Shown: positions 1-27,267 of the stretch, piece by piece
Layout of the letters: each line of letters starts with the position of its first letter
How positions within the stretch are numbered: the stretch's first letter is position 1
Virus record (IMG/VR): IMGVR_UViG_3300004806_000078
Location: 1-27,267 of that record
Source: a virus
Length of the DNA: 27,267 bases
Direction: 5' to 3' (one strand)
Made by a program: the position numbers and the translations under genes
Notes under the pieces: generated by a model
Database searches by the model: none
What the model saw: only the letters and a program-made list of their open reading frames with translations
Told to the model about the DNA's origin: nothing

Positions 1-118
1 GGGTTTATTACAATGCCCCGCCATTGCAGACGGCAATCATAATGAACCTGCTTGGTACGATCCAGAAACTGCTATGGCAGAGAAAAAAGCCCGTGCCGCA
101 CTGAAGGAGGGTGAGTGA
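1..118 (+). CDS. 5'-truncated small ORF (copy B' of the cassette array)
   Basis: The reading frame is open from base 2 and ends at the TGA at 116-118, giving about 38 visible C-terminal residues. They match the C-terminus of the complete ORF at 342-575 except at three positions, so this is the end of a second copy of that gene whose start lies outside the window. The ending ALKEGE contains the Shine-Dalgarno sequence of the next ORF, and its stop overlaps the next start as TGATG. No domain is recognised; by analogy with the full copy the missing part should be a short coiled coil. Function unknown. Confidence 0.75.
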   Translation, partial: GLLQCPAIADGNHNEPAWYDPETAMAEKKARAALKEGE

Positions 119-342
119 TGTCTCATAAAAACGAAACAACATTTGAATGGATGAACACTCAGAAAGATTGGCATCCTGATGAAGATTTATATACCGTTGT
201 TTGTTTAAAAAATGGTCAATCTGAATGTTGCTTGACGGTAGACTTTAATACAGCATGGGATTATGCGGAAAGAAATAAAGATACCCTTCTTTATTTTTAC
301 AAAATGTTTGCGGAACCAAAAGAACTGAAGGAGGGTGAGTGA
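118..342 (+). CDS. small hypothetical protein, copy A of a duplicated pair
   Basis: A 74-residue polar, aromatic-rich protein starting MSHKNETTFEWMNTQKDW; no domain is recognised. I chose the ATG at 118 because AAGGAGG lies 7 bases upstream and the start overlaps the previous stop as TGATG; the GTG three bases earlier lacks this spacing. A paralogue at 823-1047 differs at 11 of 74 positions. The central stretch (VDFNTAWDYAERNKDTLLYF) could be a small alpha/beta fold. It is translationally coupled to its neighbours, and its C-terminal KEGE is also the next gene's ribosome-binding site. Confidence 0.8.
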   Translation: MSHKNETTFEWMNTQKDWHPDEDLYTVVCLKNGQSECCLTVDFNTAWDYAERNKDTLLYFYKMFAEPKELKEGE

Positions 343-575
343 TGGATATTATTGAACGATTGCAAAAATTAGTTGGCGTTTACATTGGCGATGCTGACAT
401 TGATGATGAGTTGCTGGACGCCAAAGCCGAGATTGAACGGCTGCGGGAAGCGTTGCGTGATTTATTGCAATGCCCTGCTATTGCTGACGGCAATCATAAT
501 GAACCTGCTTGGTATGAGCCAGAAACTGCTATGGCAGAGAAAAAAGCTCGTGCCGCACTGAAGAAGGGTGAGTGA
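342..575 (+). CDS. small coiled-coil hypothetical protein, copy B
   Basis: A 77-residue protein starting MDIIERLQKLVGVYIGDAD with a helical EIERLREALRDLL segment at about residues 32-46 that is probably a short coiled coil. The C-terminal half is the same sequence as the truncated copy at 1-118. The N-terminus and the EIERLRE segment recur in the diverged ORF at 2207-2461, so the window holds three members of this family. EIERLRE-type helices are common in small phage proteins of unknown role. The start overlaps the preceding stop (TGATG), with GGAGG upstream inside the end of copy A. Confidence 0.8.
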   Translation: MDIIERLQKLVGVYIGDADIDDELLDAKAEIERLREALRDLLQCPAIADGNHNEPAWYEPETAMAEKKARAALKKGE

Positions 576-823
576 TGAAAACTGATTATGAAAAATTACA
601 AATGCGGATTAAGTTTATAAAAGACGACATTCGCAAAATTTGCAGTTCTGCTCACTGGACAAGCGAACGGTTAAAAGCTGCGGATGGTAACGTGCCACAG
701 TATTTCATAAACCAACACGGAATCACAGCAGAAGCGATTAATGAAGCGTATTTTGTTGGGAGACAGGCTGGGCGGTTGGATATGGCAAAAGATATTATTG
801 GGGTGATTGGGGAGGGTGAGTGA
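575..823 (+). CDS. small hypothetical protein (cassette C)
   Basis: An 82-residue protein starting MKTDYEKLQMRIKFIKDD, mainly helical and charged, without a recognised domain. It has no second copy in the window, although copies of its neighbours lie next to each other without it at 1-342. It was therefore either inserted in this unit of the array or lost from the other. The start overlaps the previous stop (TGATG); the ribosome-binding site is the slightly diverged AAGAAGG within the end of copy B. It ends IGEGE and supplies a GGGGAGG site for the next gene. Confidence 0.75.
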   Translation: MKTDYEKLQMRIKFIKDDIRKICSSAHWTSERLKAADGNVPQYFINQHGITAEAINEAYFVGRQAGRLDMAKDIIGVIGEGE

Positions 824-1047
824 TGGATCATAAAAACGAAACAACATTTGAATGGATGAACACTCAGAAAGATTGGCGTTCTGATGAGGATTTATATACC
901 GTTATGTGTTTAAAAAACGGTCAAGGTGAATGTTGCGTGACGAAAGATTTTAATACAGCATGGGATTATGCGGAAAAAAATAAAGATACACTTCTTTATT
1001 TTCATAAAATTTTTGCGGAACCAAAAGCACTGAAGGAGGGTGAGTGA
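823..1047 (+). CDS. small hypothetical protein, copy A' of a duplicated pair
   Basis: Second copy of the ORF at 118-342: 74 residues, no gaps, 11 substitutions, starting MDHKNETTFEWMNTQKDWRS. Both frames are intact and the changes are largely conservative, which suggests both copies are or were recently under selection. Start chosen at the TGATG overlap with GGAGG upstream. The C-terminal ALKEGE again encodes the next ribosome-binding site. Function unknown. Confidence 0.8.
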   Translation: MDHKNETTFEWMNTQKDWRSDEDLYTVMCLKNGQGECCVTKDFNTAWDYAEKNKDTLLYFHKIFAEPKALKEGE

Positions 1048-1271
1048 TGGAAGACTGGACGTTAGACAAATGGCTAGAAGAACTTGATGATTACGCTAAG
1101 AAAGACTGGTATTTTGAAATTAGCGGTTACGATGCAGGTCTTCTTCGGGATCAAATCAACCACCTGCGAGAAGAAAACGCCCGTCAAAGGCAAGAGATTA
1201 TGCTTCTTAATTCAATGATACAAACAGAGCATGAAATTATCCGTGTAGCTGCACTGAAAAAGGTTGAGTAA
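1047..1271 (+). CDS. small coiled-coil hypothetical protein, last cassette (D)
   Basis: A 74-residue acidic and helical protein starting MEDWTLDKWLEELDDYAKKDW. Residues about 35-55 (LLRDQINHLREENARQRQEI) look like a coiled coil. It closes the cassette array: its start has the standard TGATG junction, but its own end (AALKKVE then TAA) carries only a decayed version of the junction and is followed by an intergenic gap. No domain is recognised. Confidence 0.75.
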   Translation: MEDWTLDKWLEELDDYAKKDWYFEISGYDAGLLRDQINHLREENARQRQEIMLLNSMIQTEHEIIRVAALKKVE

Positions 1272-1315
1272 TTACATAATATCACTTAGCGCCACTTTCT
1301 GCATATGAGTAACCG

Positions 1316-1321
1316 TATAAT
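1316..1321 (+). promoter_or_regulatory. candidate -10 element upstream of the 1340 gene
   Basis: A perfect TATAAT lies in the gap 1272-1339, 18 bases before the start codon at 1340. No good TTGACA-like element lies 16-18 bases upstream, so this is a weak call. It fits the end of the cassette array and a fresh transcription start. Confidence 0.3.
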
Positions 1322-1339
1322 ATTAGTTAAGGAGATAAA

Positions 1340-1537
1340 ATGTTAATTCAGTTAGAACCTACAATCCCGCTCGAGACACCCAAGGGCAAAGCCAAAGCGC
1401 ACTTCCTGATCGACTACGGGCAAGAGCACCACCTGCTATGGGTGTGCTTCCAAGACGATACGGGCGAGTGCTGGACGTGGCCGAACCCGCAGGTCAAGCT
1501 GCAGGAGAATGTCTCGATGATGCAGGTGAGGAAATAA
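1340..1537 (+). CDS. small conserved hypothetical phage protein
   Basis: A 65-residue protein starting MLIQLEPTIPLETPKGKAKA and continuing with a segment (HFLIDYGQEHHLLWVCFQDD) rich in aromatics and beta-prone residues. I recall very similar short proteins from alphaproteobacterial genomes and phages, annotated as hypothetical; that is memory, not a search. The start is well supported by AAGGAG 5 bases upstream. Its TAA shares its last base with the ATG of the next gene, so the two are translationally coupled. Probably a small beta-sheet protein; function unknown. Confidence 0.8.
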   Translation: MLIQLEPTIPLETPKGKAKAHFLIDYGQEHHLLWVCFQDDTGECWTWPNPQVKLQENVSMMQVRK

Positions 1538-1749
1538 TGTCAGCAGTGGGCATGAAGTGCGAATCGTGCGGAGGTCATTCCCGGGTGTATTCCACGCGGA
1601 CGAGCGCCATACCGAACGGGATATATCGGCGTAGGGAATGCAGCCTGTGCCGCCACCGATGGACGACGGTTGAGGTTTCGGGCGATGCGTTAAAATACAT
1701 CATGGGTGTACAAAAAAGTGTTTGCAATCCAAATTTAAACGTGCCATAA
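1537..1749 (+). CDS. NrdR-like zinc-ribbon protein
   Basis: A 70-residue protein with a four-cysteine zinc ribbon: C8-x2-C11 and C35-x2-C38, followed by RHRWTTVE, with RRR just before the second pair. This pattern (CxxC, arginine run, CxxC, R-[FW]-TT-x-E) is the N-terminal zinc ribbon of NrdR, the repressor of ribonucleotide reductase genes. The ATP-cone that follows it in NrdR (about 150 residues in total) is absent, so this is a stand-alone zinc ribbon. A nucleic-acid-binding role is likely and the target unknown. The start overlaps the previous stop as TAATG with GAGG upstream; an alternative start is ATG 1552. Confidence 0.75.
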   Translation: MSAVGMKCESCGGHSRVYSTRTSAIPNGIYRRRECSLCRHRWTTVEVSGDALKYIMGVQKSVCNPNLNVP

Positions 1750-1758
1750 AACTTGGGC

Positions 1759-1775
1759 AGGGCGATGGTCGCCCT
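1759..1775 (+). other. intergenic RNA hairpin
   Basis: AGGGCGA (1759-1765) and TCGCCCT (1769-1775) form a perfect 7-bp stem with a 3-base loop between two genes of the same operon. There is no T-tract after it, so it is not a classical terminator; it may be an mRNA processing or stability element. Confidence 0.4.
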
Positions 1776-1792
1776 CTAGATGGAGATTGCAG

Positions 1793-1966
1793 ATGACACC
1801 TTTTGAAGCAGTATTACTTATCGAAGCAGGCGAGGATGACGCGGAACTCACCCTCGAAGCATGGCAAATCCTGATTGACAGCAACCTCGTGTGGCAGCTG
1901 CAGGGTTACTACGGTCGTACGGCATCCGCACTGATTGCGGAAGGCCTTTGTGTTTCAGCTAATTAA
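1793..1966 (+). CDS. small conserved hypothetical phage protein, 57 aa
   Basis: The ATG at 1793 opens a 57-codon frame starting MTPFEAVLLIEAGEDDAELT, followed by LEAWQILIDSNLVWQLQGYY and a helical end. It resembles a widespread small phage protein with the pattern EAWQxLxDxxLVWxLQGxYGR; the family is unnamed as far as I know. GGAG sits 7 bases upstream of the start. The stop codon is part of TAAGGAG, the ribosome-binding site of the next gene. Confidence 0.75.
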   Translation: MTPFEAVLLIEAGEDDAELTLEAWQILIDSNLVWQLQGYYGRTASALIAEGLCVSAN

Positions 1967-1976
1967 GGAGATGATA

Positions 1977-2198
1977 ATGTTTTACCTAGTACCACGCGGC
2001 CGTACGGTCGATTACTTTGTCCACACCACCGAATCATTCATTGAGGCGCGCTTTTACGTTAACTTTATGAAGAAGACCCGCGACGAGGAATATGACGTCA
2101 TTGAGATGCGGCGTTACCCGTTCGACAACGTCAACGAGCCAACCGCCCTGCACGATGGACCGCCAGAAGTGGCCGTCGACGAATCTTTGTATATGTGA
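1977..2198 (+). CDS. small hypothetical protein
   Basis: A 73-residue protein starting MFYLVPRGRTVDYFVHTTES with alternating beta and helical character and an acidic C-terminus. No domain is recognised. I chose ATG 1977 because AAGGAG (1965-1970) is 6 bases upstream; the in-frame ATG at 1971 directly abuts that site and is unlikely to be used. It follows the 57-residue gene by 10 bases and is followed closely by the 2207 gene, so it belongs to the same operon. Confidence 0.7.
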   Translation: MFYLVPRGRTVDYFVHTTESFIEARFYVNFMKKTRDEEYDVIEMRRYPFDNVNEPTALHDGPPEVAVDESLYM

Positions 2199-2206
2199 GG
2201 CGCAAA

Positions 2207-2461
2207 ATGGATATTGTCGAAAAACTACGTTTAGTTGATGGCGAATTTTGGTGGAAACCATTGGGGCATGGCCTAGACACTGATGATCTTTGCAGAGAAG
2301 CCGCCAATGAGATTGAGCGGCTGCGGGAAGAACGTCATGCATTGCGGGAGGTTTTGCAATTTTATGCGTCATTTGCGACGAATACTTCGCCATACAAAGA
2401 TATGGTCGATTATCTTGTTGATAACGGTAAACTTGCAGCACTTGCATTGAATGGGGATTAA
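2207..2461 (+). CDS. small coiled-coil protein, diverged paralogue of cassette B
   Basis: An 84-residue protein starting MDIVEKLRLVDGEFWWKPLG and containing NEIERLREERHALREVLQFY at about residues 34-53, a clear amphipathic helix. The N-terminus and EIERLRE segment match the ORF at 342-575, so it belongs to the same family with a different C-terminal half. The start is the ATG with GAGG 6 bases upstream, the GAGG being just after the previous stop. Function unknown; such helices could mediate dimerisation. Confidence 0.75.
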   Translation: MDIVEKLRLVDGEFWWKPLGHGLDTDDLCREAANEIERLREERHALREVLQFYASFATNTSPYKDMVDYLVDNGKLAALALNGD

Positions 2462-2463
2462 TA

Positions 2464-2697
2464 ATGAACGAACAGCAAGAACTGGCCAAAGACATGCTGC
2501 GCGAAATCATGAGGCTCGAGGCGGTGTTCCACGAGGCTAATGCCCATGTGCCGCAAGCCGATAGGGATTTAGCTATAATTTCCGCTATGGCTTTTGAAAC
2601 CATCAATTACGCCATGACAATTATGAAGATGCCGGCCGACCAGCTGGTTGAGAAGATCGCTGCATCAATGGCCATCCATGAGATAGTAAATAAATGA
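2464..2697 (+). CDS. small helical hypothetical protein
   Basis: A 77-residue, mostly helical protein starting MNEQQELAKDMLREIMRLEA. No domain is recognised. The start lies 2 bases after the previous stop with GGGGA upstream. The stop TGA overlaps the next start (ATGA at 2694-2697), so translation of the last two genes of this operon is coupled. Confidence 0.7.
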   Translation: MNEQQELAKDMLREIMRLEAVFHEANAHVPQADRDLAIISAMAFETINYAMTIMKMPADQLVEKIAASMAIHEIVNK

Positions 2698-2819
2698 GAC
2701 AGCCTACCCTACTCGAGCTTGTTCAGGCCTACGCCGCGGCCGTTCGCAATGGCAACAAAAAGCGCGCGGCCAAGCTAGACAAGATTATTAAGAAAGCCTA
2801 TCCTTCAGCTCCTCCTTAA
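2694..2819 (+). CDS. very small basic protein, 41 aa, last gene before the terminator
   Basis: The ATG at 2694 overlaps the previous stop as ATGA and opens a 41-codon frame starting MRQPTLLELVQAYAAAVRNG, followed by a run rich in Lys and Arg. It has an acidic/hydrophobic first helix and a strongly basic second one. It ends 11 bases before a strong terminator, which supports it as the last gene of the operon. Function unknown. Confidence 0.6.
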   Translation: MRQPTLLELVQAYAAAVRNGNKKRAAKLDKIIKKAYPSAPP

Positions 2820-2830
2820 TACATGACTTG

Positions 2831-2860
2831 GGGCTGCCTTCGGGCGGCCCTATTTTTTTT
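2831..2860 (+). terminator. strong rho-independent terminator with UUCG loop
   Basis: GGGCTGCC (2831-2838) pairs with GGCGGCCC (2843-2850), one G-U pair included, closed by a TTCG tetraloop and followed at once by TA and eight T. It ends the rightward operon of small genes. Confidence 0.92.
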
Positions 2861-2887
2861 ACAATGAATGCATTTTTTTGTTTGCAT

Positions 2888-2893
2888 TATAAT
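2888..2893 (+). promoter_or_regulatory. candidate -10 element upstream of the 2953 gene
   Basis: A perfect TATAAT lies in the 2861-2952 gap between the terminator and the next gene, where a new promoter is expected. The -35 region is not convincing. Downstream, CGGGGC and GCCTCG (about 2918-2933) could form a short leader hairpin before the ribosome-binding site. Confidence 0.35.
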
Positions 2894-2952
2894 TTAGATA
2901 TGCTACATATGAGTCGTCGGGGCGGTTTGCCTCGCTAGATAGGAGATTTTAA

Positions 2953-3159
2953 ATGTACGCTAAATCATATGAAACTGTAAACGGTCACGATATTATCATT
3001 TATCATGTGTTCCCACCCGTCCCTATTCGTAATTGGGATTATCAAGCAGGGTTTGCCAAAGACTATGGCGAAGAAGATGCCATATACGGCGAAGGCGCGA
3101 CCATTGCAGAAGCTATTCAAGATTTGTTTGATAAAAAGGAATTTCACGAAGATGTTTGA
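2953..3159 (+). CDS. small hypothetical protein
   Basis: A 68-residue acidic protein starting MYAKSYETVNGHDIIIYHVF, with beta-prone N-terminal strands, a PPVPIRNWDYQAGF turn and a C-terminal helix (GATIAEAIQDLFD). The strand-strand-helix order vaguely recalls HicB-like folds, but no HicA partner is adjacent and I do not claim that identity. TAGGAG lies 8 bases upstream of the ATG. Its stop overlaps the next gene's coding region by 8 bases. Confidence 0.75.
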   Translation: MYAKSYETVNGHDIIIYHVFPPVPIRNWDYQAGFAKDYGEEDAIYGEGATIAEAIQDLFDKKEFHEDV

Positions 3160-3412
3160 TACAATCCGCGCAGAAGCAGAATACCACGCCCGTACGGGCG
3201 GTCACTCGATCGACAACCCATATCCCCGTGGCACCGAGCACCGTGACGCGTGGGACCGTGGTTTCCTTGATGGTTTACTGTACCTCCGCACCGAGCTGAA
3301 GGTGACCCGCAAGGCCTTCGCTAAGGCCGTCGACGAGAACGGCATCCTAAAGGCCCAGCTGGCGCAGGTGAAGGCCGAGTACGACGCGTTCTTACTGGAA
3401 CAGGGGTACTAA
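3152..3412 (+). CDS. small protein with an Rmf/CrpP-like motif and C-terminal coiled coil
   Basis: An 86-residue protein. Around residues 22-38 it reads NPYPRGTEHRDAWDRGF, which resembles the CPY...AWxxGW pattern of the small Rmf/CrpP-type proteins (ribosome modulation factor and relatives). The C-terminal half is a long charged helix, probably a coiled coil. The ATG at 3152 lies inside the end of the previous gene (8-base overlap). The Rmf-like assignment rests on a short motif only; ribosome binding is not established. Confidence 0.65.
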   Translation: MFDTIRAEAEYHARTGGHSIDNPYPRGTEHRDAWDRGFLDGLLYLRTELKVTRKAFAKAVDENGILKAQLAQVKAEYDAFLLEQGY

Positions 3413-3414
3413 TC

Positions 3415-3669
3415 ATGGCAAACGCAAAGACACGGCGGGTGACCCTTCGCAGCATTATTAGCTGCGCCGCCTTTCGCAAAGGCTATGAGGAGGCCAAGAA
3501 GGGCCTTCCGATTAACTCCGACGTCTTTACTTACAAAGATGTTTGGCAATACGAGCGCGGCCGCCAGTTTGCTTTCTGCTACGACGGCAGGCTTAAAGAA
3601 GGTAACAGGGTCAGGATGGACGCGCTATACGCGCTGGGTGGGGCAATGAACGCGGGGCACGTTCTATAA
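3415..3669 (+). CDS. small basic protein with RMF-like YERGRQFA motif
   Basis: An 84-residue basic protein starting MANAKTRRVTLRSIISCAAF. It contains RKGYEEAKKGLP (about 21-32) and VWQYERGRQFA (about 43-53), a pattern seen in small phage proteins that resemble the ribosome modulation factor group. It starts 2 bases after the previous gene and was probably co-transcribed with it. Two adjacent genes with related signatures suggest a functional pair, but this is inference. Confidence 0.65.
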   Translation: MANAKTRRVTLRSIISCAAFRKGYEEAKKGLPINSDVFTYKDVWQYERGRQFAFCYDGRLKEGNRVRMDALYALGGAMNAGHVL

Positions 3670-3716
3670 TTGTCACAATAAATATGTTAGTAGGCATAAG
3701 GACATAGGAGGTCTTT

Positions 3717-4646
3717 ATGCCTGCACATCCGTTACCAGATGAAATAATGATCGAGACGCTGCGTGTTTACGAGCAATCCGGTAAGAATGCCTACGCAGCT
3801 GCAAGAGCCACAGGCATCGCCGCAAACACCTTTAACGCGCGACTGGCCCGAGCGAAAATGAAATACCCCAACGGGGTGCCAGACAAGCCCACCGTCGGCA
3901 AATGGATGTATCCGCGGATGGTCGCAAAGGAAATTCCCAACTCAGTCTGGGCGGTCGGATCAGATATCCACATATGGGACGGCGACCCGCCCCTGATTTA
4001 TAAAGCCTTCGTCAAAGTATGTAAGATGCTCAAGGTGCATGGAATCATCTTGAATGGAGACGTGATTGATGGCGCTAGGATCAGTCGGCACTTACCGACC
4101 CGTGGCGCACGAGCACCAAAGATTGAAAAAGAGATCGAAACCGCCAAAGCTTGGCTCAAATTACTTCCAAAGACCCGCGAACGTCTCTGGACCATGGGAA
4201 ACCATGATATCCGCATCGACAACTACATCGCCTCCAATGCCAACGAGCTTGACGGATACATCATGTCCCTTCAAGAGCACTTCCCAGATTGGGAAATCGC
4301 GTGGGCGTTCGATATCAACGGCACAGAAATTCGCCATCGTTTCAGATCAGGGATACATTCAGGCTATAACAGCTCCGTCAACGCTGGAGTTAGCACGGTT
4401 ACGGGCCACACCCACCAACTTCAGGTCACTGCTGTCAGAGACCGCCGCGGAACCCGCTGGGGCGTAGAAACAGGCACCATGGCCGATCCCAATGGGCCCC
4501 AGTTTCAATACACCGAGGGCGCCCCTAGCAGGGCCCAGCAGGGCTTTGTGGTGCTGACGTTCGATGAGGATGGGGTGATGATGCCCCCGGAGCTTTGCGA
4601 GCTTATAGGCGGTCGGCCAGTGTTCCGGGGGCAGTATGTTTTCTGA
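3717..4646 (+). CDS. calcineurin-like metallophosphoesterase with N-terminal helix-turn-helix
   Basis: A 309-residue protein. Residues about 10-45 (YAAARATGIAANTFNARLAR) look like a helix-turn-helix. The core carries the calcineurin-type metallophosphoesterase motifs in order: SDIH at 82-85, NGDVID at 113-118, GNHD at 161-164, a histidine at 214 and GHTH at 230-233. All metal-ligand motifs of a two-metal phosphoesterase are present, so it is probably active on a phosphoester such as nucleic acid or a nucleotide; the substrate is unknown. AGGAGG lies 4 bases before the ATG. It is the last rightward gene before the leftward pair. Confidence 0.88.
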   Translation: MPAHPLPDEIMIETLRVYEQSGKNAYAAARATGIAANTFNARLARAKMKYPNGVPDKPTVGKWMYPRMVAKEIPNSVWAVGSDIHIWDGDPPLIYKAFVKVCKMLKVHGIILNGDVIDGARISRHLPTRGARAPKIEKEIETAKAWLKLLPKTRERLWTMGNHDIRIDNYIASNANELDGYIMSLQEHFPDWEIAWAFDINGTEIRHRFRSGIHSGYNSSVNAGVSTVTGHTHQLQVTAVRDRRGTRWGVETGTMADPNGPQFQYTEGAPSRAQQGFVVLTFDEDGVMMPPELCELIGGRPVFRGQYVF

Positions 4647-4648
4647 GT

Positions 4649-4663
4649 GGTTATATTATAACC
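4649..4663. other. symmetric AT-rich hairpin between convergent genes
   Basis: GGTTATA and TATAACC form a perfect 7-bp inverted repeat with a one-base centre, filling the gap between the two convergent stop codons. It lacks a T-tract in either direction, so a terminator role is only possible. Confidence 0.3.
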
Positions 4664-4960
4664 TTAGACTTCTTCTTCGTCCTCGTCTTCTTCTTCGTCA
4701 TCTAAGGCGACGAGCTTGGCTTCGCCGTCTTCTTCGGTGAGCATGAGGATTGGCTTCTCGAAGGCTTCCTGCATCAGGTCGAAGTCGTCGCAGAGCTCTT
4801 CGAACGTCTCGCCGATCGGGGAGGCATCTTCTTCAGACCAGAACTCGATCTCGCCCGCGTCGTTGTAATAGACTTCGCGGATCACGAATGAATCGTTGTT
4901 GAAGAACGAATCGTCGTCTGGGGCTTTAGGCAGGTAGATGACGCGGTAATTCCATGACAT
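4664..4960 (-). CDS. MSWNYR-family acidic protein
   Basis: A 98-residue leftward protein starting MSWNYRVIYLPKAPDDD. I recall a widespread uncharacterised bacterial and phage family beginning MSWNYR, with a REVYY segment and a helix of the form FEELxxDxxLMxEAFEKPIL; both parts are present. The C-terminus is a run of Asp and Glu (about residues 84-98). I chose ATG 4960 because the family begins here and AAAGGA lies 8 bases upstream. An in-frame ATG at 5032 adds 24 residues and has an even better site (AAGGAGA, 8 bases), so two products are possible. Function unknown. Confidence 0.8.
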   Translation of the reverse strand: MSWNYRVIYLPKAPDDDSFFNNDSFVIREVYYNDAGEIEFWSEEDASPIGETFEELCDDFDLMQEAFEKPILMLTEEDGEAKLVALDDEEEDEDEEEV

Positions 4961-5195
4961 GGCAGATATCCTTTCAGGGTCGGATTGGGATGGGATGTTG
5001 ATGGAGAAGGCTAAATTGGTGGTGAAGATCATGCGGACGGTCTCCTTTGCTGCTCAGGCAATACACCATAGCATTGTGACGGGTGTTTGAAAGATACATA
5101 GTTACCTAGTTTTTACTTAGTTTTTAATACATTAATAAAATCAATTACTTGTAAGAATTTATAGATAGTTATTAAATAGACAATTTCCTTTTATA

Positions 5196-5257
5196 AAAAA
5201 CCCTCTTATATCCCTTAAAAATATTAGAAATAGAAATATAGCTTTAAGGGGGTTTTT
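5196..5257. terminator. candidate bidirectional terminator hairpin
   Basis: CCCTTAAA (5212-5219) pairs with TTTAAGGG (5243-5250), and AAAAACC (5196-5202) pairs with GGTTTTT (5251-5257), with a 9-base bulge on the left. A T-run ends the structure on both strands, so it could stop transcription both ways. The stem is AT-rich and bulged. Confidence 0.4.
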
Positions 5258-5339
5258 GAACAAATAAACAAACCAGTCTTATAACTAAGTATAATATATA
5301 TTATTTATTAATATTATATTATTATATTTCAAAGATTTA

Positions 5340-5376
5340 AAGGATAGAGATAGAAAGTTGATCAATCTCTATCCTT
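5340..5376 (-). terminator. 12-bp hairpin just past the leftward 5388 gene
   Basis: AAGGATAGAGAT (5340-5351) and ATCTCTATCCTT (5365-5376) form a perfect 12-bp stem with a 13-base loop, starting 11 bases beyond the stop codon of the leftward gene. Reading leftward it is followed by TTAAATCTTTG, a weak T-rich tail. Terminator or 3'-end stabiliser of that gene. Confidence 0.55.
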
Positions 5377-5387
5377 ACTATGTATCT

Positions 5388-5654
5388 TTACCGCGGATTT
5401 ATATCGCGAATTACAATAAGAGCACCGTCGCGTGTGATGGTGGTAAATTTCCAACCTCTGGTTCTCGCAAAGGCGTGGACATATACCTGAGCTTTTCTTC
5501 TAAGATCAGCGTCTTGAAACATAACCTGTTCACCAATAATCATGGAAGCAAATGGCCAGCTATATTTTGCTGGTATCATTTCTTTAACTCCCTTTAATTT
5601 CATTGGAGCTTTCTTTATGACCATTTCTGGCGTATAGAGCGTTGACTTTACCAT
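5388..5654 (-). CDS. small conserved hypothetical phage protein
   Basis: An 88-residue basic leftward protein. The middle reads MIIGEQVMFQDADLRRKAQV and the end ARTRGWKFTTITRDGALIVI. The pattern (IGExxxF, Arg-rich helix, RxRGWKFTTR, then a strand) is one I recall in a widespread small phage family of unknown function; it suggests a small alpha/beta nucleic-acid-binding fold. The ATG at 5654 has AAAGGA upstream. It is divergent from the small terminase gene and followed by a strong hairpin. Confidence 0.75.
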   Translation of the reverse strand: MVKSTLYTPEMVIKKAPMKLKGVKEMIPAKYSWPFASMIIGEQVMFQDADLRRKAQVYVHAFARTRGWKFTTITRDGALIVIRDINPR

Positions 5655-5682
5655 GTAATTGTCCTTTCATTTGTTGTTCGTA

Positions 5683-5688
5683 ATTATA
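5683..5688 (-). promoter_or_regulatory. candidate leftward -10 element in the divergent gap
   Basis: On the minus strand the 58-base gap between the divergent genes (5655-5712) contains TATAAT. The -35 region is poor. The gap is AT-rich and must also hold any rightward promoter of the packaging operon. Confidence 0.3.
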
Positions 5689-5712
5689 TATATAAATTCA
5701 CGGAAGATGTAA

Positions 5713-6249
5713 ATGGGACGACCGCCGGGCGGAATAATGACGCAAGCACAAAAGGTCCACATCTGTGAGCAAATCGCAGATGGTAGGTCTTTGAGCTTAA
5801 TTGTAAAAGACCCTGAGATCGATGGCATCAATGTGCGGACTGTGAACCGAGAATTGAACCGCGATTCGTTCTTTTTGTCTGAATATGCCCGCGCGCGCGA
5901 GGCTTCAATCGAGATAAAACTGTCGGAAACGGAAGATATTATCCTCGGCCGTGGCGAGTTCGAGAACGTCGACTTCGAGCGCGCAAAGGAGTTGCTGAAC
6001 GATCGGCGCTGGCATGCGATCCGGCTGGCGCGCTTCCGTTATGGCGACAAGATCGACGTGCAGGCGACCGTAAAGCAGGTCGAGGGAAAGGTCATCGACG
6101 CAAAAGTGCTCGATGTGGATCAACTGCTTGCCATCCGGCAGGCGCTACAAATTGCCGCAGGGGGCGAGGATGGCTACGAAGAAGACAAAGACTATGAGTA
6201 CGAAGGACAAGATGATACAGGCGAGGATGAAGGCCTTGCAGAAGATTAA
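5713..6249 (+). CDS. terminase small subunit
   Basis: A 178-residue protein. Residues about 12-50 look like a helix-turn-helix (ICEQIADGRSLSLIVKD... VRTVNRELNR), followed by SEYARAREASIEIK and by LNDRRWHAIRLARFRYGDKI at about 95-114. The last segment is a hallmark of phage small terminase subunits (Trp, then a Tyr-Gly-Asp-Lys). The small subunit recognises the packaging site and recruits the large subunit. The tail (about 157-178) is very acidic, and its DNA is shared with the next ORF in another frame. GGAAG lies upstream. Position ahead of the large terminase supports the call. Confidence 0.85.
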   Translation: MGRPPGGIMTQAQKVHICEQIADGRSLSLIVKDPEIDGINVRTVNRELNRDSFFLSEYARAREASIEIKLSETEDIILGRGEFENVDFERAKELLNDRRWHAIRLARFRYGDKIDVQATVKQVEGKVIDAKVLDVDQLLAIRQALQIAAGGEDGYEEDKDYEYEGQDDTGEDEGLAED

Positions 6250-6373
6250 GATGATGGACGTGTATCGGGAGCGCCCGCCAGTGACGCTGCCTAAATTTTC
6301 ATGGGATAAGGAAAAAGAAAATGATTTTAACGGAAATGGCAGAGACGCTAGAAAAGGCGTTGGCAAAGATTAA
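6170..6373 (+). CDS. small basic protein overlapping the small terminase
   Basis: A 67-residue protein starting MATKKTKTMSTKDKMIQARM, highly basic at the N-terminus, with PPVTLPKFSWDKEKE near the middle. It overlaps the end of the small terminase by 80 bases in another frame and the next gene by 53 bases. AGGGGGCGAGG lies just upstream of the ATG. A short basic protein with a PVTLPKFSWD-type segment between the terminase genes is something I recall from related phages, which supports this being real. Role unknown; it may assist packaging. Confidence 0.65.
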   Translation: MATKKTKTMSTKDKMIQARMKALQKIKMMDVYRERPPVTLPKFSWDKEKENDFNGNGRDARKGVGKD

Positions 6374-6737
6374 AGAACTTGAGCTTCTGGTGGCCGTTCG
6401 CGTCCCGCGCAGGGACTACGACGCGATCGTCAAGAGCATGTCGGTGTGTCAGAACACGATTGAGAACCTGATGGTGGCCCTGTTCAAGATCAAGCCAAAG
6501 AGCCAAGAAGTCGCCGACGCCCGCGATATCCTGCAGTATCTCGAGCACCTGATTCAGAACAATATCCCGATGCAGGACGAAGCTTGGATTGCCCGCGAGA
6601 AAGCCCGCATCGATATGATCAAAGCCGAGCGCATGAAACGGCCAGCCAAAATGCTGGGCGAGAGGGCAGCGTTCGAGGATAGCTTCGAAAACATAAAAAA
6701 GGTCAAAGGAACCGTCAGGAAGGATTACAAACCTTGA
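6321..6737 (+). CDS. hypothetical helical protein between terminase genes
   Basis: A 138-residue helical protein starting MILTEMAETLEKALAKIKEL. The first third is a probable coiled coil, and a second helical block (about 50-80) ends in DILQYLEHLIQNNI. The C-terminus is basic (ERMKRPAKMLGERA, then KKVKGTVRKDYKP). No domain is recognised. AAGGA upstream supports ATG 6321; ATG 6336 is an alternative. The stop overlaps the start of the large terminase (TTGA), so the two are coupled and a packaging role is likely by position. Confidence 0.7.
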   Translation: MILTEMAETLEKALAKIKELELLVAVRVPRRDYDAIVKSMSVCQNTIENLMVALFKIKPKSQEVADARDILQYLEHLIQNNIPMQDEAWIAREKARIDMIKAERMKRPAKMLGERAAFEDSFENIKKVKGTVRKDYKP

Positions 6738-8368
6738 CCCTGATCCCCGTCGATGGCGAGATGATCAATGTTGAGGCGTCTCTGCACGACATCAACAAGG
6801 AGCTGTGCGAGAAATCCCTCGTGGAGTTCATCAAGCAGGCGTGGCACGTCATCGAGCCCGGACAAGAATATATCCACAATTGGCACATCGACGCTATCGC
6901 CAAACACCTAACCGCCATTACCAACGGCATGATGATAGATGATGAGCAAGCTTACAATCGCCTGCTGATCAACGTCCCGCCGGGCGCGATGAAGTCCCTT
7001 CTGGTCTCCGTCCTGTGGCCGGCATGGGAATGGGGGCCGCGGAACATGCCCTACCTGCGGTATGTTTGCGCCTCGCATGCTATGAACCTCGCCATCCGCG
7101 ATTCGACCAAGATGCGGCGATTGGTGACATCTGAATGGTATCAGGGCTTCTGGGGCGACCGCGTCACGATCACGGGCGACCAGAACGAGAAGATCAAGTA
7201 CGAAACGACCGCTTCCGGTTTCCGGCAGGCGGTTGCCATGACGGGCATGACAGGTGCCCGCGGCGACCGCGTGATCATCGACGACCCGCACTCGGTGGCC
7301 AGCGCCGCCTCGGAGGCAGAGCGCAACACCACGATCGAAACGTTTGAGCAGGCGATCCCAACGCGCCTGAACAACCCGGCGACCTCGGCCATTATCGTGA
7401 TCATGCAGCGCCTGCACGAAGAAGATGTGTCCGGCGTGATCCTTGAAAAGCAGTTGGGCTATGACCACATCATGATCCCGATGGAGTACGACCCCGATCG
7501 TGCCGTGCCGACCATGCTAGGCTGGAAAGACCCTCGGTGGCAGAAAGGTCAGCTCTTCTTCCCTAAACGGTTCCCTCGGCACGTCGTCGAGCGCGACAAG
7601 CGGATCATGGGTAAGTACGCCGCGTCCGGCCAGTTTCAACAGCTGCCTACCCCAGAGGACGGCGGTATTATCAAGCGAAAGCATTGGAACCTGTGGGAAG
7701 ATGAGAAGTACCCACCGTTTGACTTCATCATCGCGTCACTCGACACGGCTATGACCGAGAAGAAAGAGAACGACCCGTCAGCCATGACGGTCTGGGGCGT
7801 CTGGACCGACGATCCCAAGACCCACGCGACCCGCATGCTGAACCGCGACGGGCACATGACGCACATTGTACGTACATATGACGAGCGGGAGGTGCCGCCC
7901 CGTATCATGATGATGCATGCATGGTCGAAGCACCTTGAGATGCCCGAGCTGGTCACAGAGGTGGCGCAGACGTGCCTTCGGTGGAAAGTTTCGACTTTAC
8001 TTATAGAAAACAAGACCGTAGGCCTACCAGTTGCGCGGGAGCTGCGAAGGATGTATTCTGGTAGGAACTTTGGCGTTCAGTTGGAAGACCCCGGCTCGAT
8101 CGACAAGATGGCTAGGCTCTACTCGGTGCAGCACCTATTTGAAGAGGGGCTGGTGTACTGCCCCGACAAAGCATGGGCCGACGAGGTCATAAACCAGTGC
8201 ATGCGGTTCCCGAAAGCCAAGCATGACGATCTGGTGGACACGGTCTCGATGGCGATGCGGTATCTCAGGCGGACGGGCTTCGCGCTCCGTCAAGACGAGG
8301 TGCAGCAGGACTACGAGGACAGCAGGCAACATCTGGGCAAACCGCCCGAACCACTCTACGGGATTTAA
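6734..8368 (+). CDS. terminase large subunit
   Basis: A 544-residue packaging ATPase-nuclease. The ATPase half has a Walker A-like loop VPPGAMKS at 81-88, Walker B IIDDPH at 181-186 and the coupling motif IIVIMQRLHEED at 220-231. The nuclease half has acidic residues at D337 (ASLDTAM), E425 (LLIEN) and D498/D499/D502 (KHDDLVDT). This is the complete set for a motor that pumps DNA into the prohead and cuts it. I chose the TTG at 6734, which overlaps the previous stop and has AGGAAGGA upstream; the ATG at 6761 is possible and would drop nine residues. The Walker A loop has Ala-Met where Gly or Arg-x-Gly is common. Confidence 0.93.
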   Translation: MTLIPVDGEMINVEASLHDINKELCEKSLVEFIKQAWHVIEPGQEYIHNWHIDAIAKHLTAITNGMMIDDEQAYNRLLINVPPGAMKSLLVSVLWPAWEWGPRNMPYLRYVCASHAMNLAIRDSTKMRRLVTSEWYQGFWGDRVTITGDQNEKIKYETTASGFRQAVAMTGMTGARGDRVIIDDPHSVASAASEAERNTTIETFEQAIPTRLNNPATSAIIVIMQRLHEEDVSGVILEKQLGYDHIMIPMEYDPDRAVPTMLGWKDPRWQKGQLFFPKRFPRHVVERDKRIMGKYAASGQFQQLPTPEDGGIIKRKHWNLWEDEKYPPFDFIIASLDTAMTEKKENDPSAMTVWGVWTDDPKTHATRMLNRDGHMTHIVRTYDEREVPPRIMMMHAWSKHLEMPELVTEVAQTCLRWKVSTLLIENKTVGLPVARELRRMYSGRNFGVQLEDPGSIDKMARLYSVQHLFEEGLVYCPDKAWADEVINQCMRFPKAKHDDLVDTVSMAMRYLRRTGFALRQDEVQQDYEDSRQHLGKPPEPLYGI

Positions 8369-8371
8369 TTC

Positions 8372-10705
8372 ATGGCCCTTGTCGCAAACCCTAATATCCG
8401 CCTTCAGGATGACGAACAGACACCGTTTGACGGCGAGGATATTTCGGTAGAGCTGGCCGACGATGAGGGTCCGCGGCAGGACATCGACGAGCACGGCAAC
8501 GTGATGTCGATCGAATTATCAGATGGGTCAATCACATTTTCCTTGGACGGGCAGCCTCTCGAGCGGGCCAAGGGCAGGGAGACCGGATGGTTCGACAATC
8601 TGGTGGAAGAGATAGATCAGGCCGAGCTGGCGAGTATCGCCCACGATCTGATGAAGGGCGTACAGGATGACCTCGACAGTCGCAAAGAGTGGATCGAAGA
8701 CCGAGCCCAAGGCATCAAGCTTTTGGGCCTCAAGGTGGAAATTCCCGGCTTGGCAGGTGCAGCGGACGGCGCACCCGTTGAAGGTATGTCACGCGTTCGG
8801 CACCCGCTCCTGCTCGAGGCAGTGCTACGGTTCCAAGCCAACGCTCGGTCAGAACTATTGCCTACGGATGGACCCGTAAAAATTAGGGAGGATAACAATA
8901 ATGCTACCCTCCAGTCCGACCAGCTTGCCAACGACCTCGAACAAGACCTTAACCACTACCTCACCGCCACTGCCAAAGAGTATTACCCTGATACCGACCG
9001 AATGCTCCTCATGCTGGGCTTTGGCGGGACGGCGTTCAAGAAGGTATATTTCTGTCCCCTACGCAACCGTCCAATTAGCGAAAGCGTTGACGCCGACGAT
9101 TTGATCGTCAACAACTCGGCCACCGACCTGTCCAATGCCAAGCGTATCACGCACCGCATTTACATGAAGTCGTCAACGGTGAAGCGGATGCAAATCCTCG
9201 GCGTATACCGTGACATTGACCTGTCCGACCCGAAAATGATCAAGTGGGATGCGGCCCAACGCGAGAAGATGGCGCAGCAGGGTATTACCAGCGAAAGCTA
9301 TAACCCAAGCGATCGGGATCGTGAGATTTATGAAATCTACTGCGAGTTGGATATCAAGGGCTTTGAGCACACCAAGCGCGGAAAGCAGACGGGCCTTGAT
9401 ATCCCGTATCGTGTAACCATTGACGCATCGACGCATGAAATCTTGTCGATCGTAAGGAATTATGATGAAGATACTAAGGACTTACCTGAAGCGAGAAGCA
9501 ATTTTGTCAAGTACACATTTGTACCGGGGATGGGCTTTTATGATCTGGGTCTCCTGCACATCCTAGGCAACACGACCAACGCGCTGACCGCTGCTTGGCG
9601 CGAAATGCTTGATGCTGGTATGTATGCCAACTTCCCCGGCTTCCTGTACGCCGACACGGGCGCGCGGCAGAATACCAATATTTTCCGTGTACCACCCGGC
9701 GGTGGTGCATTGGTCAAGACTGGCGGCATGCCGATCAGCCAAGCCGTGATGCCTTTGCCGTACAAAGACGTCGGCGCGGGCCTCATGTCGCTAGTCGAGA
9801 ATATCAATCAGACGGGTATGCGGGTTGGCGGCACGGCCGAGCAGGCAGTAGGTGAAGGCAAGCAGGACGCGCCGGTTGGCACGACGATTGCGCTGATTGA
9901 TCAGGCCACCAAGGTGCTAAACTCGGTTCACAAACGCATGCATTCGGCGCAAGCAGAAGAGTTTGAGTTGTTAGTGCGCTGTTTTCGCGAAAACCCCGAT
10001 TCATTCTGGCAGCAGAACAAACGGCCGGCCCGTAAGTGGGACGAGGAAACGTTTCTCCGCGCGCTAGATCAGGTTGATCTGGTTCCGCAGGCCGACCCAA
10101 ACACGGCGTCGCAGACCCAGCGTCTGATGAAAGTTGTGGCCTTAAAGCAAATACAGGCCCAGAACCCGTCGATGTATGATCCGATCGCGATTGACACCGC
10201 GGCGCTGCAGGCTGTCGGCTGGTCGAACCCAGAACAGTTTATGATCCCAGCCTCGGCACAGGGCACGCCTCCGCCAGAGATGCAGCAAAAAATGGCCGAA
10301 CTGCAGATCAAGAAGCAGGACAGCGACACGAAGGCAAAGTTGGCACAAGGCAAGCTTGGCCTTGATCAGGCCAAGATACAACTTGATGCGGTTAAGGCGC
10401 AGCAAGGCGGCGTCGTTGCCGGCCCATCCGATCACGAGAAACAAGTCGACAGCATTGAGCTGATCATTAAGGAAAAGCTCGCCGACGCAAAGCTTATGGA
10501 TAGCAAGCTAAAGGCAGCCCAGCTCGGCGCAGACATGAAGCGCGACCAGTTTGATGGAGAAATTAAGCGGGAAGACATGCTTGCGAAAGAACGTATTCAG
10601 ATGGTTGACCTCGCGCAGAACATCGCGGTCCACCCAGAGAGCGAGCAGGTCGTCCGCAATCTCCTCGGCAACGTCATCCCAGCCATCACGAGTGTCAAAC
10701 CATGA
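8372..10705 (+). CDS. portal protein
   Basis: A 777-residue protein of the length and layout of large podovirus-type portals. It has an acidic N-terminus, a helical core from about 80, a segment RHPLLLEAVLRFQANARSEL at about 141-160, YPDTDRMLLMLGFGGTAFKK at about 205-224, and a long region (about 380-540) typical of the portal clip and wing. The C-terminal part (about 630-750) is a long charged coiled coil with many Gln, Lys and Asp residues, a possible barrel extension. The dodecameric portal is the DNA gate of the capsid. It begins 3 bases after the terminase, and its stop overlaps the next start (ATGA). Confidence 0.9.
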   Translation: MALVANPNIRLQDDEQTPFDGEDISVELADDEGPRQDIDEHGNVMSIELSDGSITFSLDGQPLERAKGRETGWFDNLVEEIDQAELASIAHDLMKGVQDDLDSRKEWIEDRAQGIKLLGLKVEIPGLAGAADGAPVEGMSRVRHPLLLEAVLRFQANARSELLPTDGPVKIREDNNNATLQSDQLANDLEQDLNHYLTATAKEYYPDTDRMLLMLGFGGTAFKKVYFCPLRNRPISESVDADDLIVNNSATDLSNAKRITHRIYMKSSTVKRMQILGVYRDIDLSDPKMIKWDAAQREKMAQQGITSESYNPSDRDREIYEIYCELDIKGFEHTKRGKQTGLDIPYRVTIDASTHEILSIVRNYDEDTKDLPEARSNFVKYTFVPGMGFYDLGLLHILGNTTNALTAAWREMLDAGMYANFPGFLYADTGARQNTNIFRVPPGGGALVKTGGMPISQAVMPLPYKDVGAGLMSLVENINQTGMRVGGTAEQAVGEGKQDAPVGTTIALIDQATKVLNSVHKRMHSAQAEEFELLVRCFRENPDSFWQQNKRPARKWDEETFLRALDQVDLVPQADPNTASQTQRLMKVVALKQIQAQNPSMYDPIAIDTAALQAVGWSNPEQFMIPASAQGTPPPEMQQKMAELQIKKQDSDTKAKLAQGKLGLDQAKIQLDAVKAQQGGVVAGPSDHEKQVDSIELIIKEKLADAKLMDSKLKAAQLGADMKRDQFDGEIKREDMLAKERIQMVDLAQNIAVHPESEQVVRNLLGNVIPAITSVKP

Positions 10706-13700
10706 ATGACGCGCTTCGCATTGCTAAGGAAGTAAAACCTATCGATATTAATAATCCAATGTCGGTATTTCCTAAACCACAACGCATGTTCCCAGAAGAT
10801 GCCCCCGTCAAAGGTGGGCAATATTTGTCAATGCCAGACAAAACTGACATGACGGGACACAAAGCTGCTGCTGCATCTATTGGTGTAGTGCAAGGTGGTA
10901 AACCTTTTTTTACCGCATCTCGTGATGCTGTCGATGAAACGGGTACATCAGGCCGTGGCACTGCTATTGCAAAAACCAACCTATTTAAACAAAAGGCAGG
11001 TTGGAAATGGAAAGATGCTCCAGAAGGTCATGAAGATACCAACACAATTGTGTCGGTCGAACATCGTGGTAAACATCATTATGCATTGAACGCACACTTT
11101 CCAAAAGGTGTTGATCTAGCTCGTTATGAAGATTCGCCGTCTGAACCACGTCTTCGCCCAACAACACGCGGCAATGTAGAACTTGGTCCGCAAGCTGGTA
11201 GCATCCTTGTACGCGGCCGCGAACATCCTGTTTATCATCATGTAATTGTAAAAAGCGGCGGCGGAGATGTTGAAGGCTACTCCACCCGCGGAAAGGTGGC
11301 GCCGACCGAGGAGGAAATGAACGCGTTGGGTGAGCAGCTTGGCGAAGTTCGCGGCACCCGAGTGGGCCGGACAATTGGTAGATACCAAAATGCGCCGCAT
11401 CAAGAAGCTGTACGTACAATGTACAACGACCTTCTTGGCCTTGCTAAAGAAGGCCAGCCCGGCCGCAAATGGTATGAAAACTCATCTAAGCGCATTCTAC
11501 AATATTTCGGTGGCAACAAAGACGCTGCAGATAAGTTCGCGCAACTTATTGCTATTTATAGCCCACAAACAACGGTTCCAATTAATACCAGCAACGCCAT
11601 CAAAGCATACAATCGCGCGATGTCTGGGCATCAATTATGGAATGGTGACATTATTGATCGGGATCGCACGTTCAATACAATTGCTGAAGCCAACAAATAT
11701 GCTCAATCATTGGGCGGTGGCAAAGCCGGTATTACTCGTGTTCCGCTTGACGATAGCGGAAAGCGTTATTTGATCGCTCGTCATAAGCCCGGCAGCTACG
11801 AAAATATTGCTACGGCCGATCGTGATCTTAAAGCTCATCTGTTAATGAACGAAGGTGTTCCATTTGAAGGTCGAAAGACCAACAATTTTTGGAATAATCT
11901 TATGGTTCACATTGATCCAAAGCGTTTGCAAGGGTCTACGCAAGACCTTTGGATGGCGCATGCGTTTGGTTTTCCAGATGTGGCCATCGGTTCGGGCGGT
12001 AAATATGATTTTATGGAGCAATTGACCCATAAATTGGCCGATCAATTAGGTTGGCGGCCACATCAGGTACAAGCCGCTATCTGGACGGCTATCAAAACAC
12101 GCATGGAAGCCACTGCGAACGATGCTAAAAAAGCAGCCGTGGCGCATGGGATCGCCTCCATGGTCCCCGGCGACAAAGGTAAACCTATTTTTCAGGTTCA
12201 TGACGGCCATGAAGACAATTTTGCCGAATTGCACCGAAATATGGCCCTTGGCCACCCGCTCACACGTCAGCAAATTGTCGATAATGCCAAAGATTTCTCG
12301 CATTTCTTGGACCAAAACCTTGCAAATGTGTCATGGGAATCCGCTCCAAGCAAACAAATCGCGCATTTGAATGGCATTGAGGACCTTTCGCCTGAAGCAA
12401 AAGCTGAATATCACGGCAGAATTTCACATGCGTTGCAAGACGACCATGGAAATGATTTGTTGGCCAAATATTTGGGCATTATGTCGCCGGGATCGGTCGA
12501 TGCTCATGGATATTGGGAAGGTAAAACCAACCCTGTGACGCATTTGCAGGTAGGATCAACCCGTATTAAGGGCGCGGGTCAAAATCCTGCTATTGATGAG
12601 CCATCTAAAGACCTTATGGAAATTTATGCAGCAGCTAAGGGGCTTTTGCATAAGCAAGATGGCGTTGGATATCACCGCCCATTTTATAATCCAAAGGTAA
12701 CCGAAGCTAATGGCATGGAGTATTCGTTTGATAACGACCTCACGCCAGAACATATTGAGCATCTTGGTAAGCAAATTGACCAACACGCTCCCGGAACAGG
12801 AATGATTCCTGTAAATCCTCGCACTGTGAGGATGTTAAATTTTTCTGATCAACAAGGTGATCAAAGGCTCTTCCATCAGGCTGTGGATAGTGTAGTATCT
12901 AAAGCTATTCCAGATACGCACTCGGCGACGTGGCGTACTTTTGGATCAGATGGTAATCTTGTTGGAAATGATTGGAAGGTAAATCCAAATGGCGAAGACT
13001 ACATACGCAGGCTCCGTTCCGCCGGACGACCCGATGTTCTCAACTACGTATCAACTGTACTCGCCCCACGGGTCGAAGCGGTTGACGGCGCGTTCGCACA
13101 AAAGCACGGCCTCAAAACAGACCCAAAAATCGAGCAAGCAGTCCGCAACGCACACATCGAGCCACCAACACCGCCATCAGGGCCGGTAGGCGGCGGGTTC
13201 CGCCGTGGCGGTCGCACGGCATACAAAAAGGGCGGCAAGGTCGAGGGATCGATCTGGCATGCGCGTGATGCGTTTGATGAAGGCGGTGACGTCCGTGCGG
13301 GTGATAGCGTTGGCGGTCTACGCGGTGATACGGGCGGTTTTAGCGAGCATGACGTTGGCGAAGCACAAGGCGCCGTAAATGAGGCTACTGCTGCGGCGCA
13401 GGATGCTCGCCAAGGTTTGCAGCAAATGAACGAGGCGTTTGGTCCGGCACCACAAGGACCAGAGGCATCTGCGTTCCATGGCGGCGAACCACCGCCTGTA
13501 GCTGCCAATATCATGCCGCGCAGCACAACGCCGGGTGGTATATTGGCGGGGTCACAGCCACCTACGCCGGAATCCGGTGACTATAGCATCGTCAATGCGT
13601 TCTCCGCGCCGAAGCAAATGCCTGTTGGTATAACAGGAATTGGCGCGCCTGAATCCGGCATTAATATGCTGCAAACACCTGCACAGATGACATCGACAGT

Positions 13701-14637
13701 TAGCGCAGAAGCTGGCGCACCCCAAGGTGACCCAAACGATCCCGCAAGTTATTTCAAATTGCCGTCGACGCAGGTGGCGGAAGCTCCACAACATTACGAG
13801 CCTATGGCCAATAAGCTGCCCGACCTTACGGGCGTAACTGCGCCAGCTGGCAATGTGCAAACGGCGGCTTTGTCTGCTCCTACCGTGCAGCCTATGGCTC
13901 CGCATACTCTTACGCCGGATACGGCTCGCACCGATTTGACTGGTATAAGCGCGCCAGCTGGCAATATACAAATGTCTGCGTTGCCTACCCCAAATGTGCA
14001 GCCAAATGCGCCTCATACGCTTACACCAGACACTGCACGAATGGATTTGACGGGCGAAACAATGCCTACAGGGAATGTACAGGCATCCGCTCTATCTGCT
14101 CCTGCCGTGCAACCTATGGCTCCTCATTCGCTTACGCCAGATACTGCAACCGCGCCCCAGCCGTCTGTCTCGTCGGCATACACTGAAACTGCGCCATCGA
14201 TCGCAAATCAGGTTAACGCCGCAATTCCTACGCCTATGAATGGCGTTCCAACACCACCAATTCCTTTGCGCGATTTGCAAGGTCCAAGTTGGGCAGAGGG
14301 TATTGCTGGCGTGTTTGGTTTAAACACCGAACAGCAATTTAATAAATTTAATCAACAATATTTAGACCAAGGATTACATCCATTAGATGCGTACAATAAA
14401 GCAATAAACGATATTCAAACCATGCGTGCCAATCTTGACACACCGCGGCATGGCAGCAAGACACAAAAGATACAAAAGTTAATGCCAGATGGAACTTATC
14501 AATGGGTAGATGCGCCATACAAAAGGGGTGGCGGAGTTCATAGTTCACAAATTGTAGATCATGTTCTCGCGAAATTTGGTGCGCAGTTGCCCGCGTCAAA
14601 TCATCCCCTTTTTGGCAACACAGCGGGACGCCGCTAA
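10702..14637 (+). CDS. 1311-residue mosaic virion-associated protein with glycosylase-like helical domain
   Basis: The N-terminal part (about 40-200) is a mixed region without a match I know. Residues about 233-475 carry RKWYENSSKRILQYFGG, LIAIYSPQTTVPINTSNAIKA, TNNFWNNLMVHIDP, LWMAHAFGFPD and HQVQAAIWTAIK. The order (SP...N...A, then Asp-containing helix, then QAxxW) resembles a helix-hairpin-helix glycosylase-like domain of phage proteins (DUF7178-like, from memory). A third region (about 560-830) is unrecognised. A GGRTAYKKGGKVEG motif follows at about 837, then a Pro/Ala-rich tail with three 37-residue repeats. Its place after the portal suggests an internal or ejected virion protein, which is inference. 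The start overlaps the portal stop (ATGA). Confidence 0.8.
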   Translation: MNDALRIAKEVKPIDINNPMSVFPKPQRMFPEDAPVKGGQYLSMPDKTDMTGHKAAAASIGVVQGGKPFFTASRDAVDETGTSGRGTAIAKTNLFKQKAGWKWKDAPEGHEDTNTIVSVEHRGKHHYALNAHFPKGVDLARYEDSPSEPRLRPTTRGNVELGPQAGSILVRGREHPVYHHVIVKSGGGDVEGYSTRGKVAPTEEEMNALGEQLGEVRGTRVGRTIGRYQNAPHQEAVRTMYNDLLGLAKEGQPGRKWYENSSKRILQYFGGNKDAADKFAQLIAIYSPQTTVPINTSNAIKAYNRAMSGHQLWNGDIIDRDRTFNTIAEANKYAQSLGGGKAGITRVPLDDSGKRYLIARHKPGSYENIATADRDLKAHLLMNEGVPFEGRKTNNFWNNLMVHIDPKRLQGSTQDLWMAHAFGFPDVAIGSGGKYDFMEQLTHKLADQLGWRPHQVQAAIWTAIKTRMEATANDAKKAAVAHGIASMVPGDKGKPIFQVHDGHEDNFAELHRNMALGHPLTRQQIVDNAKDFSHFLDQNLANVSWESAPSKQIAHLNGIEDLSPEAKAEYHGRISHALQDDHGNDLLAKYLGIMSPGSVDAHGYWEGKTNPVTHLQVGSTRIKGAGQNPAIDEPSKDLMEIYAAAKGLLHKQDGVGYHRPFYNPKVTEANGMEYSFDNDLTPEHIEHLGKQIDQHAPGTGMIPVNPRTVRMLNFSDQQGDQRLFHQAVDSVVSKAIPDTHSATWRTFGSDGNLVGNDWKVNPNGEDYIRRLRSAGRPDVLNYVSTVLAPRVEAVDGAFAQKHGLKTDPKIEQAVRNAHIEPPTPPSGPVGGGFRRGGRTAYKKGGKVEGSIWHARDAFDEGGDVRAGDSVGGLRGDTGGFSEHDVGEAQGAVNEATAAAQDARQGLQQMNEAFGPAPQGPEASAFHGGEPPPVAANIMPRSTTPGGILAGSQPPTPESGDYSIVNAFSAPKQMPVGITGIGAPESGINMLQTPAQMTSTVSAEAGAPQGDPNDPASYFKLPSTQVAEAPQHYEPMANKLPDLTGVTAPAGNVQTAALSAPTVQPMAPHTLTPDTARTDLTGISAPAGNIQMSALPTPNVQPNAPHTLTPDTARMDLTGETMPTGNVQASALSAPAVQPMAPHSLTPDTATAPQPSVSSAYTETAPSIANQVNAAIPTPMNGVPTPPIPLRDLQGPSWAEGIAGVFGLNTEQQFNKFNQQYLDQGLHPLDAYNKAINDIQTMRANLDTPRHGSKTQKIQKLMPDGTYQWVDAPYKRGGGVHSSQIVDHVLAKFGAQLPASNHPLFGNTAGRR
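13822..14154 (+). repeat. three tandem 37-codon repeats in the mosaic protein
   Basis: Units at 13822-13932, 13933-14043 and 14044-14154 encode the pattern DLTG...AP.GN.Q..AL..P.VQP.APH.LTPDTA. The DNA has diverged in third positions, so the array is not recent. The repeat is Pro/Ala/Thr-rich and probably extended. Confidence 0.85.
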
Positions 14638-14656
14638 CAACTCTGGAGTACGTACT

Positions 14657-16321
14657 ATGGAAGAATACAAGAAAGACGACCGTGGGCGGTCTAAGGCTAA
14701 ACGCCTTACAATGAACGACCCACACACCAAGGTCGACAGTTCGACTTGGACCCCTGACGCAGCCGAAAACGCTGGCGTTAAAACCGGCGCACGTCCGCTT
14801 GTAAAGCGTCTTTACAAGAAGGGCGGCAAGGTTGTTGGCAAGCATGAGGGCAAAGATTCCGTCAAGCATGCTGGCCGTATGCCTCGTAAAGCTGGCGGTC
14901 GTACCGATAAATTAACCCCTGACAGCCTGATTAACCGCGACGTCCGCACGGCAAATGAAGTCCGTGAAGGCAAGAAGCACGAAGGCGCGTTTAAGAAGGG
15001 CGGCAAAGTCCACAAGCTCGGCGGCGGTATGGTTGGCGACAACCCATTGTCGGTGCAAGACCGCTCAATGGCCAAGGCCTCTGGCATGATGAAAAAAGGC
15101 GGCGCAGCCAAGAAACGTGCAGAAGGTGGCGATGCTATCGCTGATATGATCCGTCAGGACCAAATTGAGCAGGGCATGAAAGGCCGTGGTTTACCTGAGC
15201 GCGTTCCAATGCCTCCTCGTCGTCCGGCTGACAAGCCAATGACCCCACGCGATCCGATCCCTGCAGGCACCAATTTTGGCGCCAAAAAGGGTGGCAAGAT
15301 CAAGCATCCCGACGAGAAAGCCGATCGTCAGTTGATCAAGTCCATGATTAAGCCGGCGGCTTTTAAAGCTAAGGGCGGCAAGGCTATGCATCACGAAGAT
15401 TGCACCTGCAAAATGTGCGGTGGTGGTCGTGCGATGAAGTACAGCGGTGGCGGCATTTTCTCTGGTGACAGCAAGAAAAAGGTTCCGGGCGTTGTTCCGG
15501 GTGGCCGTACGGCGCATGCAAAGGGTGGTTCGACTATTCGCAGCCAATTCAATGATGCGTTCCGTGATGCCCGTAATCAGGGCTTGGACACGTTTGAGTT
15601 CAACGGCAAAATGTACAACACTAAAATGTTTGACCCTAGTAAAGCAGTAGGCTCAGGCCGAGGCGCATCTGGTCCAACGGCTAATCAGATGAATCCTCCA
15701 ACCCGTATGGGTGGTACTTCTACTGCTGCATATGAGCCGCCAGAGCAAAATACTTATATGCCCGGCATTCGTCAGGGTGGCGCAGGTGAACCAGCAATTG
15801 TGTTTGGTAATCCAAGTGCCGCAGAAAATGATCCTTCAAGCTACGCGGCTCGTGAACGTGCGTTTATTCAACAACAAAATCAACGCGAACGCGATAGCAT
15901 GGATGCTGCGATCAATTCTGATCTTACGCCACGCGCTGGACAACGTCCTGTTGATTTTAGTGATCAACCGAACGCTCAAGCTCGTGGCGGTCGTACAGAA
16001 CGCAATAAGGGCGGCCGCACGAAGGGCAATACGACCATCATTATTGATATGGGCGGTCGTAAGCAGATGCAGCCACAGCCTATGGGCATGGGCCAGATGC
16101 CAAACGCACCTGCCAACCCAATGCGTCAGCCGCAGCAGCAGCCACCAATGCCTCCGCAGGGCGGTATGCCTCCGATGCCTCCAATGCCTCCACAGGGCAT
16201 GCCGATGCAACGTAAATCGGGCGGCCGCACGGGTTATCCAATCGACACGGGAGCAGGCGGTGCCAATGCTCGTCTCGAGAAGATTGACGCTTATGGTCTC
16301 AAACCATCCAAGCGTAAATAA
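14657..16321 (+). CDS. Lys/Gly-rich protein with KGGK/GGRT motifs and Pro/Met-rich tail
   Basis: A 554-residue low-complexity protein starting MEEYKKDDRGRSKAKRLTMN. About ten copies of short KKGGKV-, AKGGK- or GGRT-type motifs are spread along it. Residues about 250-257 begin HHEDCTCKMCGG, a possible small metal site. After GNTTIIIDMGGRK comes a Pro/Met/Gln-rich stretch (MPPMPPMPPQGMPM) and a conserved-looking end, GGRTGYPIDTGAGG...RLEK. I recall other proteobacterial phages encoding proteins of this layout with an equivalent ending, without function. I chose ATG 14657 with GGAG 8 bases upstream. The charge suggests nucleic-acid binding in or near the virion. Confidence 0.8.
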   Translation: MEEYKKDDRGRSKAKRLTMNDPHTKVDSSTWTPDAAENAGVKTGARPLVKRLYKKGGKVVGKHEGKDSVKHAGRMPRKAGGRTDKLTPDSLINRDVRTANEVREGKKHEGAFKKGGKVHKLGGGMVGDNPLSVQDRSMAKASGMMKKGGAAKKRAEGGDAIADMIRQDQIEQGMKGRGLPERVPMPPRRPADKPMTPRDPIPAGTNFGAKKGGKIKHPDEKADRQLIKSMIKPAAFKAKGGKAMHHEDCTCKMCGGGRAMKYSGGGIFSGDSKKKVPGVVPGGRTAHAKGGSTIRSQFNDAFRDARNQGLDTFEFNGKMYNTKMFDPSKAVGSGRGASGPTANQMNPPTRMGGTSTAAYEPPEQNTYMPGIRQGGAGEPAIVFGNPSAAENDPSSYAARERAFIQQQNQRERDSMDAAINSDLTPRAGQRPVDFSDQPNAQARGGRTERNKGGRTKGNTTIIIDMGGRKQMQPQPMGMGQMPNAPANPMRQPQQQPPMPPQGGMPPMPPMPPQGMPMQRKSGGRTGYPIDTGAGGANARLEKIDAYGLKPSKRK

Positions 16322-16360
16322 AAGTTTCCCTTCGCGGTTCGGGCTGCGGAGGTGAGAGGA

Positions 16361-16399
16361 AGACCGGACGCTTTTCCAGCCCCTTGGAGCGTCCGGTCT
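16361..16399 (+). other. long stable intergenic hairpin without T-tract
   Basis: AGACCGGACGC (16361-16371) pairs perfectly with GCGTCCGGTCT (16389-16399). Inside, TCCA (16375-16378) pairs with TGGA (16385-16388) around a 6-base loop, with a 3-base bulge, giving about 15 bp. It is followed by AACCACAAATAC, not by T, so it is probably not a terminator. It lies between the 554-residue gene and the head-assembly operon. Confidence 0.65.
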
Positions 16400-16431
16400 A
16401 ACCACAAATACAAGGGGTTAAAGAGGGCAAA

Positions 16432-16626
16432 ATGACTAAAGATAAATTTGAAAACGAGCTAAAGAAATTGATTTCCCAAGCTTATCAGAATGCGCGCGAC
16501 AACATCGCTCACGGGTCAGCAATGACTTTTGACGAGTACAAGCGCCAAGTTGGCATGATTCAAGGCCTAGCGTTCGCGCTAGAGCTTATTGATGAGGCTA
16601 ACGACAATTTAAATAAGCAAGGATAA
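16432..16626 (+). CDS. small helical hypothetical protein
   Basis: A 64-residue protein starting MTKDKFENELKKLISQAYQN. The pattern (a first helix, a Tyr-containing turn FDEYKRQVG, then a helix MIQGLAFALELIDEA) is like a small protein often found at this position in phage head operons; no role is known to me. GAGGG precedes the ATG by 5-7 bases. It is the first gene after the 16361 hairpin and 5 bases from the co-chaperonin gene. Confidence 0.75.
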   Translation: MTKDKFENELKKLISQAYQNARDNIAHGSAMTFDEYKRQVGMIQGLAFALELIDEANDNLNKQG

Positions 16627-16631
16627 TCACA

Positions 16632-17024
16632 ATGCCTCCAATGAAAATGGAACACGCGATCGACCCAAAGGTTGAAATTCTAAACACCGTTGGCGATCTC
16701 AAGGATGTTGAAATTTTTAACCTCCAAGTATTGGTGGGTATTTATATCCGCCCCAACAAAACCAAGTCCGGCATCATTCTTACCGACAAATACGTCGACG
16801 AGGACAAGTATCAGGGCAAGGTTGGCCTAGTTTTAAAAATGGGCCCGTCCGCATTTAAGGACGAAACAGGCAAATGGTTCAAGAATGTCGACGTAAAGGT
16901 GGGAGATTGGGTTGTATTCCGGCCATCTGATGGCTGGTCTGTCTCAATTAACGACCAACCATGCCGCATCCTTGACGATATGAACATTCGGGGCCGCATT
17001 CAGAGCCCAGATATGGTTTGGTAA
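16632..17024 (+). CDS. GroES-like co-chaperonin
   Basis: A 130-residue protein matching the GroES (Cpn10) pattern. A strand VLVGIYIRP at about 33-41 precedes the mobile-loop segment KTKSGIILTDKY at about 43-54, with the hydrophobic tripeptide IIL that binds GroEL. Then come GKVGLVLKMGP, VDVKVGDWVVFRPSDG at about 86-101 and a C-terminal strand. Extra residues at both ends make it longer than bacterial GroES (about 97), as in phage co-chaperonins such as T4 gp31. It probably works with host GroEL to fold the capsid protein. It lies upstream of scaffold and capsid genes, which fits. Confidence 0.85.
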   Translation: MPPMKMEHAIDPKVEILNTVGDLKDVEIFNLQVLVGIYIRPNKTKSGIILTDKYVDEDKYQGKVGLVLKMGPSAFKDETGKWFKNVDVKVGDWVVFRPSDGWSVSINDQPCRILDDMNIRGRIQSPDMVW

Positions 17025-17034
17025 AGGATAAAAA

Positions 17035-17904
17035 ATGTCAGAAGATCAAATTCAATTAGAATTAGAACCTCAAGAAGACGAGATTGAGATTGTTGAGGCG
17101 CCAGAAGAGCCAAAAGTTGAGGAAAAACCCCAACTTACGGTAGAAGCTGGCATTGATGCGCTAAAAGCGCAGCTTGAAGACGAGCGCCGAGCCCGTGAAA
17201 CCGCCGAAAGGCGCGCCAAAGAGGCTATGGAGCAGGCTTCCGCAGCCAAAAATGACGCCGCGGACAGCAATATGAAGATGATTGACAATGCGATTGACAC
17301 ATTGAAGCGAAATCAAGAGATTTTAAAGCAAAATCTCCGCGATGCCGTGGCGATGGGCGATGCAGATGCTCAAGCCGACATTATGATGTCCCTCAACAAG
17401 ACAGATAATGACCTCCGTGAAGTCCAACGTGGCAAACAGCAGTACGAAGCAACCGCAAAACGCACGGCTGCCGATCCTGTCGAGGCTTTGGCGTCCCAAT
17501 TGACGCCACGGTCGGCCGAATGGATTAGGGCGCACCCTGAGGCAGTGCATGATCCGGTAATGAACCGGAAATTGCGCCGCGCACACGAAGACGCGATCGA
17601 CGATGGCCTCGTGGCCGATAGCGACGAGTACTTTTCGTATGTTGAAAACCGTCTGAATGTCAGGAAACCAGTACAGCAACAGGAGGCGGCTTTGTCAGAA
17701 GCGTCAACATCGACAGCCGGCCGTAGGGCTGCTGCACCACCTGCCGCCCCAGTATCACGTTCTGGTACTGGCACGGGCGGACGTCCAAACGTCGTAACTC
17801 TTACTCGCGCCGAGCAGGAAGCTGCCCGAGACATGGGTATGACACCAAAAGAGTACGCCGAAAACAAAATGGCCTTGGTTAAGGCCGGTAAACTTGCAGG
17901 TTAA
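17035..17904 (+). CDS. probable capsid scaffolding protein
   Basis: A 289-residue protein with an acidic N-terminus (LELEPQEDEIEIVEAPEEPK), a long charged coiled coil at about 40-140, a middle segment containing AEWIRAHPEAVHDPVMNRKL, a low-complexity Ala/Pro linker, and a short basic C-terminal helix. This layout, and its place two genes ahead of the decoration and capsid pair, is that of phage scaffolding proteins, which guide assembly and then leave. The C-terminal helix would be the coat-binding part. No protease is visible, so whether it is cleaved is unknown. Confidence 0.75.
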   Translation: MSEDQIQLELEPQEDEIEIVEAPEEPKVEEKPQLTVEAGIDALKAQLEDERRARETAERRAKEAMEQASAAKNDAADSNMKMIDNAIDTLKRNQEILKQNLRDAVAMGDADAQADIMMSLNKTDNDLREVQRGKQQYEATAKRTAADPVEALASQLTPRSAEWIRAHPEAVHDPVMNRKLRRAHEDAIDDGLVADSDEYFSYVENRLNVRKPVQQQEAALSEASTSTAGRRAAAPPAAPVSRSGTGTGGRPNVVTLTRAEQEAARDMGMTPKEYAENKMALVKAGKLAG

Positions 17905-17915
17905 TGGAGATTATT

Positions 17916-18422
17916 ATGAAGACCAATAGACCAGATGTACGCGAATCACTTCGCCCAGAAGAGCCAACTAACGATGAACGCCTCGCTAGGCGTCTTGCGG
18001 AACTCCGCAACCACAACAACGCCAACCTTGACGAAGGTGTTGACAAATTTGCCACCCCAACGCCGCCACCCGGCTGGTCGTATGAGTGGAAAATGAAGTC
18101 GGTTAATGGTTGGGAAGACCCTTCCCACTATAACCGCATCTCAATGGGCGGTTGGGAAACGGTCGAGGCCAAGCGTCATCCAGAAATGATGCCAAAGGGC
18201 TATTCCGGCGCAATTGAGCGCGAAGGTATGCTTCTTTGCGAGCGTCCCTTGGAGATTACGCAGGACCGTAAGGCCCGCGATCTGCAGAATGCCCGCAATC
18301 AGGTTAAGACCAAAGAAGGCCAGCTTGATCCAAAGGGCCGCGGCGGCTTAATGAACCGCGAGGACGCAAATGCCCGCATGAAGGTCAATAAAGACCACAA
18401 TCTGTACGTTCCAGAGCAGTGA
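17916..18422 (+). CDS. hypothetical protein between scaffold and capsid genes
   Basis: A 168-residue protein starting MKTNRPDVRESLRPEEPTND. It contains GWSYEWKMKSVNGWEDPSHY and a conserved-looking middle (ISMGGWETVEAKRHPEMMPK), then a basic helical end. I recall unnamed proteins of this kind in head operons of related phages; a head-assembly or minor capsid role is a guess from position. I chose ATG 17916 because GGAG is 6 bases upstream; the in-frame ATG at 17904 overlaps the previous stop. A strong terminator follows at once. Confidence 0.75.
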   Translation: MKTNRPDVRESLRPEEPTNDERLARRLAELRNHNNANLDEGVDKFATPTPPPGWSYEWKMKSVNGWEDPSHYNRISMGGWETVEAKRHPEMMPKGYSGAIEREGMLLCERPLEITQDRKARDLQNARNQVKTKEGQLDPKGRGGLMNREDANARMKVNKDHNLYVPEQ

Positions 18423-18425
18423 GAC

Positions 18426-18456
18426 GAGGGGGGTTTTTACCCCCCTTTTCTTTTTT
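18426..18456 (+). terminator. rho-independent terminator before the capsid genes
   Basis: Six G (18428-18433) pair with six C (18440-18445) around a six-base loop TTTTTA, followed by a T-rich tract to 18456. It starts 6 bases after the preceding stop codon and separates the scaffold operon from the capsid genes, so it may set the relative amounts of scaffold and coat. Confidence 0.88.
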
Positions 18457-18574
18457 CAAGAAGTATGTAATATTATATGCCTCGTTCTCCCCCCGGCGTG
18501 GGAGATTTGAACAATGTCCGTTTCTTAGTCGCCCCGGTGTGCGATGATGGAACTCTCTGAAAGGAGAACCCGTC
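18457..18574 (+). promoter_or_regulatory. leader region of the decoration/capsid operon
   Basis: The gap after the terminator must hold a promoter for the most highly expressed genes. TATTAT at 18471-18476 is a possible -10 with a poor -35. A hairpin follows, TCTCCC (18486-18491) with GGGAGA (18500-18505). AAAGGAGA lies upstream of the decoration start codon. I see no conserved phage-type promoter repeat. Confidence 0.3.
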
Positions 18575-19228
18575 ATGGCCAATACGTTTGCGCCCAGCGG
18601 CTTTCTACAAATTCAGGGTGGTGCAGGCGGCGCTCCTACGTTCGCTCAATCTTCCCGTCGAATTGCTTCGACAAACACGACCCCAATCTTCACGGGTGAC
18701 CCAGTACAACCAGTAACCTCGACGGCAAACGGCTACATCACGCAGGCAACTGCAGGTGGCTCGGTTCAGCTCGCAGGTATCTTTGTTGGCTGCCAATACC
18801 TCTCGACCTCGCAGAAACGCACCGTCTGGTCTTCTTATTGGCCCGGCTCGGACGCAACTGGCGACGTCATTGCTTACGTCATTGATGATCCAAACGCACG
18901 TTTCGTTGTTCAGTCCTCCGGTTCAGGCTTCCCTGTCACGGGTACGGCTACTTCGCAAACGTCTGGCGTTCAGGGTCAGCTTGTCACGTTCGCTTACTCC
19001 ACGACTGGCGCGACGTCGGGCAACTCGACGGGTGGTAACAACGCAACGGGCCGTTCGACGGCTTATGTCAATGCTACCGCAACGACCAACACGTCACCTT
19101 TCATCGTCGTTGATTACGCTGTTGGCCTCGGCAACGGCGGCGACCAGACCACGCAGTACTGCAACTTGATCGTTGGCTTCAATAACGAAGTCTGGCGTTC
19201 GAACTCTGCCGTAACTGGCATCAGCTAA
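18575..19228 (+). CDS. probable head decoration/structural protein
   Basis: A 217-residue protein without cysteine-rich or enzyme motifs, rich in Thr, Ser, Gly and beta-prone residues. The start MANTFAPSGFLQIQGGAGG, then FTGDPVQPV and the AGIFVGCQYLS segment, match the pattern (FG-like start, IFxGDPV, AGVFVGxxY) of small structural proteins encoded next to capsid genes in many phages. A Gly/Thr-rich insertion at about 127-175 is probably an exposed loop. Placement directly before the capsid gene supports a head role; decoration is inference. AAGGAGA precedes the ATG. Confidence 0.7.
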   Translation: MANTFAPSGFLQIQGGAGGAPTFAQSSRRIASTNTTPIFTGDPVQPVTSTANGYITQATAGGSVQLAGIFVGCQYLSTSQKRTVWSSYWPGSDATGDVIAYVIDDPNARFVVQSSGSGFPVTGTATSQTSGVQGQLVTFAYSTTGATSGNSTGGNNATGRSTAYVNATATTNTSPFIVVDYAVGLGNGGDQTTQYCNLIVGFNNEVWRSNSAVTGIS

Positions 19229-19241
19229 GGAGTAGAGTGTC

Positions 19242-20156
19242 ATGGCTGTTAATCTTAGTCAGATCAAAGACCTTCTCCTCCCCGGCCTCCGCGGCGTAGA
19301 AGGCAAGTACGAGATGATCCCATCTCAGTACGATAAAATCTTCACCAAGCACGATTCGAAAATGGCTCTCGAACGTACCGCAGAAATGCGCTACCTCGGA
19401 TTGGCCCAGCTGAAGACCGAAGGTGGTCAGACGTCGTTCGATTCGGGTGCAGGTGAGCGTTTCGTATACAACCAAGAGCACACTGAAATTGCTCTCGGTT
19501 ACGCGATCACCCGTAAGGCGATCGACGACAACCTCTACAAGACCCAGTTTACGCCTTCAAACCTCGGCTTGGTGGAATCGTTCCAGCAAACCAAGGAAAT
19601 CTACGGCGCAAACATCCTTAACACGGCACAGACCTATAACTCCGCAGTTGGCGGTGACGGCGTAGCACTCTGCTCGACGGCGCATCCTATCGACGGTGGT
19701 TCGGTTGCCAACACGCCTACAACTCAGGTTGACCTCAACGAAGCCACCTTGCTGAACGCAATGATCGCGATCCGCACGAACTTCCGCGACCAAGCCAACT
19801 TGAAGGTGTTTGCTCGTGGTCGTAAGTTGATTATCCCACCAGCACTTGAGCCAGTTGCTATTCGTCTCTTGAAGACGGAACTGCGCCCCGGTACTGCAGA
19901 TAACGACGTCAACGCGATCATGACAACGGCAGGCGGCTTGCCAGAAGGCTACATGGTCAACGACTTCTTGACTTCATCTTATGCTTGGTTCTTGCTCACG
20001 AACATCGACGGCCTTGCCTACATGGAACGTGTGAAGTTCGAAACGGACATGCAAGTCGACTTCGTCACTGACAACCTTCTTGTTAAGGGTTATGAGCGTT
20101 ATTCGTTCGGTTACTACAACTGGCGTTCGATCTACGGTTCATTCCCAACCTCGTAA
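19242..20156 (+). CDS. major capsid protein
   Basis: A 304-residue protein starting MAVNLSQIKDLLLPGLRGVE. It has a helical region at about 75-130, the segment DGVALCSTAHPIDGG at about 138-152, and a C-terminal half with IIPPALEPVAIRLL and WFLLTNIDGLAYMERV. The CSTAHP segment followed by an N-rich turn is typical of major head proteins of the Mu-like group with an HK97-type fold. Length suits an unprocessed coat protein. Its position after scaffold and decoration genes, and the strong TAAGGAG site formed with the previous stop codon, fit a highly expressed gene. Confidence 0.88.
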   Translation: MAVNLSQIKDLLLPGLRGVEGKYEMIPSQYDKIFTKHDSKMALERTAEMRYLGLAQLKTEGGQTSFDSGAGERFVYNQEHTEIALGYAITRKAIDDNLYKTQFTPSNLGLVESFQQTKEIYGANILNTAQTYNSAVGGDGVALCSTAHPIDGGSVANTPTTQVDLNEATLLNAMIAIRTNFRDQANLKVFARGRKLIIPPALEPVAIRLLKTELRPGTADNDVNAIMTTAGGLPEGYMVNDFLTSSYAWFLLTNIDGLAYMERVKFETDMQVDFVTDNLLVKGYERYSFGYYNWRSIYGSFPTS

Positions 20157-20168
20157 GGAGAAGGCACT

Positions 20169-21398
20169 ATGGCTGATACCGCATTCTCCGGTCCGATTAT
20201 TGTATTTGGGCAAAACCCAACACAACCTTCGGACTACAACCCTGATCTAGGCTCCTCGCTATTTTATGCGGGGGGCGGCATCCTTGATCCGCGCACTCCT
20301 TTTACTTACCTTCCCGGTGAGTCACAGGCAGCGCAGGATTTTGGATGGTATGGCTTCAGTGACATTGTTTCGTTCACTGGCGTTCCATACACCAACGCAG
20401 CGGCAGCCATCGTGGCTTCTGCAAACGCAACGAGTGCAACTCTTACGCTCGTTTCAACTAACTCCGCGACCACTGGCGTTTATTATTCTTCGGTATTTAC
20501 CCGTTCGGATACAGGCGCAACGGATACGGTTCTTGCTCTTGATGCTTATGCTTCAATCACCGCTTCGGCAACGAACGGCGTTCTGACGGTTACGGCAAAC
20601 AGCGGCATGCCAATCGGACCCGGCATGGTTCTTCTTTCATCGTCTACGGCGGTAACGGGTGGAACTCTTGGTGCATCTTCTGGCGTCTATATCAATTCTC
20701 AGATTACGACAACGGGGACTTCATCAACGGTTGGTAACGGACAAACTGGTACTTATCAGCTTAGTCAGAACGTAACTTTCACGTCTGGTACGGTCACTTT
20801 GGCTTATCCAAACGTGCAAACTTGCGCTATTCCGACGAACATCCAAACCCCTTCGATTTGGCTTTGGAACCCAATGGCCATGGTTGGCCGTGCTGTAAGC
20901 GTTACTGCTGCAGCAAGTGCTACTGCTACAACCGCAACTGTTAATGGCTACGATGTCTACGGATATCCAATGTCGGAAAACATTACGATTTCGGCAGGTA
21001 ACGCTGTTAACGGTAAGAAAGCATTCAAGTACATCAAGAGCGTTGTTCTCAACGCAGCCGATGCTACCCATGCCTATTCCGTTGGTACAACCGCGATCGT
21101 TGGTCTTCCTGTTCGTTCGGATACGGCTGCTGAAGTTGTGGTCAACTCCGGTAACTCTCAGACTGCTTTGAGTGTTAACACGGGTTTTGCTGCAAACGGG
21201 TTCTTACCTGCTGATCGTACTACACCGTCCGCCACAACGGGCGATGTCCGTGGCACGATTGACCTTGCAAATGCGTCGGGTGTCAATCTTACGCCGTCCA
21301 CTGGCACGAACAAATACTCGTTCCGCCAGATTCCGCAGGCCTACAATGTCCAGTCAGCGACTGGCTTGTTCGGCCTTACCCAGTACTACAACTTCTAA
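20169..21398 (+). CDS. beta-rich virion structural protein
   Basis: A 409-residue protein starting MADTAFSGPIIVFGQNPTQP, rich in Thr, Ser and Ala and probably all beta. Residues about 125-205 contain GVLTVTANSGMPIGPGMVLL and end near GQTGTYQLSQNVTFTSGTVT. This pattern (G-x-LTV, xxGxxxxGxxL, then GTYxLSxxQ) is one I recall as a beta domain inserted in many phage structural proteins. The rest has no clear match. It directly follows the capsid gene with a TAAGGAG site, so it is a likely abundant head component or fibre; no finer role is shown. Confidence 0.65.
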   Translation: MADTAFSGPIIVFGQNPTQPSDYNPDLGSSLFYAGGGILDPRTPFTYLPGESQAAQDFGWYGFSDIVSFTGVPYTNAAAAIVASANATSATLTLVSTNSATTGVYYSSVFTRSDTGATDTVLALDAYASITASATNGVLTVTANSGMPIGPGMVLLSSSTAVTGGTLGASSGVYINSQITTTGTSSTVGNGQTGTYQLSQNVTFTSGTVTLAYPNVQTCAIPTNIQTPSIWLWNPMAMVGRAVSVTAAASATATTATVNGYDVYGYPMSENITISAGNAVNGKKAFKYIKSVVLNAADATHAYSVGTTAIVGLPVRSDTAAEVVVNSGNSQTALSVNTGFAANGFLPADRTTPSATTGDVRGTIDLANASGVNLTPSTGTNKYSFRQIPQAYNVQSATGLFGLTQYYNF

Positions 21399-21408
21399 GG
21401 AGTGAACC

Positions 21409-21783
21409 ATGAAGGGTCACAAAGGACATCACCACGGCGTTATGCACGCTGGTGTACATCACAAACACCCTCGTGCAGAGCACAAGAAGGGTGGTAAGGT
21501 CGAATCGCCAATGGTAGGCGATTGGGATCACGACGAGTCGCCTAAGGATATCTACGAAGGCAAAGACTCGAACGTTGCTAAGGAAGCGAAGCAGCGTAAG
21601 CGCGGCGGAATGGCCAAGCACCACGTAGGTCACCATGAAGGTCACCACGCTCATCACCACGCTGGCCGCAAGCCACGCAAGTCCGGTGGTGCAGCCTCTG
21701 GTTCCAACATGCACCCACTTTCTTCTGCACATAAGGGTACGGAGCCAAAGGCTCATCACTCTTACGAGCCTGAAGAACACTAA
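21409..21783 (+). CDS. histidine-rich basic protein with KGGK/RKSGG motifs
   Basis: A 124-residue protein with 24 histidines (about 19%) and many Lys and Gly. It opens MKGHKGHHHGVMHAGVHHKH, has HKKGGKVES at about 24-32, KQRKRGGMAKHH near the middle, a second His cluster at about 74-85 and RKPRKSGGAASG after that. The motifs match those in the 554- and 1311-residue proteins. The His clusters should bind Zn, Ni or Cu ions, and the charge should bind nucleic acid; both are inference. It lies among virion genes with a strong TAAGGAG site, and a G/C hairpin follows. Confidence 0.8.
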   Translation: MKGHKGHHHGVMHAGVHHKHPRAEHKKGGKVESPMVGDWDHDESPKDIYEGKDSNVAKEAKQRKRGGMAKHHVGHHEGHHAHHHAGRKPRKSGGAASGSNMHPLSSAHKGTEPKAHHSYEPEEH

Positions 21784-21790
21784 ACAGGCG

Positions 21791-21810
21791 GGGGGAGTTT
21801 CGGCTCCCCC
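21791..21810 (+). terminator. G/C-rich hairpin after the histidine-rich gene, weak tail
   Basis: GGGGGAG (21791-21797) pairs with CTCCCCC (21804-21810) around a 6-base loop. The tail is TTCCTCCA, not a real T-run, so it may attenuate transcription rather than end it. Confidence 0.5.
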
Positions 21811-21831
21811 TTCCTCCATAAGGAGCTTGTT

Positions 21832-22080
21832 ATGACTGCAGCTTGGACGCGTTCTGAAGGCAAATCTCCGTCTGGTGGGCTTAATGAACGCGGTCGTCAA
21901 TCGGCCCGCGCTGAAGGTCACCACCTAAAGGCACCGACTAAAGATGCGGATAATCCGCGTCATGACAATTTTCGGGCAAGAATGTGTGGGATGAAAGAAA
22001 AACTTACATCCGCAAAAACGGCCCATGACCCTAATAGCAGGATCAATCTTGCTTTAAAAAAATGGGGCGTAAAATGCTAA
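21832..22080 (+). CDS. DUF6321-type small protein
   Basis: An 82-residue protein starting MTAAWTRSEGKSPSGGLNER. It matches the pattern of the DUF6321 family as I know it: AWxRxEGKxPxGGLNxxGR, then LKAPTKD, NFRARMCGMK and the end LTSAKTAHDPNSRINLALKKW. All these blocks are in order and the length is usual. The function of the family is unknown; it is common near virion genes of phages. AAGGAG lies 8 bases upstream. Its end overlaps the endonuclease gene by 7 bases. Confidence 0.85.
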   Translation: MTAAWTRSEGKSPSGGLNERGRQSARAEGHHLKAPTKDADNPRHDNFRARMCGMKEKLTSAKTAHDPNSRINLALKKWGVKC

Positions 22081-22502
22081 TTTGCACTCGTTGCAAATGT
22101 GAAAAACCAGAAACGCCTGAATTTTTTCCATTGCACAATAAAAAACGTAATGGATTGGATAGTTGGTGTAGAGAATGCAGAAATAGTTATCGTTCTGAAA
22201 TTAGGCGCGGAAATTACCGTGAAATGATTTCAGATGATGAATTAAAAAACCTTATTGCAACCACTTTTTCTTGCACAATTTGTGGCCAAGGTGGCGATTT
22301 GGTTGTGGATCACGATCACCAAACTAATAAAATTCGCGGTATGTTATGCAATCACTGTAATCGTGGATTAGGCCATTTTAAAGACAATCCAAATCTGTTA
22401 GAGTATGCCAGAATTTATCTTTTGGCGGCAGATAATGATACAGAGGCTGCCAATTATGTTAAATTACATAGTGGGCTGGACTTATATGGGAGTTATCAGT
22501 GA
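22074..22502 (+). CDS. endonuclease VII-like HNH nuclease with N-terminal zinc ribbon
   Basis: A 142-residue protein. An N-terminal zinc site (C4-x2-C7, C32-x2-C35) precedes the endonuclease VII domain: C67-x2-C70, DHDHQTNKIRGMLCNHCNRG at 79-98 with C92-x2-C95, then an asparagine near 106 (KDNP). This matches recombination endonuclease VII-type nucleases (T4 gp49 fold); in T4 the enzyme resolves branched DNA before packaging, while many such small genes are mobile. The gene looks more AT-rich than its neighbours and interrupts the virion genes. I chose ATG 22074 with GGGG upstream; ATG 22062 lacks an SD site. Confidence 0.85.
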   Translation: MLICTRCKCEKPETPEFFPLHNKKRNGLDSWCRECRNSYRSEIRRGNYREMISDDELKNLIATTFSCTICGQGGDLVVDHDHQTNKIRGMLCNHCNRGLGHFKDNPNLLEYARIYLLAADNDTEAANYVKLHSGLDLYGSYQ

Positions 22503-22663
22503 CTGACAAGCCATTTTGGGAAACTAAACTGCCCAAAGACCACCACACAAAGCACTTATCGCATAAGCAGGAACAAAGTGCTAAAGCTAGGGCGAGGGCT
22601 GCGGGTAGACCTTGGCCAAATCTCGTTGACAACGCCGCTGCGGCACGGAAAAAAGGTAAGTAA
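22499..22663 (+). CDS. small basic protein, GTG start, 54 aa
   Basis: The GTG at 22499 overlaps the nuclease stop (GTGA) and opens a 54-codon frame ending just before the next structural gene. It is rich in Lys, Ala and Arg, with AKARARAAGRPWPNLVDNAA at about 28-47. The AGRPxPNLVDNxxA pattern is one I recall from short proteins next to virion genes of several phages. Small and basic, so nucleic-acid binding is possible. No other role can be given. Confidence 0.6.
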   Translation: MTDKPFWETKLPKDHHTKHLSHKQEQSAKARARAAGRPWPNLVDNAAAARKKGK

Positions 22664-22665
22664 TT

Positions 22666-23490
22666 ATGGCTACGATCTATCAAAGCGGTGTTGTTTGGGA
22701 TTCAATCACCAAGAATGGCAAGCATGAGCCATTTGAATTACAGGTAGGTCGTGGATTAATTACCAACCACCAGCCCGTAGAAATCTTTGGTTACAGCACA
22801 CAAATTGCGGGTACGGCTCTTGGCCCATTGTGGGAAGGTTTAACGCAATCTGGCGGCAATTATGCTTACCCATCTTCCGCTGGTGTTGTTGTTCTTCTCA
22901 GCGCATCTGGCGCGACCGATGCTGGTTTGATTGTTCAGGTCAATGGGCTAGATTCAAGTTATAATCTTTTGTCTGAATCAGTAACGCTCAACGGCTCCGG
23001 TACAGCAACAACGACCAATTCGTTCTTCCGCATCAATGGCATGTTTATAACGAATGGCGTTAATGCGGGTATTATTACGGGCAAGATTGCTACTGTCCTT
23101 TATGCCCAAATCAATGCAGGTGTTGGTCAGACGCAGATGTCGCTTTATACCGTGCCAAAAGGTTACACGTTTTATCTGTCATATGTTCAGGGCAACGCAA
23201 GTATCGGATTTACGTCCAGCAACTATATGATTTTTGCTGAATATAATAAGTTCAACCTTGCCAATACCATTCAGGAAAACGGCTACAACTACACCGTGAA
23301 CGGCAATACGACATTGCTGTCGCAGTCGCCGTTTGTGCAGATTTTCAACATTCCATACACGGTCCCTGTGGGCCACCCCGGCGGAACGGATATTCAGTAT
23401 CAAATGAAATCGAATACAGGCGGACCATTTGTTGGTTCAATCTTCGCAGGTGGTTATCTAATCGCTGACGCTACCGCTACGACCTTCTAA
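22666..23490 (+). CDS. beta-rich virion structural protein
   Basis: A 274-residue protein starting MATIYQSGVVWDSITKNGKH, all-beta in appearance, with segments such as TGKIATVLYAQINAGVGQTQ and FYLSYVQGNASIGF, and an aromatic-rich C-terminal half. I recall related phage structural proteins with the VPKGYTFYLSYV pattern, without a settled role. It begins the block leading to the head-tail adaptor. Head fibre or tail-associated protein is possible. Confidence 0.7.
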   Translation: MATIYQSGVVWDSITKNGKHEPFELQVGRGLITNHQPVEIFGYSTQIAGTALGPLWEGLTQSGGNYAYPSSAGVVVLLSASGATDAGLIVQVNGLDSSYNLLSESVTLNGSGTATTTNSFFRINGMFITNGVNAGIITGKIATVLYAQINAGVGQTQMSLYTVPKGYTFYLSYVQGNASIGFTSSNYMIFAEYNKFNLANTIQENGYNYTVNGNTTLLSQSPFVQIFNIPYTVPVGHPGGTDIQYQMKSNTGGPFVGSIFAGGYLIADATATTF

Positions 23491-23501
23491 TAGGAGCCGT
23501 C

Positions 23502-24464
23502 ATGAGCACGAGCGGCACTTACAACTTTAACCCGTCGCTCGGCGAGCTTACGCTCTATGCGTTTAACCTTGCTGAGATACGCAACACGGCCATAGCACAA
23601 GAGCATATGGAATCGGCGCGTATGGCGTCAAACATGCTTTTGTCTAACTGGTCGAACCGTGGCGTAAATCTGTGGGCGGTTGATCAAGAAGTGGTTAACT
23701 TTAATCAGACTCCTGCGATCATTAGCGTTACCGGAAACGGCACAACGACTACGCTGACTTATTCTACGCCAAATACGCCTATCTATACGGTTGGCACACA
23801 GGTTACGATTTACGGAACGGGCGTTGTGGACGGCACCCAGACGGTTACGGCAGCCACCAATGGCGTAGTGTCGTTCGCGGCGTCTTATAATGGTACAACC
23901 AACCCTAGCAGCGCCTATATCGCACCCTACAACCAGTATGGCATCGCGACATCTATCAGCACATACTCGGTCGACCCTAGCACGGTAGTGATCTTAGACG
24001 CCTATGTCACGACCACGGCTAACGAAACCAACCCGATTGATCGTATCATCCTTCCTGTTTCGCGCACGGAATACGCTTCTTACCCAAATAAGCAGCAACA
24101 GGGCTTTCCGACCGTGTTTTGGTTCGACCGATTGATCAGTTCGGCGCGCTCAACTGGTTCGACTGGACCTACCGTGACGCTTTGGCCTGTTCCAGACGGT
24201 CAATCTTCGCAGTATTTGAAATATTATCGCGTTCGGCAGATCCAAGACAGCAATTATACGTCCGGCCAAACGGTTGAAATCCCGTATCTTTGGATGGAAG
24301 CCTACGCCTACGCGCTTGGTCACCGCCTTGCTGTCATGTGGAACCCGCAAAAAGCCATGCTTTTAAAGCCATTGGCTGATGAGGCTTATGTAGTTGCGGC
24401 AGAACAAAACGTAGAAACCGCTCAACAGTACATTAGCCCGCAAATCAGCGGCTATTTTAGGTAA
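23502..24464 (+). CDS. head-tail adaptor protein (P22 gp4/T7 gp11-like)
   Basis: A 320-residue protein starting MSTSGTYNFNPSLGELTLYA with helix FNLAEIRNTAIAQEHMESAR and WSNRGVNLWAVD near residue 55. Later come SRTEYASYPNKQQQGFPTVF, VTLWPVPDG and YYRVRQIQDSNY, then a C-terminal helical block (PYLWMEAYAYALGHRLAVMW). The order (helical start, PVSRTEYA, WPVPDG, RQIQD, helices) fits the adaptor or tail-accessory proteins that plug the portal of short-tailed phages. A beta insertion lies at about 70-125 (TGNGTTTTLTYSTP...). Role by family pattern and position; the gene is well supported. Confidence 0.7.
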   Translation: MSTSGTYNFNPSLGELTLYAFNLAEIRNTAIAQEHMESARMASNMLLSNWSNRGVNLWAVDQEVVNFNQTPAIISVTGNGTTTTLTYSTPNTPIYTVGTQVTIYGTGVVDGTQTVTAATNGVVSFAASYNGTTNPSSAYIAPYNQYGIATSISTYSVDPSTVVILDAYVTTTANETNPIDRIILPVSRTEYASYPNKQQQGFPTVFWFDRLISSARSTGSTGPTVTLWPVPDGQSSQYLKYYRVRQIQDSNYTSGQTVEIPYLWMEAYAYALGHRLAVMWNPQKAMLLKPLADEAYVVAAEQNVETAQQYISPQISGYFR

Positions 24465-24469
24465 AATGA

Positions 24470-25204
24470 ATGGCATACGCGTCAAAACTCGGACGGGCAT
24501 CTATAAGTTCTCGCAATCCGAGGGCAGCGGGGCAGTGCGACCGTTGCGGTTTTGTCTATAATCACGACAGGCTAAAGTGGCAGTACGACTACGCGGGCGC
24601 TGGTTTGATTAACAAGCGTATCCTTGTCTGCGACCCCTGCAATGACGTGCCGCAAAACCAATTGCGCGCGATTGTGCTGCCTGCCGATCCAATTCCGATC
24701 AACAATCCTCGTACAACGGACTACTATTTTGCCGAAACGACGACGATTGCCGTATCAATGGGCGCGCCAAAAGACAAAACAACGGGTATTCCGATTTATC
24801 CGACTGTAAGTTTGGTGAACAATGACGGATCGTATCCCACGCCGCCTCCAATCGGCTTACCAACGGGCTTGGATCAAAATTCGGTGCAGCCACAGTTCTT
24901 GTCGACTGCATACCGTGTCAATCTAAACCCACTGTCAGTGGTGTCGAATGGCACGAGCATGATCACGGTTACTTGTTCGGCCCCGCACGGCTTGGTTACA
25001 AACAACCAAATTGCTGTTGAAGGCCTCACCAAAAACGCGGCTGACGGGTTCTATAACGTTACCGTAACAACGGCCACGCAATTCACTTATCAGACGAATA
25101 GTGCTATACCTGCGGGCAATCTGCTTCAAGGTACGACCCTTATGGTCACGGCCCTCGTTGGTCTGCCTTATGGCTACACTCAAATACCACAACCGGGTTT
25201 ATAG
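24470..25204 (+). CDS. zinc-ribbon virion protein with C-terminal beta domain
   Basis: A 244-residue protein starting MAYASKLGRASISSRNPRAA. The N-terminal part has a four-cysteine zinc site: C23-x2-C26 and C54-x2-C57, with LKWQYDYAG between, followed by LRAIVLPADPIPINNPR. This is a family I recall from many phages next to the adaptor gene (CDRCGFxY...LxW...CxxC...LPADPxPxxNPR), role unknown. Residues about 155-225 form a separate beta domain (TVTCSAPHGLVTNNQIAVEG), an inserted domain of the kind seen in other structural proteins. Confidence 0.75.
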   Translation: MAYASKLGRASISSRNPRAAGQCDRCGFVYNHDRLKWQYDYAGAGLINKRILVCDPCNDVPQNQLRAIVLPADPIPINNPRTTDYYFAETTTIAVSMGAPKDKTTGIPIYPTVSLVNNDGSYPTPPPIGLPTGLDQNSVQPQFLSTAYRVNLNPLSVVSNGTSMITVTCSAPHGLVTNNQIAVEGLTKNAADGFYNVTVTTATQFTYQTNSAIPAGNLLQGTTLMVTALVGLPYGYTQIPQPGL

Positions 25205-25206
25205 CA

Positions 25207-27267
25207 ATGGCCAATATTTCCATTCCAAACTTACCAGTAGCGGTAAACCTGAGTGGGTCGGCCCAACTTATGATTGTGCAAGGAAGCACGTCTTATAGCG
25301 CCACGGTTTCGCAAATTGCAGGTTTCAATACCAACTCAGGCACAGTCACATCAATCACGGCGCAGTCGCCCCTGTCCGGTGGAACAATTACCACAACGGG
25401 TACAATTGGCCTCAATACCAACAGTATAGACAATACTTACCTTGCAAATATGGCCGCGCGGTCAATCAAAGGTAATAATTCGGCAAGTCCGGCACAGCCG
25501 CAAGACCTAACCGTTGCACAGACAATGACGTTGTTGGGGGCGGCACCACTTGCATCTCCTGCGTTTACCGGAAACCCAACTGCACCTACACCCGCGTTGA
25601 GCGATAATAGCACTTCATTAGCAACGACTGCGTATGTCAAATCTCAGGGGTTTGGTTTTGGCACGGTTACATCAATTACGGCCGGAACAGGGCTTTCCGG
25701 TGGGACTATTACAACGACTGGCACGATTGCAATTGCCAATACTGGTGTATCAGCACAGACCTATGGAACGGCATCAACTGTTCCTCGGATAGCAATTAAC
25801 GCTCAAGGACAAATCACAACCGCCAATAGCGTAACCATTTCTATTACGCCGAGCCAAGTGGTTGGCCTTGGAACTATGGCGACACAGAACGCCAACGCTG
25901 TTGCAATAACAGGCGGAACAATAGACCAAACGGTTATTGGTGGGACAACTCCGGCAGCTGGTACATTTACTAATCTTACAGCTACTGGCACGGTATCCAT
26001 CGGGACAATTAGTTCCGGCACTTGGCAAGGCAATCCTATTGCGGTTCTTTACGGCGGCACGGGCGCTACATCGGCATCGGCGGCGCGTACCAACCTTGGT
26101 GCAGCGGCTTCAGGGGCGAACAACGATATTACCAGTCTAACTGGCTTGACCACGCCTCTTGCTGAAACAGAAGGTGGTACGGGTTATGGATCGTATACAA
26201 CTGGCGACATTCTTTATGCTTCGTCATCTTCCACCTTGGCCCGTCTTAATGACGTGGCTACTGGCAATGCTCTTATTTCTGGAGGGGTCGGTGTTGCTCC
26301 GTCTTATGGTAAAATTGGTCTTACTACGCATGTGACTGGTACGCTTGGAACCGCCAATGGTGGTACGGGCCTGACATCGTTCACTTCTGGCGGGGCTTTA
26401 TATGCAACGTCTACGTCTGCGCTTACTAGCGGTACATTGCCTGTATTATCTGGCGGCACGGGCGTTACAACATCAACGGGTACGGGTTCAGTAGTGTTGT
26501 CAAATTCGCCAACACTTGTGACCCCGACCCTTGATGTTGCAACGGCTACAAGTTACACGGCAACTAGGGCGCTTTCAGTCGCTACGCCGTACAATACGGG
26601 CGCATTTAACTACGGAACGCTTGGATATTCTGACACAAATATTTTCTCGTCGTTCGTAAACAGCGTCAATTCTTATAACCAGATGGTGCTGCAAAACACC
26701 AACGCTGGCTCGGCGGCATCGACTAACTTTATTGTTTCAAACGACCAAGGGTCTCCAACGGGATATTACGGCGAGTTTGGCATGAATAGCAGTGCCTTTG
26801 CTGGCACTAATTCGTTTGCCCTTCCTAATGCGGTTTATTTAGATTCAACCAACGGCGATTTAGTCCTTGGTACTACTACTGCAAACGCAATTCGCTTTGT
26901 CGTTAACAGCAACTCCACCGATGCTATGTCGATTTCGTCGGCCGGAAACACTACGATTGCTAATTTAACGCTTTCTACGGCTTTGCCAGTTGCATCAGGC
27001 GGCACCGGAACAACCACTTCTACTGGTACAGGATCGGTGGTGTTGTCAAATTCGCCAACACTTGTAACGCCTGCACTCGGTACGCCATCGGCTATCGTCC
27101 TTACAAACGCAACGGGTCTTCCGCTAACCACAGGTGTAACGGGTACGCTTGGAACATCCAATGGCGGTACTGGTTTAACATCGTTTACGTCTGGTGGCGC
27201 TGTCTATGCTTCTTCAGCATCTGTTTTAGCGACGGGAACTTTGCCCGTAACTGCGGGTGGCACAGGA
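25207..27267 (+). CDS. tail fibre-like protein, 3'-incomplete at the window end
   Basis: The ATG at 25207 opens a frame with no stop for 687 codons to the last base, so the end is missing. It begins MANISIPNLPVAVNLSGSAQ and is rich in Thr, Gly, Ala and Ser. Repeated units carry NGGTGLTSFTSGGA and GSVVLSNSPTLVTP, and the stretch ISSAGNTTIANLTLSTALPV is a typical fibre beta-helix signature. One 26-base DNA segment recurs exactly. Repeated NGGTG turns fit a trimeric fibre or appendage that binds the host surface. It starts 2 bases after the zinc-ribbon gene. Confidence 0.8.
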   Translation, partial: MANISIPNLPVAVNLSGSAQLMIVQGSTSYSATVSQIAGFNTNSGTVTSITAQSPLSGGTITTTGTIGLNTNSIDNTYLANMAARSIKGNNSASPAQPQDLTVAQTMTLLGAAPLASPAFTGNPTAPTPALSDNSTSLATTAYVKSQGFGFGTVTSITAGTGLSGGTITTTGTIAIANTGVSAQTYGTASTVPRIAINAQGQITTANSVTISITPSQVVGLGTMATQNANAVAITGGTIDQTVIGGTTPAAGTFTNLTATGTVSIGTISSGTWQGNPIAVLYGGTGATSASAARTNLGAAASGANNDITSLTGLTTPLAETEGGTGYGSYTTGDILYASSSSTLARLNDVATGNALISGGVGVAPSYGKIGLTTHVTGTLGTANGGTGLTSFTSGGALYATSTSALTSGTLPVLSGGTGVTTSTGTGSVVLSNSPTLVTPTLDVATATSYTATRALSVATPYNTGAFNYGTLGYSDTNIFSSFVNSVNSYNQMVLQNTNAGSAASTNFIVSNDQGSPTGYYGEFGMNSSAFAGTNSFALPNAVYLDSTNGDLVLGTTTANAIRFVVNSNSTDAMSISSAGNTTIANLTLSTALPVASGGTGTTTSTGTGSVVLSNSPTLVTPALGTPSAIVLTNATGLPLTTGVTGTLGTSNGGTGLTSFTSGGAVYASSASVLATGTLPVTAGGTG
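26494..27065 (+). repeat. exact 26-base direct repeat within the fibre gene
   Basis: The same 26 bases, encoding VLSNSPTLV, occur at 26494-26519 and 27040-27065 in one frame. Flanking codons (GTGS before, P after) are also conserved in protein. Repeats of the NGGTGLTSF unit occur at about 26353 and 27160. Confidence 0.8.

Follow-up and report, generated by a model that had tools for sequence, protein, structure and literature searches.

Results

A row of small genes joined by one repeated junction

The window, by which we mean the whole stretch of DNA analysed here, is the entire IMG/VR record IMGVR_UViG_3300004806_000078 (27,267 bases), and its start is a contig end. It belongs to a tailed phage, with matches to a terminase (phrog_38) and an SU10-type portal. 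At its left end, on the + strand, lie six small ORFs, here called cassettes, whose coordinates are counted from the inner ATG: B' (1-118), the 3' part of a family F0 gene that is cut by the contig end and closes with ...AALKEGE and the stop; A (118-342; 74 residues from its ATG, family F4); B (342-575; 77 residues, family F0, MDIIERLQ...EIERLREAL...ARAALKKGE); C (575-823; 82 residues, family F1), the mobile cassette that was tested best; A' (823-1047; 74 residues); and D (1047-1271; 74 residues), which ends in ...ALKKVE and a TAA stop without a coupled gene downstream. They are joined by a 17-base junction, J1 = AAGGAGGGTGAGTGATG, that occurs on the same strand in exact copies at 104-120, 328-344 and 1033-1049 and in near copies at 561-577 (one mismatch) and 809-825 (two mismatches, its left half resembling the GGGGAGG of a further junction, J2). 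No other copy exists in the whole window outside 104-1049, the chance expectation being 0.04 on average (100 shuffles). At each copy two ORFs are joined via TGATG, and the junction comprises the last codons, a Shine-Dalgarno (SD) sequence, the stop and the overlapping ATG start. These three exact and two near copies, the order B'-A-B-C-A'-D with A and B duplicated, and the composition of the junction had all been described in an earlier note on this DNA and are confirmed here. A and A' are 85% identical in amino acids and 91% in nucleotides, B' and B are 93% identical over the 117 nucleotides leading up to the junction, and the C-terminal half of D recurs on different N-terminal halves in the contigs L133 and L143.

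The earlier note also held that the window start cuts the array, which may thus be longer. The truncation itself is real: the contig L063, which comes from the same phage (100% identity in the core), extends 278 bases further left and completes more of B', which there starts after J2 (GGGGAGGTGCAGTGGTGATG, one mismatch). No further J1 was seen in those 278 bases, however, so that a leftward continuation of the J1 series did not materialize within them. The window's array is found identically in two further contigs from other assemblies.

Within cassette B, at 431-445 on the + strand, lies a second type of homology breakpoint, the intragenic "LRE" joint (GATTGAACGGCTGCG), which encodes EIERLRE and at which homology breaks within genes. 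An F0-like protein (MDIVEKLR...EIERLREER) is also encoded outside the array, at 2207-2461, without J1 and with an LRE-like site at 2311. On the right the array is bounded by an element with TATAAT-like repeats (1272-1340, + strand), found with 11 of 67 arrays (matches listed plus window), several of them from the same phage; in L093 this element is located within an array. A sigma-70 scan of 1272-1340 gave no + strand match and two overlapping matches on the - strand.

Recurrence of J1 in other phage contigs

Searching related phages for the 17-mer, as the earlier note had proposed, revealed J1 arrays in other phage contigs. An exact scan of viral contigs returned at least 119 stretches, each of which was chosen for one exact copy somewhere; among the 119 matches listed, 66 hold two or more copies with up to three mismatches, 30 hold two or more exact copies, 64 have two copies (up to three mismatches) on one strand no more than 1,500 bases apart, and the largest array listed counts 11. 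Across the 313 junctions of these matches and the window, TGA overlaps ATG in 301 and the upstream frame is open for at least 20 codons in 275, and in 126 of 186 consecutive intervals (matches listed) the gene begun in one junction has its end exactly in the following one. Base frequencies within the 17-mer are inflated by the search itself, but stay high beyond it too; the bases just upstream of it, for instance, are T in 78% and G in 76% of 223 distinct open contexts among the matches listed. Unrelated families occur between copies of the same junction, and the many-membered family F0 makes up 152 of 309 genes. Several contigs, the window included, end inside an array. Junctions share one orientation within arrays, with opposite-strand copies additionally present in L016 and L121; the latter, with four copies one way and two the other, is the only clear case of opposed groups.

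J2 precedes J1 copies in 32 of the 37 loci that contain it, mostly following a small gene that ends in INGEVQW or VNGEVQW when it leads the array. It is internal in four, always after a C copy ending in IGEVQW, and in the remaining one no J1 lies within 1.5 kb. The usual end of C, GGGGAGGGTGAGTGATG (window copy at 809), is J2-like on the left and J1-like on the right, and since it has GGGGAGG in common with J2, we infer that C copies could cross over at J1 and J2 alike.

Short arrays whose KEG(E)-type junctions differ in sequence from J1 were noticed on the reverse strands of L199, L225 and L287. L225 resembles a diverged J1 array, and L199 and L287 apparently use dialects of their own; a composed 23-mer consensus for L287, which fits none of its own copies exactly, had no exact match in viral_contigs.

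Other searches were unproductive. The J1 extended to 20 bases had no exact match in genome_contigs, where 236 stretches also matched one of two peptide patterns for relatives of cassette C and none was confirmed. Among named phages there was no DNA match for window positions 1-25000 (near) or 1-3000 (distant) and no protein match for cassettes C and B, the nearest public phage record to the window's TerL being 56% identical and of environmental source. An Rfam search gave no match. Neither the 17-mer nor its 14-base part occurs literally in the literature searched, and no title or abstract there describes J1, most subscription journals being outside its scope.

Cassette turnover between nearly constant junctions

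To avoid a choice based on junctions, loci for C and for family F3, first met in arrays, were found by protein. Among 22 C loci, 20 of the 21 read (L146 left out) start with J1 (at most three mismatches), and the ends are J1 (same tolerance) or J2 except in L132 (five mismatches from J1), L145 (incomplete at its end) and L144. L144 is a 63% identical C relative in another phage contig with J1 on neither side. Over the 20 complete loci, the window and two contigs of the same phage included, C is 86-100% identical in nucleotides, and its neighbours fall into 12 clusters upstream and 14 downstream, which combine in 15 ways, a count that leaves out L144 (63%, no J1) and the partial L145 and L146. 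F3 behaves similarly: all 14 loci have J1 where the gene ends (zero to four mismatches), 12 of the 13 with enough sequence also have it at the start, J2 taking its place in the other, and on each side the neighbours in 13 loci could be clustered, giving nine clusters upstream and 11 downstream (too little sequence left L294 without an upstream and L305 without a downstream cluster). The six relatives of A' are less uniform; J1 stands at the start in two same-phage contigs and L150, J2 in two, neither in L152, and two of the six end without a coupled start.

Genes thus differ while junctions persist, in protein-found loci too, which is the pattern for which the earlier note had suggested a check. 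What it had named as a refutation, namely constant gene content with junction similarity limited to the duplicated copies, is not met, given that C occurs in 20 loci with 12 and 14 neighbour clusters.

Pairwise comparisons are consistent with this. Between the window and G001 (array L026), C is 99.3% identical over 277 bases, the match opening six bases ahead of one junction and closing 22 bases beyond the start of the following junction, with both its ends in junctions; other common stretches are 73-85% identical, apart from an 85-base one at 95% and a further C-like one at 92.4%. G006 has C at 89% nucleotide identity, yet its TerL is only 32% identical to the window's over part of its length. 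On either side of their arrays, which are scrambled, G002 and G004 match for several kilobases at 94-97% identity. The array is not their sole difference, as roughly 3-6, 9-23 and 32-36 kb of G002 have no match in G004, perhaps because G004 is incomplete or because the two have truly diverged.

The ratio of mean dN to mean dS is 0.04 for C (36 pairs) and 0.20 for F3 (28 pairs); both are under purifying selection and are therefore real proteins. The five complete cassettes gave nothing convincing against PHROGs and Pfam (best E 0.036), and the AlphaFold model of C is poor (mean pLDDT 56).

Homology breaks at the joints

Breakpoints were counted in 48 arrays with at least three junctions among the matches listed, pairs sharing more than 60% of the array being left out. 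Left ends of common segments lie at J1 in 242 of 471 cases, against 52 (maximum 84) when junctions were shifted at random, and right ends in 203 of 467, against 53 (maximum 76). J2 accounts for 16 of 229 left ends (null 4) and 53 of 264 right ends (null 3), and the LRE joint for 123 left ends out of the 213 then left over (null 21) and 127 right ends out of 211 (null 20). Together the three joints account for 381 of 471 left and 383 of 467 right ends (about 81%), in windows that cover 21% of bases (left definition). The J2 and LRE motifs were chosen post hoc from unexplained breakpoints, which leaves J1 as the one result untouched by hindsight. Moreover, ends at J1 are also gene boundaries, and these alone would not separate homology from selection.

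Gene order points in the same direction. We compared 67 stretches with at least two junctions (matches listed plus window, near-clones left out). When a small gene was common at 88% identity or more, the next gene was common as well in 64 of 436 comparisons across J1 or J2 versus 387 of 535 at boundaries of other kinds that follow small genes outside the arrays. At 80% the figures are 66 of 550 versus 502 of 731, at 93% they are 54 of 204 versus 244 of 326, and a looser version gives 88 of 878 across junctions versus 511 of 788 across flanking boundaries between two small genes. Continuity is low at array boundaries without a recognised junction, too (6 of 50 at 88% or more; 18 of 84 in the looser version), which implies that the whole array is labile and that turnover is not strictly tied to J1. 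These comparisons are not independent of one another, and F0 paralogues inflate the discontinuity.

Signs that J1 may be more than a translation signal

AAGGAGG, the core of J1, encodes KEG and is at the same time an ideal SD sequence. In 29 of 186 intervals (matches listed), though, the upstream gene stops between -5 and +3 bases from the junction start, so that most of the junction is not coding sequence of that gene; the junction is still present there with at most three mismatches, and exactly in 13 intervals, whose gene starts are all distinct although many of them lie in related contigs. In the codon use of carriers GGC (39%) exceeds GGT (35%) and GAA (65%) exceeds GAG (35%). A complete scan for a synonymous variant (GGC GAR) returned 101 stretches, none with two exact copies, compared with 30 of the 119 J1 matches listed; with up to three mismatches the contrast is weaker, 36 of 101 variant stretches versus 66 of 119 J1 matches listed having two or more copies. 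Sites lying 60-600 bases from another number 60 of 153 for the variant and 243 of 311 for J1 (matches listed).

Recombination proteins in carriers

We hand-picked 36 carrier records, many of them fragments, of which 33 were searched for Erf, integrase and resolvase and 16 for RecT. The window's TerL matches 25 of the 36 at 30-100% identity. A Sak4-like protein, recognised by the phrog_124 profile, is strong in seven of 36 carriers, and ten reach E 0.001; the same profile also responds in 13 of 14 control genomes, so that the Sak4 assignment holds at the level of the family. For the Sak4-like protein of G002, phrog_124 is the sole PHROG match, and the protein passes the AAA_24 cut-off. Erf lies above cut-off in ten of 33 carriers, in records other than the Sak4-like ones, and in G006, at a distance of about 1 kb from the array, it adjoins a RecE-like exonuclease. 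One or the other protein is found in 17 of the 33 records searched for both; 16 have neither at a strong level, including G003, G011, G014 and G030, each longer than 30 kb. There was no RecT in 16 carrier records, no tyrosine integrase in 33 (many of them fragments) or in the window, and a serine resolvase in one of 33; the window, itself a fragment, matched neither Sak4-like proteins nor Erf. Without an array-free comparison, the presence of annealases is a matter of compatibility, not association. In G030, the record of L122, a phrog_2 (terminase) match spans two TGA and one TAG codons, which could reflect a frameshift or another code.

Discussion

We consider it quite probable, on the strength of sequence comparison alone, that the window opens with an operon-like array of interchangeable small-gene cassettes of tailed phages that is reshuffled by homologous recombination at translation-coupling junctions. 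In the aligned contigs, cassettes start in one and the same junction, where most of them also finish, and the genes between change singly and in order as the junctions stay nearly identical. The arrays, their shuffling and the breakpoints at the joints can be read directly from these alignments; homologous crossover at the joints remains an inference, none having been observed, and it is in this form that the modular small-gene exchange suggested by the earlier note gains support.

According to this model, junctions would serve as short identity tracts at which cassettes of co-infecting phages are joined by phage recombination proteins, probably of the Sak4-like or Erf type, a role that we infer. 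Unequal crossover at the junctions would duplicate cassettes. Each crossover would copy a complete translation signal, with the consequence that the newcomer could be translated at once, and every exchange would spread the junction further. The J1 identity tract is short, close to the minimum usually cited for homologous recombination. Rad52-like phage recombinases, Erf included, are reported to act on short or diverged homology (PMC3945230), and diverged DNA is said to recombine with the help of annealing proteins (PMC5499656). The former source also locates mosaics among temperate and defective phages and not between virulent and temperate ones. What the phages gain is likewise inferred: with low certainty, the cassettes may be early accessory proteins that take over the host or counter its defences and are under selection for turnover.

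The most serious objection is that the likeness of the junctions could be purely functional, an SD sequence and a stop/start overlap having been selected at each site while joins arise illegitimately and only those at gene ends survive. This would explain why AAGGAGG serves both as KEG and as ideal SD, and it predicts breakpoints at gene ends just as crossover does. Since KEG(E)-type junctions with other sequences occur in other phages (L199, L225, L287), part of J1 is indeed a common translational solution. Nevertheless we judge this account unlikely to suffice, because identity extends beyond the SD sequence despite the modest use of GGT and GAG, because the synonymous variant never occurs in two exact copies within a stretch (an argument that weakens when three mismatches are allowed), and because breakpoints at the LRE joint lie inside genes and not at their ends. 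The SD core would then be the common solution and the longer identity particular to this junction lineage, so far as sequences can tell.

Three further possibilities carry much less weight. Local tandem duplication, in which unequal crossover within one lineage amplifies and deletes paralogues, fits the A/A' and B/B' pairs, the many members of F0 and the second C-like stretch of G001 (92.4%), and it likely contributes; as the sole process, which we hold to be very improbable, it is contradicted by near-identical cassettes in phages with diverged cores, as well as by the unrelated families found between copies of the same junction. Site-specific recombination at J1 in the manner of integrons is scarcely credible even though one-gene cassettes, a common joint and a single orientation within arrays would suit it, for a tyrosine recombinase is lacking in all 33 carriers (many fragments) and in the window, a serine resolvase occurs only once, the five window junctions have no conserved fold (z -0.91 to 1.24), and two further joint sequences, J2 and LRE, behave alike. 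That repeats produced assembly chimeras would account for contigs ending in arrays, the window among them, but hardly deserves belief when the window's array is identical in two further contigs of other assemblies and other arrays recur (samples may be common to them), and when the joints are shorter than usual sequencing read lengths.

Returning to recombination at translation-coupling junctions, a bolder version can be entertained only tentatively. It would see in the arrays an integrase-free phage system of cassette exchange, in which the junction is translation signal and crossover tract in one and spreads itself by being copied, phages with very different cores pool their small genes, and the intragenic joint recombines protein halves. 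Other phage groups, such as those of L199 and L287, may have junction dialects of their own.

Comparison with known systems

That short conserved boundary sequences could be points of homologous crossover was proposed earlier by Susskind and Botstein (1978) and, for HK620, by Clark et al. (2001), both as cited in the accessible part of PMC3029335. J1 arrays do resemble the lambdoid case, which likewise has short conserved sequences at the boundaries of mosaic modules, and they do display a conserved short sequence at the boundaries of exchanged unrelated genes. They differ in that J1 repeats up to 11 times per stretch among the matches listed with a single small gene as the unit, in that J1 is also coding sequence, SD, stop and start, and in the absence of a tyrosine integrase from the 33 carrier records. 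The start-associated sequences (SAS) of Cluster K mycobacteriophages are, in the part of PMC3203893 available, 13-base repeats with AGGAG just upstream of the starts of non-structural genes of different families, and like J1 they may contain the stop of the upstream gene; the same portion places them through half a genome and reports no cassette exchange at them. The SAS sequence GGGATAGGAGCCC had no match within two mismatches in the window. PeSL elements of T4-type phages (Arbiol 2010; Comeau 2014) are repeated intergenic elements said to mediate gene shuffling, going by their citation in the portion of PMC4503421 at hand. A PeSL consists of a promoter and a stem-loop, whereas the window junctions are without unusual fold (the z-scores given above) and without a sigma-70-like site, promoters of the host not being known; the sigma-70 scan of window positions 1-1400 gave four matches on both strands versus 3.3 expected, two + strand matches lying within ORFs. 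Integrons are rows of single-gene cassettes with common joints. Unlike them, J1 arrays have J1 within coding sequence and coupled translation, and no tyrosine integrase was found in the 33 carriers (many fragments) or the window. As to an attC-like site, segments of 61 bases around the five window junctions, the only length folded, gave no unusual structure.

Nothing found makes J1 arrays an integron or a PeSL system, and by the features tested they are not the Cluster K SAS; they are an unusually clear case of boundary-sequence mosaicism that behaves in the manner of a cassette exchange system. The earlier note had supposed their type to be without a name, which does not hold for the boundary-sequence idea as such, already proposed by others, and does hold to the extent that their density, their single-gene grain, a joint that is coding sequence, SD, stop and start together, and a second, intragenic joint are unusual. 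Whether phage mosaics originate from boundary homology or from illegitimate joining followed by selection is an old question, and since the boundary sequence here is visible, repeated and synonymously recodable, it becomes directly testable. The arrays moreover mark a pool of small proteins apparently traded by phages, a good place to seek host-takeover or counter-defence functions, and they provide one of the few legible examples of how mosaic phage genomes arise.

Follow-up and report, generated by a model that had tools for sequence, protein, structure and literature searches.

How tailed phages other than T4 choose the proteins that they inject is largely unknown. In T4, the targeting sequence (CTS) is N-terminal and is removed by the prohead protease. 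The internal proteins that carry it differ widely and have this sequence as their sole conserved part; they are early anti-host proteins loaded in the head core (PMC3012670). In family 1 encapsulins, short and mostly C-terminal cargo peptides, borne by diverse enzymes, dock inside an HK97-type shell (PMC8346489). Phage polyvalent proteins were predicted by Iyer, Burroughs and Aravind in 2017 to be packaged and injected; the passages of that article drawn on here describe no common head-targeting tag (PMC5512222).

Here, we describe a short glycine–lysine signal, in many cases with a small terminal helix after it, on unrelated head-adjacent proteins of a worldwide aquatic phage family; the signal looks like an address label for head cargo. 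Like the T4 CTS, it is a terminal peptide conserved on unrelated bodies; unlike it, the phage tag lies mainly at the C-terminus or internally and has a GG core. It resembles the encapsulin cargo peptides in being short, mostly C-terminal and carried by diverse proteins, but its form, GGxVxxALxI, differs from their consensus SDGSLGIGSLKRS, and its putative docking would take place in a DNA-filled phage head rather than an encapsulin shell. We give even chances to the reading of the motif as a short linear tag that can be reused to mark proteins for loading into the head; packaging of the tagged proteins is predicted from gene context and by analogy. The prediction that polyvalent proteins are packaged came with no known signal. 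If this reading is true, the tag would allow injected effectors to be predicted from the genomes of a very common group of aquatic phages and would offer a peptide with which proteins could be loaded into phage heads. A description of the tag was absent from the open literature searched, which is weak evidence of novelty.

The window, a whole viral record of 27,267 bases, encodes a large terminase, a 409-aa protein, an HNH-like protein (a label given from reading the sequence) and tail genes, along with the features listed below. Metagenome bins conflict on the host, and a PDB sequence search with the capsid and portal proteins as queries returned no relatives.

5713-6249: Sf6-like small terminase.
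8372..10705, + strand: portal (SU10_portal PF23899, phrog_1216), without the motif.
10702..14637, + strand: 1311-aa mosaic large protein (p1311), putative cargo, first gene after the portal.
14657..16321, + strand: 554-aa basic, motif-rich protein (p554).
16632..17024, + strand: GroES-like co-chaperonin (Cpn10), the constant right-hand neighbour of p554.
17035..17904, + strand: 289-aa acidic protein, presumed scaffold from its position and composition.
19242..20156, + strand: major capsid protein (phrog_371), at 80-92% identity across nearly all relatives with motif genes.
21409..21783, + strand: 124-aa His-rich small protein.
21832-22080: DUF6321 protein, directly after the small His-rich protein.

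Under the strict pattern [KR]x(0-1)GG[KR], p554 contains 11 motifs against 0.66 expected, a count reached by 0 of 5000 composition shuffles. The same shuffling gave 0.25 expected for p1311, which holds 4 (p 0.0002), and 0.13 for the His-rich protein, which holds 2 (p 0.015) and has three [KR]xGG sites in total (KKGGKV, KRGGM and RKSGG). The original prediction, made from the sequence alone, had put the motif about ten times in the 554-residue protein, at least once in the 1311-residue protein and three times in the histidine-rich one, and these figures bear it out, the third under the looser pattern. A motif frequency equal to that expected from composition would have spoken against it; composition shuffles rule out chance as the source of the motif in all three proteins, which are otherwise dissimilar, as it had stated, and all come from the head-gene block. 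Within the window, the motif is absent from the terminase, portal, GroES-like, presumed scaffold, capsid and tail proteins. Codons of the repeats vary from copy to copy, so a recent DNA repeat is ruled out as the source and selection acts on the peptide. Repeated KGG is also found in the KGG repeat proteins (PF10685, GsiB/YciG type); p1311, p554 and the His-rich protein gave no PF10685 match at E 0.05, and identity with this Pfam family was ruled out.

Relatives were collected by a capsid search, which found at least 597 related stretches, from which 80 loci were fetched. Additional scans with the large-protein tag, the small-protein family and two divergent GroES genes led to more than 200 loci, with ORFs called mechanically and certain contigs represented by more than one overlapping fragment. 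The search across related phages that the original prediction had proposed found the motif in the same three gene slots in these loci, with [KR]-x-G-G as its invariant core. Motif density per 100 aa, taken over the fetched loci, was 1.94 for the p554 family, 2.22 for the His family and 0.37 for the p1311 family. Portal (54.7k aa), capsid (53.9k aa) and the GroES, scaffold-like, head and tail families all scored 0, and terminase gave a single match in 22.9k aa.

Every small-protein locus having a capsid gene carries one and the same capsid lineage, at 80-92% identity. In loci from a wide range of freshwater and other sites, capsid identity stays at 80-92% while portal identity often falls to 52-65% and GroES identity to 45-65%. 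At greater divergence (capsid 58-69%), relatives retain short p554-like and small proteins, and some of them have few or no cargo genes in the stretch from portal to p554. The p554 gene is present in 95 of the loci that have both portal and GroES genes; the others are L233 and L234, with a shorter p554, L142, with none, and six distant named phages. Distant named phages, at only 24-42% capsid identity, have no motif genes in these slots, and tblastn of named phages with p554 or small-protein queries gave no matches. A phage GroES-like gene adjoins p554 in nearly all relatives, and distant pelagiphages also carry one near the portal gene. In the Planktothrix phage Pag-Yong1, whose host is named (L315:19433-19684), an 83-aa post-capsid protein ends in KKGGPVHAGQGSGVGRLKRSK, similar to the p554 C-terminus.

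The interval between portal and p554 holds one to three large genes in relatives, encoding up to 1710 aa. Like polyvalent proteins, these are large multidomain proteins near late virion genes, with ART-PolyVal, InPase, Peptidase_M15, GNAT, phage lysozyme and LPD23 domains, as well as matches to ParB-like and endolysin-like PHROGs, several of the domain matches falling below curated cut-offs. Examples are a 739-aa protein of locus L082 (GNAT, M15 and ART-PolyVal), an 898-aa protein of the same locus (InPase) and a protein of L183 (LPD23). The p1311 of the window is modular and lies after the portal, and DUF7178 (aa 250-467) is the sole family matched in it.

Large proteins carry the tag in the consensus form GG-x-V/I-x-x-A-L-x-I/L, mostly inside the final 60 residues but in some cases where modules join within the chain, on bodies without detectable similarity. 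Similar ends on unrelated bodies include ARGGKAEQKPTKEALIHKSLEIIHHMLKSR, KSGGPVVDRALMLTCKKA and FKKGGKVRSALMIAKGLKKG; whole-protein homology as the reason for the common C-terminus was ruled out by clustering the bodies without their ends. The compact tag occurs 51 times in 115 large proteins (18 of the 51 internal), compared with 2.0 in shuffles and none in 494k aa of control proteins. At the C-terminus, a tag was found in 18 of 32 body clusters, against 0.16 expected and 0 of 718 control ends. The pattern was fixed on this first set, which had been inspected, and a second set was restricted to bodies without detectable match to the first; in these held-out proteins, a small set of nine groups, four groups carried the tag (0.12 in shuffles; 0 of 352 control ends). 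Unsupervised Gibbs sampling of one representative from each of 21 body groups recovered the same helix as a [KHQ][AS]LxxI motif lying some 10-15 residues before the C-terminus. Its score was 194.8; the null, which had fewer restarts, scored 150.8 (sd 3.3). Tagged ORFs on the same strand number 79 upstream of GroES and 3 downstream. Under the strict tag pattern, about half of the body groups have no recognizable tag.

Besides this, two points count against the head-loading reading: some of the same data had served to derive the tag pattern, and p1311 has only a variant form. Tag-like ends away from the head genes would, moreover, fit a head-only signal poorly unless the protein concerned is also packaged. 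Such ends were seen at L145-L149 and in genomes G001, G006 and G008, on a large protein encoded away from head genes. Large proteins of 568-1184 aa at L145-L149, L327:3294-5636 (-) and L320:10515-12692 (-), in three genomes located away from the head genes, have a tag-like end helix, DDAIVHALRIAKGKV or DDAIATALHIAKRT; those of them that were scanned gave no family match.

The tag also coincides with the joints of p1311, which is a mosaic of modules 1-192, 190-523, 524-840 and 840-1311, each common to different partners. The first module, residues 1-192, shows about 80% identity with modules of other architectures, 190-523 is common to L004 and 524-840 to L095, and homology to several other large proteins begins at aa 839-840, inside the tag.

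11251..11277, + strand: KSGGGDVEG motif, aa 184-192 of p1311, ending the N-terminal module.
13195..13299, + strand: double tag of p1311, GFRRGGRTAYKKGGKVEGSIWHARDAFDEGGDVRA, aa 832-866, with the adjacent motif pair GFRRGGRTAYKKGGKVEGSIWH.
14503..14634, + strand: C-terminal tag region of p1311, WVDAPYKRGGGVHSSQIVDHVLAKFGAQLPAS...AGRR, aa 1268-1311, in which VL replaces AL.

The end of p1311 is the variant KRGGGVHSSQIVDHVLAK (IVDHVL), which the strict tag pattern does not match. An AlphaFold model of part of p1311 was uninformative (mean pLDDT 34). Of 55 internal module junctions counted in the large proteins as a whole, 34 have a GG motif no more than 15 aa away, compared with 10.9 (sd 2.9) for random positions. 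This enrichment, together with the change of p1311 homology blocks at KSGGGDVEG and KKGGKVEG, speaks for the idea that the motifs serve as flexible linkers and points of recombination between modules, retained because they tolerate fusion and having no binding role. Passive linkers, however, would not retain an invariant [KR]xGG and an ALxI helix at chain ends, nor would they keep to three slots alone. In p554 and the small protein, the sites stand in a fixed context; we regard the linker explanation as rather improbable.

Other features of the large proteins concern their N-termini and the far part of p1311. By eye, the N-termini of several large proteins are alike (MNDALRIAKEVKPI, MMDALKLAKEVKPV and MKDVLRLAKTVLP; 10702-10743 in p1311), possibly an N-terminal counterpart of the tag; some cargo has N-terminal helices, which the unsupervised search did not recover. 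A 111 bp tandem repeat occupies 13840-14051, where the 1311-aa gene encodes a C-terminal part of low complexity.

In p554, whose conserved start is 14657 and not 14561, the motif stands in a fixed framework. An alignment of 31 to 32 homologues shows near-invariant KxGG sites at aa 56, 115, 212 and 522, with 80 and 282 close to this level; conservation is 0.67 for motif glycines versus 0.43 for other glycines (p 0.005). Within the family, near-invariant glycines mark five or six sites. The AlphaFold2 model is mostly of low confidence or disordered (mean pLDDT 54), with confident stretches at residues about 290-325 and 393-420, and Foldseek returned uncharacterised uncultured-phage relatives only, with no PDB match at E 0.001. 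The small-protein family has as its hallmark two KxGG sites and an invariant GSNMNPLSSAxxGTxPKG block. Histidine was rejected as the defining trait of the small protein, relatives having 0-23% His.

14867..14908, + strand: HAGRMPRKAGGRTD in p554, the 11-residue module common to p554 and the His-rich protein.
15530..15631, + strand: helix and beta-hairpin insert of p554, SQFNDAFRDARNQGLDTFEFNGKMYNT, aa 292-325, lying between GG motifs and confident in AlphaFold2.
16199..16318, + strand: conserved p554 C-terminus, RKxGGRT...GAGGxxxRLEK.
21655..21744, + strand: conserved C-terminal block of the small protein, HHAGRKPRKSGGAASGSNMHPLSSAHKGTE.

The 11-residue module, with the consensus [HRN]xxRxPRK[SA]GG, is 76% identical between p554 and the small protein within a genome versus 68% between genomes (p 0.0002), and 71% for the nearest relative. 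Concerted change is thereby suggested, although a partial Mantel test was not significant (p 0.15) once GroES distance was controlled for. The proposal that motifs had been exchanged among genes is supported by the module common to the two proteins and by the junctions at GG.

Nucleic-acid binding, a place in the portal lumen and condensate formation had been the roles first suggested as plausible for the motif. In a nucleic-acid-binding account, the KxGG repeats would bind DNA or RNA, p554 and the small protein would act as protamine-like neutralisers, and the cargo would travel with the DNA by means of the same element. The charge of both families is in keeping with this: p554 has 99 K+R and 54 D+E, its family has a net charge of +27 to +66 (median +47), and the small-protein family one of +3 to +16. 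So are the mostly unstructured, low-confidence model of p554 and the contact of lysines of T4 internal head proteins with DNA phosphates (PMC3012670). Charge neutralisation would not, however, call for the observed spacing, the invariant glycines or the flanks KVDSSxWTP, GSNMNPLSSA and GRLEK; the ALxI helix of the tag is not obviously DNA-binding, and no nucleic-acid-binding family was matched. We consider DNA or RNA binding an unlikely explanation of the motif, and the terminal GG-helix tag on polyvalent-type cargo supports head targeting at least as much.

Placement of the tags at ends and joints, in helix-GG or GG-helix order as in T4 targeting sequences, would also suit a processing site, at which chains would be cut after GG during head maturation, freeing modules and basic peptides. 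The T4 system has a prohead protease, whereas ten records of the phage lineage, of about 52-61 kb, gave no match to Prok-JAB, Peptidase_S78, C39 or ClpP, and no protease gene was recognised from portal to capsid. Since these four candidate protease families are missing from the ten records, the processing account is weakened, and we think it very improbable.

If the motif is instead a head-loading tag, the genes between portal and p554 would encode exchangeable polyvalent-type cargo, tagged mostly near the C-terminus and also at fusion joints, and p554 and the small post-capsid protein would be basic, largely unstructured core proteins carrying many tag copies. The tag would find its docking site on the scaffold, the lining of the capsid or the core; candidate readers are the 289-aa presumed scaffold, the capsid lining and p554. 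The cargo would then enter the head before or with the DNA and be ejected at infection; both the docking partner and the ejection of tagged cargo are what we infer. More tentatively, and with prospects somewhat short of even, these elements may amount to a modular head-loading code, in which a GG-helix tag at the ends and inner joints of swappable polyvalent effectors is read by p554 and the small protein, as a dedicated pair of basic core proteins in a globally distributed aquatic phage lineage, and proteins that acquire it are injected. Any gene gaining the tag would, under such a code, become injected cargo.

Among the loci, the helix and beta-hairpin insert occurs only in the p554 of close relatives. 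The protein also has a cysteine cluster, CTCKMC (15401-15418, aa 249-254), a possible metal site, which takes the form DCSCKMC or DCSCKQC in some relatives. A protein of the form FCARS...DPNSR...RRWKC, resembling the DUF6321 protein of the window, comes after the capsid gene in HTVC023P and DSL-LC04.
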